Shown here: in pieces, positions 1-64,000 of the stretch
Layout: each line of letters begins with the position of its first letter
How positions within the stretch are numbered: position 1 is the first letter of the stretch
Assembly (NCBI GenBank): GCA_900110635.1
Contig: FOEK01000003.1
Location: forward strand, 186,001 to 250,000
DNA from: Lachnospiraceae bacterium NE2001
GTDB taxonomy: Bacteria > Bacillota > Clostridia > Lachnospirales > Lachnospiraceae
Direction: 5' to 3'
DNA length: 64,000 nucleotides
The notes under the pieces: model-generated
Told to the model about the DNA's origin: nothing
Database searches by the model: none
Seen by the model: only the letters and a program-made list of their open reading frames with translations
Made by a program: the position numbers and the translations under genes

Positions 1-2
1 AT

Positions 3-365
3 AATATCATTAAGGCTGTATATTGTTCGGATAACGACGTGTCAGATGCAGGTGATGAGTCGAAAGGGAATGCGTTGTTAGATGCAACAGCAGAGACGGG
101 CTTTGACACTTTAAATATATTAAGCGAAAACATTAGGGATAATTATGGGGAAAAGCTTATCGAGAAGAAATCACCAGTCTTAAAACAGTATCTGGTAGAA
201 AAACTTGAAAAGCTAAATGGAATCTACTGCCGACTCTCAAAGGAGTCAGGCGACAGAGTGGTGGACAGGATGGCCGAAGTATCTCTTGAATGCAGCGAGA
301 TCGAAACAGTCCTGGAAATGTTGTCACGGGGACGTAACAGTTTTCCGAAAGGAGAAGGGGTATGA
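3..365 (+). CDS. C-terminal part of an unknown protein (5' truncated by window edge)
   Basis: The reading frame is open from base 3, so the true start probably lies upstream; an internal GTG at 39 is the first start-like codon. About 120 residues are visible: charged, mostly helical, with no family I recognise. The stop TGA overlaps the ATG of the next gene (ATGA, 362-365), which suggests translational coupling with the nucleoside kinase. The last 15 or so codons run through a 21-base stretch (320-340) identical to the first 21 bases of an intergenic palindrome at 20201-20229. The extreme C-terminus may therefore come from a repeat insertion rather than from the ancestral protein. Function unknown. 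Confidence 0.6.
   Translation, partial: NIIKAVYCSDNDVSDAGDESKGNALLDATAETGFDTLNILSENIRDNYGEKLIEKKSPVLKQYLVEKLEKLNGIYCRLSKESGDRVVDRMAEVSLECSEIETVLEMLSRGRNSFPKGEGV
320..340 (+). repeat. Family C palindrome, left part only, inside coding sequence
   Basis: These 21 bases match 20201-20221 exactly (GTTGTCACGGGGACG and onward). The right arm TGACAAC seen at 20223-20229 is absent here, so this is a half copy. It is read in frame as part of the last codons of the upstream gene, just ahead of the ribosome site of the kinase gene. Confidence 0.7.
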
Positions 366-1990
366 CATTAGTAGAGCTATATAATGAAAGGCATGGGGAT
401 AATAAGTATGAAGTTGTGGCGGCTATTGTAAATGGTCGTCTTAGAGAGCTTTCTAAGGAAGTAAACCCTGAGGATGAGGTGGAGTTTATTAATCTCAGCA
501 CTCCTATAGGGTTTGACCTATATAAGAGAAGTCTTATCCTGCTGATGCTTAAGGCAGCGAAGGATGTTCTGGGTAAAATGGAAGGCGACTACCGCATAGA
601 GGTTATGTATTCTCTCGGAAATGGTTTCTTCTGTAAGCTGATGGATACAGATATAGAACTGACAGAGGAGCTATTATCTGAAATCCGCGACCGGATGAAG
701 GAACTGGTGGAGCAGGACCTTCCTATTGAGAAAAACAGCTGTTCTACATTTGACATGAAGGATGAGTTCTTAAGCCGTGATCTGCCTGGAAAGGCAAAGC
801 TTCTTAAATACAGGAAGTCATCTAGGATTAATATATATTCCCTGGATGGATACAGGGATTATTACTATGGCTATATGGTGCCATCCACAGGTTATCTGTC
901 GAAGTTTGATCTTGTGAGCTACGATGATGGTTTTATCGTTGTGATACCGCTTAAGTCTACTGGTGAGCTCCCTGAGAAGGATCCTGAGACAGGAACTTAT
1001 ACATTTCCCAATAAGCTTTACTCAGTTCTTAGAAAGACTGAGGATTGGGGCCACAGACTTGGCGTTGGTTATGTCGGCGATATAAATGATGCTATAGTAA
1101 ATGGTGGCGTCAGCAATATGATTCTCGTTCAGGAAGCACTGATGGAGAAGCAGATTGCAGATATAGCTAAGGAGATTATTGATGGGGATAAGAAGCTGGT
1201 GCTGATTGCCGGACCATCCTCTTCGGGAAAGACCACATTTTCCAACAGACTTAGTATTCAGCTCATGGCTTATGGTGTGCATCCGCATCCTATTGCTATG
1301 GATAATTTCTTTAAGGAAAGAAGCGAGACTCCTGTTGATGAAAATGGAGACTTTGATTTTGAGTGCCTTGAGGCAGTGGACTTAAATCTTCTGGAGACTA
1401 CCATGTCAAAGCTTCTTGAGGGCGAAGAGGTCCAAATGCCTACATTTGACTTTACTGTTGGAAAGAAGGTTTTTGACGGTTCAACCCTTAAGCTTGGTAA
1501 AAATGACGTCATAGTAATGGAAGGAATACATGCACTGAATCCTGAGTCCACAAGGACCCTTCCAAAGGATAGCTGCTACAAGATATATATCAGTGCTTTG
1601 ACCCAGCTGAATCTGGATGAGCACAACAGGATATCGACTACTGATACCAGACTGCTGAGAAGAATAGTCAGAGATGCGAGAACCAGGGGGCACTCGGCAA
1701 CAAAGACTATCAAGATGTGGCCATCTGTAAGACGTGGAGAAGAAAAATATATCTTCCCATTCCAGGAAGAGGCAGATACAATGTTCAATTCGGCAATTAT
1801 CTACGAGCTTCCTGCTATTAAGACCTTTGCAGAACCACTGCTTTACGGTGTTCCGGAGGATAGCGATGAATACTACGAAGCTAACCGGCTTCTAAAGTTT
1901 TTGGGGTATTTCCTGGGAATAGATGTGCAGAACGTTCCGCAGAATTCGCTGATGCGCGAGTTCATCGGTGGCGGCTGCTTCAAAGTGTGA
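362..1990 (+). CDS. Nucleoside (uridine-like) kinase with N-terminal extension
   Basis: 542 residues. The P-loop GPSSSGKTTF at residues 284-293 and the following PRK/uridine-kinase-type core (MDNFF at about 312, VMEGIHALNP, RLLRRIVRDARTRG) place it in the phosphoribulokinase/uridine kinase family, which phosphorylates a (ribo)nucleoside with ATP in the cytoplasm. The first 280 residues form an extension often seen in clostridial nucleoside kinases and resembling the second additional domain of threonyl-tRNA synthetase; that part is recalled from family knowledge, and its role here is unknown. The ATG at 362 overlaps the upstream stop and follows GGAGAAGG. The exact substrate cannot be read from the sequence, so no symbol is given. 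Confidence 0.85.
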   Translation: MTLVELYNERHGDNKYEVVAAIVNGRLRELSKEVNPEDEVEFINLSTPIGFDLYKRSLILLMLKAAKDVLGKMEGDYRIEVMYSLGNGFFCKLMDTDIELTEELLSEIRDRMKELVEQDLPIEKNSCSTFDMKDEFLSRDLPGKAKLLKYRKSSRINIYSLDGYRDYYYGYMVPSTGYLSKFDLVSYDDGFIVVIPLKSTGELPEKDPETGTYTFPNKLYSVLRKTEDWGHRLGVGYVGDINDAIVNGGVSNMILVQEALMEKQIADIAKEIIDGDKKLVLIAGPSSSGKTTFSNRLSIQLMAYGVHPHPIAMDNFFKERSETPVDENGDFDFECLEAVDLNLLETTMSKLLEGEEVQMPTFDFTVGKKVFDGSTLKLGKNDVIVMEGIHALNPESTRTLPKDSCYKIYISALTQLNLDEHNRISTTDTRLLRRIVRDARTRGHSATKTIKMWPSVRRGEEKYIFPFQEEADTMFNSAIIYELPAIKTFAEPLLYGVPEDSDEYYEANRLLKFLGYFLGIDVQNVPQNSLMREFIGGGCFKV

Positions 1991-2008
1991 TAGTGTGTAG
2001 TAAGGCAT

Positions 2009-2035
2009 AAAAAAAGCAAGTTGCTTGCAACTTGC
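2009..2035 (-). terminator. Rho-independent terminator of the RNase P RNA
   Basis: On the minus strand GCAAGTTGC-AA-GCAACTTGC is followed by seven T residues. It lies directly downstream of the RNase P RNA 3' end. There is no T-run on the plus side, so it serves the minus strand only. Confidence 0.85.
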
Positions 2036-2050
2036 GACGTGAAATAAATA

Positions 2051-2390
2051 CGAGTAGGACTGTAAGCCGGGTTCTGTCTTGGATAATCATCTATCTAGAC
2101 CCTACGTTACCATAGGGTTCAAGCAACCTACCTGAAGCTCGGCGGGCAGCGTCAACACTTCTGCTTGGTCTTGCATCGGATGGGGTTTACAATGCCCTGT
2201 CTGTCACCAGCCAGGCGGTGAGCTCTTACCTCGCCATTTCACCCTTACCTCATCAAAGATGGGGCGGTATACTTTCTGTTGCACTTTCCTTTGAGTCACC
2301 TCAACTGGACGTTATCCAGCATCCTGCCCTGTGATGCCCGGACTTTCCTCACGACCGAAGAACGGTCCCGCGATCATCTGTCCTACTCGC
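2051..2390 (-). ncRNA. rnpB: RNase P RNA (bacterial)
   Basis: About 340 nt on the minus strand. The catalytic RNA removes tRNA 5' leaders. The 5' end CGAGTAGGAC pairs with the 3' end GTCCTACTCG to form helix P1. The conserved blocks GAGGAAAGTCCGGGC near the 5' end, GTAAGAGCTCACCGC in the middle and ACAGAACCCGGCTTACAG at the 3' end are all present, as expected for the ancestral (type A) bacterial RNA. It has its own promoter at 2398-2427 and a terminator at 2009-2035. Confidence 0.95.
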
Positions 2391-2397
2391 AGGAAGG

Positions 2398-2427
2398 AAT
2401 ATACCACACACATAGATTTTTTGTCAA
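2398..2427 (-). promoter_or_regulatory. Promoter of rnpB
   Basis: Read on the minus strand: TTGACA, an 18-base spacer, then TATATT preceded by TGG (extended -10). The predicted transcript start, about 2391, coincides with the start of the P1 helix of the RNase P RNA. Confidence 0.8.
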
Positions 2428-2454
2428 TAGAACACTAGTGGAGGAATTATTTAT

Positions 2455-4458
2455 ATGATTAGGAAAAATGGGGCCCTGATTTTTTTGGGCACTTGGATAC
2501 TGACCATACTACTTGTTGCGGGAATGGTTTTAACATTTTTCTGTTCTGAGGCCGTTGCTGCAAGGTCGGATTTTAAAGTGAACGTAGATTCTGAACTATC
2601 TAATGATTCAGAATACTATATCGTTAGTATGGATATAGAGAATTCTGGAAAGGATTTTTCAGGTACTGTTCGTCTTGCTGTTGATTTAGGTGGCACCAGT
2701 GTAGGTTATGATGTAGATATTTCTATCCCAAGTGGGTCCACAAAGACCTACAAGGTAAATGTTCCTTCAATGGCCAGGACAAATTCAAATGTTGTCGAGG
2801 TTCAGATCTATGATCAGAAGGGTAAGAAGGAGTATGCCGAGAAATTTCAGTCGCTGTTTGTTCAGAATAACGGAACACTGAAGTTTGGTATTCTTTCCAA
2901 TAATCCAGATGCGTTGTATTTTATGGATTTGGGTGGAAGTCGTATTGTAGTAAATGGACAGAATTATTATGTAGGGCTGGAGGAAGCTGTTGGATCGAAG
3001 CTTTCTGAAGATATTGATTCACTGGCAGGTCTTATAATAAATGATTACGACACCAGCACGCTTTCAGATGAAACTATAGCTAAAATAGAAAACTGGACAA
3101 ACCAGGGCGGTATCCTGATTTTTGGTTCTGGTAGTCACGCTGAGGAGGTTATCTCCGGTTTTGATCAGAGTTTTCTTGGCTTTAAGTTTTCATCCTCCTA
3201 TACTTCAAAATACAACGATGAAAATGGATATGAAACAGAAGAGGAATACGAGATAGCCAGCTTCGACTACTATAGCGGCAAGTATTATTTTGACAGTAAT
3301 CTGTCTTATTCTGCGAGTTCAGGTAGTGGAATGATCGTATCATATTGCATAGATCTGGCTGAGTACAGAGAAGAAGATTATCAAATGGCTGATTGCATAA
3401 ACTCCATGTATCAGGATGTTATAGGTAACACCAGAGATCTTTATAACAACAAAAATTATTCAAATCTAAATGTATATACGCTTGAAACTCTGCAGGGCTA
3501 TATGGAGAAACCGGCTAAGTCTGCTTCGGTGCTCCTTGTTTTGCTCATCATTGCGTATACTGCTCTTGTTGGTCCCATCGCGTACCTTATACTTAAAGCT
3601 ATGAAAATGAGAGAGAAGATATGGCTTGTAATCCCGGCTCTATCTCTGGTTTTTGTGTTGTTTGTATTCCTTGTCAGTCTGGGAATCCGAGTAAAGGGAA
3701 TAACTCTTAAGTCGGTAAATGTGGTTAATCTCGATAGTAACAAGGAGGATTGCTATCTCTTTGGATATGCGCCAGATCCAGAGGAATGGGATATCAAAAC
3801 TAATGATGAATATGACTATGCATGTGTGCTTGATTCGTATTCATATAGTGGGACAGAAAAGGTAGATATGGCTGTAAAGAAGTCAGATGGTGGGGAAAAG
3901 ATAACATTTTACCCTGACAGCGCATTTGATACGAGATGTGCAGTTCTTTCTTCAAGAGATTCTGGAAATGGTAACTTCAAACTGGATGTTTCCATTTCTG
4001 GGAACAGTAATAACGGACTAGATGATTTAGATGATTTAGAAGAATATGAGGATTATGACTATGACTATTATTCATCATCTTCCGTGACAGGAATAGATGA
4101 TGGAACAGTTGAAAATACTACTGGAATAGATTTCGACTTTGTGATGATCATTACCCAGGCAGGTGCACAGCTGGAAGAGGATGTGAAGAATGGGGACAAG
4201 ATAAAGATTGATCTGGATTCTACATCATACAATTATGCATCATATTCATTTGGTTATGATCATCTGAACAATGATTATACAAAGAAGTATTACGATAAGA
4301 AGGATTACGATTCTTCAGGTGCAATTGCTTCTATGATACTGGCTGAGCAGACTTTGAATACTTCGGACTGTCAGATCATCGTGCTTGGTGTAAAGGAATC
4401 AAAGAGTAAGACTGATCAGAATGAAAAGTCCTGGGACGTTTATTATAGTTATTACTAG
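2455..4458 (+). CDS. Large membrane-anchored protein heading the ABC/MoxR/VWA block
   Basis: 667 residues. A hydrophobic N-terminus (residues 8-30) acts as a signal or anchor. A beta-rich extracytoplasmic part with a CARDB-like N-terminal stretch (VSMDIENSGKDFSGTVRLAV) comes next, followed by two transmembrane helices at about 357-380 and 389-412, then an acidic, Tyr/Asp-rich C-terminal domain with runs such as EEYEDYDYDYYSSSS. I do not recognise the family. Its position directly ahead of the ABC ATPase and permease suggests an accessory subunit of that exporter, loosely analogous to the GldG-type partners of ABC-2 exporters (inference from arrangement only). GGAGG lies 9 bases before the ATG. 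Confidence 0.75.
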   Translation: MIRKNGALIFLGTWILTILLVAGMVLTFFCSEAVAARSDFKVNVDSELSNDSEYYIVSMDIENSGKDFSGTVRLAVDLGGTSVGYDVDISIPSGSTKTYKVNVPSMARTNSNVVEVQIYDQKGKKEYAEKFQSLFVQNNGTLKFGILSNNPDALYFMDLGGSRIVVNGQNYYVGLEEAVGSKLSEDIDSLAGLIINDYDTSTLSDETIAKIENWTNQGGILIFGSGSHAEEVISGFDQSFLGFKFSSSYTSKYNDENGYETEEEYEIASFDYYSGKYYFDSNLSYSASSGSGMIVSYCIDLAEYREEDYQMADCINSMYQDVIGNTRDLYNNKNYSNLNVYTLETLQGYMEKPAKSASVLLVLLIIAYTALVGPIAYLILKAMKMREKIWLVIPALSLVFVLFVFLVSLGIRVKGITLKSVNVVNLDSNKEDCYLFGYAPDPEEWDIKTNDEYDYACVLDSYSYSGTEKVDMAVKKSDGGEKITFYPDSAFDTRCAVLSSRDSGNGNFKLDVSISGNSNNGLDDLDDLEEYEDYDYDYYSSSSVTGIDDGTVENTTGIDFDFVMIITQAGAQLEEDVKNGDKIKIDLDSTSYNYASYSFGYDHLNNDYTKKYYDKKDYDSSGAIASMILAEQTLNTSDCQIIVLGVKESKSKTDQNEKSWDVYYSYY

Positions 4459-4474
4459 AATAGGAGGGAAAGAG

Positions 4475-5425
4475 ATGTTATATATCAATAATTTATATAA
4501 AATCTATGGTCGTTTCCCTGCTGTTCAGGGGCTGACACTCAGGGTTCCAAGAGGTGATCTCTTTGGATTTGTTGGGCCAAATGGAGCTGGAAAGACTACA
4601 ACTATAAGAATAGTCTGCGGACTGCTGCAGGCGACCTCTGGAAGCGTTACTGTAAATGGAGTAACCGCAGTAAATAGTGCTGGAAAGACTGCATCTGGCA
4701 AAGCCATGCGCGAGCTGAAAAGGAATATCGGCTATGTGCCTGATTTCTTTGGTGTGTATGATAACCTGAAGGTAACGGAGTATCTGGAGTTCTATGGCTC
4801 GTTAAATGGTATGACCTACCGCGACATTAATGCAACCACGGATGATCTGCTTGCTCTTGTTAATTTGCAGGATAAGAAGGATTTCTATGTTGATACTCTG
4901 TCCCGTGGTATGAAGCAGAGACTCTGTGTTGCCAGAGCACTTCTTCACAACCCGAATCTTCTTGTGATGGATGAACCGTCCTCAGGACTTGATCCTGTGG
5001 CTAGAGTTGAGATGAAGGAGCTTCTTATGAACCTTCAGTCCATGGGCAAGACCATAGTTATCAGCTCCCACATCCTTGCAGATATATCTGAAATGTGTAA
5101 CGCAATCGGAATAATGAACAGGGGTCATCTTATTGCAGCTGGAAAGATGGAGGATATCCTGAAGACTGGTACTGATATGAGTCGTCTGATCATATCATTT
5201 TCCTCTGGTATCGAACGTGCTACACAAATCTTTACGGAGAATCCTTATGTCAGAATCGAGTCAATCCGCGAGAATCAGATAATGTTGAGTGGTGTGGCTG
5301 ATGACGGATTTGCTGACAGACTGGTGGTTGATCTTATTAACCGCGGTGTTGTTGTGTCTGGCTTCCATAGAGAGGAGAGAACTCTCGAGAGGATATTTAT
5401 GGATATGACAGGAGGTGCGGCATAA
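4475..5425 (+). CDS. ABC transporter ATP-binding protein (ABC-2 exporter type)
   Basis: 316 residues; drives the permease encoded next. Walker A GPNGAGKTT at about residue 33, signature LSRGMKQR at about 142, Walker B LLVMDEP at about 161 and the D-loop SSGLDP are all intact; a C-terminal tail of roughly 90 residues follows the nucleotide-binding domain, as in CcmA/NatA-type ATPases. I chose ATG 4475 because GGAGGG lies 7 bases upstream; an in-frame ATG at 4421 would lie inside the previous gene and has no ribosome site. The stop overlaps the start of the permease (TAATG). Confidence 0.93.
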   Translation: MLYINNLYKIYGRFPAVQGLTLRVPRGDLFGFVGPNGAGKTTTIRIVCGLLQATSGSVTVNGVTAVNSAGKTASGKAMRELKRNIGYVPDFFGVYDNLKVTEYLEFYGSLNGMTYRDINATTDDLLALVNLQDKKDFYVDTLSRGMKQRLCVARALLHNPNLLVMDEPSSGLDPVARVEMKELLMNLQSMGKTIVISSHILADISEMCNAIGIMNRGHLIAAGKMEDILKTGTDMSRLIISFSSGIERATQIFTENPYVRIESIRENQIMLSGVADDGFADRLVVDLINRGVVVSGFHREERTLERIFMDMTGGAA

Positions 5426-6309
5426 TGGATATAAAGAATAAGATAAAAGTTAATCCAATTGTCAAGAAGGACCTTCGAGTAATATCCAGAAGTATGAAAT
5501 ATTCCTGGGGGCTCTTTGCATACGTAGCTGTGCTGGGAATTGTATTTATCTTTACTATGCTGGTCATCGGAGGCATCAACAGCTACCAAAGCTATTATAA
5601 GAATACAGATATATATGAGGGCTATGTTGCCTTCTTTCCTGTGATAGGAGTGGCGCAACTCTGTATCATTTCACTTATAGTACCAATCTTTACTGCCTCA
5701 TCCATATCGGGGGAGAGGGAAAGACAGACTATGGATGTTATGTTAACCACAACCATCCCGCCTTACAGCATTATCATAGGAAAGATTGCTTCGGCAGTTT
5801 TAAGGGTTATGATGTTCGTAATAGCCAGTGTTCCACTTATGGCGGTTTCTTTCGTTATGGGCGGTATTGGCTGGGCTACTCTTTTTGAGTACCTGATCCT
5901 TGCGTTTGTTTACGCTATATATGCAGGAAGTATTGGTACATTTTGCTCTGCTGTATTTAAGAAATCGATTCCGGCTATTATCGTGTCCTATATTATCTAC
6001 GGCGCAATTTACGGACTCACATATGCACCAGCGCTGGTTGTTAGTATTGTAAGTGATATAGATGATTTCTTTGTGGTTTTCATATTCACACTGATAAATC
6101 CGGTTCACGAGTTTCTGATATTCTTCTATCAGAAGATCAGTGGTGAGAACCTGATGGAGTATATGATCAGCTACAGCAACTATCCAGATTTTATTAACTG
6201 GATATTTAAGTCAAATGTATGGATCGTGACCTCATGTATATTCCAGCTGGGGCTTGCTGCTTTCTTTATCTGGCTGGCAACCCTGAAGATTCGTCCGGGC
6301 AAGAAGTAA
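5425..6309 (+). CDS. ABC-2 type permease
   Basis: 294 residues with six predicted membrane helices and the cytoplasmic motif SGERERQTMDVMLTT after the second helix. That motif is characteristic of ABC-2 permeases that work with NatA/CcmA-like ATPases. It starts at the ATG that shares one base with the stop of the ATPase gene, so the two should be made in a fixed ratio. Substrate unknown; neighbours point to an envelope role. Confidence 0.9.
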   Translation: MDIKNKIKVNPIVKKDLRVISRSMKYSWGLFAYVAVLGIVFIFTMLVIGGINSYQSYYKNTDIYEGYVAFFPVIGVAQLCIISLIVPIFTASSISGERERQTMDVMLTTTIPPYSIIIGKIASAVLRVMMFVIASVPLMAVSFVMGGIGWATLFEYLILAFVYAIYAGSIGTFCSAVFKKSIPAIIVSYIIYGAIYGLTYAPALVVSIVSDIDDFFVVFIFTLINPVHEFLIFFYQKISGENLMEYMISYSNYPDFINWIFKSNVWIVTSCIFQLGLAAFFIWLATLKIRPGKK

Positions 6310-6354
6310 ACACATTTCAGGATGGACGGATGAGGGACATTTTATTGGAGAAAT

Positions 6355-7848
6355 ATGAAGTATATATATCAGTTTGTCGATAAGATAAGGATAAAACTGA
6401 ATAGAAATATTATGAGGAAGTCTGTGGTCTCGGCGCTATTAGTTGGCGTGCTCCTGGGACTTCTTGTTGTGACCATCAGCCTCTTCGTACCTATTTACGA
6501 AAAGGTCGTGCTAATTGCGGCCATTATCCCACCGGTTCTCTCAGTTCCAGTGGGTATTTTTATGGGAATCAGAAAGCGCGTGGATGACAAGGCGGCGGCC
6601 ATATATATAGACAGCTTCGGATTCAAGGAGAAGATAATAACTGCTCTTGAGAACGAGAAGTATAAAGATCCAGTAATTATAATGCAGCGAAATGATGCTG
6701 AAGCCCATCTTCGTGCTGAGGGCTTCAAGGTAAATGTAAAGTTTGAAATGCCCTGGCTAAAGCTGGGATTATGCTTTCTCGCATTTATTCTGGCTATATT
6801 TTTGTTCCTGCTTCCAACAAATGCCAAGAAGGTGGCGGCTGATAAGCACGAGGCTGTGATGGAGGCAAAGGAAGCTGAGAAGGAAGTTAAGGAAATGCTG
6901 GAGGCACTGGAGGCCATTGATCAGAGTGAACTCACAGAGGCGGAACTGGCAGAACTGCAGCAAATGATGGATTCGCTGGAAATGTCACAGCAGGAGTTTA
7001 AGCAGGCATCCTCTATGGAAGATTTTGAGAAGGCCAAGGACAAGTATGACTACAAGCTTGGAGAGGCTTCTGAAAAACTTAATTCCCTTGCGAATGGAAA
7101 GTCTGAAGGTGTTCAGAAGCAGATGAAGTCGGCTCAGGAGATTGCTGATAATCAGAATGAATCGCAGAAACAGGTTGCTTCAAATCAGCAGGGCCAGAAT
7201 GGTGAAAATGGTCAGAGCGGGCAGCAGGGCCAGCCTGGAGAGAACGGTGAAAATGGCGAGCAGGGTCAGTCTGGAGAGAACGGTGAAAATGGCGAGCAGG
7301 GTCAGTCTGGAGAGAACGGTGAAAATGGCGAGCAGGGTCAGTCTGGAGAGAACGGTGAAAATGGCGAGCAAGGCCAGTCTGGTGAGAACGGTGAAAATGG
7401 CGAGCAGGGCCAGTCTGGTGAGGGTGAAGGCCAGTCCGGCGAAGGCGAAGGTCAGTCTGGCGAGGGCGAAGGTCAGTCTGGCGGAGAAGGTTCAGGCCAG
7501 TCTGGCGAAGGCGAAGGTCAGTCTGGCGGTGAAGGCCAGTCTGGTCAGGAGAGTTCAGGCGGTGGCGGTTCAGGTCAGGGCCAGGGCGGAAATAGCAGTA
7601 TGTCATCAATGGAACATAATCACGATTATGTAAGTGTGAATGAGAATATATCCGGTGAATACAGCGACAATACTACGTCCCAGTATTCACACGAACAGAA
7701 TGGACTTACCTGGGAAGGAACCCAGGTTCCATATGATACAGTAGTCAACCAGTATAGTGAGCAGGCCTATGATGGCATCGACAAGGGTAAATACCCAGGC
7801 ACCATGTCAGACGTCATCAAGCAGTATTTTTCAGGACTATCTGAATAA
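6355..7848 (+). CDS. Membrane protein with a long Gly/Glu/Gln-rich repeat linker
   Basis: 497 residues. Three membrane helices (about 24-44, 51-71 and 137-155) and an Ala/Glu-rich helical segment (about 165-260) come first. A low-complexity linker follows, built from five GENGENGEQGQS units and several GEGEGQS units, then a folded-looking C-terminus ending IKQYFSGLSE. The segment IYIDSFGFKEKIITALE between helices 2 and 3 resembles the N-terminal part of large membrane proteins found beside MoxR/DUF58/VWA genes (DUF4175-like, a tentative match). The linker would span a layer such as the wall. GGAGAAAT precedes the ATG weakly. It is probably a structural partner in the MoxR-VWA assembly. Confidence 0.75.
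   Translation: MKYIYQFVDKIRIKLNRNIMRKSVVSALLVGVLLGLLVVTISLFVPIYEKVVLIAAIIPPVLSVPVGIFMGIRKRVDDKAAAIYIDSFGFKEKIITALENEKYKDPVIIMQRNDAEAHLRAEGFKVNVKFEMPWLKLGLCFLAFILAIFLFLLPTNAKKVAADKHEAVMEAKEAEKEVKEMLEALEAIDQSELTEAELAELQQMMDSLEMSQQEFKQASSMEDFEKAKDKYDYKLGEASEKLNSLANGKSEGVQKQMKSAQEIADNQNESQKQVASNQQGQNGENGQSGQQGQPGENGENGEQGQSGENGENGEQGQSGENGENGEQGQSGENGENGEQGQSGENGENGEQGQSGEGEGQSGEGEGQSGEGEGQSGGEGSGQSGEGEGQSGGEGQSGQESSGGGGSGQGQGGNSSMSSMEHNHDYVSVNENISGEYSDNTTSQYSHEQNGLTWEGTQVPYDTVVNQYSEQAYDGIDKGKYPGTMSDVIKQYFSGLSE
7237..7542 (+). repeat. Coding tandem repeats, 36 bp and 21 bp units
   Basis: Five near-identical 36-bp units at 7237-7416 encode GENGENGEQGQS. Shorter units of 21, 24 and 18 bp follow, encoding GEGEGQS variants. 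DNA-level identity is high in the 36-bp block, so copy number can change by slippage or recombination without breaking the frame. Confidence 0.9.
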
Positions 7849-7882
7849 GTAATATTTCTCAGGATTATCTGAGTAAGCAATA
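7827..7882 (+). repeat. Tandem 28-bp duplication spanning a stop codon
   Basis: Two adjacent 28-base units (7827-7854 and 7855-7882), each containing TCAGGA-TATCTGA-TAAG, differ at a few positions. The first encodes the C-terminus FSGLSE plus the stop; the second repeats the same coding sequence after the stop. Confidence 0.8.
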
Positions 7883-7917
7883 AGAAGGATAATATAAAGC
7901 AGTCGGAGGATAACAAA

Positions 7918-8841
7918 ATGGATTACAATCAGGCGATAGGTGTGATAAATCAGGTAAGAACTGAGATTCATAAGGAGATAATAGGTCAGGAAAAAACTGT
8001 TGAAAGTCTTCTGATGGCGCTTCTTACAGGTGGAAATGTCCTTTTAGAGGGTATGCCGGGTCTGGGAAAGACAAGGCTCGTGCAGACCATCAGTCACGTG
8101 TTTGAAATGTCATTTAAAAGAATCCAGTTTACCCCAGATCTTATGCCGGCAGATATAACGGGTACTAATATTATGGTGAGAAATGAGCAGGGCAGCAGCT
8201 TTAAGTTTGAGGCAGGCCCAATCTTTGCAAATATAGTTCTTGCCGATGAGATAAACCGTGCAACACCGAAGACACAGTCGGCGCTTCTTGAGGCTATGCA
8301 GGAGCACACGGTGACAGTTGGTGATGTAACCTATGCACTACCGGATCCATTTTTTGTTATAGCTACACAAAACCCCATTGAGCAGGAGGGAACTTATCCG
8401 CTTCCAGAAGCTCAGTTGGACCGATTTGCGATGAAGCTTCTGGTGGAGTATCCGACAAAGCAGGAGCTGGCGGCAATCGTCAACCTTACAGAGGGCTTTG
8501 GGGTACAGCCTGCACAGCCAGTGATCACGCCTCAGTCTCTGATTGAGATAAGACAAATGATACAGCAGATTCCAATTGCGGAGCCGGTTATGGACCGGGC
8601 TCTCACTCTGGTTATGAATACACACGCAGAGAACAAATATATCCGTGAGGGGGCCAGCCCACGTGCTGCTCAGTATATCGTTCGCTGTGCCAAGGCAAGA
8701 AGCTTTATGATGGGACGTCTGAATGTTGCCTTTGAGGATATAGATTACGTAGCACCAGCAGTACTCCGTCACCGAATCATAACCAGCTTCGACGCAGTAG
8801 CCGACGGAATCACCCCAGACCAGATCATCGCCCAGCTATAA
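7918..8841 (+). CDS. MoxR-family AAA+ ATPase
   Basis: 307 residues. Walker A GMPGLGKTR at about 45-53, Walker B ADEINRATPKTQSALLEAMQE at about 107, sensor 1 ATQNPIEQEGTYPLPEAQLDRF and the C-terminal lid SPRAAQYIVRCAKARSFM are all typical. MoxR ATPases act as chaperone-like factors for VWA-domain proteins, and the gene sits directly before a DUF58 gene and a VWA gene as usual. GGAGG at 7903-7907 precedes the ATG. Confidence 0.95.
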   Translation: MDYNQAIGVINQVRTEIHKEIIGQEKTVESLLMALLTGGNVLLEGMPGLGKTRLVQTISHVFEMSFKRIQFTPDLMPADITGTNIMVRNEQGSSFKFEAGPIFANIVLADEINRATPKTQSALLEAMQEHTVTVGDVTYALPDPFFVIATQNPIEQEGTYPLPEAQLDRFAMKLLVEYPTKQELAAIVNLTEGFGVQPAQPVITPQSLIEIRQMIQQIPIAEPVMDRALTLVMNTHAENKYIREGASPRAAQYIVRCAKARSFMMGRLNVAFEDIDYVAPAVLRHRIITSFDAVADGITPDQIIAQL

Positions 8842-8896
8842 TGTGCAATGGGGACTGTCCCCATTGCACATAGGTCTGTCCCTTTTTGCACATTTT
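8841..8896 (-). repeat. Family B palindromic repeat (GGGGAC core)
   Basis: Begins at the last base of the moxR stop. A 31-base near-perfect hairpin (8841-8871) has 15-bp arms ATGTGCAATGGGGAC and one unpaired base. The companion half AGGTCTGTCCCTTTTTGCACAT follows (opposite orientation to the copies at 24578, 38717 and 61931). It separates moxR from DUF58 but leaves the DUF58 ribosome site intact. Confidence 0.85.
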
Positions 8897-8908
8897 GAGG
8901 AAATTGAT

Positions 8909-9787
8909 ATGCAGACAATAGATTTACGCGAGCTTGAAAAACTGAATATGCTGAAGCTTTCAATTAAGCGCAGTATGTCTCAGGGGGAGGGCCTCAGGCG
9001 ATCCTCTGCCAAGGGTCGTTCTGCGGAGTTTTCGGGTTACCGTGAATATATTCCTGGAGACGATATGCGCTATGTGGATTGGAATGCTTTTGCCCGCCTG
9101 GATAAGCTCTATATTAAGGAGTTTATGGAGGAAAAAGAGGGAAGGGTCAGTATATTTCTCGATACCAGCCGTTCCATGGAGTTCGGCGAGAAGCTGAAGA
9201 GTACGCTTATGTCAGAACTTACGGAGGCTATTAGCTACATAGCATCTAGCGGCAGAGATAGTGTGTATATTACAGATCTGGCGAATCCTACGTATACATT
9301 TAAAGTTCCATCTGGTAAACAAGGGGTTGGAACCCTGAGAAAATGGCTTGAAGGAATTCACCCGGGCGAGGAAGCGCGGAGTATCAATCTGATGGAGTCT
9401 CTTAAGAAGGCTATTAGAGGCAGGGGGGGCGTTGCATTTGTCATCTCTGACTTTATGGATGAGGGATTTCTGGATGCGGAGACGGATATACTGAAGCTTT
9501 TTGGCTATCACGGAATGGAGGTTACACTTCTCCACGTGCTTTCGCAGGAGGAGCTTGAAATAGATGATGATGGAGCATTTCAGCTGATTGACAGTGAGCA
9601 GGAGACGAAGGAAGTTCGCCTTACTCTCGATAAGTTTTCAATCAGAGATTACAAGAAAGCTCTTGATAATTATATGCGCAGTATAGAAGAGAAGGCCCGG
9701 GCGGCAGGCGGAAGGTACGTCCTCTGCTCAACAGGTGAAAACCTTCACAAACTACTCTTTGAATCGATGCGTGACCTATTCATTTAA
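8909..9787 (+). CDS. DUF58 domain protein
   Basis: 292 residues. SQGEGLRRSSAKGRSAEFSGYREYIPGDDMRYVDWNAFAR is the DUF58 hallmark region, followed by a VWA-like fold (IFLDTSRSMEFG). DUF58 proteins are encoded with MoxR ATPases and VWA proteins in most bacteria; their biochemical activity is not settled. I place the start at ATG 8909 (GAGG at 8897-8900). An in-frame ATG at 8843 would translate the repeat hairpin and gives a non-conserved N-terminus. Confidence 0.9.
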   Translation: MQTIDLRELEKLNMLKLSIKRSMSQGEGLRRSSAKGRSAEFSGYREYIPGDDMRYVDWNAFARLDKLYIKEFMEEKEGRVSIFLDTSRSMEFGEKLKSTLMSELTEAISYIASSGRDSVYITDLANPTYTFKVPSGKQGVGTLRKWLEGIHPGEEARSINLMESLKKAIRGRGGVAFVISDFMDEGFLDAETDILKLFGYHGMEVTLLHVLSQEELEIDDDGAFQLIDSEQETKEVRLTLDKFSIRDYKKALDNYMRSIEEKARAAGGRYVLCSTGENLHKLLFESMRDLFI

Positions 9788-9790
9788 TAC

Positions 9791-9846
9791 AAGACAGAGA
9801 ACCGTCCCCTGTCTTAAAAAACGGACAGAGAACCGTCCCATGTCTT
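9791..9846 (-). repeat. Two tandem family A palindromic repeats
   Basis: Copies at 9791-9815 and 9823-9846, each AAGACAG / CTGTCTT-type arms around GAGAACCGTCCC (reverse complement of GGGACGGTTCTC). They sit between the DUF58 stop and the ribosome site GAGG of the VWA gene. Confidence 0.85.
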
Positions 9847-9858
9847 TGAGGAAAAAAG

Positions 9859-12800
9859 ATGACATTTGCTAGTTTGCTTCCGCTGATAGCGTTGGTGGGA
9901 GTGCCAATCATCATAATATTATATCTGATGAAGCCGAAGGGGGTACGAAAGGTTGTGCCCTCTGTTTTGCTGTGGAAGAACGCTGAACGTAATGAGCGTA
10001 GTACTACATTTTCCAAGAAGCTCATCAAGAATATACTTATGTTTATCGAGATTCTTGCACTTCTTTTTCTTATGCTTGCGGCTATGTCTCCAGCAATTAA
10101 GAGAAATGTATCTGGCAGCAGTAAGTCTACTATACTGGTAATCGATACCACCGGCAGTATGCAGTTCCAGGACGAAGGCACAGATACTAGATTTGAATCA
10201 GCTATCAGGGATGCAAAGGATTTTGTGGAGACATCTTCGGGCGAGGTTTCTATCATAAGCTGTGGTGAGACCATAGAGGTGCTGGCAAATAAGAGTCGCG
10301 ACAAGCAGAAGCTTAAAAGGCTATTATCTGGTATCAAGCCGACAGATACTTCGGGAGATATAAGAGACGCTGAGGGAATAATGGAGTCTCTGGAGTGTGA
10401 GGATATTATCGTATTCACAGATGGAGCGGGTGCGGCAAATCTTAAAGACATAACGAGCAAGCTCTCGCTTGATATCAAGGTGTATGGTAAGCCGTCATCA
10501 AATGCGGGACTAACTCAGATGTCTATGAAGAAGAACGCTGATGGTCTCTACGATATAGCTGTTGGTTACCAGACGAAGGGTGTGACAGAGGCTTCATTTG
10601 ATATAACTCTTTATGATGCTGAGGGGAGTCTCTTGGATGTTAGGAGCATCAGTTTATCCGAAGATAGTAGTAATACGATACTAAGTCTTGGCAAAGACGT
10701 TAAGGGTGATTATGTCAGAGCTGAGCTTACCGGTTTTGGAGAGGACGGTCTGTCAAGAGATAATACCGCTTATGCAGTAAAGACTGACACCAGCCTGGCC
10801 TCCGCTTATTTTGTTGGTGCTGGAAATACATTTTACGAAAAGGCTTATCAGGCAGTTGCTGGGGAAGCTATTGTAAAAGTGACATCAGACAGTGATGTGC
10901 CTGATGCAGAGAAAAATGTGCTCATATATGATAAGGCTGAACTTGTAACAAAGAATAAGAATCGTCTGGTTCAGGCTTATCATCCTAAGGATGCAAATGT
11001 AAAGAAGGGCGCTATTGTTACTGTAAAAACAGGTGACCTGATAAATGATATGTCAGATTATACATTTGGCGCGTCCAATCTGTATGAGCTGGATTGTCCT
11101 GAATGGGCAGAGCCTCTTATGGTGATAAATGAGGGCACAGAGGATGAGACAGTCGTAGCATATTATGGTGAGCATGATGGTGTGCGTCAGGTTGTTCTTG
11201 GCTTTGATATAAGAGATTCCGAATATCCACTTATGGCTGAGTTCCCTATATTTGTTGCAGACAGCCTCACTTATCTCACTGATGATAGTCTGGTGAGAGA
11301 AAAATATCTTCAGGCAGGAGAATCACTTTCACTCAGTCCATCAGTTAGTAGCAATATGAAACTAACTAATCTGAAGGGGATAGCGGCAGACCTGTCTGAA
11401 GCTGATATATATAAGCTGGAAGATAGCGGAAAGACAGAATATTTTGTTACAAGATTCCCTTCTTCAGAAGGCGATGGCACTCAGGATATACAGTCCATGA
11501 GCTATATCAAGCAGGCTGATTATGGAGTAAGGTTCGGTTCACTTAAGAAGATATGTCTGGTTATTGCGCTTCTGCTTATAATTCTGGACTGGATCATCTA
11601 TATAAGAAGAAAGACTCATATAAAGAAGCCGGAGTTGATCTGGAGGGTAGTGCTTACAGCATTTGTAGTTCTATCTATTATTGGAGTAAATCTCCCAGGA
11701 CGAAAGCATAAAACTACTACAATATTCCTTGTGGATATGTCGGACAGCAATATAGGCAGTCTTCAGCTGGAGGAGGATTATCTTAGGGAGAAGATTAAGG
11801 AGCTGCCACTCGGTGAAAGCTACGGTATCGTAACATTTGGCAGAAATGCCATAACTGATCAGTTCGTCAGCTCTGAAAATGAATATTATGGCCTCGCTAC
11901 AAATCCGGATGGAACAGCCACCAATATAGAAGACGCAGCGGCATATGCCATATCATTGATCCCGGACAATCGTCTGGGCAGAGTTGTGGTGCTTACCGAT
12001 GGTAAAGAAACAGTGGGAGATATTGGCGCTGTTAAGGACAAGCTGGAGAAGAACGACGTGGAGCTCTGCGGACTTCTTTTTGAAGCTGATTACGGCAAGG
12101 ATGTGTATATTCAGAACGTGGATATGCCTGATAAAATGGCAACGGGCGATGCATACAGCATCAAGGTGACGGTTTACAGTACCTATGAAACCAGCGCCAC
12201 GCTTAAACTCTGGGATGGAAGCAATCTTGAGGAAGACAGTAAGGTTAAGCTTACCAAGGGTGAGAATACATTTGTATTAAATAATATCGCTGGCGATGCT
12301 TCTATCGAGCAGAAGACTGTTACCATTGAGGCTGATGGGGATACTGTATCAGAAAACAACAGTATGATCTCTGCGGCTCTTGTTGATGCTCCTGAGAAGA
12401 TTCTTATAATATCAGGTGTGTCTGAGGATAGCAGCGGACTTGTAAATATACTGGAGTCTCTCAATAAGGATGTGACAGTTGTTTCAGCTCTAAGTGCTCC
12501 GAACTCAATAACCGAAGTATTAAAGTATCAAACTATTATTTTGGATGACTGTCACATAAATGATATGCCAGAGGAGCTTCCACTTCTGCTTCAGACATTT
12601 GTCAGAGACTACGGTGGAGGACTTATCTGTACAGGTGGAAGGGAAAGCTATGCACCGGGAGGTTATAAAGATACTGTGCTGGAGGAAATCCTTCCTGTTG
12701 ATATGACTCCAAAGGGAATCGATGAGGCTCCATCTCTTGCTATGGTAATGGTCATTGACTGCTCAGGATCTATGGATTCTGCGGGCTACGACCCAATAAC

Positions 12801-14415
12801 TGGTCAGTCTACAGGAGGACGTAAGAAGATAGATGTGGCTGTAGATGCTGCGAAGGAAGCAGTAAATACACTTACCAGGAATGACTATGTGGGTGTTGTT
12901 GCCTTCAGTGATAGATATGAGTGGAAGCAGAAACTGGTTAAGGTTGAGGATAAAGAGGCCATCAAGGATAAGATAGAGACACTTGGTATAATGGGCGGAA
13001 CTGTCATAAAGCCAGCTGTTATCGAAGCTGCAAATGCCCTGAAATCTGCAGATGCCGGAGTTAAGCACATACTCTTGCTAACTGATGGTGAAGGTGAAAC
13101 CACAGATTTTAATGATGCCATCGACCTGATAAATGATAATAATATCACCATGTCTACGATTGCAATTGGCTCTGACAGTGATACATCACTTCTGGAGAGA
13201 CTGGCTGATGAGTGTGGCGGACGTTATTATTACTCAGATTCATCTACAGATGTTCCAAAGATATTTGCCGAAGAGGTTTATCTCTCTGGAACGGCATATT
13301 ATAAGAATGGAGATTTCTCTCTTTATACAAGCAACTCGAATCTGGTTTCGGGACTATATGAAGAGGGTATATCAAATATTACTGGCTACATCGCCACGTC
13401 TACGAAGAGCGGTGCCCGTGAGGTGATAACCACCTGTGAAGACGACCCGCTTCTTTCCAGCTGGCAGTATGGCCTGGGACATAGTGTAGCTTTGATGACC
13501 ACTGCATCTGGTGATTGGAATGAATCTCTTGCCTCCCAGCAGGATTACCTGGAAATGTGGAAGAGGATACTGGATTATACGAGCATGGAAAATGATCTCG
13601 GCAAGGATGCAGTCTCTGTCTACAAGAGGCGCGGAAAGATAGAAATAAGCTATACGGCCAGCTCGTATTCAGAAGATACTTCTCTGGTGGGAGTCTATAC
13701 CTCTCCATCGGGAGTGAGTGAGGAACTAGCGCTTGAACCTGGCGAGCCCGGAAACTATACAGCAGCCTTCGAACCAAAGGAAATGGGAGTGTACACCATC
13801 AACATTCATCGAAAAGAGGGTGATGATATAGTTGCATCCACAACTGCGTTGGAAACTCTGGAGTTCTCTGATGAATATAGGCGTGATATATCCAATGCAA
13901 ACTTTATAAGCTTTGTGGAACAGTATGGACGTATGCTGGAGACTGATACCAAGCTGTATACTAAGGTGAAGGGCGTAAATCAGAACAAGCGTGATATCAC
14001 CGACATAATAATCGTGCTCGCTATCATTTTACTTCTGATAGATATAGTGATCAGAAGATTTGATCTGAGCCGTTTACTCGTGAGGGGCAGTTCTGTAAAT
14101 AATTCGGGCAGTTCAAAGCTGAAGTCGAAAAAGGAGGTGCCTGCACAGACCGTAAACACCGTGACTGGATCGGGACAACAGGTATCTGAGAGTACTGCTT
14201 CGGGTGGTGGAGGCTTTACGACGAATGCTCAAAATCTGAATGTACAGAGTTCTGGAAATCCTGGCGCTAACAATCAAACAGCAGATAGTATGATTCCGAA
14301 TACTGCTGGAAAGAAGAATAAGAAGGCGAAAAAACAGACTGCACAGGAGCCGGTATCTGCTGGCCTTGACACCACGACTCTCCTGCAGAAAAAGAAAGAC
14401 AGGAATCTGCATTAA
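9859..14415 (+). CDS. Giant triple-VWA membrane protein (BatA-type fused to VWA/GATase-like type)
   Basis: 1518 residues. The N-terminal half resembles BatA proteins: two membrane helices near 8-24 and 57-77, then a VWA domain whose metal site reads DTTGS (96-100). Around 565-613 two more helices begin a second protein type: a VWA domain with site DMSDS at about 627, a class-I glutamine-amidotransferase-like segment at about 850-950 (FVRDYGGGLICTGG), and a third VWA domain with a complete DCSGSMDS site at about 964. A last helix lies at about 1380-1398, then a Ser/Asn-rich, Lys-rich tail. These two halves are usually separate neighbouring genes, so this is probably a fusion. It is the likely client of the MoxR ATPase. 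The start follows GAGG at 9848-9851. Confidence 0.85.
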   Translation: MTFASLLPLIALVGVPIIIILYLMKPKGVRKVVPSVLLWKNAERNERSTTFSKKLIKNILMFIEILALLFLMLAAMSPAIKRNVSGSSKSTILVIDTTGSMQFQDEGTDTRFESAIRDAKDFVETSSGEVSIISCGETIEVLANKSRDKQKLKRLLSGIKPTDTSGDIRDAEGIMESLECEDIIVFTDGAGAANLKDITSKLSLDIKVYGKPSSNAGLTQMSMKKNADGLYDIAVGYQTKGVTEASFDITLYDAEGSLLDVRSISLSEDSSNTILSLGKDVKGDYVRAELTGFGEDGLSRDNTAYAVKTDTSLASAYFVGAGNTFYEKAYQAVAGEAIVKVTSDSDVPDAEKNVLIYDKAELVTKNKNRLVQAYHPKDANVKKGAIVTVKTGDLINDMSDYTFGASNLYELDCPEWAEPLMVINEGTEDETVVAYYGEHDGVRQVVLGFDIRDSEYPLMAEFPIFVADSLTYLTDDSLVREKYLQAGESLSLSPSVSSNMKLTNLKGIAADLSEADIYKLEDSGKTEYFVTRFPSSEGDGTQDIQSMSYIKQADYGVRFGSLKKICLVIALLLIILDWIIYIRRKTHIKKPELIWRVVLTAFVVLSIIGVNLPGRKHKTTTIFLVDMSDSNIGSLQLEEDYLREKIKELPLGESYGIVTFGRNAITDQFVSSENEYYGLATNPDGTATNIEDAAAYAISLIPDNRLGRVVVLTDGKETVGDIGAVKDKLEKNDVELCGLLFEADYGKDVYIQNVDMPDKMATGDAYSIKVTVYSTYETSATLKLWDGSNLEEDSKVKLTKGENTFVLNNIAGDASIEQKTVTIEADGDTVSENNSMISAALVDAPEKILIISGVSEDSSGLVNILESLNKDVTVVSALSAPNSITEVLKYQTIILDDCHINDMPEELPLLLQTFVRDYGGGLICTGGRESYAPGGYKDTVLEEILPVDMTPKGIDEAPSLAMVMVIDCSGSMDSAGYDPITGQSTGGRKKIDVAVDAAKEAVNTLTRNDYVGVVAFSDRYEWKQKLVKVEDKEAIKDKIETLGIMGGTVIKPAVIEAANALKSADAGVKHILLLTDGEGETTDFNDAIDLINDNNITMSTIAIGSDSDTSLLERLADECGGRYYYSDSSTDVPKIFAEEVYLSGTAYYKNGDFSLYTSNSNLVSGLYEEGISNITGYIATSTKSGAREVITTCEDDPLLSSWQYGLGHSVALMTTASGDWNESLASQQDYLEMWKRILDYTSMENDLGKDAVSVYKRRGKIEISYTASSYSEDTSLVGVYTSPSGVSEELALEPGEPGNYTAAFEPKEMGVYTINIHRKEGDDIVASTTALETLEFSDEYRRDISNANFISFVEQYGRMLETDTKLYTKVKGVNQNKRDITDIIIVLAIILLLIDIVIRRFDLSRLLVRGSSVNNSGSSKLKSKKEVPAQTVNTVTGSGQQVSESTASGGGGFTTNAQNLNVQSSGNPGANNQTADSMIPNTAGKKNKKAKKQTAQEPVSAGLDTTTLLQKKKDRNLH

Positions 14416-14443
14416 TATTTATTTATAGAAAATTAAAAAAATG

Positions 14444-14472
14444 TTACAAATTATTACTATTTATGGTAATAT
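14444..14472 (+). promoter_or_regulatory. Promoter of the scaffold/GGGtGRT operon
   Basis: TTACAA, a 17-base spacer and TAATAT preceded by TGG (extended -10), about 60 bases before the strong ribosome site AAGGAGG of the next gene. Confidence 0.7.
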
Positions 14473-14539
14473 GTAAGTTAGCGTTGATTTAGAATAAACT
14501 AAATTAATCCCTACCACAATATTTTATAAGGAGGATCAT

Positions 14540-15232
14540 ATGATTTACTCAACAGAAGTTAAGAACATGTGCCCTGTAACTCAGGGAGTACATCATGGTG
14601 CTGCCCCTATTCCAGAGGAAGCAAAATGGGTACAGGCAAAGAAGGTTGAGGATATATCAGGCTATACACACGGTATTGGCTGGTGTGCACCTCAGCAGGG
14701 ATGCTGCAAGCTTTCCCTCAACGTAAAGGATGGTATCATCCAGGAAGCATTAGTAGAGACAATTGGTTGTTCAGGTATGACACACAGTGCAGCTATGGCT
14801 GCTGAAATCCTTCCAGGACTTACAGTTATGGAAGCACTTAATACTGACCTTGTTTGTGATGCTATCAACACAGCTATGAGAGAGCTTTTCCTTCAGATCG
14901 TTTACGGAAGAACTCAGAGTGCATTTTCAGAGGATGGTCTTCAGATCGGTGCAGGTCTTGAGGATCTTGGTAAGGGCGCTCGTTCAATGGTTGGTACAAC
15001 ATACGGAACACTTGATAAGGGACCTCGTTATCTTGAGCTTACAGATGGTTATATCACAGATGTTGCTCTTGATGAGAACGACGAGATCATCGGATATAAG
15101 TACATCAACTTCGGTAAGATGATGGACTTCATCAAGGCTGGTGACGATGCTAACACAGCTATCGAGAAGGCAGCTGGACAGTATGGTCGTGTTGCAGATG
15201 CAGTTAGATGTATAGATCCAAGAAAGCAGTAA
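14540..15232 (+). CDS. NifU/IscU-like iron-sulfur scaffold protein (GGGtGRT partner)
   Basis: 230 residues. Conserved cysteines occur in GWCAPQQGCCKL (about 48-58), TIGCSGMTHSAA (about 77), LVCDA and VRCIDP near the end. The arrangement matches proteins annotated as iron-sulfur cluster assembly scaffolds that are encoded next to GGGtGRT proteins in Clostridia. Cluster binding is inferred from the family. AAGGAGG lies 6 bases before the ATG. Codon choice is strongly biased (GCT, GTT, CTT, AAG, GAG), like the phosphoglucomutase gene and unlike most neighbours, which suggests high expression. Confidence 0.85.
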   Translation: MIYSTEVKNMCPVTQGVHHGAAPIPEEAKWVQAKKVEDISGYTHGIGWCAPQQGCCKLSLNVKDGIIQEALVETIGCSGMTHSAAMAAEILPGLTVMEALNTDLVCDAINTAMRELFLQIVYGRTQSAFSEDGLQIGAGLEDLGKGARSMVGTTYGTLDKGPRYLELTDGYITDVALDENDEIIGYKYINFGKMMDFIKAGDDANTAIEKAAGQYGRVADAVRCIDPRKQ

Positions 15233-15248
15233 GAAGGAGGAAGATAAA

Positions 15249-16268
15249 ATGGCATTATTTGAATCATATGAAAGAAGAGAGCCTCAGATCCTTGCTGCAC
15301 TTAAGGAGTATGGCATCTCATCAATTGAAGAGTGTAAAGAAATCACAGATGCAGCTGGTATCGATGTATATAACCTCATCGAAGGAATCCAGCCAATCTG
15401 TTTTGAAAATGCTAAGTGGGCTTACACAGTAGGTGCTGCTATAGCTATTAAGAAGGGTTGCAGAAAGGCAGCTGACGCTGCAGCAGCTATTGGTATCGGA
15501 CTTCAGGCTTTCTGTATTCCTGGATCAGTTGCTGACAGACGTAAGGTTGGTCTTGGACATGGTAACCTTGGAAAGATGCTTCTTGAAGAGGATACAGAGT
15601 GTTTCGCATTCCTTGCAGGTCATGAGTCATTTGCAGCTGCAGAGGGTGCTATCGGTATCGCTGAGAAGGCTAACAAGGTTCGTCAAAAGCCACTTAGAGT
15701 TATCCTTAACGGTCTTGGTAAGGATGCTGCTCAGATCATTTCAAGAATTAACGGTTTCACATATGTAGAGACAAAGTATAACTACTTCACAGGAGAAGTT
15801 GAGGAAGTATTTAGAAAGTGCTACTCAAAGGATCCTGAGTCACCACGTGCAAAGGTTAACTGCTACGGCGCTAACGATGTACAGGAAGGTGTTGCTATCA
15901 TGTGGAAGGAGAATGTTGATGTATCTATCACAGGTAACTCAACAAACCCTACAAGATTCCAGCATCCAGTTGCAGGTACATACAAGAAGGAGCGTATAGA
16001 GGCTGGTAAGAAGTACTTCTCAGTAGCTTCAGGTGGTGGTACAGGACGTACACTTCACCCAGATAACATGGCTGCAGGTCCTGCTTCATATGGTATGACA
16101 GATACTATGGGACGTATGCACAGTGATGCTCAGTTCGCTGGTTCTTCATCAGTTCCTGCTCACGTTGAGATGATGGGTCTCATCGGTGCTGGTAACAACC
16201 CAATGGTTGGTATGACAGTTTCAACTGCTGTATCAATCGAAGAGGCTGCTAAGGCTGGTAAGTTCTAA
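15249..16268 (+). CDS. GGGtGRT protein
   Basis: 339 residues. The name-giving motif GGGTGRTLHPDN is at about residues 262-273. Other conserved-looking blocks are CIPGSVADRRKVGLGHGNLGKMLL and FLAGHESFAAAEGAIGIAEKAN. The function of the family is unknown; it is regularly encoded directly after the NifU-like scaffold, as here (16-base gap, ribosome site GAAGGAGG). Biased codon use again suggests abundant protein. A strong terminator follows, so the two genes form a closed operon. Confidence 0.92.
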   Translation: MALFESYERREPQILAALKEYGISSIEECKEITDAAGIDVYNLIEGIQPICFENAKWAYTVGAAIAIKKGCRKAADAAAAIGIGLQAFCIPGSVADRRKVGLGHGNLGKMLLEEDTECFAFLAGHESFAAAEGAIGIAEKANKVRQKPLRVILNGLGKDAAQIISRINGFTYVETKYNYFTGEVEEVFRKCYSKDPESPRAKVNCYGANDVQEGVAIMWKENVDVSITGNSTNPTRFQHPVAGTYKKERIEAGKKYFSVASGGGTGRTLHPDNMAAGPASYGMTDTMGRMHSDAQFAGSSSVPAHVEMMGLIGAGNNPMVGMTVSTAVSIEEAAKAGKF

Positions 16269-16292
16269 GCTTTCTGCTGAATAAAGAATTAT

Positions 16293-16326
16293 AGGTCCGT
16301 CGGGATATCCCGGCGGACTTTTTTTG
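16293..16326 (+). terminator. Terminator after the GGGtGRT gene
   Basis: GTCCGTCGGGAT / ATCCCGGCGGAC is a 12-bp stem (16295-16318, one G-T pair) followed by seven T residues. Confidence 0.9.
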
Positions 16327-16335
16327 TGTATAATT

Positions 16336-16364
16336 CAACAATCGGGGACGGTTCTCGTTTGTTG
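16336..16364 (+). repeat. Family A palindromic repeat with CAACAA/TTGTTG arms
   Basis: The core GGGGACGGTTCTC is identical to the other family A copies, but the arms are CAACAA and TTGTTG instead of AAGACAG and CTGTCTT. Confidence 0.75.
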
Positions 16365-16395
16365 TTTTTATATATTCATTTTACAAATTCATCCT

Positions 16396-16432
16396 TGGGG
16401 ATGATGACAGCAGATAAGTGGTATGCTATACT
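16396..16432 (+). promoter_or_regulatory. Promoter with shared TGGGGATGATGACA box
   Basis: ATGACA (16404-16409) as -35, a 17-base spacer and TATACT (16427-16432) as -10. The upstream box TGGGGATG is identical to one at 56127-56134, in front of another exoprotein gene with the same wall-binding repeats. Confidence 0.65.
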
Positions 16433-16483
16433 TCGAATTGTATGTTGGAAAAAACGCCTTAATAATTTGGGAGGTGAAATGAT

Positions 16484-18757
16484 ATGAAGAAGGTTGAAGG
16501 GTTTAGAAGATACGTAGCGTATCTGCTTACGCTTGTGTTTGTGCTATCTGGCGTTATGGTGCCAGCAAAGAAGGTTGAAGCATATCCTGTGAATAAGGTT
16601 TTTCTAGGCTTAAAATCAGGCATCGCGGTGCCAATAAGTGTCGATATGACAGAATTACAGGCTCAGAATAAACTGAGAGAAAAAGTATTTGCAAGCAATG
16701 AACATCTGTATGTTGATAAAGCTAATACTTTTTTAGTTGTAAAAAAATCTACAGGTTTTGTAGGCATTGGTGATGGATCAAATTATGTATCAACTGATAA
16801 AGATTATTATTACCAGGTGACTGTCGGGATTGATGAAGATTATGATGGTGATTATGAGTGGCCAGCTGATGTAGTAAGCGCTGTTAATTCAATAACGAGT
16901 TCGCCAATTCTTTTTAAATATGCCAAACTATCGGATGTTCCATCAAGTTTTAGCGTTGCATTAGTAGCAACTGCTAATAGAGATGAAACGTATCTTAACA
17001 TGATGGGAAGTAAAAAGATTGCATTTTATTTTAAGGTGCCTAAGACTGTTACTCATATTACTATATTAGATAAGAATAATTTAGATTTAGATGTCTCCAC
17101 AGACAAAATGACGTCTGGTCCTGGACAGGATATCTATTATATGGCAAAGGTATGGGGATTAGTTGATATCACAGAGAGGGGTGTTGCCTGGTCCATATCT
17201 GGCAACAATTCCGCTAATACAAAGATAGATTCCTCAGGAAAGCTTCATATCGATTATAACGAGACAAGCGATGAAATAACGGTGAAAGCTACATCCACCA
17301 GTTATCCAACAAAATATGCAACGTCAACGGTTAAAGTTAATAATTTTGGAGCCATTTCATCCATTGACCTATTATGCGATTTTAATTCACTGGATCTTGA
17401 TCCGAAATATACAGAAGGTGAGGTTTCTAGTAAGCTTAAGGAGATTGTATATCATACGTGTAGCATTAAACCTACAAAAACTGATAAATACGAAACAAAG
17501 ATAGATGAAAATAATGTATTTTTAATATATTGGAATGAAACGGGCAATAATTATTATGGAATAGAAGATGGAACAAATAATATAAAACCTGGCGTTCAGT
17601 ATTATGCTTCAATAAATCTAATACGACAAACAGGTTACTTGTGGCCTTCATCCTGGACTACAAGTGATACAACCTATCGGACACGTGCTGATGTTAAGGA
17701 TGTGACTCTTAAGGTTAATGGCGAAGAACGAGATGATGTGTTATATCTGTTCCGCAAGGAGGGAGATTTCTTCAGAATAATGATCCCAATCGGTACAGCA
17801 GGTTACGACTTTACTACACATGGTGCTACTATGTCGGGTGTGGTAGATAAGGAGTATACAGGTTCGGCCATTACTCAGAATATAACAGTTACCTGCGAGG
17901 GCAAGACTCTTGTGGAAGGAACTGACTATGATGTAGATTACGAATACAATGTTAATCCTGGAAAGGCAGCTGTTTATGCATTTGGTAAAGGAAAATACAA
18001 GGGCTGTGTTGCAGGGACATTTATGATAACCGAGAAAAAGCCTGATGAAAAACCTGGAGATGGTGGTGAAGCAGGCGGTAATGGCGGCTCAAGTGAAAAT
18101 GGCGAAAGTGGAAATGCTGGCGGTAACGGCGGCGAAAGTGGAAATGCTGGTGGAGAAGCTGGTTCTGGCAACGGAACAGGTGGTTCTGGGGCAGATACAA
18201 CTCCAAGAAACACACTTGTGACAACTGACGGCAAGTCACAGTATTACAAGGAAGACGGCAGCGTTGCTCGAAATGAGTGGGTGACCATCAATAACATTTC
18301 ATATTATTTTGGTGCTGATGGTAACAATGCAAGCAGTGAATGGGTAGATGGAAAATGGATCAGTGAAGATGGTTCCTGCACCTACGAAGGTGAGCTTACC
18401 TGGAAATGCAACTCTGTTGGCTGGTGGGTTGAGGACTCCAAGGGCTGGTACCCAGTTTCAAGCTGGCAGAAGATAGATGGCATCTGGTATTACTTTAATG
18501 CGTCAGGTTATATGGCAGCTAACGAGTACGTTGACGGCTACTGGCTGAATGGCGACGGTTCCTGTTCTGATGATTATTATCTCACCTGGAAATGTAATAG
18601 TACCGGATGGTGGGTAGAGGATAAGTCTGGATGGTGGCCATCTTCGCAGTGGCTCAAGATAGACGGCTGCTGGTATTACTTCGATGCATCAGGTTATATG
18701 GTGACCAATCAATATGTAGATGGATATTGGATCGGCGCTGATGGTGTCTGCAAATAA
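16484..18757 (+). CDS. Secreted surface protein with C-terminal wall-binding (W/Y-rich) repeats
   Basis: 757 residues. A signal peptide (residues 1-33, cleavage near KVEA) precedes beta-rich domains with an Ig-like middle part (GVAWSISGNNSANTKIDSSG, about 230-290) and an MBG-like segment (GVVDKEYTGSAITQNITVT). A Gly/Asn/Glu-rich linker follows, about 523-565. The last 180 residues hold choline/glucan-binding-type repeats (GWWVEDSKGWYPVSSWQKIDG and WYYFNASGYM), which anchor proteins to wall polymers. Ligand unknown. GGGAGGTG precedes the ATG. The promoter box is shared with 56249-57961, a clear relative in its C-terminal part. Confidence 0.85.
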   Translation: MKKVEGFRRYVAYLLTLVFVLSGVMVPAKKVEAYPVNKVFLGLKSGIAVPISVDMTELQAQNKLREKVFASNEHLYVDKANTFLVVKKSTGFVGIGDGSNYVSTDKDYYYQVTVGIDEDYDGDYEWPADVVSAVNSITSSPILFKYAKLSDVPSSFSVALVATANRDETYLNMMGSKKIAFYFKVPKTVTHITILDKNNLDLDVSTDKMTSGPGQDIYYMAKVWGLVDITERGVAWSISGNNSANTKIDSSGKLHIDYNETSDEITVKATSTSYPTKYATSTVKVNNFGAISSIDLLCDFNSLDLDPKYTEGEVSSKLKEIVYHTCSIKPTKTDKYETKIDENNVFLIYWNETGNNYYGIEDGTNNIKPGVQYYASINLIRQTGYLWPSSWTTSDTTYRTRADVKDVTLKVNGEERDDVLYLFRKEGDFFRIMIPIGTAGYDFTTHGATMSGVVDKEYTGSAITQNITVTCEGKTLVEGTDYDVDYEYNVNPGKAAVYAFGKGKYKGCVAGTFMITEKKPDEKPGDGGEAGGNGGSSENGESGNAGGNGGESGNAGGEAGSGNGTGGSGADTTPRNTLVTTDGKSQYYKEDGSVARNEWVTINNISYYFGADGNNASSEWVDGKWISEDGSCTYEGELTWKCNSVGWWVEDSKGWYPVSSWQKIDGIWYYFNASGYMAANEYVDGYWLNGDGSCSDDYYLTWKCNSTGWWVEDKSGWWPSSQWLKIDGCWYYFDASGYMVTNQYVDGYWIGADGVCK

Positions 18758-18758
18758 A

Positions 18759-18789
18759 TCACCAATTGGGGACGGTTCTCAAATGGTGA
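18759..18789 (+). repeat. Family A palindromic repeat with TCACCA/TGGTGA arms
   Basis: Core GGGGACGGTTCTC with arms TCACCA and TGGTGA, directly after the stop codon of the exoprotein gene. It could form a hairpin in the transcript but has no T-run. Confidence 0.75.
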
Positions 18790-18819
18790 AATAATGAAAT
18801 CTAGTGAGGAGTTAGAAAG

Positions 18820-19524
18820 ATGGAAGAATCAATGAAGGATTATGAACAAATGCTGGAAGAGTCATACAGTTTGATGGGCGATGGAGTCCACGATACTGAT
18901 ACGCTTCTGGCCTGGAGAAAAGCGGAGGAATTAAAGGAGTCGCAGGAAAATATCACCGTTACTGTCAGTGAAGTGGTAAAGGGTGGTGTGGTTGCAGACT
19001 TTGAGGGAATTAGAGCGTTTATTCCGATTTCAAAGCTTTCTCTTGAAAGAATAGATGATTGTAATCCATTTCTTGGAAAGGAGCTGGAGGTAAGAGTTTT
19101 TGAAGCCAATATGGACGAGGATAAGCTTATCCTGTCTGCAAAGGAAATACTAAAGGAACAGCAGGAGCTAAGCAGAAAGAAGAAGATTTCTGATGTAAAG
19201 GTGGGACAGGTGTATCACGGCACAGTATCGTCAATCAAGGATTACGGTGCATTTATTGATCTTCCAGATGGACTTTCTGGTTTAGTTCACATTTCACAGA
19301 TATCACATAAGAGAATTAAGCATCCTAAGGTTGTGCTGAAGGAAGGACAGGAGGTAGATGTTAAGGTCATAGATATCAAGGATGGCAAGATATCCCTGTC
19401 AATCAAGGCTCTGCTGGACAATGCTGAGAGTCAGGAGGCAGAGGATGCCGAGGTGGTTATTCCTGAATCTGAATCAATAGGAACATCATTGGGGGATCTT
19501 CTGGACGGCTTTAAGTTTGACTAA
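18820..19524 (+). CDS. Two-S1-domain RNA-binding protein (RpsA-like)
   Basis: 234 residues. The first S1 domain (about 45-110: VSEVVKGGVVADFEGIRAFIPISKLS) and the second (about 125-195: VGQVYHGTVSSIKDYGAFIDLPDGLSGLVHISQIS) are both canonical; an acidic tail follows. Short Firmicute S1 proteins of this kind bind RNA or ribosomes but lack the six-domain architecture of true ribosomal protein S1. GAGGAG lies upstream of the ATG. Confidence 0.88.
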   Translation: MEESMKDYEQMLEESYSLMGDGVHDTDTLLAWRKAEELKESQENITVTVSEVVKGGVVADFEGIRAFIPISKLSLERIDDCNPFLGKELEVRVFEANMDEDKLILSAKEILKEQQELSRKKKISDVKVGQVYHGTVSSIKDYGAFIDLPDGLSGLVHISQISHKRIKHPKVVLKEGQEVDVKVIDIKDGKISLSIKALLDNAESQEAEDAEVVIPESESIGTSLGDLLDGFKFD

Positions 19525-19536
19525 GCATTTAATAAC

Positions 19537-19602
19537 GATATACCAGTAATTTTTTAGATATACCAGAAGTATACTTTACAAATATTTTTTTAGTGTTATA
19601 AT
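19537..19602 (+). promoter_or_regulatory. Promoter with two direct repeats GATATACCAG
   Basis: GATATACCAG occurs at 19537-19546 and 19557-19566, 20 bases apart (about two helical turns). Downstream lie TTTACA (19575-19580), a 16-base spacer and TATAAT (19597-19602). This is the layout expected for a dimeric activator or response regulator binding just upstream of -35. Confidence 0.65.
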
Positions 19603-19660
19603 CAAGCCAAAGATTTAGTGTATCAGTTTGTTTTACATAGCACTAAGAAAGGAAATGGCA

Positions 19661-19753
19661 ATGAATACATTTAGAAACATATATCTGCATAGCGAGTATT
19701 CACACCTTAGTCATGAAGCACATTCAGACGAAGGAATATTTGTTATGCATTGA
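19661..19753 (+). CDS. Small leader ORF, 30 residues
   Basis: ATG 19661 (or in-frame ATG 19655) follows AAGGAAATG and opens a 30-codon frame rich in His and Ser, reading MNTFRNIYLHSEYSHLSHEA and so on to the stop at 19751-19753. It lies between a good promoter and two terminator-like hairpins, ahead of the HTH gene, so it could be a leader peptide or a small protein. No homologue recognised. Confidence 0.4.
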   Translation: MNTFRNIYLHSEYSHLSHEAHSDEGIFVMH

Positions 19754-19786
19754 GATATAAGTGGAAAATGAATGCTAAGGATATAG

Positions 19787-19820
19787 CCGCTTATGCTCTG
19801 ATGCATAGGCGGTATTTTTA
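19787..19820 (+). terminator. Terminator-like hairpin 1 in the HTH leader
   Basis: CCGCTTATGC pairs with GCATAGGCGG (10 bp with one G-T) around a short loop, followed by TATTTTTA. Confidence 0.6.
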
Positions 19821-19832
19821 TAGGAAGACTAT

Positions 19833-19861
19833 GGAGATACTGCGACAGGTATCTCCTTTTT
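19833..19861 (+). terminator. Terminator-like hairpin 2 in the HTH leader
   Basis: GGAGATAC and GTATCTCC form a perfect 8-bp stem with an 8-base loop, followed by five T residues. It argues against reading the region 19750-19977 as protein. Confidence 0.7.
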
Positions 19862-19977
19862 GTTTGTCAGAAAGCGAGTTGATGATGGTTTATTCAGGAT
19901 TTGATGAACATTATTTTAGAGATTATAAAAAGTTTAATTTGAGAATATATAGGGACATTGGAAAGGAAGTGGAATAT

Positions 19978-20199
19978 ATGATTACAGTAAATATGCAGGC
20001 AACTGGTGCTAATATAAAGAATATGATGAAGACAAGAAATATAAAGGTAAAGGATGTCCAGGCAGTGTGCGGCTTTGGTACACCACAGGCAATATTTAAA
20101 TGGATGCGTGGCGATACTATGCCTACAATTGACAATATGATCATTATAGCCGACATGTTTGGCTGCACCATGGATGATATCGTTGTCGTCAATAAATAA
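19978..20199 (+). CDS. Small XRE-type helix-turn-helix regulator
   Basis: 73 residues. The fold GANIKNMMKTRNIKVKDVQAV, then PQAIFKWMRGDTMPTIDNMIIIADMFGCTMDDIVVV, is a short Cro/C1-type HTH of a kind common in Lachnospiraceae. The frame is open upstream to a TTG at 19750, but that part contains two terminator-like hairpins. The ATG at 19978 with GGAAAGGAAG upstream starts exactly where the domain begins, so I choose it. The promoter and two attenuator-like hairpins suggest expression is controlled by read-through. Confidence 0.75.
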   Translation: MITVNMQATGANIKNMMKTRNIKVKDVQAVCGFGTPQAIFKWMRGDTMPTIDNMIIIADMFGCTMDDIVVVNK

Positions 20200-20200
20200 T

Positions 20201-20229
20201 GTTGTCACGGGGACGTAACAGCTGACAAC
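20201..20229 (+). repeat. Family C palindrome, complete copy
   Basis: Arms GTTGTCA and TGACAAC enclose CGGGGACGTAACAGC. It lies directly after the HTH gene stop and could work as a weak transcript end. Confidence 0.8.
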
Positions 20230-20293
20230 ATTCTGGCAATTTTTCGTGATGTATATTATGATGTGGATACTGTATATTCGTAAAGGGTGAGAG

Positions 20294-21238
20294 ATGAGGT
20301 ATTCACGAAGTAAAATGCTTAGAATAAATAAAGGTAACGGTGCTTTGGCGATAGTCTTTCTGGTGCTGGTATTTCTGTTATCTGGCTGTGGTGAGGTGGA
20401 TGAAACTGAGGAGTTGATGGCAGATTACCGCGCGGCAGTGGCATCGTCGGACTATATCATTCACGCCCTGGGAGGTGAGAATGAGAAGTTTTATATAAAT
20501 TCCCTTGATATGTTAGACAAGTGCTATCAGGCAGGTTACAGGGTTTTCGAGGCTGATGTGTCATTTACCAGTGATGATGTACTGGTGTGTGCCCACAGCG
20601 GCGAGAATAATGTGTGGACCAGGAATGACTGGGAACTCCGATTGGGGCAGGAATATCCCTTTGAAAAGGAACAGGTGCTTGCTTCAAATGGCTACGATAT
20701 AGAAAAGCGTACTTGCACCTATGATACATTTATGACCTTCAAAATACAGGGGGAGTACACAGCCACCAGCTTTGGTGAGTTACTTGATTATATGGAGGAT
20801 CATACGGATATGTATCTTATGCTGGACGCTGGACACAGAACCTACGAGGATACAAAGAAGTATTATGAGAAGGTGGTTACTGAGGCTGGGGGCAGGACCG
20901 ATGTGCTGGACAGAATAATAGCTGGCGGGCAGACCACTGAAATGGTAAAGGCTGCGCGTGAGGCGTACGACTTCCCGCTCATAAATCTTTATTTTGATAA
21001 TGATGAAAAACGAGAAGAAATGATATATGATCCAGAGGATTTTGTAAAGTATTGTGACGAGGAGGGCATAACCAGCCTCAGCTGTGACAAAGATACATTT
21101 ACAGGGGAAGCGGCGAAGGTGCTGGCAGACAGTGACCTGATAATATATGTATTTACCATAAACGATAGTGCGGAGGCAGAAGATAAAATGTCACTGGGAG
21201 CGGATATGGTGGGTACAGATTTCCTCTGGGACAAATGA
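20294..21238 (+). CDS. Glycerophosphodiester phosphodiesterase-like lipoprotein
   Basis: 314 residues. A signal peptide with lipobox LLSGC (Cys about 33) predicts a membrane lipoprotein. The core has GDPD/PI-PLC-like TIM-barrel elements: IIHALGGE at the position of the usual HRG, FEADVSFTSDDVLVCAHS (the typical E-x-D and metal/His region), MLDAGH, and VFTIND near the C-terminus (usual V-x-x-W-T-V-N). The catalytic His/Glu/Asp set looks retained, but the HRG arginine is replaced. Substrate could be a glycerophosphodiester of teichoic acid or lipid, unproven. Confidence 0.7.
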   Translation: MRYSRSKMLRINKGNGALAIVFLVLVFLLSGCGEVDETEELMADYRAAVASSDYIIHALGGENEKFYINSLDMLDKCYQAGYRVFEADVSFTSDDVLVCAHSGENNVWTRNDWELRLGQEYPFEKEQVLASNGYDIEKRTCTYDTFMTFKIQGEYTATSFGELLDYMEDHTDMYLMLDAGHRTYEDTKKYYEKVVTEAGGRTDVLDRIIAGGQTTEMVKAAREAYDFPLINLYFDNDEKREEMIYDPEDFVKYCDEEGITSLSCDKDTFTGEAAKVLADSDLIIYVFTINDSAEAEDKMSLGADMVGTDFLWDK

Positions 21239-21300
21239 CGAATTGAACTGCTATGTACAAATGAGAAGTAATTTTTCTATAAAATATATCGCCTTTGTGG

Positions 21301-21313
21301 TATAGTTTAGGTA
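21301..21313 (+). promoter_or_regulatory. Extended -10 predicting a leaderless GGDEF mRNA
   Basis: TGG-TATAGT (21298-21306) lies so that transcription would start about at 21313, the A of the GGDEF gene start codon. No Shine-Dalgarno sequence precedes that ATG. The -35 region is poor. Confidence 0.4.
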
Positions 21314-22329
21314 TGGTAATAAACAATCTGAAAAAACTAACTTTTATAGTAAACATAGCGATTCTTTTAATGGTTTTTGGCCTTATGGCTTTCTTCTATG
21401 TCATAAAGGCTGCGTTTTTGGTGTATTTCAGTATACCAACAGCACTTATCTACGTTATAGGATTTTTTCTTATATCAAAAAATAAACTCTATGAATATGT
21501 GGTAATGGTGTATTTCTGGCTGACTCTTTATATGAGTGTTACCACCATATGTCTTGGTTACGACTATGGATTTCATCTCTATGGCTTGTCAATGATCCCT
21601 ATCATTTTCTATTCGACATATATGGGGCGCGAACTGAATACACGGCATATAAACCCCATTCCAATGAGCTTTATCATTGTGGCATGTTACCTTGTGGCAA
21701 CACTGATTCCTTATTACAGAGGACCGGTCTATACGTCCGAAACAGGAGCTTCCACATTGTTCTGGATCGTAAACTCACTGATAGTTTTTTCATTTCTCAT
21801 ATTTTATACAAACCTTATGATCAAGGGTATTGTTTATTCCGAGGACAAGCTGAAGAAGCTTGCCATGGAGGATAATCTTACCGGACTCTACAACAGGCAT
21901 TATATGGTGTCGCAGCTGGAGACAGCGTCTGGAAAATCGAGCGATTATTACGTTGCAATGGTTGATATAGATGATTTTAAGAAGATAAATGATATCTATG
22001 GTCACAATGCTGGCGATTACATACTGAAGACGATTGCGGAGACTATGAAGACTATCTGTGACAGTTCACTGGTTTCGAGATGGGGCGGCGAGGAGTTCCT
22101 GGTTCTTGGCTATGACAAGGATGAGGCTTTGGATAAAATGGAACAGGTGAGACGTTCTATCAGCGAGAAAGAGTTTATTTTTGAATCGAACAAGATCAAG
22201 ACCTCGGTGACAATAGGTATTGCTGCCAGGGATGAAGAGGAGTCCATCGATAAATGGGTTCAGGCTGCTGATGACAGGCTCTACGAAGGCAAGAACTCTG
22301 GCAAGAATAAAGTAGTTTATAGAACCTGA
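21313..22329 (+). CDS. Membrane diguanylate cyclase (GGDEF)
   Basis: 338 residues. Five or six N-terminal membrane helices (about 8-180) form a sensor part. The GGDEF domain follows: NLTGLYNRHYM at about 192, VDIDDFKKINDIYGHNAGD and the active motif RWGGEEF at about 257, an accepted GGEEF variant. It should make cyclic di-GMP at the membrane. An inhibitory RxxD site is not evident. Start ATG 21313 has no ribosome site; an in-frame TTG at 21295 has none either. Confidence 0.88.
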   Translation: MVINNLKKLTFIVNIAILLMVFGLMAFFYVIKAAFLVYFSIPTALIYVIGFFLISKNKLYEYVVMVYFWLTLYMSVTTICLGYDYGFHLYGLSMIPIIFYSTYMGRELNTRHINPIPMSFIIVACYLVATLIPYYRGPVYTSETGASTLFWIVNSLIVFSFLIFYTNLMIKGIVYSEDKLKKLAMEDNLTGLYNRHYMVSQLETASGKSSDYYVAMVDIDDFKKINDIYGHNAGDYILKTIAETMKTICDSSLVSRWGGEEFLVLGYDKDEALDKMEQVRRSISEKEFIFESNKIKTSVTIGIAARDEEESIDKWVQAADDRLYEGKNSGKNKVVYRT

Positions 22330-22374
22330 TAATAATAATTGGGATTAAAATATATAGAAAGAGTGGATAGGATT

Positions 22375-22773
22375 GTGGGAACATTTAGTAGTTTAAAAGA
22401 AGCACAGGCACATTTTAAGAAGGATCAGTTCGCAAGCTTTAGCGGAATGGTTCTGGACGAGCTGGGAGATGACTATGCGGTGTGCAGCGTGACACTGGGG
22501 GAGGTACATCAGAACGCTTATGGCGGAATAATGGGAGGAGCGATCTTTACTCTGGCAGATCTTGCATTTGCGGCGCTCTCTAACAATATACATCAGCCAA
22601 CGGTGGCACAGCAGGTGAGCATTAACTATCTTTCCTCAGTTAAGGGAGATAGGCTGATAGCCAGAGCATATATTAAGAAGGATGGTCAGAGGACCTGCAC
22701 AATAAACGTAGACGTAACTGATGATACAGGCCGTGATATTGCCCAGTTCGTAGGCCTCGGTTTCAAACTCTAA
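22375..22773 (+). CDS. PaaI-type hotdog thioesterase
   Basis: About 132 residues. The hotdog signature HQNAYGGIMGGAIFTLADLAFAA, with NYLSSVKGDRLIARAYI, matches PaaI/YbgC-like acyl-CoA thioesterases. GTG 22375 is preceded by AAGAGTGG and fits the usual family length; an in-frame TTG at 22339 lacks a ribosome site. The substrate is probably an aryl- or short acyl-CoA. Confidence 0.8.
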   Translation: MGTFSSLKEAQAHFKKDQFASFSGMVLDELGDDYAVCSVTLGEVHQNAYGGIMGGAIFTLADLAFAALSNNIHQPTVAQQVSINYLSSVKGDRLIARAYIKKDGQRTCTINVDVTDDTGRDIAQFVGLGFKL

Positions 22774-22835
22774 GTGCGGGGTAGTGCTCTGTCTTATAGA
22801 ATATATAGTTTCGTATGTACTCAGGAGGCAGCATT

Positions 22836-23129
22836 ATGGATACAGGCGAATTACTTGAACAGTTAAGAGAAAAAGCAAAGAATGATAAGGGGTTACGTGA
22901 CAGTCTTCTTGCGACTAGAATATCGTCAACACCACTTTCGGACTTTTGCAGGATCAGTAGAGAGGCGGGGGTATCTCTATCTGAAATGGATATGATCGAA
23001 TTTGGGGAGTCATCCTATGCTGCTATGCGACGCAGCACCAACGGGGGTGGTGAGAATGCACCACTTCTTCAGTGGGAGGACGATGCCTATGAGATGTTCC
23101 TGATGGAACTTGAACTCTTGAAAACGTGA
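22836..23129 (+). CDS. Small protein of unknown function
   Basis: 97 residues from ATG 22836 (AGGAGG 8 bases upstream; an in-frame ATG at 22815 has none). The N-terminal helix pattern LLEQLREKAKNDKGLRDSLL, followed by REAGVSLSEMDM, is loosely like Nif11-type leader domains. No Cys- or Ser/Thr-rich core and no modification enzyme is nearby, so I do not call it a RiPP precursor. It is followed by a small membrane protein gene. Confidence 0.6.
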   Translation: MDTGELLEQLREKAKNDKGLRDSLLATRISSTPLSDFCRISREAGVSLSEMDMIEFGESSYAAMRRSTNGGGENAPLLQWEDDAYEMFLMELELLKT

Positions 23130-23182
23130 CACAACGTGGTAGCTGAACGTTGAGAAGATGCTTTCCATAGTGGGAAGTGAGA

Positions 23183-23398
23183 ATGGAAGATGCATCGGCA
23201 CTCCGAATGCTGCTGACTGGTGTGACTATAGGCTTTGGAATTGCAGTCTCATTTTCGTTGATCGGAAGTCTTATAACAAGACTAGATCTCAGTGAGGTGG
23301 TTCAGACTGTGCTTCTTGAACTTCCATTTTTTATAGGAGTTTTACTTGCTGTGGTGGGAGGAACTTTGGTGCTTATGTTCAAAGAACCTAAAACATAA
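23183..23398 (+). CDS. Small two-helix membrane protein
   Basis: 71 residues with two membrane helices (about 9-31 and 43-65), no charged residues within them, and the short tail FKEPKT. ATG 23183 follows GGGAAGTGAGA. No family recognised. The 53-base gap suggests co-transcription with the preceding small gene. Confidence 0.55.
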   Translation: MEDASALRMLLTGVTIGFGIAVSFSLIGSLITRLDLSEVVQTVLLELPFFIGVLLAVVGGTLVLMFKEPKT

Positions 23399-23446
23399 CA
23401 AACTCTCACGTCTTTAAATTGAACGTCATTTTTTTGAAAAAGTGGG

Positions 23447-23475
23447 TTGACAGATGTATATATGTCTGCTATCCT
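23447..23475 (+). promoter_or_regulatory. Promoter of an orphan structured RNA
   Basis: TTGACA, a 17-base spacer and TATCCT. No gene begins within the following 200 bases before a strong terminator. Confidence 0.7.
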
Positions 23476-23481
23476 AAACAA

Positions 23482-23598
23482 AACATATGAATAACTACTC
23501 ATACAAAAGAGGGAGTAGCTGGCAGACATAAGTCTGTTCATATTATCGTCATCTCAATTGTTTAGACATTTGTCATGCAATTCGGTATATGAATAATC
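23482..23598 (+). ncRNA. Structured leader or ncRNA (possibly riboswitch-like)
   Basis: Between the promoter and a terminator this stretch holds CTACTC/GAGTAG and CAGAC-ATAA-GTCTG hairpins plus repeats of ATATGAATAA. The string AAAGAGGGAGTAGC followed, after a hairpin, by CGTCAT is reminiscent of the yybP-ykoY (manganese) riboswitch; this is memory of the motif, not a computed match. No open frame with a ribosome site is contained in it. The rest of 23399-23860 holds the two promoters, the terminator and the operator listed separately. Confidence 0.4.
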
Positions 23599-23682
23599 AG
23601 CGAGACTCATTTGTAGCATTACATTTCAACTTGGAGATATTTCCAAGAATAGAAGTGTGGCTACAAATGTGTCTCGCTTTTT
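23599..23682 (+). terminator. Long terminator hairpin
   Basis: GCGAGAC-T-CATTTGTAGC pairs with GCTACAAATG-T-GTCTCGC over 17 bp. The large loop contains an inner hairpin (CTTGGA/TTCCAAG). A TTTTTG run follows at 23678-23683. Confidence 0.85.
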
Positions 23683-23775
23683 GTTGTTACGGTTTTGGTC
23701 GTTTTAGTTACAAGGTGAATAAAGAGTTAAAAAGTGGAGCAAAAACAGAAAAATGGAGTAAAACCGAAAAAGATA

Positions 23776-23837
23776 TTGACACTTGAAATAAAAAGTGATA
23801 TAAATGCAAACGTGAATATATGAACGAACGTTCATAT
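23776..23837 (+). promoter_or_regulatory. Promoter and TetR-type operator of the MacB-like exporter
   Basis: TTGACA (23776-23781), a 17-base spacer and TATAAA (23799-23804). Just past the predicted transcript start is a perfect inverted repeat, ATATGAACG and CGTTCATAT separated by AA (23818-23837), typical of TetR/AcrR family operators. Confidence 0.75.
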
Positions 23838-23860
23838 AATGAATCGAAGGAGGTAGAGTT

Positions 23861-24577
23861 ATGTCAGAAGAAGAGAGAAAGTTTCTTGAGATTGTAAACC
23901 TGAAGAAGGGCTTTGGCTCTGGTGAGTCGAGGCAGGAGGTTCTGAGAGGGATGGACTTTACAGTTGCAAAAGGTGAGTTCTGTGTACTCCTTGGCCCTTC
24001 GGGTTCTGGTAAATCTACACTGCTGAACATCATCGGTGGTATCGATAATCCTGATTCAGGATACATTTCAATAAATGGCGATAAGCTTGAGGATATGGGC
24101 GAGAAGGGGCTGACTCAATATCGCCGTAAACATCTGGGATATGTCTTCCAGATGTACAACCTGATACCTAATCTAAATGTTAAGGAGAATATCGAGGTAG
24201 GTGCTTACCTCTCTGATAAGTCTCTGGATATTGATGATCTCCTTAATACACTTGGTCTTTATAAGCACCGTCACAAATTACCAAATCAGCTGTCGGGCGG
24301 ACAGCAGCAGCGTGTGTCCATAGGACGTGCCATCGTAAAGAATCCTGATATACTTCTTTGCGACGAGCCGACTGGTGCGCTGGATTACAACACTTCAAAA
24401 GAAATCTTGAAACTAATCGAGGACGTTAATCAAAAATACGGAAATACGATCATAATGGTTACTCATAATGAGGCAATCAAGAATATGGCTGATCACGTAA
24501 TAAAGCTTCGTGATGGCGTAGTAAGACATAACAACATCAACGAAAACAAGGTTTCTGCAGTAGACCTTGACTGGTAA
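23861..24577 (+). CDS. MacB/LolD-type ABC ATP-binding protein
   Basis: 238 residues. Walker A GPSGSGKST at about residue 47, signature LSGGQQQRVSIGRAIVKNPD at about 144, Walker B ILLCDEPTGALD. These features, including the ALD ending, identify the ATPase partner of FtsX-like permeases. GAAGGAGG precedes the ATG. It forms an exporter with the permease encoded 75 bases downstream, and is probably controlled by the operator upstream. Confidence 0.95.
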   Translation: MSEEERKFLEIVNLKKGFGSGESRQEVLRGMDFTVAKGEFCVLLGPSGSGKSTLLNIIGGIDNPDSGYISINGDKLEDMGEKGLTQYRRKHLGYVFQMYNLIPNLNVKENIEVGAYLSDKSLDIDDLLNTLGLYKHRHKLPNQLSGGQQQRVSIGRAIVKNPDILLCDEPTGALDYNTSKEILKLIEDVNQKYGNTIIMVTHNEAIKNMADHVIKLRDGVVRHNNINENKVSAVDLDW

Positions 24578-24632
24578 CAAGGTGCAGAGAGGGACAGACC
24601 TAGGTGCAGCGGGGACGGACCCCACTGCACAT
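24578..24632 (+). repeat. Family B palindromic repeat
   Basis: Starts at the base after the ATPase stop. The hairpin arms are GTGCAGCGGGG and CCCCACTGCAC. Compared with the copy at 8841, the A-T pair next to GTGC has become G-C on both sides, a compensatory change that supports a selected hairpin. The permease ribosome site AGGGGAG lies just downstream. Confidence 0.8.
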
Positions 24633-24651
24633 TTAAGAGGGGAGAGAAAAA

Positions 24652-27420
24652 ATGAGTAAGATAAAGAGTCCATTAAAGAAGAGAGTTCTTAGAGAGCTTC
24701 TTGGCGAGTGGCGTAAATATCTGGTTATAGCGCTTTTTCTTATTGTAATGATAGGCTTTATTTCGGGAATGTATGTGGCCAACAACAGTATGCTTACAAC
24801 AGCCGAGAATAAGATAACTGAGAATAAATTGGAGGATGGTTCATTTGAGCTTAGTGATAAAGCTTCAGATGAAATGATAGAGGCTCTTGAAAAGGGAGAG
24901 AAGGCAGATGTAAAGCAGTATTATCTCGATAAGGGCTACGAAGAGGCAGATAAGGAAGTAAAAAAGGCAGTTGATGAGGCTATCCCTGAGGAGATTGAAA
25001 AGGCCGTAAAGGATGGCATCGAGGAGCAGGTCAGAGCACAGGCTACAGAAGGGGTTGAGGCACAGATTGCTCAGTACGCTGATATGGGAGCTCAGGTTTC
25101 CGACAGTGATAAAGAGAAGATGATTCAGGATATCGTGGATGAAAATCTTCAGGCTGCTCTTGATGAATACTATGATGAAGCATATAGTGAAGCCTACGAT
25201 GAGTTCATGAAAAATGAATACGATGATACTCTGGAGGATGCAAAAAAAGAGGCTTACGAGGAGGTTGAAGACACAGTTAATGAGGAGTATGAAAAGGTTG
25301 TAGATAAGTATGATCTGGAGAATCCTGACTACAAACCAGTAGCTATAAAGATATATGAAAACTTTTATAAGGATGCCGAGGAAGATAGAGACGGAGACAA
25401 CAAGAAGGACGGCAATATCCGAATCTATAAGGATAGAGATAACATAGATTTATATGATATTCATAAGGGCGAGCTTCCTGTAAGTGAAAATGAAATCGCT
25501 ATCGATAGAATGCACGCAGATAATGTGGGTATCAAGGTTGGCGATACAATAAGTGTTGGTGGTGAGGACTTTAAGGTTACAGGCCTTATCGCTATGGTCA
25601 ACTATAGCACTCTGTTTGAGAAGTCAACAGATTCAATGTTCGATGCGATATACTTTGATGTTGCTATCGTTACAGATAAAGGCTTTGATAGAGTAAATAA
25701 GAATATCCATTACAATTATGCCTGGACTTATGAGGATAAGCCAGAAGATGAGATTGAAGAAAAAGCTCTTTCTGAAAATGTTATGGCTGCGCTTATCTCC
25801 CAATCAGTTGTAGAGGCTGGTGACAACGAGGACTTCAAGATAGAAGGTTTCCTTCCAAATTATTCCAACCAGGCGATCCATTTTGCTACAAATGATATGG
25901 GCGGAGATAAGACTATTTGCGGTATCATGCTTTATATATTAGTGGCAGTGCTTGCATTTGTCTTTGCGATTACGATCAGTAATACGATCACGAAAGAGTC
26001 GTCAGTAATTGGAACTCTTAGAGCTTCCGGTTATACAAAGGGTGAGCTTATTCGCCATTATATGACAATGCCTGTTTTGGTAACACTGATAGCAGCACTT
26101 ATTGGTAATGTTTTGGGATACACACTGCTTAAAAATGTGGTCTTCAGTATGTACTACGGTTCATATAGCCTTCCAGTTGCTGAGACCTTCTGGACACCGG
26201 ATGCATTTGTTAAGACCACAGTTGTTCCTGTAATAATCATGTTCGTTATTAACCTTTTTGTTATAGTAAGGATGATGAGATTTTCACCTCTTAAGTTCCT
26301 ACGTCACGATCTTAAGGCTAAGAAGAGAAAGAAAGCCATAAGACTTCCAAAGTGGAGTTTCCTGACACGCTTCAGAACAAGAATTCTGCTGCAGAACATT
26401 CCAAATTATCTGGTTCTTCTTATCGGTATAAGCTTTGTTATGATCATGCTTGCTATGGCAGTTGGATTTCCTGATTCCGTGGATGCATATAAGGCAAATG
26501 TGACTGATATGATGTTCGCAAAATATCAGACAATTCTTAAATCAACAGAGGATGAAGACGAAAAACCGATAGAAACAACAACGAAATCAGCAGAAAAGTT
26601 TGCTATGAACTCACTTCAGTATGAAATGAATGATCATAAAGAGAGCATATCCGTATATGGAATTGAAGATGGAAGTGGCTACATCAATATTTCGAGTGAT
26701 CTTGCTGAAAAAGATGTATACATTTCAAAGTCATTTTCAGAAAAATACGGCCTTGAAGTAGGCGATAATTTTACACTTGATGCAAGGTTTGATCATGATT
26801 CATATTCTATGAAGGTTGCGGGAATCTATGATTATTCGGGCGGACTTACAGTATTCATGCCTATAGAAAATTATAGAGAAATGTTCGATGAGGAGGATGA
26901 CTATTTCACAGGATTTATGTCCAACGATCCAATTGAGGGTATAGATGATGAGTATATAGCGACAACTATTACTGAGGATGATGTATTGAAGATATCAAGA
27001 CAGCTGGATCATTCGATGGGTTCAATTATGACCTACTTCCAGTATGTATGTGTCATTCTTTCAGCTGTACTTATTTACCTGCTTACAAAGATCATCATAG
27101 AGAAGAACGAAAATGCAATCTCCATGGTAAAGATTCTGGGATATGAAAATAAAGAAATCAGTGGTTTATATCTGACATTTACAACAGTTGTAGTGATCAT
27201 ATCCTGTATAGTGGGGATTATATCTAGTTTCTATCTGATGGAAATTGTGTTTAAGATATACCTTATGAGTATGGAAGGATGGTTCGATTTTATCATTACA
27301 CCATTTGGCTTTGTAAAAATGTTCCTGTTTGTATTCGTGGCCTACCTAATAGTAATGTGCATAGATTATAGACGTATCAAGAAGATTCCTATGGATGAAG
27401 CACTTAAGCATGTAGACTAA
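24652..27420 (+). CDS. FtsX-like ABC permease
   Basis: 922 residues. An N-terminal membrane helix (19-41) is followed by a very large acidic extracytoplasmic domain (about 45-440) with long Glu/Lys/Asp-rich helices. An FtsX module of three helices (about 420-540), a second extracytoplasmic domain and a final FtsX module follow. This is the layout of long clostridial FtsX-type permeases of macrolide or peptide exporters. The acidic helical region (EEVEDTVNEEYEKVVDKY) probably forms a coiled stalk. AGGGGAG precedes the ATG. Confidence 0.9.
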   Translation: MSKIKSPLKKRVLRELLGEWRKYLVIALFLIVMIGFISGMYVANNSMLTTAENKITENKLEDGSFELSDKASDEMIEALEKGEKADVKQYYLDKGYEEADKEVKKAVDEAIPEEIEKAVKDGIEEQVRAQATEGVEAQIAQYADMGAQVSDSDKEKMIQDIVDENLQAALDEYYDEAYSEAYDEFMKNEYDDTLEDAKKEAYEEVEDTVNEEYEKVVDKYDLENPDYKPVAIKIYENFYKDAEEDRDGDNKKDGNIRIYKDRDNIDLYDIHKGELPVSENEIAIDRMHADNVGIKVGDTISVGGEDFKVTGLIAMVNYSTLFEKSTDSMFDAIYFDVAIVTDKGFDRVNKNIHYNYAWTYEDKPEDEIEEKALSENVMAALISQSVVEAGDNEDFKIEGFLPNYSNQAIHFATNDMGGDKTICGIMLYILVAVLAFVFAITISNTITKESSVIGTLRASGYTKGELIRHYMTMPVLVTLIAALIGNVLGYTLLKNVVFSMYYGSYSLPVAETFWTPDAFVKTTVVPVIIMFVINLFVIVRMMRFSPLKFLRHDLKAKKRKKAIRLPKWSFLTRFRTRILLQNIPNYLVLLIGISFVMIMLAMAVGFPDSVDAYKANVTDMMFAKYQTILKSTEDEDEKPIETTTKSAEKFAMNSLQYEMNDHKESISVYGIEDGSGYINISSDLAEKDVYISKSFSEKYGLEVGDNFTLDARFDHDSYSMKVAGIYDYSGGLTVFMPIENYREMFDEEDDYFTGFMSNDPIEGIDDEYIATTITEDDVLKISRQLDHSMGSIMTYFQYVCVILSAVLIYLLTKIIIEKNENAISMVKILGYENKEISGLYLTFTTVVVIISCIVGIISSFYLMEIVFKIYLMSMEGWFDFIITPFGFVKMFLFVFVAYLIVMCIDYRRIKKIPMDEALKHVD

Positions 27421-27435
27421 AAGTCAAGATTTATA

Positions 27436-27475
27436 AAATGAGTCCAAACGGCTTGAAGCCGATTGGACTCATTTG
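27436..27475. terminator. Bidirectional terminator between convergent genes
   Basis: AAATGAGTCCAA and TTGGACTCATTT, with inner CGGCT/AGCCG, form a nearly uninterrupted stem. A-rich and T-rich flanks serve both the FtsX gene and murG. Confidence 0.85.
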
Positions 27476-27477
27476 TT

Positions 27478-28536
27478 TTAAACAAGGGAATCGATGATAG
27501 AGGTTATGCTGGTTATTGAGTCTGCTAGCTCGCTGGTCTGCATAGCCTCTATATATTTTTCTCTGTTTTCGTATACTTCTTTTATGCCGCTTAGTAGTGA
27601 TTCGTTACTAACTTCCTCCTCTTCGATAACGTAGCTGTAGCCACTTTTTTCGAAGGACTGGGCGTTAAGTATCTGGTCGCCTCGGCTGGCAGCCTTTGAA
27701 AGTGGAATGAGAAGATTTGGTTTTCTTATAGCAAGGAGTTCGCAGATAGCATTTGCACCAGCTCGTGAGATTACAACGTCAGCAAGTGCAAACATATCGG
27801 CCAGCTGTTCCTTGATGAACTCATATTGAACATATCCAGTCTTATCTTTGATATCAGGATTCAGCTTTCCCTTACCGGTAAGGTGTATAATGTTGAAGGT
27901 TTTGAGAAGCTCATCCAGACATCCCCAGATAGCCTTGTTGATAGCAACACTACCAGTGCTTCCTCCAACTATCATTACTACAGGTTTATCATCTGTAAAA
28001 CCACAGAAAGCCTTAGCCTTTTCTTTATCGCCGTTAAAGAGCTCCTGTCTGATAGGTGTTCCTGTTACGGTGGCCCTATCGCTGAATAGTTCCTTGGTCT
28101 CAGGGAAATTGCAGCATATTTTAGTAGCCTTTGGGAGGGCTATCTTGTTAGCAAGTCCCGGCGTCATATCTGATTCATGAATCACCACAGGAATCCCGAG
28201 ATGTGCTGCCATAAGAACTACAGGGACTGTAACAAATCCACCCTTAGAAAAAACAACGTCGGGCTTAATCTGTTTCAGAATCTTCTTTGCGTCGCCAAAT
28301 CCCTTGTTAACTCTGAATGGATCGGTAAAGTTCTGTATATCAAAATATCTTCTAAGCTTACCAGAGGATATGCCATAATACGGAATACCAATCTCCTCAA
28401 TAAGCTTCTTTTCAATGCCATTATAGGTTCCAATATAGCTGATCTCATAGCCCATCTCTTTGAGACGAGGAATCATAGCGATATTTGGGGTTACGTGACC
28501 GGCTGTACCACCACCGGTTAGAATTATCTTTTTCAT
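27478..28536 (-). CDS. murG: UDP-GlcNAc:lipid I N-acetylglucosaminyltransferase
   Basis: 352 residues. Makes lipid II on the inner face of the membrane during peptidoglycan synthesis. The N-terminal GGGTAGHVTPN glycine loop, FSKGGFVTVPVV, HESDMTPGLANK, VVGGSTGS-like VGGSTGSVAINK and SRAGANAICELLAIRKPNLLIPLS are all MurG hallmarks. GGTGG precedes the ATG. The gene stands alone, convergent with the exporter and divergent from pgm, not in a dcw cluster; in some Lachnospiraceae a second murG homologue exists, which I cannot test. Confidence 0.95.
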   Translation of the reverse strand: MKKIILTGGGTAGHVTPNIAMIPRLKEMGYEISYIGTYNGIEKKLIEEIGIPYYGISSGKLRRYFDIQNFTDPFRVNKGFGDAKKILKQIKPDVVFSKGGFVTVPVVLMAAHLGIPVVIHESDMTPGLANKIALPKATKICCNFPETKELFSDRATVTGTPIRQELFNGDKEKAKAFCGFTDDKPVVMIVGGSTGSVAINKAIWGCLDELLKTFNIIHLTGKGKLNPDIKDKTGYVQYEFIKEQLADMFALADVVISRAGANAICELLAIRKPNLLIPLSKAASRGDQILNAQSFEKSGYSYVIEEEEVSNESLLSGIKEVYENREKYIEAMQTSELADSITSITSIIDSLV

Positions 28537-28557
28537 ATATCCACCATATTATTTAAC

Positions 28558-28639
28558 AAGACAGGGGACGGTTCTCTGTCTTTATTTATCACATATAAAA
28601 TGATATTAGCGTCCAAGACAGAGAACCGTCCCCTGTCTT
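28558..28639. repeat. Two inverted family A repeats between murG and pgm
   Basis: Copies at 28558-28582 and 28615-28639 face each other and are complementary over 25 bases. They enclose 32 bases that contain ACATATAAAATGATAT, a string found again at 51001-51016. A transcript through both could form a long hairpin. Confidence 0.85.
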
Positions 28640-28702
28640 GGATAAGCACTGTGTATCTTATCACAAATAATAGAAAAATGATAGCATTATTGGGGCAAAG
28701 AA

Positions 28703-28711
28703 TGGTATAAT
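28703..28711 (+). promoter_or_regulatory. Extended -10 promoter of the phosphoglucomutase gene
   Basis: TGG-TATAAT, with no good -35 at normal distance. The transcript would begin about 30 bases before the coding start. Confidence 0.55.
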
Positions 28712-28748
28712 ACGAGTATCTATGATTTTAATACAGGAGGACAGTGAA

Positions 28749-30473
28749 ATGAGTGATTTTATGACAAATTATAAGAGCTGGCTGGAGAATCCATATTTCG
28801 ATGAGAAAACCAGAGCAGAGCTTGAATCTATCAAGGATGATGAGAAGGAAATCGAAGATAGATTTTACCGTAGTCTTGAGTTTGGAACTGGTGGTCTTAG
28901 AGGTGTCAGAGGCGCTGGTACCAACAGAATGAATATATATACAGTCCGTCAGGCTACACAGGGACTTGCTAACTATATTGTGGCTCATAACGGACAGGAG
29001 AAGGGCGTGGCAATCGCTCATGATTCAAGAATCATGTCTCCAGAGTTTGCGCGTGAGGCAGCTAAGTGTCTAAATGCAAATGGTATCAAGACATATCTTT
29101 TCGAATCACTCCGCCCAACACCAGAGCTTTCATATGCTGTTAGAAGCTTCGGATGTATCGCTGGTATCGTAGTTACAGCCAGCCACAATCCAAGAGAGTA
29201 TAACGGATATAAGGTTTACTGGGAGGATGGCGCACAGGTAACACCTCCTCACGATACAGGAATTATGGCAGAGGTTGCCAAGGTTACTGATTTCGCTGAT
29301 GTTAAGACAATGGACGAGGATGACGCAAGAGCACTTGGTCTCTTCAATATCATTGGTACTGACTTTGATGACAAGTACATTGCTGAGGTAAAGGCTCAGA
29401 GTATTCACCCTGAGATAATCCCTGAGATGGCTAAGGATATCAAGATTGTTTATACACCACTTCATGGTACTGGAAATGTACCTGTTCGCCGAGTTCTTCG
29501 AGAGCTTGGTTTTACACAGGTATATGTTGAGCCACAGCAGAAGATTCCTGATGGATCTTTCCCAACTGTTGCTTATCCAAACCCAGAGTCAGCACCTGCC
29601 TGGGAACTTGCTCTTAAGCTTGCTAAGGATGTGGATGCAGACATCGTTCTTGCTACTGATCCTGATGCAGACAGACTTGGTGTATATGCTAAGGATACAA
29701 AGACTGGCGAGTATATGAGCTTTACCGGAAATATGTCTGGTATGCTTATCGCTGAGTATATCTTCAGTGAGAGACTTGCTACAGGTACAATGCCTGAGAA
29801 TCCTGCACTTGTTACTACTATCGTAACTACAGATCTTGCAAAGGCTATCGCAGCACATTATAACGCTCGCTGCATCGAGGTTCTTACAGGATTTAAGTAT
29901 ATTGGTGAGCAGATTAAGATCTTCGAGCAGACAGGCTGCAATAATTATGTTTTCGGTCTTGAGGAGTCTTATGGATGTCTTGCAGGAACATACGCAAGAG
30001 ATAAGGATTCTATCGTTGCAGTTATGATGCTTTGTGAGGTTGCTGCATTCTATAAGAAGCAGGGCAAGACTCTTTGCGATGCTATGCAGGATCTTTATGA
30101 GAAGTATGGTTACTATAAGGAAGGTCTCGCAACACTTGAGCTTAAGGGTGTTGATGGTGCTGCTGAGATCCAGAAGAAGATGGAGAACTTCAGAGCAAAT
30201 CCTCCTAAGGAGCTTGGTGGTCTAAAGGTTCTTGCATCAAGAGATTACAAGGCTGATGAGAGAGTAGATCTTGTTACTGGTGAAAAGTCATCAACTGGAC
30301 TTCCATCTTCAAATGTTCTTTATTATGAGCTTGAGGACAATGCTTGGTGCTGTGTTCGTCCTTCAGGTACAGAGCCAAAGATTAAGTTCTACTATGGTGT
30401 AAAGGGAACTGATATGGCTGATTCTGAAAAGAAGCTTGAGGCTATCAAGTCAGATATGCTTAATGGTCAGTAA
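28749..30473 (+). CDS. Phosphoglucomutase / phosphomannomutase family protein
   Basis: 574 residues. The phosphoserine loop TASHNPREYNGYKVYW (about 145), metal loop ATDPDADRLG (about 300), sugar-binding GLEESYG and phosphate loop RPSGTEPKIKFY identify an alpha-D-phosphohexomutase of the PgcA type, interconverting glucose 1- and 6-phosphate for polysaccharide synthesis. I choose ATG 28749 because GGAGGACA lies just upstream. Codon use is strongly biased as in the GGGtGRT operon, consistent with high expression. Confidence 0.93.
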   Translation: MSDFMTNYKSWLENPYFDEKTRAELESIKDDEKEIEDRFYRSLEFGTGGLRGVRGAGTNRMNIYTVRQATQGLANYIVAHNGQEKGVAIAHDSRIMSPEFAREAAKCLNANGIKTYLFESLRPTPELSYAVRSFGCIAGIVVTASHNPREYNGYKVYWEDGAQVTPPHDTGIMAEVAKVTDFADVKTMDEDDARALGLFNIIGTDFDDKYIAEVKAQSIHPEIIPEMAKDIKIVYTPLHGTGNVPVRRVLRELGFTQVYVEPQQKIPDGSFPTVAYPNPESAPAWELALKLAKDVDADIVLATDPDADRLGVYAKDTKTGEYMSFTGNMSGMLIAEYIFSERLATGTMPENPALVTTIVTTDLAKAIAAHYNARCIEVLTGFKYIGEQIKIFEQTGCNNYVFGLEESYGCLAGTYARDKDSIVAVMMLCEVAAFYKKQGKTLCDAMQDLYEKYGYYKEGLATLELKGVDGAAEIQKKMENFRANPPKELGGLKVLASRDYKADERVDLVTGEKSSTGLPSSNVLYYELEDNAWCCVRPSGTEPKIKFYYGVKGTDMADSEKKLEAIKSDMLNGQ

Positions 30474-30506
30474 GATAAAAAAATATAGTCTAAGGACATA
30501 GCGTGA

Positions 30507-32867
30507 ATGAGTTTTCTAAAGAGACTTAGTATTAAAAGATATTATAAGTATAAGGATGAGGTAATTAAGCGAAATTATATTGCGAGCCAGACATTTATTC
30601 TGGTTGGAACCATAGTCGCCCTGGTAAATCTATTATCAAATATGTTTATCAGGAAGACAAATGGTTACATTGGTAATATAGTATTGCTTGCTTATTTTGT
30701 TGTTGTCTCAATTATTAGAAAACCTATTCTTGATAAGCATCTTCAGAGAAGTACGCTGTTTCTTTATCTTGTTCAGATTCCGATTATGATAATTGGAATT
30801 CTGATGGGAACGGTTCTGGATAAGAATTCGCTGACGTTTACATTTTTCCTTCTTCTTATATGCCTTCCTCCTTTTATTCTTGATAATCCTATAAGGCATA
30901 TTGGGTATCTTGTTGGCTCTATGTGTGCATATCTCGCCATGGGATTTATGTTTAAGCCCCAGGATGTTTTCAATCTTGATTTGGTACATCTGATGGGATT
31001 CTTTATGGGAGCCATGTTCCTTGATCTCTTTGTACTGGCTGAGAGGTTTGATAATCTGGAGAATTATGTTTTATCTGAAGAGAAGGCACGGCATGATGAA
31101 ATGTCGGGACTTAAGAACAGATATGCGCTTAGTATAGATGTTGACAGCTTTGAGGGAAAACGTGTATTTGCGGCTATTATTGATATTGACTACTTTAAGT
31201 TCTTCAATGATATGTTTGGTCACGATTTTGGTGAGGAACTTGTGAGTTATCTAGGAAAGAACGCAAGAAAAGTGTTTGGAGAAAAGTATTGTTACAGATT
31301 CGAAAGTGATGAGATACTTGTTCTGGATGAGAAGTCAAATGAGGCCGATTTTAAGAAAAAGCTTAGCAGCCTGAAAGAAAGCTTCAGTGAAGTGGTGATC
31401 CGTGATAAGTCATTTCACCCATCCTGTACTATTGCTTATGTGCATGGAACGCCGGAGTCAGGCGGTGATATGAATGAACTTATAAGACACGCTGATGTAA
31501 GACTGCTTGAGGCTAAGGCGGGCGGAAGAGGTACCGTGATCGGCTATCCTTATGATAGGAGCCAGAAGAGACAGACTGACATATTGTCTGAGGTTGCAAG
31601 GTCCAGTAATACCAATAATCTTGACGAGATTACTGGTATTCCGAATATGCAGTTCTTCCGTATACGAGCTGATGAGATGCTGGGAAATGTGCTGGATCTT
31701 GATAAACATCCAACAATTCTGTATTTCAATATCTGTAATTTTAAGGCTTATAATGAGGAAAATGGCTTTAGAAAAGGCGATAAGCTGCTTCGTGATATAT
31801 CAGATATCCTGAAGGATGAGTTTAGCAACAGACTTCTTGCCAGATTTGCTGAAGATCATTTTGTTATTCTTTGTTATGAGTCGGATATTGATGAAAGACT
31901 TACAAATGTTAATCATAGGGTTAAACCGCTTTTTGGCAATATTCATATGTCTTTAAAGGTTGGTGCAGCTGTCTATACAAAGGGTGAAAATGTTGGCATT
32001 ACCTGTGATAAAGCAAAGCTTGCCTGCGATAGCATAAAGCATGATGTTACAAGGAATCTGGTATTCTATAGTGAAAATCTGGAGAATAAGAATAAGCTCC
32101 AGAAATATGTAATATCACATATCGATGAGGCTGTTGAAAAGGGATATCTCAGAGTTTACTATCAGCCAATTATTGATCTTGTTAGTGGTCAGGTTGTTGA
32201 GCTTGAGGCTCTTGCTCGTTGGATCGATCCTATACACGGATTCCTGGCACCTAGCGATTTTATTCCGCCGCTTGAGGAGTTCAAGCTTATTCATAAGATA
32301 GACGCATTTATGGCTGAGCAGGTATGTAAGGACCAGGCTGATCTTAGGAGAATGGCTGGAAGAGATATTCCTGTATCCATTAACCTGTCAAGACTTGACT
32401 TTATGATAACTAACATAGTTGACAGCATTAAGGATATAGTTGTTTCTAATAATGTTGATGTAAGGAATCTTCATATCGAGGTTACTGAGAGTGCTCTTGA
32501 AAGAGATAGTGAGGAGCTTAGAGCTAAGCTGAATGAACTGAAGGAGTTTGGATTTGAGATATGGCTTGATGATTTTGGCAGCGGTTATTCATCACTTAAT
32601 TCACTTCAGGATTTCAATTTCGATGTGATCAAGGTTGATATGAAGTTTATGAGGACTCTTGAAACCAGTCCTCAGACTAAGATCATAGTTAAATCTATTG
32701 TTGAGATGACAAAGAATCTGAACCTGAGAACTCTTATGGAGGGTGTTGAGACAGAAAACCAGGCTAGATTTATAAAGGCCATTGGTGTTGATATGTCTCA
32801 GGGTTATCTCTTCAGTAGACCGGTTCCTATAGATGAGCTGAAGTTTGACCAGAAGAAAATAGGATAG
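30507..32867 (+). CDS. Membrane GGDEF-GGDEF-EAL protein, probable c-di-GMP phosphodiesterase
   Basis: 786 residues. N-terminal membrane helices (about 25-175) are followed by two GGDEF-like domains with degenerate active sites (YRFESDEIL at about 263 and ARFAEDHFVIL at about 445). The C-terminal EAL domain keeps the catalytic set: ELEALARW (about 565), SINLSRLDF, EVTES, LDDFGSGYSSL, IKVDMKFM and EGVET. It should hydrolyse c-di-GMP, with the inactive GGDEF domains perhaps sensing GTP or c-di-GMP. The ribosome site AAGGACA is modest. It is the counterpart of the cyclase at 21313. Confidence 0.88.
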   Translation: MSFLKRLSIKRYYKYKDEVIKRNYIASQTFILVGTIVALVNLLSNMFIRKTNGYIGNIVLLAYFVVVSIIRKPILDKHLQRSTLFLYLVQIPIMIIGILMGTVLDKNSLTFTFFLLLICLPPFILDNPIRHIGYLVGSMCAYLAMGFMFKPQDVFNLDLVHLMGFFMGAMFLDLFVLAERFDNLENYVLSEEKARHDEMSGLKNRYALSIDVDSFEGKRVFAAIIDIDYFKFFNDMFGHDFGEELVSYLGKNARKVFGEKYCYRFESDEILVLDEKSNEADFKKKLSSLKESFSEVVIRDKSFHPSCTIAYVHGTPESGGDMNELIRHADVRLLEAKAGGRGTVIGYPYDRSQKRQTDILSEVARSSNTNNLDEITGIPNMQFFRIRADEMLGNVLDLDKHPTILYFNICNFKAYNEENGFRKGDKLLRDISDILKDEFSNRLLARFAEDHFVILCYESDIDERLTNVNHRVKPLFGNIHMSLKVGAAVYTKGENVGITCDKAKLACDSIKHDVTRNLVFYSENLENKNKLQKYVISHIDEAVEKGYLRVYYQPIIDLVSGQVVELEALARWIDPIHGFLAPSDFIPPLEEFKLIHKIDAFMAEQVCKDQADLRRMAGRDIPVSINLSRLDFMITNIVDSIKDIVVSNNVDVRNLHIEVTESALERDSEELRAKLNELKEFGFEIWLDDFGSGYSSLNSLQDFNFDVIKVDMKFMRTLETSPQTKIIVKSIVEMTKNLNLRTLMEGVETENQARFIKAIGVDMSQGYLFSRPVPIDELKFDQKKIG

Positions 32868-32891
32868 AGAAAAGCCTGGGAAAGGCGATGT

Positions 32892-32953
32892 GTTATTCTG
32901 AGCGTTGCGAAGAATCGTGGTAGTTTTTTGATTCTTCGCAATTGTTCAGAACT
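32892..32953. repeat. Imperfect inverted repeat with TTCTGAGCG...GAAGAATC
   Basis: TTGCGAAGAATC and GATTCTTCGCAA form a perfect 12-bp stem, extended by TTCTGA/TCAGAA, around a 13-base loop. The string TTCTGAGCG-TTGCGAAGAATC is like short intergenic repeats seen in many bacterial genomes. It sits between the EAL gene and the RND gene. Confidence 0.7.
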
Positions 32954-32980
32954 TTTTTTCACTGTTTTTGAGGAGAGATT

Positions 32981-35900
32981 ATGATATCGAAGTTTAGTGT
33001 AAAGAGACCATATACGGTATTTGTGGTAGTTGTTGCCGTTATTGTCATCGGAGTCGTGGCGCTTATGCGAATGACAGCGGATCTTCTGCCAGATATGAAT
33101 CTTCCATATGTTGTAGTAATAACAACAGATATGGGCGCCAGCCCTGAGACGGTTGAGAAAGAGGTGACGGCCCCAATAGAAGCCTCTCTCGCAACTACAT
33201 CTAATCTGAAGAATATTCAGTCCATGTCTTACAACAGCTACTCCACAGTAATTCTGGAGTATGAGCAGAGCTCAAATATGGATGCAACAATGATCGAGAT
33301 ACAGCAGAGCCTGGATCAGATAGAGGGTATGTTCGGCGATTCTGTAGGCACACCGATCGTTATGCAGCTTAACCCGGATATGTTACCGGTTATGGTCGCA
33401 GCTGCAAATGTATCTGATATGGATTCCATAGAACTGACTGACTACATTGAGTCAGATATCCTGCCTCAGCTTGAATCAATAGAGGGTGTTGCGTCTGTAA
33501 CAGCAACAGGTGGCGTCACTGAGACGGTTCAGGTTACCATGAACCAGGATAAGATAGATAAGTTAAATGATAAAATAATGGCTGAAATTGAGGATCAGTT
33601 CCAGGATGCAAAGGATGAACTGCAGACCTCGAAGGAGGATATAGAGAGCGGACAGTCCCAGGTTTCTTCTGGAAAGAAAACTCTTGCAAACTCAGTTGGT
33701 GAGAATCTTGCAACTCTTGAGAGTACTCAGATAGAGCTTTATCAGACAGCAGATGAACTATCGGAGCAGAAGGATACCTATCAGGATACATATGATACTC
33801 TGGGTACAACTATTGATACTCTTAATACTACCTACGACAGCGCAAGTGCCCTGGCATCAGGACTGGACAGCCTAAACTCTGTTATAGGTCTTTATGATCA
33901 GGGGCTTCTGGATGATACAACCTTTGCGGCTGCTGCAGGAATGGATATCAACACAGCAAGAGCTTCCCAGGCTGCCTATTCTGCACAGCTGGACGCTGTC
34001 AATACGCAGATAAAGGAAAATACTTCATCACTTGCAGATTATGGTATTACAGTTAACACTTACGCAGATCTGCCTACTGCTGTTGCAGAGCTGGAGGCAA
34101 AAAGAGTTGAGATAAATACAGGAATTGAAACTATAGATGCCGCTATAGAAGAGGTTGAAGCAGGTAAAACTTCAACCAGTGAAGCAATAGAGGCACTGAA
34201 TAAAACTGGAATCGAACAGTCTATTAATCTTGCAGAAACTGCAGCAACCCTTTCCCAGGGACTTTCAACTATCGAAAGTGCTGAGGATACCCTGGAGGAT
34301 ACTCTGGAGAGTACAAAGGATGCGGCAGACCTGAATACTATCCTTTCAATCGATGTACTGAATAATCTCCTGAAGGCTCAGAACTTTGAAATGCCAGCTG
34401 GCTACGCTGGTGGAAAGAGTAAAACAGATGGTCAGTACCTGGTCAAGATAGGTGAGGAGGTGGCTGACGCTGACGAGCTGTCCAAGCTGATCCTTATTGA
34501 TCTCAATATGGACAGCGTTGGCATCATTCGTCTTGAAGACGTTGCTGATGTGGAGCAGGTGGATGATTCAGCTGATGTTTATGCTAAGCTAAATGGCAGT
34601 CCGGGCATGCTCATTTCATTTGAGAAACAGACCGGCTACTCTACTGGTGATGTAACAGACACAATTCTGGATAAGTTTGATAGTCTCGAAAGAACAGAGG
34701 ATGAGGATTTACAGTTTGCTGTTTTAATGAACCAGGGCGTCTATATAGATTTGATCGTGAAGTCAATACTTCAGAACATGATTCTGGGTGCTTCACTGGC
34801 TATTATAGTCCTGATCATATTCCTTCGTGATATCAGACCAACAATTATTATTGCGTGTGCTATACCACTTTCGGTTATCTTCGCGATAGTGCTGATGTAT
34901 TTTACTGACATTTCACTTAATATCATATCCATGTCTGGACTTACTCTGGGTATAGGTATGCTGGTGGATAACTCCATCGTTGTTATAGAGAACATATATC
35001 GAATCCGCAAGGAGGGCGAGTCCATCAAGAAGGCGGCGGTTTATGGTGCAAGCCAGGTGGCAGGGGCTATCACATCTTCAACCCTTACGACCATGTGTGT
35101 ATTCCTGCCAATCGTGTTCACTGAGGGACTCACAAGACAACTTTTCGTGGATATGGGACTCACGATAGCATTTACCCTTACTGCTTCACTTCTGGTGGCA
35201 CTTACTCTGGTTCCAGCAATGGCACAGGGACTTCTGAGAAATGTTAAAGAGAAGGAGGCAGGTTCCGAGGGAGCCTTTATGCGTGGCTACGACAAGTTCC
35301 TCCGGGGGGCGCTCCGATTTAAGCCGCTTGTCTTTGTATTAATGTTGGTTATGCTTGCAGCATCTATTGCTCTGGCTTTATCAAGAGGCACTGAGTTTAT
35401 GCCTGAGATGCAGAGTGATCAGGTGACGATCACTATGTCGGCTCCGAAGGGTGAGGAAAGAACCTTTGAGGAAATGACAGGCTATGCGGACGAGCTGGTG
35501 GAGAAGCTGCAGGAGATTCCTGAGATTGAAACCATCGGTGCCATGATCGGTAATGGAACCACAATGGGCGCTCTGAATATGTCTGGTGGAGAAGATGTAT
35601 CGATATATGTTCTGCTTAATGAGGATTCAAAGCTGACAAATGCTGAGATTATAGGTAAGATAGACAAAGCCGCGGAAGGACTTGACTGTGAGACTGTTGC
35701 CAGCGCAGAGATAATGGATATGAGTTTGCTGACAGGAAGTGGTCTTTCAGTAATGATCAAGGGTCGTGATATGCAGGTTCTTCAGAGGCTGGCGCAGGAG
35801 TCTGCTGATGCACTTGAGGCTGTTAATGGTGTCGAGGAGGTAGATAATGGACTTGATAATATGACCAAGACCTTTGTGATCACAGTTGATAAGAAGAAGG

Positions 35901-36838
35901 CGGCTGAGTATGGAATGACGGTGGCGCAGGTGTTCACCACTGTATCAGCAAAGCTTGCATCAACTTCTGCCACAACTTCGATAGAGACTGATCTGAAGGA
36001 CTATGATGTATATGTTGCAACTGATGAGCAAGCTGAGATTGATATAAATGATCTAAAGAATCTGAAGTTTGAATATACGGATAAGGAGGAAGGGGAAACC
36101 AAAGAGATTTCACTTTCAAAGATAGTAACCTTCTCTGAACAGGAGGAACTGTCAAGAGTTCTTCGTGATAACCAGAATCGATATATTAATGTGACTGGTT
36201 CTCTTGCAGATGGCTATAATATCGGACTTGTAGGAAATCAGGTGCAGGCAAATCTTGATAAGATTGGAGTCCCAGAGGGTTACTCAATAACTCTTGAGGG
36301 TGAGAATCAGACAATAAATGATGCAATGCATCAGATAATGCTGATGATGCTCCTGGCAGTCATTCTTATTTACCTTATAATGGTTGCACAGTTCCAGAGT
36401 CTGAAGTCACCATTTATCATAATGTTCACCATACCACTGGCATTTACAGGCGGCTTCCTGGCACTGTTCCTGTGTGGCAAGGCTGTGTCAGTTATCGCAA
36501 TGATCGGTTTCGTAATGCTGGCTGGTATCATAGTAAATAATGGTATCGTGCTGGTCGACTATGTCAATCAGCTGCGCCGTGAAGGAAAGTCAAAGACAGA
36601 AGCTATAGTTGAGTCGGGAAAGACAAGACTGCGTCCTGTGCTTATGACCGCGTTAACAACAATCATATCCATGTCCACCATGGCAGTTGGAATGGGCAAG
36701 GGTACCGAGTTGTCTCAGCCTATGGCCATAGTTGTCGTGGGTGGTATGATCTACGGAACCATCCTGACTCTCGTGCTGGTACCTTGCCTTTACGATGCCT
36801 TCAACAGAGAACGAGATATGACTGAAGAAGAACTATAA
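32981..36838 (+). CDS. RND-family efflux transporter with coiled-coil insertion
   Basis: 1285 residues, about 240 longer than AcrB-type pumps. It starts with the usual KRPYTVFVVVVAVIVIG helix. The segment IEASLATTSNLKNIQSMSYNSYSTVILEYE is typical of the porter domain, and GIGMLVDNSIVVIENIYRIRKEG of helix 4. The second half repeats the layout (LAGIIVNNGIVLVDYVNQLRREGKS). The extra length is a helical Gln/Ser/Thr-rich insertion at about 190-470 within the porter domain, between NQDKIDKLNDK and EMPAGYAGGKS. No membrane-fusion or outer-membrane partner is nearby, as expected for a Gram-positive. GAGGAGAG precedes the ATG. Confidence 0.92.
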   Translation: MISKFSVKRPYTVFVVVVAVIVIGVVALMRMTADLLPDMNLPYVVVITTDMGASPETVEKEVTAPIEASLATTSNLKNIQSMSYNSYSTVILEYEQSSNMDATMIEIQQSLDQIEGMFGDSVGTPIVMQLNPDMLPVMVAAANVSDMDSIELTDYIESDILPQLESIEGVASVTATGGVTETVQVTMNQDKIDKLNDKIMAEIEDQFQDAKDELQTSKEDIESGQSQVSSGKKTLANSVGENLATLESTQIELYQTADELSEQKDTYQDTYDTLGTTIDTLNTTYDSASALASGLDSLNSVIGLYDQGLLDDTTFAAAAGMDINTARASQAAYSAQLDAVNTQIKENTSSLADYGITVNTYADLPTAVAELEAKRVEINTGIETIDAAIEEVEAGKTSTSEAIEALNKTGIEQSINLAETAATLSQGLSTIESAEDTLEDTLESTKDAADLNTILSIDVLNNLLKAQNFEMPAGYAGGKSKTDGQYLVKIGEEVADADELSKLILIDLNMDSVGIIRLEDVADVEQVDDSADVYAKLNGSPGMLISFEKQTGYSTGDVTDTILDKFDSLERTEDEDLQFAVLMNQGVYIDLIVKSILQNMILGASLAIIVLIIFLRDIRPTIIIACAIPLSVIFAIVLMYFTDISLNIISMSGLTLGIGMLVDNSIVVIENIYRIRKEGESIKKAAVYGASQVAGAITSSTLTTMCVFLPIVFTEGLTRQLFVDMGLTIAFTLTASLLVALTLVPAMAQGLLRNVKEKEAGSEGAFMRGYDKFLRGALRFKPLVFVLMLVMLAASIALALSRGTEFMPEMQSDQVTITMSAPKGEERTFEEMTGYADELVEKLQEIPEIETIGAMIGNGTTMGALNMSGGEDVSIYVLLNEDSKLTNAEIIGKIDKAAEGLDCETVASAEIMDMSLLTGSGLSVMIKGRDMQVLQRLAQESADALEAVNGVEEVDNGLDNMTKTFVITVDKKKAAEYGMTVAQVFTTVSAKLASTSATTSIETDLKDYDVYVATDEQAEIDINDLKNLKFEYTDKEEGETKEISLSKIVTFSEQEELSRVLRDNQNRYINVTGSLADGYNIGLVGNQVQANLDKIGVPEGYSITLEGENQTINDAMHQIMLMMLLAVILIYLIMVAQFQSLKSPFIIMFTIPLAFTGGFLALFLCGKAVSVIAMIGFVMLAGIIVNNGIVLVDYVNQLRREGKSKTEAIVESGKTRLRPVLMTALTTIISMSTMAVGMGKGTELSQPMAIVVVGGMIYGTILTLVLVPCLYDAFNRERDMTEEEL

Positions 36839-36874
36839 TATTTGATGTGTATTGTTCTTAGATATTCGTGATGA

Positions 36875-36907
36875 AAATCGCCTGACTGTGAGTCGGGCGA
36901 TTTTTTT
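36875..36907 (+). terminator. Terminator after the RND gene
   Basis: AATCGCCTGAC and GTCGGGCGATT form an 11-bp stem (one G-T) followed by seven T residues. Confidence 0.9.
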
Positions 36908-37225
36908 GTATTGTTGAATGAAAAGCTATGTAGAGTGTTGCTAGTAACACGCTTTGTTTTATGATTTCGTAGTTGTGTGGGAATGTTCATATAGTTAACA
37001 TAATGCGGTTTACACTTTGTGATTTTGTGTTTTGGTAGTTCGTGATTTTTCATAAAGACTATGGTGATTATTAACAAATTGCTTTCCAAAATGGTTTACA
37101 TAACTTTGCACAAAAGCCATATTCCTTCATAAATAGTCAAAAACGGTCGAAAATCGTGCGTAGAATTCTAGCAATTTTGGCTGTGAATCCTGAGTTTTTG
37201 GCTAAAATCAGCCATTTGTGTTCTG
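36908..37225. other. AT-rich gene-free stretch
   Basis: No frame with a ribosome site. Small hairpins such as GGCTAAAATCAGCC (37200-37213) occur. No promoter stands out. Together with the two palindromes that follow it makes a 430-base gap before the Cys-cluster gene. Confidence 0.5.
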
Positions 37226-37265
37226 AAAATGCTAGATTTTGTTGCGCAACATAATCTAGCATTTT
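37226..37265. repeat. 40-base near-perfect palindrome
   Basis: AAAATGCTAGATT and AATCTAGCATTTT flank the inner palindrome TGTTGCGCAACA, with a single T-T mismatch. It may be a terminator (T-run on the right) or a repeat element. Confidence 0.7.
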
Positions 37266-37298
37266 TCAGGTTTAGAGGCCAACTCTTTTTTGCTACCA

Positions 37299-37327
37299 TT
37301 TTTGTACTTTACGTAAAGGTACAAAAC
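37299..37327. promoter_or_regulatory. Inverted repeat just upstream of the ribosome site
   Basis: TTTTGTACTTTAC and GTAAAGGTACAAAA are complementary apart from one extra G, ending six bases before the GGAGG of the Cys-cluster gene. Either an operator or a 5' UTR hairpin. Confidence 0.55.
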
Positions 37328-37340
37328 GATGGAGGTTTAT

Positions 37341-38084
37341 ATGAAAGAGAAAGAGATATATGAAAGCATGGAGGAAGCTAGAAAAAAGTATGTTGAAAAT
37401 ATGATAGCAAACCCGATAGATCTTGATTCCGAGTTTACATTTCACTGTACTAAATGTGGCGAGTGTTGCAAGGATAGAGAGGACATACTTTTAAATCCGT
37501 TTGATGTATATAGAATAGCTAAGGGGCTTGACGTAGAGACGTACGAGGTGTTGGACAGATATACCTATGGATATATTGGAAAGTCCAGCAGGATGCCGAT
37601 TGTGGCAGTGAAGATGGTAGAGGATAGTGGGTGCTGTGTATTTTTGAAGGGTAAGAAGTGTGGCATTCAGGATTTCAAACCGGGAGTATGTGCCTTGTAT
37701 CCTTTGGGAAGGTTCGTGGCACGTGACATGGAAGGTGATTCGTCTGTGAGTCCGAAGGTATCTTATATATTACAGCCGTATAATTGTGGAATAAGGAAGG
37801 ATATCCATACGCCAAGGCAGTGGCTAAAGGATTTTCATATGGATGAATGTGAAGATGAGTTTATACTTTGGCAGGATATAGTGTTCGAACTCTCACCACG
37901 ACTCGCTAAGATATATGACAGATTACCCCATAAGGTTTTGGACTTGTTTTACGACAATTTGTTCGGGTTTTTATATATTAATTATGACTTGGAGAAAGAG
38001 GCTGCCGCTCAGCTTGAATCGAACTGGGGGTATATACAGGATATGCTACGCACAGTGGAGGACTTTCTTCAAGAAATTGGCTAA
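37341..38084 (+). CDS. YkgJ-type zinc/iron-chelating Cys-cluster protein
   Basis: 247 residues. FHCTKCGECCKDREDILLNPFDVYRIAKGL (about 35-65), CCVFLKGKKCGIQDFKPGVCALYPLGR and YNCGI give the eight-cysteine pattern of the YkgJ/CxxCxxCC family, thought to bind a metal or cluster. Function unknown in general. I choose ATG 37341 because GGAGG ends 5 bases upstream; the in-frame ATG at 37329 overlaps the ribosome site. Confidence 0.85.
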   Translation: MKEKEIYESMEEARKKYVENMIANPIDLDSEFTFHCTKCGECCKDREDILLNPFDVYRIAKGLDVETYEVLDRYTYGYIGKSSRMPIVAVKMVEDSGCCVFLKGKKCGIQDFKPGVCALYPLGRFVARDMEGDSSVSPKVSYILQPYNCGIRKDIHTPRQWLKDFHMDECEDEFILWQDIVFELSPRLAKIYDRLPHKVLDLFYDNLFGFLYINYDLEKEAAAQLESNWGYIQDMLRTVEDFLQEIG

Positions 38085-38103
38085 ATGACACTTGGGCTAT
38101 TTA

Positions 38104-38132
38104 TTGTGCAGTGGGGTTCTTTGTGGTACAAT
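38104..38132 (+). promoter_or_regulatory. Promoter of the CvfB-like gene
   Basis: TTGTGC, a 17-base spacer and TACAAT preceded by TGG. It begins about 20 bases after the Cys-cluster stop. Confidence 0.6.
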
Positions 38133-38188
38133 ACAAAGCGATTTGCATAGATATACTGGATAAAAATATCAGGATAAGGATTAGTAAA

Positions 38189-39103
38189 ATGAAATTAGGC
38201 GAGTGGAATCTTCTTAGAATAGATAGAATAAAGGATGTGGGAGCTTACCTCACAGATGGAAAAGGACTTGGAGAGGATATGGATGTCCTCCTGCCAACGA
38301 GGCAGATTCCTGAAGGGCTTGAGATAGGAGATAATGTTCAGGTCTTCATATACAGAGATTCTGAGGACAGACTGATTGCCACGACTCATATGCCACTTAT
38401 AACTCTTGGTGAGATAAAGCGTCTTAAGGTTAAGTCGGTTGGTGATATTGGCGCTTTTCTTGACTGGGGGCTCAACCGTGATCTGTTTCTCCCATTTAAA
38501 GAGCAGACTGTAAAGGTTCAGCAGGAGAAGTCATATCTTGTGAAGCTTTATGTGGATAAGTCAGGAAGACTTGCTGCTTCCATGAGAATCGCAGATGCAT
38601 TGATACCAGGCACGGATGGTGCTCTAAAAAAGGGCGACCATGTAAAGGGTGTTGTCTACAACGTAAAGAAGGATTTCGGTGTCTTCGTAGCCCTTGAAGA
38701 TCAGATTCTGGATGAAAATGTGCAGAAAGGGACGGACCTATGTGCATTGGGGACAGTCCCCATTGCACATTATAAGTATTCGGGTTTGATTCATAATAGC
38801 GAGGTGTTTGAGAATCTCTATGTTGGAGATGAGGTGACCTGCAGGATTGTAAAGGTCAGAGAGGATGGAAAGATAGATCTTGCTATGAGGGATGAGATTC
38901 CCCAGCAGATGGAAAAGGATGCTGAAATGGTACTGGATATCATAAAGAGTTATGGCGGAAGGCTGCCATTTAATGATAAGGCAGATGCTGCTCTTATAAA
39001 GAAAGAGTTTGGTATCAGCAAAAATGCATTTAAGCGGGCGGTAGGACGTCTGTTTAAACAGAGGCTCATCGTTATTGATGACGATGGTATCTCATTGGTA
39101 TAA
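38189..39103 (+). CDS. cvfB: CvfB-like S1 RNA-binding protein with an in-frame repeat insertion
   Basis: 304 residues. Three S1-type domains ([69 protein letters not shown]) and a C-terminal winged helix ([26 protein letters not shown]) match the CvfB/YitL family of RNA-binding virulence and stress regulators. About 22 residues, [18 protein letters not shown] and VPIAHY, interrupt the third S1 domain between FVALED and [12 protein letters not shown]. Their DNA is a family B repeat. The rest of the frame is intact, so a full-length protein with an extra loop is predicted. ATG 38189 follows AAGGA; an upstream in-frame start at 38111 has no ribosome site and lies in the promoter. Confidence 0.88.
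38717..38771 (+). repeat. Family B palindromic repeat inside cvfB
   Basis: AATGTGCAGAAAGGGACGGA, CCT and the hairpin ATGTGCATTGGGGAC / GTCCCCATTGCACAT (one mismatch, one-base loop). It has the same order and orientation as the intergenic copies at 24578 and 61931, but here it is translated in frame. Confidence 0.9.
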
Positions 39104-39132
39104 ATATAAAATGTGTTAAGAAGGAGAAAGAT

Positions 39133-39510
39133 ATGAAAGAGATTATTAGTACAGAGAAGGCACCGGCTGCAATAGGCCCATATTCACAGGCAGTTAAGGT
39201 TGGAAATCTGCTGTTTACTTCAGGTATGATTCCAATTGATCCTGCAACAAATACACTTGTTGAGGGTGGAATTGAGGTTCAGGCTGAGAGAGCGCTGGAG
39301 AATGTGAAGGCTCTCCTTGAGGCTTCTGGCACATCTCTGGATAAGGTAGTTAAGACTGTTGTATTTATCAAGGATATGAATGATTTTGCAAAGGTAAATG
39401 AAATCTATGCAAAGTATTTTACTGAGAACTTCCCAGCAAGAAGCTGCGTTGAGGTTGCCAGACTTCCAAAGGATGTTCTGATCGAGATGGAAGCTATTGC
39501 AGAAATCTAA
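39133..39510 (+). CDS. ridA: RidA (reactive intermediate/imine deaminase)
   Basis: 125 residues. [21 protein letters not shown] and [24 protein letters not shown] (with the catalytic Arg about 105) are RidA/YjgF hallmarks. The enzyme hydrolyses reactive enamines and imines formed by PLP enzymes, protecting branched-chain and one-carbon metabolism. Length is exactly that of the family. AAGGAG precedes the ATG. Confidence 0.95.
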
Positions 39511-39521
39511 GAATATATAGT

Positions 39522-39606
39522 ACGCATAAAACTAATAACTATTTATATAGATTGCACGCATTAAACTAATAGTTTATTTATTGATGCATAAGAGATGTAG
39601 TATAAT
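39522..39606 (+). promoter_or_regulatory. Promoter region with two long direct repeats
   Basis: ACGCATAAAACTAATA (39522-39537) and ACGCATTAAACTAATA (39556-39571), each continuing into TATTTAT, are repeated with a 34-base period. TATAAT follows at 39601-39606 with a weak -35 (TTGATG region). The pattern suggests a pair of activator sites. Confidence 0.6.
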
Positions 39607-39624
39607 AACTGAGTAAAATAATAA

Positions 39625-39663
39625 GCGAAGGGCGTATGGAAGGTCTCATATGCCCTGCTTTTT
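39625..39663 (+). terminator. Leader terminator ahead of the glycerophosphotransferase gene
   Basis: AGGGCGTATG and CATATGCCCT pair around an 8-base loop, followed by GCTTTTT. It lies inside the 75-base leader, 25 bases before the coding start, so it can act as an attenuator. Confidence 0.75.
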
Positions 39664-39688
39664 GATGAGTATAATTTAGAGGAGTTAG

Positions 39689-42277
39689 ATGAGTACCGGA
39701 AGTATTCACATTATATATAAGAAGAACAGGGAAGACTTTATCAGAGAGTTTAACGACTATTTGGATAAGGGCGGTGAGAAGTATCTGCTTGTTATATCAG
39801 AGATGGATACATTTAAGGATGAGCGAAATGATACAGAAGCCGCAAGGGCTTTCGGGGAAAAACTATCGCAAATTATGGATCAGAATCCAGCGGCAATCCT
39901 GGCTACTCCCAAGAAGCTTTTTCAGTTTCCGGACAGAATGGCTGGTACGATATTCAGAGTTGATGCTGTTCGTGAAACTGGCATAAGACTTCAGAGTGAA
40001 TACTATTATAGCTACGAGGCTGACTTCTTGCTGAAGCTTATTAAGGATCACCAGTTTATGGTATGTCAGGATGTGGAGTATTTTCAGGGTGATCCTGGAG
40101 ACGGCAATCTTCGCGAGTTTTCTGGAATATATGATAAGAAGTGGTATCTGGAGGATATAGAATCTTTTCTTATCCCTATGCTCCGTGATTATTTTGAAAG
40201 AAGCGAAAGTAGTTCCAATATCCCCAAGAATACTAATTCCTCCAAAGCATCAAACAATAAGATAGAGACTGATATTCAGCGTGGTCCGGTTCCATTAATA
40301 GTTCAGTTCTTTGCTATGTATTATATATCCTGTCGTCTGAATGCAAACCAGAACAACAAGAACCGGCATGCTCTCAGCGAGGATGAGGCTGTCTTATTAA
40401 AGGACCTGATAAGCGAGGCTCTTCAGTTTATCGATGATGATGTGATAATGAATACCTATGAATATCCTGTTTATAAAAAGGATTTTCAGTTTAAGAGGAT
40501 GCTGCTTCGATTCAAGTATAAGAATGAAAAGCTGGACGCTCTCGAATACTATGATATGTCACAGCTGCGCTGTAATATTCAGCTGATAGATTATCATAAT
40601 GGTACGCTGGAGATAGATGGTTCACTTCCGGATACTGTTCATAGAGGCGTGGCGGAGTACTTCTTTGAGGTTGGGGATAGACGTTATCCAGTAGAGTTCT
40701 GTGAAAGGTATTCTCTCACAAAGTATTTTGGAATATCAGCTTATAAGAGACTTCCATTTCACGCAACACTTCCAAACGTAATGAGTAAAGTGAATAATAC
40801 TTCAAGAAACAAACTTACTTTCTGCGTGGAATATAAAGGGAAGAAGCACGTTATTCCGCTTGAGTTTAAGTCTCACACCAGCAGGATAGCGGCGTATCCA
40901 AGGAATTCATACTGGCACGCTGAGGATCTTCTTGTTACAGCTGTTCATACTAAAGATGAAGAGGAAAATATAATAGTCCCAGCTCTTATGCTTAGAAAAT
41001 ACAACTTCCCTCTTATGGCTATAAAGGAATTGGGAGTTGGTAGTGAATTGCTACTATCTTTCCAGATGCATCGTTTTAGATTCTTTCTTCTTAGAGCTGC
41101 CTGGGTTATAACAAGACCTTACTTCAGGAAAAAGAATATATGGCTTTTTTTTGATAAGATATATAAGGCGGGAGATTCGTCAGAGTATCTGTATAAATAT
41201 GCTGTGAAGCAGTTGGAGAGTTCATCTAAAGAAAAACCAGATGATATAGTAAACAAACCTGACAAGCTGTACTATCTGGTTGATAAGAACACCACAGATT
41301 ATTCCAGGTTAGTAGCAGAAGGCTACTATCCCCTTAAGAGGGGAAGCTTCCTTCACAGGCTGGTCTTTCTAAATGCAAATATGGTTATAGCAAGTAACTC
41401 GACAGTGTTTGCATTTAACGATTATTATCTGGAAAACTGCAGGTACATAAGGGGTATTCCTGACTTTGATGTGGTTTGCGTCCAACATGGACTTTCTGTA
41501 CAGAAGATAGCACTTGCCCAGCAAAGACTTAGAGATAATACGAGACTTTACTTCTGTGCCTCCAAGTATGAGATAGAGAATCTGGAGAAGCCTGTTTATG
41601 ATTACAAGGGCTACAACGCATTGAAGCTTACTGGCGTTCCAAGGTACGATGGCCTGGTGGATAGATCAAAGAAGCAGATAATGATCTCACCTACGTGGCG
41701 TATGCAGTCAGCTATGCTGGTTTCAAAGAATGAAGGAGTGGAGCGGGATTACAATCCACTGTTTAAAGAGACTCCATATTATAAGGTTTATAATGGTCTG
41801 ATAAATGATACTCGCCTGATTAAGGCTGCTGAGGAGTATGGCTACAGGCTTGCCTATGTACTTCACCCTATTGTTAGTCCCCAGGCGGATGATTTTGAAA
41901 AAAATAGCTTCGTGGATATTATTCCGTCGGTTGGTGATATGAGCTATGAGAAGCTTCTGACGGAGTCAAGCCTTATGGTGACGGACTATAGCGGTGTACA
42001 GTTTGATATGGCCTATATGAGAAAGCCTTTGGTTTATTATCATCCGGAGGAGCTGGAGGCACATTACGAAGAAGGTACATTTCACTATGATACTATGGCT
42101 TTTGGTGAGATAGTGAAGAAGAAGGATGAGCTGGTGGATCTGCTGATCGGATATATGAAGGATGGGTGCAGGATGAAAGAACGGTACCGAAACAGGGCTG
42201 ATGATTTCTTTGCCTACGATGACCATAATAACTGTGCCCGAATATATAATGAGATGATTCGTTACAAGCGTTATTAA
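39689..42277 (+). CDS. CDP-glycerol glycerophosphotransferase-like protein (TagF/TarF type)
   Basis: 862 residues. The C-terminal 400 residues carry the glycerophosphotransferase features: VVCVQHGLSVQKIAL (about 605), FCASKYEIENL, KLTGVPRYDGL, ISPTWR, YVLHPIVSP and SSLMVTDYSGVQFDMAYMRKPLVYYHPEELEAHYEEGTFHYD. Such enzymes polymerise or prime glycerophosphate or ribitol-phosphate chains of teichoic acids at the inner membrane surface. The first 170 residues look like the end of a glycosyltransferase-2-type domain (FRVDAVRETGIRLQSEYYYSYEADFLLKL). GAGGAG precedes the ATG. First gene of a three-gene operon with a J-like/TPR protein and an Hsp70. Confidence 0.85.
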   Translation: MSTGSIHIIYKKNREDFIREFNDYLDKGGEKYLLVISEMDTFKDERNDTEAARAFGEKLSQIMDQNPAAILATPKKLFQFPDRMAGTIFRVDAVRETGIRLQSEYYYSYEADFLLKLIKDHQFMVCQDVEYFQGDPGDGNLREFSGIYDKKWYLEDIESFLIPMLRDYFERSESSSNIPKNTNSSKASNNKIETDIQRGPVPLIVQFFAMYYISCRLNANQNNKNRHALSEDEAVLLKDLISEALQFIDDDVIMNTYEYPVYKKDFQFKRMLLRFKYKNEKLDALEYYDMSQLRCNIQLIDYHNGTLEIDGSLPDTVHRGVAEYFFEVGDRRYPVEFCERYSLTKYFGISAYKRLPFHATLPNVMSKVNNTSRNKLTFCVEYKGKKHVIPLEFKSHTSRIAAYPRNSYWHAEDLLVTAVHTKDEEENIIVPALMLRKYNFPLMAIKELGVGSELLLSFQMHRFRFFLLRAAWVITRPYFRKKNIWLFFDKIYKAGDSSEYLYKYAVKQLESSSKEKPDDIVNKPDKLYYLVDKNTTDYSRLVAEGYYPLKRGSFLHRLVFLNANMVIASNSTVFAFNDYYLENCRYIRGIPDFDVVCVQHGLSVQKIALAQQRLRDNTRLYFCASKYEIENLEKPVYDYKGYNALKLTGVPRYDGLVDRSKKQIMISPTWRMQSAMLVSKNEGVERDYNPLFKETPYYKVYNGLINDTRLIKAAEEYGYRLAYVLHPIVSPQADDFEKNSFVDIIPSVGDMSYEKLLTESSLMVTDYSGVQFDMAYMRKPLVYYHPEELEAHYEEGTFHYDTMAFGEIVKKKDELVDLLIGYMKDGCRMKERYRNRADDFFAYDDHNNCARIYNEMIRYKRY

Positions 42278-42307
42278 GTGATAAATCAATAATCGAAGGG
42301 AAAAAGC

Positions 42308-45300
42308 ATGAATACAGTAGAAATGTGGCAGGTTCTGGAGATTGAACCTACCAAGGAAGAAGACAAGATCGTTGCAGCTTATAGAACAAAGGTTGTTACT
42401 GTGAATCCAGAGGATGACGCAGAAGGATTTATGCGTCTTAGAGAAGCATTTGAAATGGCAATAAACTATGCCAGAGAGGATGATGTGCTGGAGGGCGAAG
42501 AGGGTGAAAAGCCTGAAGCTGAGAAGACTGATATTGACAGACATATAGATAAGCTGGATGAGATATATAAGGATATTTTCTCCAGAAGAGATGTGGAGAA
42601 ATGGAAGGAGTGGCTCTCGGATCCACTCTGTCTTGAGCTGGATACATCGGACAATATGCGTGAGGCAACTCTTGTTTATCTTATGCGACATTTTATGCTT
42701 CCGATGGAGGTATGGCAGCTTCTGGATCAGACTTTTTCTCTTGAAGAAGATAAGGATGTTCTGGCTGAGAAGTTCCCAGAGGATTTCCTTGGCTTTGTAG
42801 TGTATAGAATTCATAATGAAGACTTTGTTGATTATGAGTTCTTTATGCCAAGAGAGGAATATAACGAGATATATTCTAAGGTGCTTAAGCCTATTGAGAT
42901 TCCAGAAAAACCAACTGTTTTTGAACCAGATGAATATGAATGTATGGATGACTCCTATATTCGTTCTGTGTCAATTACCCAGGCCGAGGCTATGGCTTAT
43001 CTGACAAAAGTTTATGAGCAGTCCAGAGGTGAGCTTCCGGAGGATGTAAATATTGATGAGAATCTTGATATTCTCTGCAATATTGTAAGATATTTGAAGG
43101 CCTTTGATATCTGGCACCCAATCGAGCTGGGAGCTGAAATGCGAGCACTTCAGCTTTCTGGAATGATGCTGGAAGCTACTGCCCTGGCAAGAGCGGTAGT
43201 ATTTGACAAGATCATTCCAGTTCATAGATATGCTTCTCCAATTGCAGCTTATCTTCTTCTTAAGCTGGTAAAGGATAGCGATGGCACCGAGGGTGAGCTT
43301 GACGAGGCTGATAGAAAAGAGATACTCGAGAAGTCGAAGGAACTGATTGATGAGGTGGAGGCTCTCTATCCCTACAGCTCTATGCTTCTTGTTGCAAAGT
43401 CATATTACCAGTTTATCGAAAAGGATTATCCGGAGGCCAGTGATACTATAATTGAGGTTCTGGATGATAACCAGAAGAATACTGAGGCCATTATTATACT
43501 GAAGGATATCAGTAAGGAAGCGGCAGAGTATTATGAGAAGAAGCGTGAGGACGGAACCATCACAGAGGATGAAAAGCTGGAGCTTGCCTGGTCGTATTTC
43601 AGACTGGAGGATATAGATCCTATAATCCCTGTTCTTGATACCATAGAACCAAATGATGATATATTCTATGGATATAACAATCTTTATGGAAGATGCTACT
43701 CTCAGAAGGAAGAATTTGAAAAAGCAGAACCTTACCTTGCAAAATGGATCGAAATGATGAATGATATGAGAAAGAAGTCTGCTGCAGGGGAGGAGCTTAG
43801 CAAGAAGGATAAGAGCCGTGTTACCAGGGCAGCCTTCTGTTATTATATGTATGCACAGTGTCTGGATCATCTGAAGAAGACGGATGAGGCTGAGGAGTAT
43901 TATAAGCAGGCGATAGAGCTTTCTTTCGAAGATGGAACTGACATGAACGAAGAGCTCTTCTATCGTGAGTCTCTTGGTAAAATGCTTCACAAGGAGAAGA
44001 AGTATCCAGCGGCAATGGAGGTTTGGAACGCTATGATCGAAAGGATCGATCACTGTGTTCCTGCTTATATTCATCGTCAGGAGACGGCTCATGCCATGCA
44101 TGATGCCCAGCTGGTTATAGATGATTATTATAATATCATCCGTGATTTTCCTTCTTATGGTAAGGCGTATGGACTGGCTGCAAAGGTATTTATCATCTAT
44201 AAGCAGTTTGAAGATGCAAAGACTGTATTTGAAAGAGCGAGCGAAGCGGAAGTTGATTCAGATATGCTTGACTGGATGCGCTGCAGAATTATGGAGGTGG
44301 AGAAGAAGCTGGAGGATGCTGAAAAGCTCTACCTGAATATTGAGCAGAACGTTAGAGAAGAGAAGTCTGATATAACTGATACTGAGGTGCTTGATTTCTA
44401 TTCGGATCTTGTAGCATTTTATATGAATCTTCGTGATGAGAATAATGAAAGAAATCATCTTGATGAGGCCGAGAAGTATCTCGAAGAGGGCTTTAAGCAT
44501 GGTGGGCCATTTAAGCGTCTGTTCTGGCTGAAGACAGATATTGAGGAATTCTCTGGTCGAAAGGCAGATTCAGTATATAAGGAGATGCTTCAGTATTTCC
44601 CAGGGGATGCAGCTGTATTCTTTGAATATGGAGAGTATCTCAGAAGAGATGACAGGATTGAAGAGGCTGAACAGATGTATATGAAGGCTCTCGATATGGA
44701 TCCAGAGAACAATCGTGTAAACAATCGTCTGATGGATATCTGGCAGGACAGATATAATGATTATGAAAAAAGAGAGGCCTATGATAAGGCGGTTGCTTAT
44801 GCTACCAGACAGCTGGAGCTTGTGGATGACGAATATTACAGGATTGAGAGACTTCTGCTCTATCTGGATGGTGGTGAGCTTGATAAGGCCGAAGAGGATG
44901 CAAAGACTGCCATTGATATGAAGGACGACAATGTCTATGGACATAATGGACTTGGCCTGGTTCATCTTAGGAGGAGAGAGTATCCTGAGGCCATAGCATG
45001 CTTTAAGAGGGCCTTGGAGGTTATGGAGGATAAGGAGACTCCGGTTCCATATACTAATCTTTCCAAGGTTTATGAGCAGATGGGAGATTTTGAAAATGCT
45101 GCCAAGCTTATAGAACAGGCTATGGAGATATTTGGAAAGAATCTGAGCAACAGGTATTCTCTTGCTAGAATCTATGTGAAGGGTCAGCGTTTTGAAGAAG
45201 CTATGGAGCTTTATGATGAAATGCAGAACATTTACAGGGAGCGTCTAAGCGAGACACATAATAAGTGGAACGCTTCCTCTGTTGTGAAGTATCTCATCAA

Positions 45301-46099
45301 GATGGTTGACGTTGCAAATCTATCTGGAAATGATCAGCTGGCTCAGAACAGACTGAATGTGCTGAATGCTTTCCTGAAGGAGCAGGGTTATACCAATAAA
45401 GGTCTGGATGAAGTGACTATTGGAAATGAGAGAAAGGTTGCGGCTGATATATTTAGGCAGCTGGGTGATTTTTATCTCAATAATCAGAGACAATACAAGG
45501 TAGCTATTCAGTATTTTGAAAAATGTATCAGATTCATGATGAAGGGTGGAACCAAGGGACCATCCCGTTCAATAGTGGATGATGTAAATGTCAGGAACTC
45601 TATTTTTAAGAAATCTAGACAGAGCGCATATGTTGAAAAACCAGAGAATATAGATGGAGCGGACCTGAAGAATATAGGAGATATGTATCGCTTCTTTGCT
45701 ATGGCTTGCTTTAACTATGGCTTGAAGGAGTGGTCAGTAGAATTAGCTCAGAGATCAATGAACTGTTTCAGGGGAGCTTGTGGAGACATAAACAAATATC
45801 TGACATATCCAACGTCATCTCCACTAAGACTAAGTGATATGGCTATGTTGCTATTTATGACAGGTGATACTGAAGGCGCAATCCGTATGGCAGACTCAGT
45901 AGAAACAATTCCTCCATGTGAATTCTGTACATATGGGGCTTGTTATGATAGAATCTTAACATTGGCTAGAATCTATGAGATGTCAGGTAATATTCCAAAG
46001 GCAGTAGAGTATTATAAGATGGCTTATGAGAAAACAAAGGATGACGCCGAGATATATGTGGCACTCAGGACTCTGGATGGCCGAAGCAGTGTTAAATAG
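42308..46099 (+). CDS. Giant J-like/TPR protein, partner of the adjacent Hsp70
   Basis: 1263 residues. The first 60 residues resemble a J domain (MWQVLEIEPTKEEDKIVAAY to RLREAFEMAINYA), but the HPD loop that triggers Hsp70 ATPase reads NPE (VNPEDDAEGF). The remainder is built of TPR-like helical pairs, e.g. YGHNGLGLVHLRRREYPEAIACFKRALEVM and AYEKTKDDAEIYVAL, covering about 330-1250. It is probably a scaffold that recruits clients to the Hsp70 encoded 23 bases downstream, analogous to DjlB/DjlC with HscC in E. coli (family knowledge plus inference). GAAGGG precedes the ATG. Confidence 0.8.
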   Translation: MNTVEMWQVLEIEPTKEEDKIVAAYRTKVVTVNPEDDAEGFMRLREAFEMAINYAREDDVLEGEEGEKPEAEKTDIDRHIDKLDEIYKDIFSRRDVEKWKEWLSDPLCLELDTSDNMREATLVYLMRHFMLPMEVWQLLDQTFSLEEDKDVLAEKFPEDFLGFVVYRIHNEDFVDYEFFMPREEYNEIYSKVLKPIEIPEKPTVFEPDEYECMDDSYIRSVSITQAEAMAYLTKVYEQSRGELPEDVNIDENLDILCNIVRYLKAFDIWHPIELGAEMRALQLSGMMLEATALARAVVFDKIIPVHRYASPIAAYLLLKLVKDSDGTEGELDEADRKEILEKSKELIDEVEALYPYSSMLLVAKSYYQFIEKDYPEASDTIIEVLDDNQKNTEAIIILKDISKEAAEYYEKKREDGTITEDEKLELAWSYFRLEDIDPIIPVLDTIEPNDDIFYGYNNLYGRCYSQKEEFEKAEPYLAKWIEMMNDMRKKSAAGEELSKKDKSRVTRAAFCYYMYAQCLDHLKKTDEAEEYYKQAIELSFEDGTDMNEELFYRESLGKMLHKEKKYPAAMEVWNAMIERIDHCVPAYIHRQETAHAMHDAQLVIDDYYNIIRDFPSYGKAYGLAAKVFIIYKQFEDAKTVFERASEAEVDSDMLDWMRCRIMEVEKKLEDAEKLYLNIEQNVREEKSDITDTEVLDFYSDLVAFYMNLRDENNERNHLDEAEKYLEEGFKHGGPFKRLFWLKTDIEEFSGRKADSVYKEMLQYFPGDAAVFFEYGEYLRRDDRIEEAEQMYMKALDMDPENNRVNNRLMDIWQDRYNDYEKREAYDKAVAYATRQLELVDDEYYRIERLLLYLDGGELDKAEEDAKTAIDMKDDNVYGHNGLGLVHLRRREYPEAIACFKRALEVMEDKETPVPYTNLSKVYEQMGDFENAAKLIEQAMEIFGKNLSNRYSLARIYVKGQRFEEAMELYDEMQNIYRERLSETHNKWNASSVVKYLIKMVDVANLSGNDQLAQNRLNVLNAFLKEQGYTNKGLDEVTIGNERKVAADIFRQLGDFYLNNQRQYKVAIQYFEKCIRFMMKGGTKGPSRSIVDDVNVRNSIFKKSRQSAYVEKPENIDGADLKNIGDMYRFFAMACFNYGLKEWSVELAQRSMNCFRGACGDINKYLTYPTSSPLRLSDMAMLLFMTGDTEGAIRMADSVETIPPCEFCTYGACYDRILTLARIYEMSGNIPKAVEYYKMAYEKTKDDAEIYVALRTLDGRSSVK

Positions 46100-46122
46100 A
46101 TAAAGGAAATATTTTAAAAACA

Positions 46123-47808
46123 ATGATAGTAGGAATTGATTTAGGAACAACAAACAGTCTGATAGCGTACTATACAGAAGAGGGACCAAAGATTATCCCA
46201 AACAGACTGGGTGAAAGACTTACCCCATCTGTTGTAAGTATTGATGAAAACGAAACTGTATATGTAGGAAAGACAGCGCAGGAAAGAATGCGTCTCTATC
46301 CTGAATCCAGCGCAGCTGTATTTAAGAGGGATATGGGAAGTGACAAGAAGTATAATCTCAGTGGAAAGGAGTTTACTGCTGAGGAGCTTTCTTCATTTGT
46401 CCTTCGTTCTCTTAAAGAGGATGCTGAGGAGTATCTGGGTGAAGAGATAGAAGAGGCTGTAATCAGTGTTCCGGCATATTTCAATGATATGAGGCGTAAG
46501 GCAACCAAGAGAGCTGGCGAGCTGGCTGGTCTTAAGGTTGAGAGAATTATCAGTGAACCAACGGCGGCTGCTATAGCATATGGCCTGTATAATGATGACA
46601 AGCCAGCAAAGAATCTAGTGTTTGACCTTGGTGGTGGTACTCTGGATGTATCCATTCTGGACTATTTTGCACCAATACTTGAGGTTAGAGCTGTAGCGGG
46701 AGATAATTATCTGGGTGGCGAGGACTTTACAGCCATCATAGAGGATATGTTCTACAAGGGTAATCCTGACATCAAGAAAGAGGAGCTTTCTTACAGAGAA
46801 GTGGCTCTTATTCATAAGGCTGCTGAACAGAGTAAGATAGAGCTTTCAGACAACGGATCAACTACCATGAAGGCTAAGGTTGGTGATGAGGAGATATCTT
46901 ATGACATTGCCTATGCTGATTTTGATAAGGCTTGCGAGTCTCTTTATGAGAAGATTCGTGTGCCTGTTAAGCGTGCACTTACCGATGCAAAGCTGAAGCT
47001 CACAGATATAGATAAGATAGTTCTTGTGGGCGGTGGTACAAGACTCACTGGAGTAAGAAGCTTTGTCAGCAAGATGTTTCACACATTTCCAGACACCAGC
47101 ATAAATCCAGATGAGGCGGTTGCGCTTGGTGCTGCTATTCAGGCGGCTATGAAGGAGCGTAAGGAGTCTATCAAGGAGGTTGTGCTTACCGATGTATGTC
47201 CATTTACGTTGGGCACAGAGGTGGTGATCGAGCTTGGTGAGGGCTATAAGGAGAGCGGCCATTACTGTCCTATAATAGAGAGAAATACTATAATTCCTGC
47301 CAGTCGTACAGATCGTTTTTATACGACTCACGACAAGCAGACAAGAATAGATATCAGAGTACTTCAGGGAGAAAGCCGTATGGCCAGAAATAATCTGGAG
47401 CTGGGAGTACTGGAGATTGAGGTGCCAAGCAATAAGGCTGGTGCTGAATCTGTGGATGTTACTTATACCTATGATATCAACTCTATTCTTGAGGTTGAGG
47501 TCAGAGTTATCTCAACTGATAAGAAATATAGGAAGATAATTAAGGGTCAGTACACAGAGATGACTGACGAAGAGATAGAGAAGAGGTTCCAGGAGCTGGC
47601 ATATCTTAAGATTCCGCCAAGGGATCAGGAGGAGAACAAGCTGATACTTCTTCGTGCAGAACGTATGTATGAGGAGGCTCTTGGAATGGATCGTGAGGTT
47701 CTTGAGGCTGAGGTTCGCAAGTTTGAGCTGGCGCTCAATTCTCAGGATAAACGAATTATAGAGAAGGAACGCGGGCGGTTGAAAGAATTTTTGGATGGTT
47801 GGGAATAG
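46123..47808 (+). CDS. hscC: Short Hsp70-family chaperone (HscC-like)
   Basis: 561 residues, shorter than DnaK (about 610). The ATPase domain is complete: GIDLGTTNSLIAYY (phosphate 1), VPAYFNDMRRKATKRAGELAGL, ISEPTAAAIAYGL, FDLGGGTLDVSIL and VLVGGGTRLTGVRSFV. The substrate-binding domain is reduced, with a short helical lid and no DnaK EEVD-like tail. The form matches HscC-type Hsp70s. It follows the J-like gene in the same operon. The initiation region is weak (AAGGAAATATTTT before the ATG). Confidence 0.88.
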   Translation: MIVGIDLGTTNSLIAYYTEEGPKIIPNRLGERLTPSVVSIDENETVYVGKTAQERMRLYPESSAAVFKRDMGSDKKYNLSGKEFTAEELSSFVLRSLKEDAEEYLGEEIEEAVISVPAYFNDMRRKATKRAGELAGLKVERIISEPTAAAIAYGLYNDDKPAKNLVFDLGGGTLDVSILDYFAPILEVRAVAGDNYLGGEDFTAIIEDMFYKGNPDIKKEELSYREVALIHKAAEQSKIELSDNGSTTMKAKVGDEEISYDIAYADFDKACESLYEKIRVPVKRALTDAKLKLTDIDKIVLVGGGTRLTGVRSFVSKMFHTFPDTSINPDEAVALGAAIQAAMKERKESIKEVVLTDVCPFTLGTEVVIELGEGYKESGHYCPIIERNTIIPASRTDRFYTTHDKQTRIDIRVLQGESRMARNNLELGVLEIEVPSNKAGAESVDVTYTYDINSILEVEVRVISTDKKYRKIIKGQYTEMTDEEIEKRFQELAYLKIPPRDQEENKLILLRAERMYEEALGMDREVLEAEVRKFELALNSQDKRIIEKERGRLKEFLDGWE

Positions 47809-47876
47809 ATGAAAAGAACTGTTCATCAGTTGCCATCCTTACAATCGATAAAGTCCGCACTTCGTGTCTATAAAAC

Positions 47877-47934
47877 AAAAAACTATGCAGATATATCAAC
47901 CTTTGTCCCCACAAATCTCTGCATAGTTTTTTTT
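47877..47934. terminator. Bidirectional terminator
   Basis: AACTATGCAGA and TCTGCATAGTT are perfectly complementary, with six A residues on the left and eight T on the right. Serves hscC and the convergent peptidase gene. Confidence 0.85.
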
Positions 47935-47962
47935 ATGCATATTGCAAGCAATATGCATTTTT
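47935..47962. terminator. Second terminator hairpin
   Basis: ATGCATATTGC and GCAATATGCAT, perfect 11-bp arms with an AA loop, then TTTTT. Confidence 0.75.
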
Positions 47963-47978
47963 CTGTTTAGTTGAAAAA

Positions 47979-48007
47979 GTTGTCAGTAGTTACGTCCACG
48001 TGACAAC
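47979..48007 (-). repeat. Family C palindrome serving as 3' end of the M23 gene
   Basis: On the minus strand GTTGTCACGTGGACG onward to TGACAAC, flanked by AAAA and TTTTT. It starts directly after the peptidase stop codon and looks like a working terminator. Confidence 0.8.
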
Positions 48008-48009
48008 TT

Positions 48010-49482
48010 TTAGAGGTAGCCCATTGGGTCTACGTAGGAGCCGTATAGTCTTACGGCGAAATGTAGGTGTGGACCGGTTGAAACTCCGGTACTACCTGCG
48101 AAAGCTATGGTCTGGCCGGCTGTTACATTTGCGCCTTCGCTTACGTTGAAGCCTGACAGATGGAAGTAGCAGGTTGAGATACCATTTCCGTGATCTATGA
48201 TTACTGCATTTCCAGCTGCACTAAGGTAGCCAACGTAGGATACAACGCCATCTGCGGCTGCTACGATTGAAGCTCCAGATGAGCATCCGATATCTATACC
48301 CATATGGTTATAGGTTGCACCCTCGGTTGGAGCCTCTCTGGCACCAAAGCTTGAAGTGATGTATGTTGATGACGGGCAAGGCCACGTGAAACCACCGCCT
48401 GAATATGAGTTCATCGTTGGTGTTGTATTTGTAGTAGTATTTGTGGTAGCAGTTGTGTTTGTAGTAGTTGTCGTTGTAGTAGAAGAAGCATCGGTAGAAG
48501 ATGCTGTACTCGCCTTCTTAGCTTCCTCTTCGGCAGCCTTTCTGGCAGCTTCCTCGGCTTCAGCCTTAGCGGCAGCTTCTTCAGCGGCAGCAGTAGCAGC
48601 GGCTGACTCGGCAGCGGCACGTTTAGCGGCAGCAGCAGCTTCGATTGCTGCAATAGCTGAATCCTGCTCAGCCTCAAGTCGTGTCATTTCTTCGATAGTG
48701 TATTCTGTATCAGCTATCTGGATGTTGTACTCCTGGAGGGTAGCCTGTTTTCCTTCCTGCATTACCTGAAGCGCCTGCTGTTCCCCCTCAGCCTCGGTCT
48801 TAAGTCCTTCTATCTCTTCCAGATTGCTGTTTATTTCATTTTGATAAGTGACAATGGTCTGTTCTATAACCATCAGGTCGTTCAGCTGCTTCTGATCATA
48901 GGCTGAAACCTGTGATACATATTCAGACTGGCTGATAACGCTGTTGTATTCCTTTACTGAAATGAGAGCGTCTATGTAATCTGCATCGCCATTTTCATAA
49001 GCAAACTGGATTCGCTCCTTCATGCTCTCATATTGATTGGTCTCAGCAATATATGCGAGCTGCAGATTATCTTCAGAGATACAAGACTTTATCTGCAAGA
49101 GATTTCGACTGTCCTCCAGTTCGGCCAGCTTTTCCTCGTAGCCAGATATTTCTGAGTCCAGCTCTTCGATAAGCTCCATGATGTCTTCCTTGTCGGATTC
49201 AAGCTTTGACAGCTTGGCTTCGGCTTCTTTCTTCTTCTGGGCAGCATCAGTCTTTTTTGTCTGTGCTGTGGTAAGATCATCAGAACTTTCGGTGGAAGTG
49301 CTGGCTGTGTTCTCGTCGGCATAAACGGCTGAAATACCATTTGAACTAATCTTAGGCACGCCATAAACAGAAGCTACAACCATAGCTCCTGTCAGTACTG
49401 CGCTCATAAGTCTTCTGTTTTTAATACGCTTTGAAAACACCAGACCTTTGTATCCTTTAATTTTTTTGGAAAATAAAAACAT
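48010..49482 (-). CDS. Secreted M23 peptidoglycan endopeptidase with coiled coil (EnvC-like)
   Basis: 490 residues. Signal segment RRLMSAVLTGAMVVASVYG (about 26-44), then a long coiled coil (about 70-290), an Ala/Glu/Lys-rich helix and a Thr/Ser/Asn linker of about 35 residues. The C-terminal M23 domain has the zinc motif NHMGIDIGC (about 394) and HLHF (about 470). It should cut peptide cross-links in the wall. The ATG at 49482 lies inside an inverted repeat and has no Shine-Dalgarno; a GTG at 49440 with AAAGG close upstream is an alternative start that gives a cleaner signal peptide. Confidence 0.88.
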   Translation of the reverse strand: MFLFSKKIKGYKGLVFSKRIKNRRLMSAVLTGAMVVASVYGVPKISSNGISAVYADENTASTSTESSDDLTTAQTKKTDAAQKKKEAEAKLSKLESDKEDIMELIEELDSEISGYEEKLAELEDSRNLLQIKSCISEDNLQLAYIAETNQYESMKERIQFAYENGDADYIDALISVKEYNSVISQSEYVSQVSAYDQKQLNDLMVIEQTIVTYQNEINSNLEEIEGLKTEAEGEQQALQVMQEGKQATLQEYNIQIADTEYTIEEMTRLEAEQDSAIAAIEAAAAAKRAAAESAAATAAAEEAAAKAEAEEAARKAAEEEAKKASTASSTDASSTTTTTTTNTTATTNTTTNTTPTMNSYSGGGFTWPCPSSTYITSSFGAREAPTEGATYNHMGIDIGCSSGASIVAAADGVVSYVGYLSAAGNAVIIDHGNGISTCYFHLSGFNVSEGANVTAGQTIAFAGSTGVSTGPHLHFAVRLYGSYVDPMGYL

Positions 49483-49514
49483 AATATTACGGTTTACAAT
49501 AAGCGTAATATTAT
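49481..49514. promoter_or_regulatory. Inverted repeat overlapping the peptidase start codon
   Basis: ATAATATTACG and CGTAATATTAT, 11-bp perfect arms, 12 bases apart. In the mRNA the 3' arm contains the first bases of the start codon, so the hairpin would hide it. As DNA it could equally be an operator. Confidence 0.65.
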
Positions 49515-49526
49515 GTTTACCAAGAC

Positions 49527-49555
49527 ATTATATTATTATATTAGATATATTGCAA
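49527..49555 (-). promoter_or_regulatory. Promoter of the M23 peptidase gene
   Basis: Minus strand: TTGCAA, a 17-base spacer and TATAAT. Predicted start about 49520, giving a 38-base leader that consists mainly of the inverted repeat. Confidence 0.65.
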
Positions 49556-49596
49556 CAATAATTTACATAATATCTTATTTTTCTATATAAGATACA

Positions 49597-50184
49597 TTAA
49601 ATAGATAGCTTGTCGGATAGAAAATCGTAGGATGCGCGCTCGCATAGATCCTTGAGGGTCTTCATGTTGCCTGAAATGTAGTCGGGCTCTTCGATCATGC
49701 CGCGGGATACCCATTCGATGATGATACCGCAGGATCCATAGGCAAAGAAGCGTGCGATGAAGTTGCGCTGTTCCTTGCTTACGGTCTTTTTGCCCTCAGC
49801 GTTTGCGCTTTCCTCTATGACATTTATCGCCTGTTCAAAGAGGTCCTGGGCCTGAACCAGCAGGTATTCCTGTATGTAATTCTCGGTATGTCTTACGGTG
49901 TTGATGTAAAATGTCTTGTCCTCTGTCATTGCGGTGAGGAGGGACTCCAGCCGAGTGGTCCAGTTATCAAAGCTGACGTCGGTCATATATTTGCTCAGGA
50001 GATCAGATTCATAGATCCATTTGAGAAGTGTGTATTTGTCTTCAAAATGGTAGTAGAAGGTCTGACGGTTGATGCCACATTGTTCCGAGATATCCTTAAC
50101 AGAAATCTTGTCAAATGTTTTCGTCTTGGTCAGTGCCTTGAGACTATCCGCGATTGCACGCTTGGTTATGGTATTTTCTGACAT
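49597..50184 (-). CDS. TetR-family regulator (DhaS-like)
   Basis: 195 residues. N-terminal HTH ISVKDISEQCGINRQTFYYHFEDKYTLLKWIY, followed by the C-terminal helical domain of the DhaS-like TetR subgroup (FARFFAYGSCGIIIEWVSRGM). This subgroup often sits next to MMPL transporter genes, and here the MMPL operon is divergent about 0.9 kb away. AAAGGAGG precedes ATG 50184; an in-frame upstream start at 50247 has no ribosome site. Confidence 0.88.
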   Translation of the reverse strand: MSENTITKRAIADSLKALTKTKTFDKISVKDISEQCGINRQTFYYHFEDKYTLLKWIYESDLLSKYMTDVSFDNWTTRLESLLTAMTEDKTFYINTVRHTENYIQEYLLVQAQDLFEQAINVIEESANAEGKKTVSKEQRNFIARFFAYGSCGIIIEWVSRGMIEEPDYISGNMKTLKDLCERASYDFLSDKLSI

Positions 50185-50334
50185 ATTGCCAGCCTCCTTT
50201 TTTTGCATTTTATAGTACAGATTCCACAACTGTCTATATCCTATCATAGTTTTTGTTTTATTTGAACTCTTTTTGTGTTATACTACTGTATCGGAAAAAG
50301 TGTTGAAACCATATGGATGGTGGAGGAACAGGAT

Positions 50335-50862
50335 TTGAAGGTTGGATCTATATTATTAATTATATTTCTAGTGGCGTTGGCTGTAGTTTTTATTTATGTC
50401 ACTATAAGGATCAATTCCCTTGAGCAGAAGTCCAGGGATAAAAGCTCTGAAATAGATGGCAGCCTTTGGGATAGAGCATTTCAGCTGAGTAAGCTGGTAG
50501 AGATTATTGCTAATAAAGGAATAGAACATAGCATAGAGGTGCTTGACGTAAATACATTTGGACTTGGCATGTCGTCAACCCTTCAGGCAACCTACAGTGA
50601 GAAGCTGGATGTGCAGGACGTTGCACTACGCGAGCTTCTGAAGGAACACACAGAGCTTCTTGATGACGAGGATTTTAAGACACATCTGGAGAAGTTCAAT
50701 TCAGCAAGAAATGAACTCTTTAAGGCAAGTATCGCTTACAACAAGAGTACTAACGAGTTTAATTCATCAATATCTGGATTCCCATCCAGCGCTATAGCAG
50801 CGATCCACAAGAAGTCGAGCCGAAACCTGTTCGGTTACTACTTTAGAAACCTTGATGAGTAA
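50335..50862 (+). CDS. LemA family membrane protein
   Basis: About 175 residues. One N-terminal membrane helix (VGSILLIIFLVALAVVFIYVTI) and a helical cytoplasmic or exposed domain with YNKSTNEFNSSISGFPSSAIAAI, the LemA signature. Function of the family is unclear. I choose TTG 50335 because GGAGG (50322-50326) lies 8 bases before it. In-frame ATG 50317 and GTG 50275 have no ribosome site. Confidence 0.8.
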   Translation: MKVGSILLIIFLVALAVVFIYVTIRINSLEQKSRDKSSEIDGSLWDRAFQLSKLVEIIANKGIEHSIEVLDVNTFGLGMSSTLQATYSEKLDVQDVALRELLKEHTELLDDEDFKTHLEKFNSARNELFKASIAYNKSTNEFNSSISGFPSSAIAAIHKKSSRNLFGYYFRNLDE

Positions 50863-50864
50863 GA

Positions 50865-50966
50865 CCAAGATTACGAAGTAATCTTGTTGTCGCGAAGCGA
50901 CCAGCAGCCGCAGTGCCGTGCAGGCACCCAAGATTACGAAGTTTTAGACACTTGTTGAAAAGTGTC
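50865..50966 (+). repeat. Cluster of mini-hairpins with GAA loops
   Basis: CAAGATTAC-GAA-GTAATCTTG (50866-50886), GTCGC-GAA-GCGAC (50889-50901), GTGCC-GTGCA-GGCAC (50913-50927), then a second CCAAGATTACGAAGT (50928-50942) and GACACTT/AAGTGTC (50947-50966). GC-rich relative to its surroundings, no coding frame. Confidence 0.75.
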
Positions 50967-51017
50967 GTAAAGTCTGTCACGTGTCTGGTTTTGTCTAATT
51001 ACATATAAAATGATATG

Positions 51018-51058
51018 AGGTATCCTCTCTTATGAAACAAGAGAAGGGTACCTTTTTT
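51018..51058 (+). terminator. Terminator ahead of the MMPL gene
   Basis: GGTATCCTCTCTT pairs with AAGAGAAGGGTACC (one bulge, one G-T), followed by six T residues. It closes the LemA transcript or attenuates the MMPL operon. Confidence 0.75.
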
Positions 51059-51091
51059 AGTGCCCTAATAAATAAATGAGGAGGGATGAAG

Positions 51092-53206
51092 ATGAAGCTA
51101 GGTAAGAGGATAGTGGCGCTCAGAATACCGATACTAATACTTGCCACTCTTTTGCTTATACCAGCAGCAATCGGTTATCTGAAAACCAGAACAAATTATG
51201 ACATTCTCACATATCTTCCTAAAGATATTGAGACAATGAAGGGACAGAATATCCTGGCCGAGGATTTTGGAACAGGTGCTTTCTCCATGGTGGTCGTGGA
51301 AGGGCTCCCGGATAAGGATATAGCAAGTCTCACAGAAAAGATTGAAAAGGTGGATCATGTTGAGAGAGTACTCTCGTATGCATCCGCTACTAATGGAACT
51401 GTGCCAATCGAGCTGCTCCCGGATGAACTTAGGGATACAATTAAACAGGGAGATGCTCAGCTGATGATGGTATTTTACGATACTACTCTTTCAGCAGATG
51501 AGACGTTAAATGCAGTCGAAGAGATTCGTGCAGTGGCAGGAGAGAGCGTTTTTATCGGCGGTATGTCAGCAGTTGTGATAGACACTAAGAATCTGAGTGA
51601 TCACGAGGTTCCAATATATGTGGCTATCGCAGTTGTGCTTTGCCTCGTAGTACTCCAGCTGAACATGGATTCATTTCTTATACCTATACTTTTCCTGACC
51701 AGCATTGGCTGTGCAGTAGCATACAATATGGGCTCAAATGTTTTTATGGGCGAGATTTCTTACGTGACCAAGGCCCTTGCAGCGGTACTTCAGCTGGCAG
51801 TTACAATGGACTACTCCATATTCCTGTGGCACAGCTACTGCGATGAGAAGCTGGAGCATGATGACATAAAAGAGGCTATGGCGATTGCAATAGATAAGAC
51901 ATTTGTCTCTGTATTAGGAAGCTCAATTACCACAGTTGCAGGCTTTGTAGCACTGATGTTTATGAGCTTTACCCTGGGACTTGATATGGGAATCGTTATG
52001 GCGAAGGGCGTTGTGATCGGAGTTATCTGCTGCGTTACAATACTTCCTTCTATGATACTTGTATTTGACAAGGCAATAGAGAAGACCAGACATAAGGCCT
52101 GGCTTCCTGACTTTTCGAGGCTCAGCCCTTGGATTGTTAAGCATTACTATATTTTTATTATAGCATTTCTCATCCTTATAGTACCTGCGTACTACGGACA
52201 GAAGCACAACAAGGTCTACTACAACCTGGACAGCTCGCTTCCAAAGGATCTGGAGAGTATTCAGGCAAATGAGAAGCTTGAGAAAGAATTTAATATGGCA
52301 TCAACCCATATGATCCTTCTGGATTCCAATCTTTCAGATAAAGAAGTGAGAGACTTGATTGACGAGGTCAATGAAGTGGATGGCGTTAAGACTACGCTGG
52401 GAATCCAGGCACTTGAGGGTGCAGGTCTTCCTAGAGAGATGATGCCTGAGAAAATAGTTGATCTGCTTGATGACGGTGAGTATCAGCTGCTGTTTGTGAT
52501 GTCAGAATACAAGGTTGCTTCTGACGAGGTGAACGCTCAGTGTGATGAGATAAATGACATCGTAGATAAGTATGATACGAAGGGAATGTTAATAGGTGAA
52601 GCTCCATGTACTGAGGATCTCATAAAGGTAACAGACCACGACTTTAATATCGTTAACTCGGTATCTATTGTTCTGGTCGGACTGATAATAATCTTTGTAT
52701 TTAAGTCAGCCTCACTTCCAATTCTTCTTGTTTCAGTTATCGAGTTCGCGATATTTATCAATATGGGAATTCCTCATTACACGGGAGCTACACTTCCTTT
52801 TGTAGCCTCCATTGTAATCGGTACTATCCAGCTGGGTTCAACAGTTGATTATGCGATACTTATGACTAACAAATACAAGACGGCTAGACTCAGTGGCGTG
52901 GATTCAAAGGACGCAGTTACTGCAGCCCTTGAGGGTTCGATCAATTCAATCTTTGTTTCGGCACTCTCGTTCTTTGCGGCAACATTTGGCGTCGGTATAT
53001 ATTCGAAGATAGATATGATCAGTTCGCTGTGTATCCTGATGGCAAGAGGAGCCATCATCAGTATGTTTGTGGTTATCCTGCTGCTTCCTGCAGTACTCCG
53101 CGTATTCGACGCGCTGGTTGTTCATACAACTGTAGGCTTCGGTGCACTTCGTTCAAAAGATAACGACGACAACCACAGACACCACCGAATACTGTTCCAG
53201 CACTAA
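51092..53206 (+). CDS. MMPL-type RND transporter
   Basis: 704 residues, two repeats of one helix, a loop domain and five helices. QLAVTMDYSIFLWHSYCDEK and QLGSTVDYAILMTNKYKTAR are the paired helix-4 motifs with the D-Y proton-relay residues of MMPL proteins. Such pumps export lipids or lipid-linked molecules. I choose ATG 51092 because GAGGAGGG ends 6 bases upstream; the ATG at 51086 abuts the ribosome site. The lipoprotein gene follows after 25 bases. Confidence 0.92.
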   Translation: MKLGKRIVALRIPILILATLLLIPAAIGYLKTRTNYDILTYLPKDIETMKGQNILAEDFGTGAFSMVVVEGLPDKDIASLTEKIEKVDHVERVLSYASATNGTVPIELLPDELRDTIKQGDAQLMMVFYDTTLSADETLNAVEEIRAVAGESVFIGGMSAVVIDTKNLSDHEVPIYVAIAVVLCLVVLQLNMDSFLIPILFLTSIGCAVAYNMGSNVFMGEISYVTKALAAVLQLAVTMDYSIFLWHSYCDEKLEHDDIKEAMAIAIDKTFVSVLGSSITTVAGFVALMFMSFTLGLDMGIVMAKGVVIGVICCVTILPSMILVFDKAIEKTRHKAWLPDFSRLSPWIVKHYYIFIIAFLILIVPAYYGQKHNKVYYNLDSSLPKDLESIQANEKLEKEFNMASTHMILLDSNLSDKEVRDLIDEVNEVDGVKTTLGIQALEGAGLPREMMPEKIVDLLDDGEYQLLFVMSEYKVASDEVNAQCDEINDIVDKYDTKGMLIGEAPCTEDLIKVTDHDFNIVNSVSIVLVGLIIIFVFKSASLPILLVSVIEFAIFINMGIPHYTGATLPFVASIVIGTIQLGSTVDYAILMTNKYKTARLSGVDSKDAVTAALEGSINSIFVSALSFFAATFGVGIYSKIDMISSLCILMARGAIISMFVVILLLPAVLRVFDALVVHTTVGFGALRSKDNDDNHRHHRILFQH

Positions 53207-53231
53207 TCAGATAATGAAAGGAAGATGAATT

Positions 53232-56000
53232 ATGAAGAGTTCATATTATATAAATAGACGTAGAGCCATCGCCACTGCGATGAGCGTTATGATGATAGGT
53301 AGTCTTGCAGCTTGCGGGACAACTGATACTAACGATGATACAGCTAAGCTGACTGATGCAACCAAGACATTAGATTTAAATGGAGTTCAGGCGGCAGATG
53401 ATGAGGAAGAACTGACTGAGGTGATAACTAAATCACTTGGTGTTGGAGCATCTGGTGCTGCTGATGGCGTGGATAAGGAGGAAACGGTTTATCTGATCTC
53501 TGATGCTTCTGGAAAGGTTCAGGACACAATCGTTGATGAGTGGCTGAAGAATCCTGAGGGAAAGGATGAACTGAAAGATGTATCCAGGTTAAATGATATC
53601 GAAAACGTAAAGGGAGACGAGACATTTGACCAGAATAGCACCAAGCTTACATGGCAGGCAGGCGGCTCGGATATCTATTATCAGGGACGTACTGATGAGG
53701 AGGCCCCAGTTGCAGTTAAGGTTACCTACTATCTCGATGGAGAAGAGATAAGCCCTGAGGAGCTGGTTGGGAAGTCAGGCCATATAAAGATCAGATATGA
53801 GTATGAGAATAACTCAAAGGATGGGGATGTATATACTCCATTTGTTATGGCTACAGGCATGACGCTTGATATGGGAAGCTTTGCAAATGTAACTGGCACA
53901 AATGCAAAGGTAATATCGGATGGTTCAAGATATATAGTAGTTGGATACGGTATGCCGGGACTTGCTGACAGCCTTGATCTGAGTGGTCTGGATGCACTTG
54001 ATATAGATAGTGCGGAAGTTAAAACAGATAGTTCGAAGGATTCTTCAGCAAAGGCTGAGGATGATAAAGATAATGAGAGTGGTGATGTTCTAGGAAACCT
54101 GGGACTTGAGTTTCCAGAATATTTCGAGGTAGAAGCTGACACCACAGATTTTGAACTTGGCATGACAATCACCGTAGCAAGTGTAGAAACCCTTGGCGAC
54201 GACGATATAGACATTTCAGATGCGGAAGATACGATCAATGACCTGGCTGATCAGTATCAGACAGGAATGAATTCGCTGGTTGATGGTATTGAGGAATATA
54301 CGGACGGTGTTGATCAGGTGGCATCAGGCGTGGATACATTATACTCTGGCAGTGAGACTCTCTACTCAGGTGCAGGAACCCTGAAGAGCGGCATAGAGAG
54401 TGCAGCATCAGGTGCTGACACAATAAAGACCAGCCTTGATACAGCTTACGCAGGCTCACAGGAGCTTGAAAGTGGAGCATCTACCCTTGCGAGTGGAGCA
54501 TCAACTCTGGCAAGTGGAGCATCAACTCTGGCAAGTGGAGCATCTGACCTGGCAGGTGGAGCATCTCAGGTAAATGATGGAGCAAAGGCTGTAAACGATG
54601 GGGCATCAGCTCTTAGCACTGGAGCGTCAAATGCATACGAGGGCGCTAAGCAGGTGAGCGATGGAGCGGCAGAATTAAATGACGCAGTTCAGGCTATTTC
54701 ACTTCCAGATGTTTCCTCTATGGCAGGCACTTCTGTAGATGATGCAACTAAGGCTGCAATAAAGAGTACAGCAGAGGCATCTCTTGGAACAGATACAGCA
54801 TCCTATGTTGGTTCAGCAGTGACAAATGCAGTAAGCGGTTCGGTTAACGCTGATACAGTCAGCCAGGTGGTGGCATATAAGGTAAATGGAGCAGCAGCAG
54901 TTGAGTCTGCAGCTCAGAGTGCAGGAGCAGGACAGGCTGGAAACGCAGCAAGTTATGCTGCTTCAGCAGCAGGTGCAGCAAGCTACACAGGCTCTGCAAA
55001 TGCAGGAGCTCTTGCAGGAGTCAGGGATCAGATGGCAGAAGCCCTTAAGGCTCAGTATGTTGCAGCAGGTTATGATGAGGAGACGGCAGCGGCGCAGGCC
55101 TATGGGGCAGCAGAGGCTATGGTAAATAGCATATACCAGGCGGGCTATGGTGATGGCTATGGTACAGCGTATTGCACAGGTTATGGCGCAGGCTACGCAG
55201 CTGAGTATCAGACTTATCTGACAGAGTTCGATAAGTACATTGGTCAGGTAACAGCAGCATTCCAGGGCGATACATTTGGTGGTGCTATTACAAATGTGGC
55301 AAATGCTTATGCTTCGGCAGGCTCCAAGGTGACACTGGGCAAGGTGGGTGAAACCATGAGCTCATTCTCAACCAAGCTGGATGACCTGAAGGCTGGAACT
55401 CAAAGCCTGGCAGATGGTTCGGCTTCACTTACAACAGGACTTGGAACCCTTAAGACTGGTGCAAGTGATCTGGCAACTGGAACATCAACTCTTTCGAGTG
55501 GAGCATCAGCCCTTTCAGATGGAGCGTCAACCCTTTCAAGTGGAGCATCAACCCTCTCAAGTGGAGCATCGACTCTCTCAAGTGGAGCATCAACCCTCTC
55601 GAGTGGAACCTCCACACTTACAGATGGACTCTCACAGCTGGATACTGGTGCAGGAACTCTTCAGAGTGGTATGAGCGAGCTTAAATCTGGCTCAGCTACA
55701 CTCTACAGCGGAACCGAAACACTTTATAACGGTGTCAGCGAGCTTAAGTCTGGAACCGATACACTTTCAGCTAACAGTTCAGCCCTTAATGATGGTGCCG
55801 GTGAACTTAAAGACGCAACAGATCTTCTGGTTGATAAGCTGGAGGAAACAGAGGATGGTCTCGATAATTTCGTAGACAGCGTCAACTCAGTTAAGGCAGC
55901 AGCTCGTAACTATAAATCCTTCGGTGGCGCTGCATCTGACACAACTACAAGCACCAAGTTTATCATCAAGGTTGGCGGTGTTGAGGAAGCAAATAAATAA
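53232..56000 (+). CDS. Secreted lipoprotein with Leu-x-x-Gly heptad repeats (YhgE/Pip-type)
   Basis: 922 residues. A signal peptide with lipobox SLAAC (Cys about 28) is followed by a beta domain (about 100-330). Two long stretches of heptads of the type xxxLxxGAS (about 365-480 and 720-870) flank an Ala/Gly/Tyr-rich middle (AGYGDGYGTAYCTGYGAGYAAEY). Such heptads occur in YhgE/Pip-like proteins and in partners of MMPL pumps; they probably form long helical stalks. The arrangement suggests an extracytoplasmic partner of the MMPL protein. The ribosome site AAAGGAAG precedes the ATG. Confidence 0.85.
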   Translation: MKSSYYINRRRAIATAMSVMMIGSLAACGTTDTNDDTAKLTDATKTLDLNGVQAADDEEELTEVITKSLGVGASGAADGVDKEETVYLISDASGKVQDTIVDEWLKNPEGKDELKDVSRLNDIENVKGDETFDQNSTKLTWQAGGSDIYYQGRTDEEAPVAVKVTYYLDGEEISPEELVGKSGHIKIRYEYENNSKDGDVYTPFVMATGMTLDMGSFANVTGTNAKVISDGSRYIVVGYGMPGLADSLDLSGLDALDIDSAEVKTDSSKDSSAKAEDDKDNESGDVLGNLGLEFPEYFEVEADTTDFELGMTITVASVETLGDDDIDISDAEDTINDLADQYQTGMNSLVDGIEEYTDGVDQVASGVDTLYSGSETLYSGAGTLKSGIESAASGADTIKTSLDTAYAGSQELESGASTLASGASTLASGASTLASGASDLAGGASQVNDGAKAVNDGASALSTGASNAYEGAKQVSDGAAELNDAVQAISLPDVSSMAGTSVDDATKAAIKSTAEASLGTDTASYVGSAVTNAVSGSVNADTVSQVVAYKVNGAAAVESAAQSAGAGQAGNAASYAASAAGAASYTGSANAGALAGVRDQMAEALKAQYVAAGYDEETAAAQAYGAAEAMVNSIYQAGYGDGYGTAYCTGYGAGYAAEYQTYLTEFDKYIGQVTAAFQGDTFGGAITNVANAYASAGSKVTLGKVGETMSSFSTKLDDLKAGTQSLADGSASLTTGLGTLKTGASDLATGTSTLSSGASALSDGASTLSSGASTLSSGASTLSSGASTLSSGTSTLTDGLSQLDTGAGTLQSGMSELKSGSATLYSGTETLYNGVSELKSGTDTLSANSSALNDGAGELKDATDLLVDKLEETEDGLDNFVDSVNSVKAAARNYKSFGGAASDTTTSTKFIIKVGGVEEANK
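54471..54554 (+). repeat. 21-bp coding tandem repeat, block 1
   Basis: Four units beginning AGTGGAGCATC encode the heptad SGASTLA. Units 2 and 3 are identical at the DNA level. Confidence 0.85.
55494..55619 (+). repeat. 21-bp coding tandem repeat, block 2
   Basis: Six units of the type TCAAGTGGAGCATCAACC encode SSGASTL heptads with only a few substitutions, so this block is likely to vary in length. Confidence 0.85.
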
Positions 56001-56058
56001 TTATCCCCATTGAGACAAAACTTAATTAGCTCTCATGAATAGTTTACATAAGATGTAA

Positions 56059-56101
56059 CAGCCGAACCAGGCATAGATCTGGTTTGGCTGCTATTTTTTT
56101 T
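56059..56101 (+). terminator. Terminator after the heptad lipoprotein
   Basis: CAGCCGAACCAG and CTGGTTTGGCTG pair (one G-T), followed after CTA by eight T residues. Confidence 0.85.
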
Positions 56102-56126
56102 GTAACATTTTTTGTAATATCAGCCC

Positions 56127-56164
56127 TGGGGATGATGACAACCTAGATTCTTCTATGCTATATT
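56127..56164 (+). promoter_or_regulatory. Promoter with shared TGGGGATGATGACA box
   Basis: ATGACA (56135-56140), an 18-base spacer and TATATT (56159-56164). TGGGGATGATGACA and TATGCTATA are identical to the promoter at 16396-16430. Confidence 0.65.
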
Positions 56165-56248
56165 AACTTATGAAAATGAAACAGATGGCTCAGGTGGTGG
56201 AGCAGATGGTACTGGGATAAATAAAAAATATTTGTGAAGGAGGTCTTT

Positions 56249-57961
56249 ATGAAAGGGTTAACTAAGCAATTAATTGGTATAGTTTTGACATTTGTAATGG
56301 TTGTTGGCTTCATACCTGTAAATGGAGTATGCATTGTAAATGCAGCAGATCAGGTTAAGGTTTCAGTTTATTATACTGAGTCAGAGGGAAGCGTTACGTG
56401 TAATGGAATTGCTGTTACAAGTGGACAGGTAATATCTGTAGATAAAGGAACTGTTGTAAAGTTTGTGGCAACTCCTAAAGATGGGTATTTCGTTACTGAC
56501 TGGGTTAACAATGGAACACTAGTGGGTGTACAGAAGAGTTATTCGACTACTCCGGGGGTAGATAGTTTTCTTTATGATGGTGAAGATGTATATCAATATG
56601 GGCTTTATTTTGGAACAGAACCAGAGTCACCAACATATGGCTTATATGTTACAAATTATGATGTGAATAATAAGCCTAATGAGGATTCGTTTAATGGAGA
56701 AAACAAGGTAGTTCTTCCATCTAAAACTGAAGGTTATAGTAAGGATGACGTAAGAGCTGATGTAACTATAAAAAATACCGGGACAGGTTATTTTCTGCTA
56801 GGTGAAAACTCCTTTACGTTATCAGATAATGAAATATTTGGAGTTGAGCCTAGTAGCAATCTGCCTAGATGGTATGCTCCAGGAAAACATAATCTGTACG
56901 GCGCCACCATCTACTTAAAGAAGGAGGGACTTTCAGGTGCTGAGGAAGGCACAACCTATAAGGCTACATTAACAATAACTGAGGCAAGCGGAAGAGGAAT
57001 TGCTCCGATTACTGCTGATATAGAATTTACAGTTATGGGTGCTGGAAATGCTGTTGTTAAAACGGGCTACTATGGAGAACAGGAGGGAACTCTTTCTGGT
57101 GGAGGAACATATAAGGTTGGAGATTCGGTTACAGTGAAGGCTGTTGCTAATGAGGGATTCTATTTTGCTGGGTGGCTTAATCCTCAGGGAGAGCTTATAT
57201 CCGGTGAAGAAGAGTATACATTTACAGTTGAAGAGGATATAACTCTTCTTGCGGATTTTACGACAGTACAGCTTAATATGTTAAATGTATCCTGTAATGA
57301 AAAGGAAGGAAAAACCTATGGAGGTGGAAGCTATCAGAGTGGAACAGCGGTAACTATCAAGGCTGTACCTTCGGATGGTTATTCATTTGATCACTGGGAA
57401 TCAGAAGGCGTATCTTATACAGAAAATCCGTTATCAGTGGTTGTTAATAAAAACCAAACCTATAAGGCATTTTTCAAATATACTGGAGAACACCACGATG
57501 AGAATGAGGCCCCGGGAGAATACGGATCTAGTGGCAATGGTTCGTCCGGTGGTAGCGGTTCATCAGGCGGTAAAGTGACATATTCCAGTGAGTGGGTTAA
57601 TGGAAAATGGTATGAGGCTGATGGATCACAGACTTACGCAGGAATTGGCCAATGGAAGAGTAACAAAACTGGCTGGTGGTTCGAGGATTCCAGCGGCTGG
57701 TACCCAGTATCAAGCTGGCAGAAGATAGATGGCAAGTGGTACTATTTCACAGCAAGTGGATATATGGATTATAGCGAGTATCGTGATGGATGCTGGCTGA
57801 GAGGCGATGGCAGCTGGGATGAGAACTACTCAAATGGAACCTGGCACAAGGATTCCACTGGCTGGTGGTACTCGGACGGCAGCTGGTATGCCAGCAACCA
57901 GTATCTCTGGATTGACGGCACTCATTATCATTTCAACTCAAGCGGCTACTGGGATAAATAA
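56249..57961 (+). CDS. Secreted surface protein with InlB-type and wall-binding repeats
   Basis: 570 residues from ATG 56249 (GAAGGAGG 6 bases upstream). Signal peptide ends near NAAD. Two or three bacterial-repeat modules of the InlB B-repeat type follow, e.g. GYYGEQEGTLSGGGTYKVGD through FYFAGWLNP to LLADF. A Ser/Gly linker is next, then C-terminal wall-binding repeats (TGWWFEDSSGWYPVSSWQKI, WYYFTASGYM) closely matching those of the protein at 16484. Wall-attached surface protein; ligand unknown. Confidence 0.85.
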   Translation: MKGLTKQLIGIVLTFVMVVGFIPVNGVCIVNAADQVKVSVYYTESEGSVTCNGIAVTSGQVISVDKGTVVKFVATPKDGYFVTDWVNNGTLVGVQKSYSTTPGVDSFLYDGEDVYQYGLYFGTEPESPTYGLYVTNYDVNNKPNEDSFNGENKVVLPSKTEGYSKDDVRADVTIKNTGTGYFLLGENSFTLSDNEIFGVEPSSNLPRWYAPGKHNLYGATIYLKKEGLSGAEEGTTYKATLTITEASGRGIAPITADIEFTVMGAGNAVVKTGYYGEQEGTLSGGGTYKVGDSVTVKAVANEGFYFAGWLNPQGELISGEEEYTFTVEEDITLLADFTTVQLNMLNVSCNEKEGKTYGGGSYQSGTAVTIKAVPSDGYSFDHWESEGVSYTENPLSVVVNKNQTYKAFFKYTGEHHDENEAPGEYGSSGNGSSGGSGSSGGKVTYSSEWVNGKWYEADGSQTYAGIGQWKSNKTGWWFEDSSGWYPVSSWQKIDGKWYYFTASGYMDYSEYRDGCWLRGDGSWDENYSNGTWHKDSTGWWYSDGSWYASNQYLWIDGTHYHFNSSGYWDK

Positions 57962-57977
57962 GTTTACATAAGATGTA
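57961..57977 (+). repeat. AGTTTACATAAGATGTA, second copy
   Basis: A 17-base string identical to 56041-56057, directly after the stop codon. A related TTTACATAATAT follows the next gene at 59471. Confidence 0.6.
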
Positions 57978-57998
57978 CAGCGTGTTGAGGGCTGGATT

Positions 57999-59438
57999 AT
58001 GAATGAGCAGAAGAAAACCCCGATGGGGCTTGTTATTGGAATAATAATTGGTGTTACGGTATTGATACTTGGCGGAGTTGGTTTCGCTATCGCTTATGTG
58101 AATGGTGCATTTAAAAGTAAGGATGACCAGGGAAGGCCTGATAGAACAACTGAGTCCACCGAGACTGCCAATGCTCCAACAACTGAGACTACTGAAGAAA
58201 ACACTACCCAGGACCAAGCAGAGGGCGGTACTGATACCGCGGATGGAACATCTGATGGGACGACAGGTGGAGCGGCTGATGAGGATACTCTGAAGGCTGC
58301 CCGGGAGGCATATCTGAATATCCTGGCTGAGCATATGGGAAAGATTCAGCTGTATAACTGGCAGTATGGCTACAATTATGGCAACACTGAGCCTATCGCG
58401 ATAGAGGATCTGAATGGTGATGACATCCCGGAGCTGATCTTTATGGAGGCAGAGGATGATATTGCTGCAGGATTTACGATTTATAGCTACGCAGATGGCA
58501 AGGCAAAGTGTCTTTTTAACTGTACCACCATTGATGCCGAGGTTGCTGGCGGCAGTGTGTTCTACATAGCAAAACTAGAGGACCACGCAGGAATCTTTAT
58601 TTACTACTGTGTAGTGGATGAGGGCTCAAATGAAAACTTTGAGGAGATTACACTGAATAGCGCGGGCATCTATGAAACAAATGGAAGATTTTCTAGGGAG
58701 GCTTACCCGAAGGATGACCACTCAGGTATGAACGTGACATATTACGAGGGTGATGTTGAGATAGCTGAGGATGAGTTTAATGACTATGTAAATGGCTGTG
58801 AGGACCGGATCGAGAAGTTCCTGATGCACTCCGAGGGAGAGGATATTGACACCCTGGTAACAATGAATGGCTGCTGCAGTATCTCATTTGCAGACGCAAA
58901 GGAGGAGCTTAGCGAAGGTCTTGACGTTGATCTGGATGAAATGTTTAAGGTGACTCTTCCTATCGACGAGAGCATGGAGTTCTGCTTTGCCAGCGGCGCA
59001 GGCGGCTGGGGAACTTATATGACGGTGGATGCGGATGGAAGCTTCAGCGGTAATTATCACGATTCAGAGATGGGAGACTCGGGCCCTGACTATCCAAATG
59101 GTTCAGTTTACGTATGCAATTTCAGTGGCAGGTTCACGGATATCGAGATGGTGGACGATCATACCTATAAAATGAAGCTGGAAAGCTACACCACTGAGGA
59201 GTCGGATGAACCACAGACGATAGAGGATGGCGTACGCTATGTTTACGCGAATCCTTATGGAATAACTGAGGGCAAGACATTTTACTTCTATACTCCAGGT
59301 AAATGGATATATGAACTACCAGAGGAGTTCATCAGCTGGTCCAACGGTGTAGTGGGAGACATTAGTAAAGACACTACTCTCAGCTACTACGGAATCTATA
59401 ACGAAGACGAGGGACTGGGCTTCTTCTCTTCCCCATAA
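57999..59438 (+). CDS. Membrane-anchored extracellular protein of unknown function
   Basis: 479 residues. A single N-terminal helix (about 9-31) is followed by a Thr/Glu-rich linker (about 45-90) and a folded region starting AYLNILAEHMGKIQLYNWQY. This contains AIEDLNGDDIPELIFME, a calcium-loop-like DxNxDxxPEL element, and beta-rich segments. The same linker and element occur in the lipoprotein at 63257, so the two are related. No enzymatic motif seen. GAGGGCTGG lies before the ATG. Confidence 0.7.
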   Translation: MNEQKKTPMGLVIGIIIGVTVLILGGVGFAIAYVNGAFKSKDDQGRPDRTTESTETANAPTTETTEENTTQDQAEGGTDTADGTSDGTTGGAADEDTLKAAREAYLNILAEHMGKIQLYNWQYGYNYGNTEPIAIEDLNGDDIPELIFMEAEDDIAAGFTIYSYADGKAKCLFNCTTIDAEVAGGSVFYIAKLEDHAGIFIYYCVVDEGSNENFEEITLNSAGIYETNGRFSREAYPKDDHSGMNVTYYEGDVEIAEDEFNDYVNGCEDRIEKFLMHSEGEDIDTLVTMNGCCSISFADAKEELSEGLDVDLDEMFKVTLPIDESMEFCFASGAGGWGTYMTVDADGSFSGNYHDSEMGDSGPDYPNGSVYVCNFSGRFTDIEMVDDHTYKMKLESYTTEESDEPQTIEDGVRYVYANPYGITEGKTFYFYTPGKWIYELPEEFISWSNGVVGDISKDTTLSYYGIYNEDEGLGFFSSP

Positions 59439-59488
59439 GGAATAAAGAAATAATCCTATATTTTCTTTGGTTTACATAATATAATAAG

Positions 59489-59545
59489 ACGTGACAGTGA
59501 ACCTGGGACAAACCTGGTTTAAACCTGGTTCGACTGTCACGTTTT
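59489..59545 (+). terminator. Terminator before the deacetylase gene
   Basis: ACGTGACAGT-GAACC pairs with GGTTCG-ACTGTCACGT, followed by TTTTT. The loop contains repeated AACCTGG. Confidence 0.8.
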
Positions 59546-59641
59546 TGCTGTTTATAAATATAATAAAATGTAGTAAAATAGAACGGTATTTGCTGGTATA
59601 TGGAATATTAGATTTTAAACTCGGAGGCAATTTACTGAAAA

Positions 59642-60874
59642 ATGAATACTGGAAGAATTAAGGCATTTAGTAAAGGAACATCAAAGGTTTTATCTATTGT
59701 ACTTACTGCTGCAATAGTTTTTTCTCTATGTATTATCCCAGACATCAATTCATCAGCTGGGACCTGGCAGGAAAATTCCACTGGTTGGTGGTATGAGGAG
59801 TCGGATGGCTCTTATCCTTCAGAAAGCTGGAAACAGATTGATGGGAACTGGTATTATTTCAACTCAGTTGGATATATGGTGACTGGCTGGAGAGAAATAA
59901 GCGGAACATACTACTATTTTGATTCGAATGGTATAATGGCCGCTGACAAGTGGATTGGTGACTATTATGTGGATGCATCTGGTGCCTGGACTGAGACAGC
60001 TGGATCTACCGGCTGGGTTATGAAGGGTGGCAGATGGTATTACTATAATGAGGATGGCTCTGTAAAAACTGGCTGGATACAGTCGGGCAGAGACTGGTAC
60101 TATCTGGATGCTGATGGCGGTGTTCACACTGGCTGGCTTTCAGATGGCGGAGACTGGTACTATATGGCATCAGACGGAAAGATGAGTGTTGACTGGATCT
60201 GGGATGGCTCAGCCTGGTATCTGATGAGTGCAGAAGGTAAATGGATCAACGACAACAAGATCATTTATCTGACCTTCGACGATGGTCCTGGTCCATACAC
60301 ACAGAGACTTCTGAATATCCTCAGTACCAATGGGGTAAAAGCTACATTTTTCGTAACTGCTGCATATCCAGAGTATTCGTATCTGATCGCTCAGGAATAT
60401 AACGCCGGTCATACTGTGGGCGTTCACACATACACACATAATTATCAGAAGATATACGCCAGCGAGGCTGCATACTGGAGCGACTTTGAGAAGATGGAAA
60501 ATGTTATCGAGACCCAGACTGGCTCGAGAACAAATCTGTTCCGTTTTCCAGGAGGCAGCTCCAACAAGGTGAGCTCATTCAACAGTGGTGTTATGACTCG
60601 TCTCACCATTCAGGCAGACCAGAAGGGCTATAAATATTTTGATTGGAATGTCCTGAGCGGCGATGCTGGTGATACTACAAGCAGCGCAAAGGTTTATGAA
60701 AATATGGTAAATGGTGTAAAGACACACAATGAAAGTGTGATCCTGTGCCACGACATCAAGGACTATACCATCGATGCCATTGAAGACTTCATACCTTGGG
60801 CACTGTCCAACGGCTACACATTCCTGCCACTCAGCGAAAACAGCCGTACAGTACACCATACAGTCCAAAATTAA
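59642..60874 (+). CDS. Secreted polysaccharide deacetylase with N-terminal wall-binding repeats
   Basis: 410 residues. Signal peptide (about 1-38), five or six W/Y-rich wall-binding repeats (about 40-200), then a NodB domain: LTFDDGPGPYT (catalytic Asp-Asp), HTYTH (zinc site), RFPGGS and a C-terminal ILCHD. It should deacetylate wall GlcNAc or MurNAc, or a surface polysaccharide, giving lysozyme resistance or remodelling. The only Shine-Dalgarno (GGAGG) is 14 bases from the ATG, an unusually long spacing. No TGGGGATG box is seen here, unlike the other two wall-binding genes. Confidence 0.9.
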   Translation: MNTGRIKAFSKGTSKVLSIVLTAAIVFSLCIIPDINSSAGTWQENSTGWWYEESDGSYPSESWKQIDGNWYYFNSVGYMVTGWREISGTYYYFDSNGIMAADKWIGDYYVDASGAWTETAGSTGWVMKGGRWYYYNEDGSVKTGWIQSGRDWYYLDADGGVHTGWLSDGGDWYYMASDGKMSVDWIWDGSAWYLMSAEGKWINDNKIIYLTFDDGPGPYTQRLLNILSTNGVKATFFVTAAYPEYSYLIAQEYNAGHTVGVHTYTHNYQKIYASEAAYWSDFEKMENVIETQTGSRTNLFRFPGGSSNKVSSFNSGVMTRLTIQADQKGYKYFDWNVLSGDAGDTTSSAKVYENMVNGVKTHNESVILCHDIKDYTIDAIEDFIPWALSNGYTFLPLSENSRTVHHTVQN

Positions 60875-60881
60875 TAGAAAA

Positions 60882-60903
60882 GTTGTCACGGGGAAGTGAC
60901 AAC
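60882..60903 (+). repeat. Family C-like palindrome, short form
   Basis: GTTGTCAC-GGGGAA-GTGACAAC followed by TTT, directly after the deacetylase stop. A probable terminator. Confidence 0.75.
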
Positions 60904-60936
60904 TTTCTGCAAATAATATGTCAGGGGGTTACAAGA

Positions 60937-61437
60937 ATGACAAAGAAAATTGATTACAAGAGAGCTGATTACATCAACTGGGACCAGTATTTTATGGGGA
61001 TTGCACTGCTGTCAGCAGAGCGAAGCAAGGATCCCAGCACCCAGGTTGGTGCCTGCATTGTAGATGAGGATAATCGCATCCTGTCCATGGGTTATAATGG
61101 TATGCCTCGTGGCTGCGATGATGATGATATGCCTTGGGGCAGAGATGGGGCTGCACTTGACAGCAAGTATGCATTTGTGTGTCACGCTGAATTAAATGCT
61201 ATCTTAAATTACCGTGGAACCGGGAACCTTAAGGGGGCCAGAGTGTACGTTACCCTATTCCCTTGCAACGAGTGCGCGAAGGCAATAATCCAGAGCGGGA
61301 TTTCAGAGATAATATATATGTCTGACAAGTATGCTGATTCCGAGAGTACCATTGCGTCAAAGAAAATGTTCGATATGACCGGTATCAAATACCGCAGGTA
61401 CGAACCAGCAGGCCGTGACATCGTACTCAGCATCTAA
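60937..61437 (+). CDS. comEB: Deoxycytidylate deaminase
   Basis: 166 residues. CHAELNAI (zinc ligand and proton shuttle) and FPCNECAKAIIQSGI (two zinc cysteines) define the CMP/dCMP deaminase fold; DPSTQVGACIVDEDNRILSMGYNGMPRG is typical of dCMP deaminases. Converts dCMP to dUMP for thymidylate synthesis. CAGGGGG precedes ATG 60937; the frame upstream of it overlaps the deacetylase gene and the palindrome. Confidence 0.93.
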   Translation: MTKKIDYKRADYINWDQYFMGIALLSAERSKDPSTQVGACIVDEDNRILSMGYNGMPRGCDDDDMPWGRDGAALDSKYAFVCHAELNAILNYRGTGNLKGARVYVTLFPCNECAKAIIQSGISEIIYMSDKYADSESTIASKKMFDMTGIKYRRYEPAGRDIVLSI

Positions 61438-61457
61438 CGAAACATCAAGGAATTACT

Positions 61458-61886
61458 ATGAAAGATACATTTGAAAGCTTCAGTAGAGAAGATACATTTG
61501 AATATGCAAAAAAGCTTGGTGAAAAGGCAAAGTCTGGTGAGGTGTATTGTCTGAGCGGTGACCTTGGCGTTGGCAAGACTGTATTCGCTCAGGGCTTTGG
61601 GGCGGGGCTTGGTATTAGTGAACCTATGTCGAGTCCAACATTTACCATACTTCAGGAATATACTGAAGGCCGACTTCCGCTATATCACTATGATGTATAT
61701 CGTGTTGGTGATGTGGATGAAATGGAAGAAACGGGCTTCTATGAATATGTGGGTGGCGATGGAGTAGCCTTAATAGAATGGGCGGAACTGATCGATGAAA
61801 TCATTCCAAAGAATGCAATCCATATCCTGATTGAAAAGGATGTGGAAAAGGGCTTCGATTACCGAACCATTACAAAAACATTTTAA
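61458..61886 (+). CDS. tsaE: tRNA threonylcarbamoyladenosine biosynthesis ATPase
   Basis: 142 residues. Walker A GDLGVGKTVFAQGF, SPTFTILQEY, YHYDVYR and VALIEWAE are the TsaE hallmarks. It supports TsaB/TsaD in making t6A37 in ANN-decoding tRNAs. First of the canonical tsaE-rimI-tsaB order. AAGGAATT precedes the ATG. Confidence 0.95.
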   Translation: MKDTFESFSREDTFEYAKKLGEKAKSGEVYCLSGDLGVGKTVFAQGFGAGLGISEPMSSPTFTILQEYTEGRLPLYHYDVYRVGDVDEMEETGFYEYVGGDGVALIEWAELIDEIIPKNAIHILIEKDVEKGFDYRTITKTF

Positions 61887-61910
61887 AGACAGGGGATAAT
61901 TCTCTGTCTT
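61886..61910 (+). repeat. Family A repeat, diverged copy
   Basis: AAGACAGGGGATAATTCTCT and GTCTT: same arms, core changed from GGGGACGGTTCTC to GGGGATAATTCTC. Begins on the last base of the tsaE stop. Confidence 0.8.
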
Positions 61911-61930
61911 TGCTTATTTATTTGAAACAA

Positions 61931-61984
61931 AATGTGCAAAAGGGACAGACCTATGTGTGAGTGGGGACAGACCCCATTGCACAT
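61931..61984 (+). repeat. Family B repeat before rimI
   Basis: AATGTGCAAAAGGGACAGAC, CT, then ATGTGTGAGTGGGGACAGA, CCCCATTGCACAT. The left hairpin arm has diverged. It ends 14 bases before the rimI ATG. Confidence 0.8.
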
Positions 61985-61998
61985 CCGGGATAACAAGG

Positions 61999-62415
61999 AT
62001 GTCAATATTTAGTGATATAGCAAAACTTGAGAGTGATAATTTCTCAGATGCCTGGAGCGAGAAGAGCCTGGAGGATACATTTGAGTATGACTACAACCAT
62101 CTTCTGCTGGAGAAGCGTGATGGAAGGGTGGTTGGTTACGTCATCTACTCTGATGTTCAGGGGGATGCAGAGCTTCTGAGGATTGCGGTGGATAAGAGCT
62201 ATCGGCGTCGAGGTGTGGCCTCAGCACTAATGCAAAATATGCTTGATGAGCTCACCGAGTCCGGTGCAGAGAGGGTAAGTCTCGAGGTGAGAGCGCATAA
62301 CATTTCAGCGGTCTCCCTTTACAAGAAGTTTGGCTTTGTCGATATATTTATCAGAGAAAACTACTACACTGATCCGGAGGATGATGCCCTCATCTTCCAG
62401 CTTATGCTCACGTGA
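61999..62415 (+). CDS. rimI: GNAT acetyltransferase, RimI-like
   Basis: 138 residues. GNAT core: VVGYVIYSDVQGDAELLRIAVDKSYRRRGVASALM (acetyl-CoA loop RRRGVA) and LEVRAHNISAVSLYKKFGFVDIFIRENYY. Position between tsaE and tsaB fits RimI, the ribosomal protein S18 N-acetyltransferase, although other targets are possible. ATG 61999 has only a weak site (GGGATAACAAGG); a repeat element abuts it, which may have replaced the original leader. Confidence 0.88.
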   Translation: MSIFSDIAKLESDNFSDAWSEKSLEDTFEYDYNHLLLEKRDGRVVGYVIYSDVQGDAELLRIAVDKSYRRRGVASALMQNMLDELTESGAERVSLEVRAHNISAVSLYKKFGFVDIFIRENYYTDPEDDALIFQLMLT

Positions 62416-62429
62416 TATTTATGATACAA

Positions 62430-62447
62430 AATGTGCAAAAAGGGACA
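62430..62447 (+). repeat. Half of a family B repeat
   Basis: AATGTGCAAAAAGGGACA, the left part of the family B element without its hairpin, just before the tsaB ribosome site. Confidence 0.65.
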
Positions 62448-62461
62448 TTGAGAGGAAAGAT

Positions 62462-63249
62462 ATGAAGATACTTGGAATTGACAGTTCGGGAATGGTGGCG
62501 TCGGTCGCTATTGTGTCGGACAATGTGGTAATAGCTGAATACACAATGAATCATAAGAAGACTCATTCTGAGACACTGCTTCCGATGATTGATGAGATAG
62601 TAAAGACCTCTGAAATGAAACTGGAGGAGCTGGATGCTATAGCAATTGCGTCTGGCCCGGGCTCTTTTACAGGTCTTCGAATTGGTGCGGCAACTGCTAA
62701 GGGGCTGGCTATGGCCATAGATAAGCCCATTGTTCCTGTGAAAACCTGTGAGGGACTAGCCTTCAATATGTGGGGGCTGAGGGACTTGTATGTCCTATTA
62801 TAGATGCAAGACGTAATCAGGTTTATACCGGTCTTTATCAGGTGCAGGGAAATGTTGACGTGGTGATGGATCAGGAACCTATGGATATCCATGAACTGAT
62901 TGAAAATATCAACTTTATTGCCAGCGGAGTTAGTAGTAAATCACAACTAAGTGCAAATAGTAGTAATTCGAAACTAAGTGGTGAAAGAACATACTCACGA
63001 CTGGGCGAACCATCATCGGTAACATTTGTCGGAGATGGGGTGCCAATCTATGAGGAAACTATCTGGTTAGAAATAAAGGTTCCTTGCAAGATGGCTCCTG
63101 CAAATATGAATCGTCAGAGGGGAGCATCTATAGCAGCTTATGGAGAGATTCTCTATAAAGAGGGAAAGTACATTAATGCTGATGATTTTGCGCCAGAGTA
63201 TCTGCGCAAATCCCAGGCGGAACGTGTTAAGGATGAACAGGGGAAATAA
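62462..63249 (+). pseudogene. tsaB: tsaB with a one-base frameshift
   Basis: The first frame (62462-62803) reads MKILGIDSSGMVASVAIVSD and onward through IASGPGSFTGLRIGAATAKGLAMA to CEGLAFNMWG, then runs to a stop. The second frame continues GAEGLVCPIIDARRNQVYTG to the normal C-terminus ending at 63249. One extra G in the GGGGG run at 62772-62776 would restore a single 262-residue TsaB. The protein works with TsaD/TsaE in t6A synthesis and is usually essential. A sequencing or assembly error in the G-tract is the simplest explanation; a real mutation or programmed frameshift is possible. A Ser/Asn-rich stretch follows FIASG. Confidence 0.85.
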
Positions 63250-63256
63250 AGTATTT

Positions 63257-64000
63257 ATGAAAAGATATGATAGATTCATTTCAAAAGGTTTAGTTATAAG
63301 CATGCTTCTTTTTTCTATGACAGCCTGTGGCAGTTCGGTTACGGTGTCAGATAATAGTGGTAATGGGAAACGTACTACTGAGGAGATGACGGAGGCCACA
63401 ACAGAAGCGGTAGCAGAAATCACAACTGAGGCAGCCACAGAAGCGGTAACAGAAGCAGTAACAGAAGCCACAACCGAGAAGGCGGATGAAACAGAAGAGA
63501 CTGAGGCTGACACTAATAGTGTTGTAGAGGCGTACTATCCAATACTGGATGAGGCTTACAGTCTGGTTCAGGATGGTTACGACGAAGACAGAGAATATGA
63601 ATATATGTCCAGTGGAATTATGGAGGAGATTTCATACGGTGATCCTGATTCTCTTGGTTACGTGTTTATGGATCTAAATGGTGATGACAGCCCTGAACTT
63701 TTGATAGGAAAGAACGGCTCAAGTGATGGCTCTGAAACTGATGATGCTGCATTTATCTATGAAGGTTATACCTTAAAGAATGGAAAACCGGTGGGGTTCC
63801 TTAGTGGCTGGGCTCGAAGCAGCTATTACTGGATAGGAGATGATCACTTCTATTACGCGGGCTCAGGCGGGGCTATGAATACAGCATTTGGGGAATGCCA
63901 CCTCAGTGAGGAGGGCGAGATACTTATCTGGGATGATTTTTATTTCTCCGATGAAAAGGAGGGCGGAGAGATGGGAATCTATCATAACCATTCAGGTGTA
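63257..64000 (+). CDS. Lipoprotein with Thr/Glu repeats, truncated by window end
   Basis: 248 codons visible, open at the right edge. The signal peptide ends in lipobox SMTAC (Cys about 23). A low-complexity linker of TEAVTEA-like repeats (about 45-80) is followed by the domain VEAYYPILDEAYSLVQDGY and FMDLNGDDSPELLIG. The DLNGDD element, the linker and the aromatic-rich segments resemble the protein at 57999. Function unknown. The ribosome site CAGGGG is 14 bases from the ATG at 63257. Confidence 0.75.
   Translation, partial: MKRYDRFISKGLVISMLLFSMTACGSSVTVSDNSGNGKRTTEEMTEATTEAVAEITTEAATEAVTEAVTEATTEKADETEETEADTNSVVEAYYPILDEAYSLVQDGYDEDREYEYMSSGIMEEISYGDPDSLGYVFMDLNGDDSPELLIGKNGSSDGSETDDAAFIYEGYTLKNGKPVGFLSGWARSSYYWIGDDHFYYAGSGGAMNTAFGECHLSEEGEILIWDDFYFSDEKEGGEMGIYHNHSGV

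Follow-up and report, generated by a model that had tools for sequence, protein, structure and literature searches.

How does a dispersed palindromic repeat come to be read as protein inside the RNA-binding protein CvfB, and is it there as a recent, tolerated insertion or as a domesticated loop? The locus lies in a 64,000-nt stretch of the genome of Lachnospiraceae bacterium NE2001, a gut bacterium; this stretch is the window. The initial annotation placed the same element at 38717, where it would be translated within the third S1 domain, and at the intergenic positions 8841 (reverse), 24578 and 61931. All four are real copies, located as follows.

38189..39103, plus strand: the cvfB ORF, 304 aa, with S1 domains and a C-terminal winged helix (Pfam, PDB 3go5).
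38636..38884, plus strand: third S1 domain, about residues 150-232 (strands in the AlphaFold2 model).
38715..38774, plus strand: REP-like element copy read in frame in cvfB, about residues 176-195 (95% complementary to 8837-8896 over 60 nt; 51/54 positions as in the consensus of the window genome).
38740..38770, plus strand: the 31-nt palindrome of the element (family D11; predicted RNA hairpin, z-score -3.68).
8837..8896, minus strand: element copy between two ORFs, the first of which we take to be a MoxR-type ATPase (repeat search, pattern, ORF context).
24579..24645, plus strand: element copy between two ORFs that are presumably ABC-transporter genes (repeat search, pattern, ORF context).
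61938..61984, plus strand: more diverged element copy between ORFs that we assume to be TsaE-like and RimI-like (repeat search, ORF context).
62427..62447, plus strand: fragment of the element arm (21/21 nt complementary to 8877-8897).

The cvfB frame is open through the repeat as a single 304-residue ORF (38189-39103), and codon usage of coding type runs on in one frame on both sides of it. The protein has the S1 domains and the winged helix of the CvfB family, with Pfam scores of 113.9 (PF13509), 78.5 (PF17783), 39.1 (PF00575) and 29.1 bits (PF21543), all above the cut-offs. The best solved fold, matched by both sequence and fold, was PDB 3go5 (E 1.7e-22), the CvfB of Streptococcus pneumoniae, which likewise has S1-type domains and a winged helix. 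In the AlphaFold2 model, the strands of the third S1 domain span residues 151-160, 164-173, 195-202, 215-223 and 229-232. The repeat is located in the β2-β3 loop, with 24 residues from FVALED to KYSG. Residues 177-190, between strands 164-173 and 195-202, have a pLDDT below 50, and the repeat-bearing loop is predicted to be disordered. The frame is open, and the Pfam matches, 3go5 and the model support placing the repeat in this domain. The window genome assembly consists of 62 contigs, several of which end at Y1-transposase fragments, and a false join at a dispersed repeat might have produced the locus. However, cvfB lies inside a 255-kb contig, the coding codon usage is unbroken in one frame across the repeat, and a sister species, assembled as one contig, also carries a copy of the element at this position. 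We consider an assembly artefact hardly credible.

The element is about 55-60 bp long and consists of an arm (ATGTGCAAAAAGGGACAGACC) followed by a 31-nt palindrome (ATGTGCAATGGGGACAGTCCCCATTGCACAT). A loose 48-nt pattern allowing up to nine substitutions had three matches in the window (8843, 24583 and 38721) and none in 20 mononucleotide-shuffled windows; the 61938 copy is not captured by this pattern. Across the genome of the window (G000), a 24-nt pattern with up to three mismatches gave 124 matches, 63 forward and 61 reverse, against none for the reversed-pattern control. A second pattern gave 114 matches in G000, 62 in the sister species (G005, which we take to be Lachnospiraceae bacterium AC2031) and none in the remaining 59 of the 61 genomes of the genus. 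Consensus sequences drawn from 73 G000 copies and 30 G005 copies coincide at 42 of 54 positions, and stop-free frames number 5/6 and 6/6, respectively. The hairpin foot reads CCTATGTGCA in G000 and CCTCGGTGCA in the G005 consensus; the canonical REP foot GT[AG]G is absent from both. The 8837 copy, otherwise intergenic, overlaps the final bases of the preceding ORF. GTG starts inside the element are possible for mechanical ORFs of downstream genes (window 8843 and 61957), and some copies may lengthen the N-termini of downstream proteins.

The window contains other repeats as well. A second dispersed palindrome family (AAGACAGGGGACGGTTCTCTGTCTT type) is found at 9791-9815, 28558-28582, 28615-28639 and 61886-61910, the last directly preceding an element of the first family. 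A third dispersed family (GTTGTCACGGGGACGTAACA type) is found at 315-350, 20196-20231 and 60877-60912, and inverted at 47985-48011. Tandem repeats that look coding are present at 7151-7438 (period about 36 nt) and 54444-55673 (period about 21 nt).

Is CvfB the only protein that holds the element? Sites were read with their flanks at 107 places in G000 and 59 in G005, among the listed parts of 124 and 62 matches, many of them tandem pairs; this census is near complete but not complete. In-gene sites were called by a codon-usage scan together with homology, and as the scan can miss cases, the counts are lower bounds: at least 4 of 107 in G000 (cvfB, priA, tsaD and dusB) and at least 3 of 59 in G005 (cvfB, priA and a response regulator). 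For the G000 dusB copy and the G005 response-regulator copy, the codon score on the left side was near zero, and both were called from homology. Orthologues revealed one extra in-gene copy per genome: tsaD of G005 holds a 27-nt palindrome, and the response-regulator gene of G000 a diverged copy. Each aligns to the element better than 2000/2000 shuffles. The element is thus present in five proteins, CvfB, PriA, TsaD, a PhoB/OmpR-type response regulator and DusB, and the frame is kept in all nine in-gene copies of the two genomes. The reading of CvfB as the sole case was rejected. Of 108 G000 sites, 5 are known to lie in genes; given a coding density of about 0.90 in the window, the probability of so few is ~5e-97. 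The avoidance of genes that had been claimed for this type of repeat is therefore supported. A short palindrome with 124 matches, of which 4 of the 107 sites read are in genes, is a REP in its size, copy number and chiefly intergenic location.

The link to REPs extends to a transposase gene. The RAYT query had only one match in G000 (G000:C41:113499-114242), and palindromes flank this ORF, about 95 bp upstream and 24 bp downstream (L063, 1337-1363 and 2230-2256 around the ORF at 1459-2205). An orthologue in G005, 96% identical, is similarly flanked by palindromes. RAYT homologues occur in 21 of the 61 genus genomes; the 19 outside these two species are at most 57% identical, in genomes without an element match. 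The G000 protein scored 45.3 bits against PF01797 (Y1_Tnp; cut-off 23) and 52.3 bits against NCBIfam NF047646 (REP_Tyr_transpos; cut-off 80), above the first cut-off and below the second. The element is associated with this putative RAYT. Most G000 copies belong to the CCTATGTGCA subfamily, and those flanking RAYT belong to another, CCTTGGTGCA. By analogy with the REPtron literature (PMC6006769, PMC8266576 and PMC2817692), RAYT would be what moves the element. The flanks of 55 G000 and 23 G005 copies held neither a recognisable target-site duplication, a check proposed in the initial annotation, nor a clear target motif; their columns are merely A-rich, and the idea of a motif or duplication at insertion sites was dropped. 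Five further Y1_Tnp matches in G000 lie at the ends of contigs C40, C54, C47, C22 and C58, and an IS200-like element probably breaks the assembly at these five ends, which carry Y1-type transposase fragments.

REPs that are read in frame inside genes have been reported before, in other bacteria. The main text of PMC3733652 describes REPs of the GTAG and CGTC superfamilies that are in frame within genes of several species, many of them genes of DNA or RNA metabolism. It also reports REPs that occupy roughly one and the same position of recB in two Xanthomonas species. Like the window element, these are short palindromes that are mostly intergenic and sometimes read in frame; unlike them, the window element has no GTAG or CGTC tag and its host belongs to the Lachnospiraceae. 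Neither "Clostridi" nor "Firmicutes" is mentioned in that main text. The sections of PMC6006769 on tnpAREP genes describe in-frame REPs of subclass 2.4 inside these genes and state that flexible linkers or loops can accommodate such insertions. The likeness is in the keeping of the frame, but the host gene of subclass 2.4 REPs is the transposase itself, whereas the window element is in housekeeping genes. Rickettsia palindromic elements, as characterised in PMC10969869, are also palindromic repeats that are in frame in unrelated genes. They differ in being about 150 bp long, with a conserved peptide and nearly half of them in ORFs; the window element measures about 55-60 bp, has about 5 of its 108 G000 sites in genes and encodes peptides that are not conserved. 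Searches of an open-licence library for REPs in Clostridia or Lachnospiraceae and for CvfB gave no report of this element. What is new is the Lachnospiraceae setting.

How much of the CvfB loop is due to the element? CvfB was present in 69 of the 99 relatives searched. In an alignment of 34 sequences, 33 of them drawn from 80 loci, the third S1 domain of the window protein is 24 residues longer (172-195) than that of the short-loop homologue L149. About 20 of these (176-195) are supplied by the DNA element, and QILD is not element-derived. The earlier estimate of about 22 added residues needs a slight correction accordingly. Among 30 loci examined, 2 have the element, 19 have an extended loop without the repeat and 9 have a short loop. 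The nearest repeat-free CvfB (G033, 82% identical) has KPLSNEASEDKEDAGEDISTEKHY at the loop, likewise 24 residues and unrelated to the element peptide. Repeat-free homologues with the same residues had been named as evidence against the initial reading; none was seen, and G033 matches in length only. Judged from these sequences, the extended loop is independent of the repeat, because 19 of 30 loci have it without the repeat and G033 also has 24 residues. The cvfB gene of another relative (G004, L048) has an internal TAA.

The copy in the window cvfB looks recent, because 51 of its 54 positions match the G000 consensus and 52 match the nearest G000 copies; at most 45 match any of the 30 G005 copies. 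Its variant GCATTGGGG is common to only one other copy among 103. This favours the first of the two options in the initial annotation, recent insertion. The second, that the repeat-encoded peptide was recruited in CvfB for RNA binding or protein contact and is held by selection, draws on G005, where the CvfB loop is also element-derived, at the same place and in the same frame; one of the two peptides compared reads EGTDLGAVGTDPIAR. The peptide differs between the two species, however, and the residues track each genome's own DNA subfamily; for this reason, domestication of a conserved peptide was not taken as the leading reading. Relatives have unrelated residues or none at this loop, the loop is predicted to be disordered, and the same element is found in unrelated proteins. 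In-gene sites seem to be shared between the two genomes more than spacers are, which would also speak for retention, but the comparison (below) is a weak test. Domestication is improbable.

Could the element instead be retained in cvfB as an RNA hairpin acting in mRNA stability, pausing or processing, with the peptide as a by-product? A folding energy of -37.2 kcal/mol is predicted for the 111-nt region (z-score -3.68, with 1 of 200 shuffles as stable), and the two element loops reach -28.8 kcal/mol compared to -1.1 to -16.1 for the other extracted CvfB loops. A strong fold is nevertheless expected of any copy of a palindrome, the remaining CvfB genes of the genus manage without it, and the arm and the left junction differ between G000 and G005. 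We regard a retained hairpin as very improbable.

G000 and G005 both carry the element in four of the five proteins, DusB being occupied in G000 only. The initial annotation had missed the four proteins other than CvfB, the occupied G005 site and the repeat-free extended loops. G005 copies in the matching loops are usually of G005's own subfamily, which leaves the peptides unconserved. The CvfB copies of the two species share their right junction and belong to different subfamilies; the PriA copies run in opposite directions and are similar at the left junction and different at the right. Of the 59 G005 sites, 20 could be paired by both flanks with a copy-bearing G000 locus; 3 of these lie in genes and 17 in spacers, the response-regulator locus having been put into this search by hand. 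The difference between genes (3/3) and spacers (17/56) gives p 0.035, with 15 more G005 sites matched by one flank only, at least one of which (L111/L006) is a shared spacer; that in-gene sites are shared oftener is suggestive at most. When five shared spacers were compared, three pairs were mutual nearest neighbours (one tied) and two were not. For the G000 copies on C20, C27 and C28 and their G005 counterparts (L112/L243, L113/L246, L122/L245), some shared spacers hold near-identical copies in both species and others carry each genome's own subfamily. The gene sets found by the scan (4 and 3, with 2 in common) would overlap to this extent by chance at 9e-6, assuming 2000 shared genes, and therefore common ancestry or a strong site preference is needed. 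An overlap figure of 7.5e-12 is biased, as it includes copies found via orthologues. The shared loops may be due to independent hits in both lineages or to an ancestral insertion with later conversion or re-insertion.

Collectively, we think it likely that flexible loops are the only places within genes where RAYT-associated REPs persist, and that they turn over there. The element would be a non-autonomous palindrome of REP type, its spread linked to a REP-associated Y1 (RAYT) transposase. Copies landing in genes would be lost by selection, leaving nearly all remaining copies intergenic. Survivors in genes would be those in a flexible, length-variable protein loop that keep the frame, and the stop-free frames of the consensus (5/6 in G000, 6/6 in G005) would ease such survival. 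In CvfB, the copy would have replaced a repeat-free linker of similar length in the β2-β3 loop, presumably leaving the protein unharmed. The site may have been occupied in the common ancestor of G000 and G005 or hit in each lineage separately, and re-insertion or conversion at shared sites would have made the loop sequence that of each genome's own subfamily. The case offers a clean comparison of selfish DNA turning into protein, resting on a repeat family limited, as far as searched, to two sister species, four proteins in which both species have the corresponding loop occupied, and relatives whose loops lack the repeat. It suggests that loop tolerance, not domestication, decides where insertions survive. 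It is also a warning that loop indels in CvfB, PriA, TsaD, DusB and the response regulator can be repeat-derived.

Loop length also varies among repeat-free relatives in PriA, TsaD and the response regulator. In relatives G049, G012 and G034, the response-regulator genes (L382, L383 and L384) have one TAA each. The DusB loop was found in 27 of 30 loci; among repeat-free species it is clearly long only in G033 and G008, with a shorter extension in G005. A decayed element copy in the G005 dusB loop was rejected, as its alignment score of 8 was reached by 467 of 2000 shuffles.

The PriA loop has taken up more than one kind of repeat. Two species carry the GTGCA element there, oriented oppositely. 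In a third, G059, this loop contains DVILSEAKNL, the product of TGTCATTCTGAGCGAAGCGAAGAATCT, a repeat matched 86 times in that genome. The TGTCATTCTGAGCGAAGCGAAGAATCT repeat is unrelated to the GTGCA element, and therefore at least two repeat families entered this loop. When sites of the G059-type repeat were scanned for location in genes, only one of 32 had a score above zero, the G059 priA copy itself, which had been included deliberately. A broader idea, which we hold only tentatively and think rather unlikely, is that mobile palindromes continually supply essential proteins of the genus with new loop sequence. Unrelated families would invade the same small set of loops without disrupting the frame and later decay or be replaced, and the linkers of CvfB, PriA, TsaD, DusB and the response regulator would partly be fossils of them. 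Among the loops extracted, only G000 and G005 had an 11-mer that recurred between loops of the same genome, in a comparison that left out all response-regulator loops, three of the five dusB loops and two others. Other species' loops gave no sign of repeat origin besides G059 PriA, and because this alone pointed to a repeat outside G000 and G005, the fossil idea is unproven. The PriA loop lies just before Walker A (GVTGSGKT; L248/L247, L251), and three species have in-frame repeats there, from two unrelated families. This recurrence of unrelated repeats in one loop is the most interesting part of the system.
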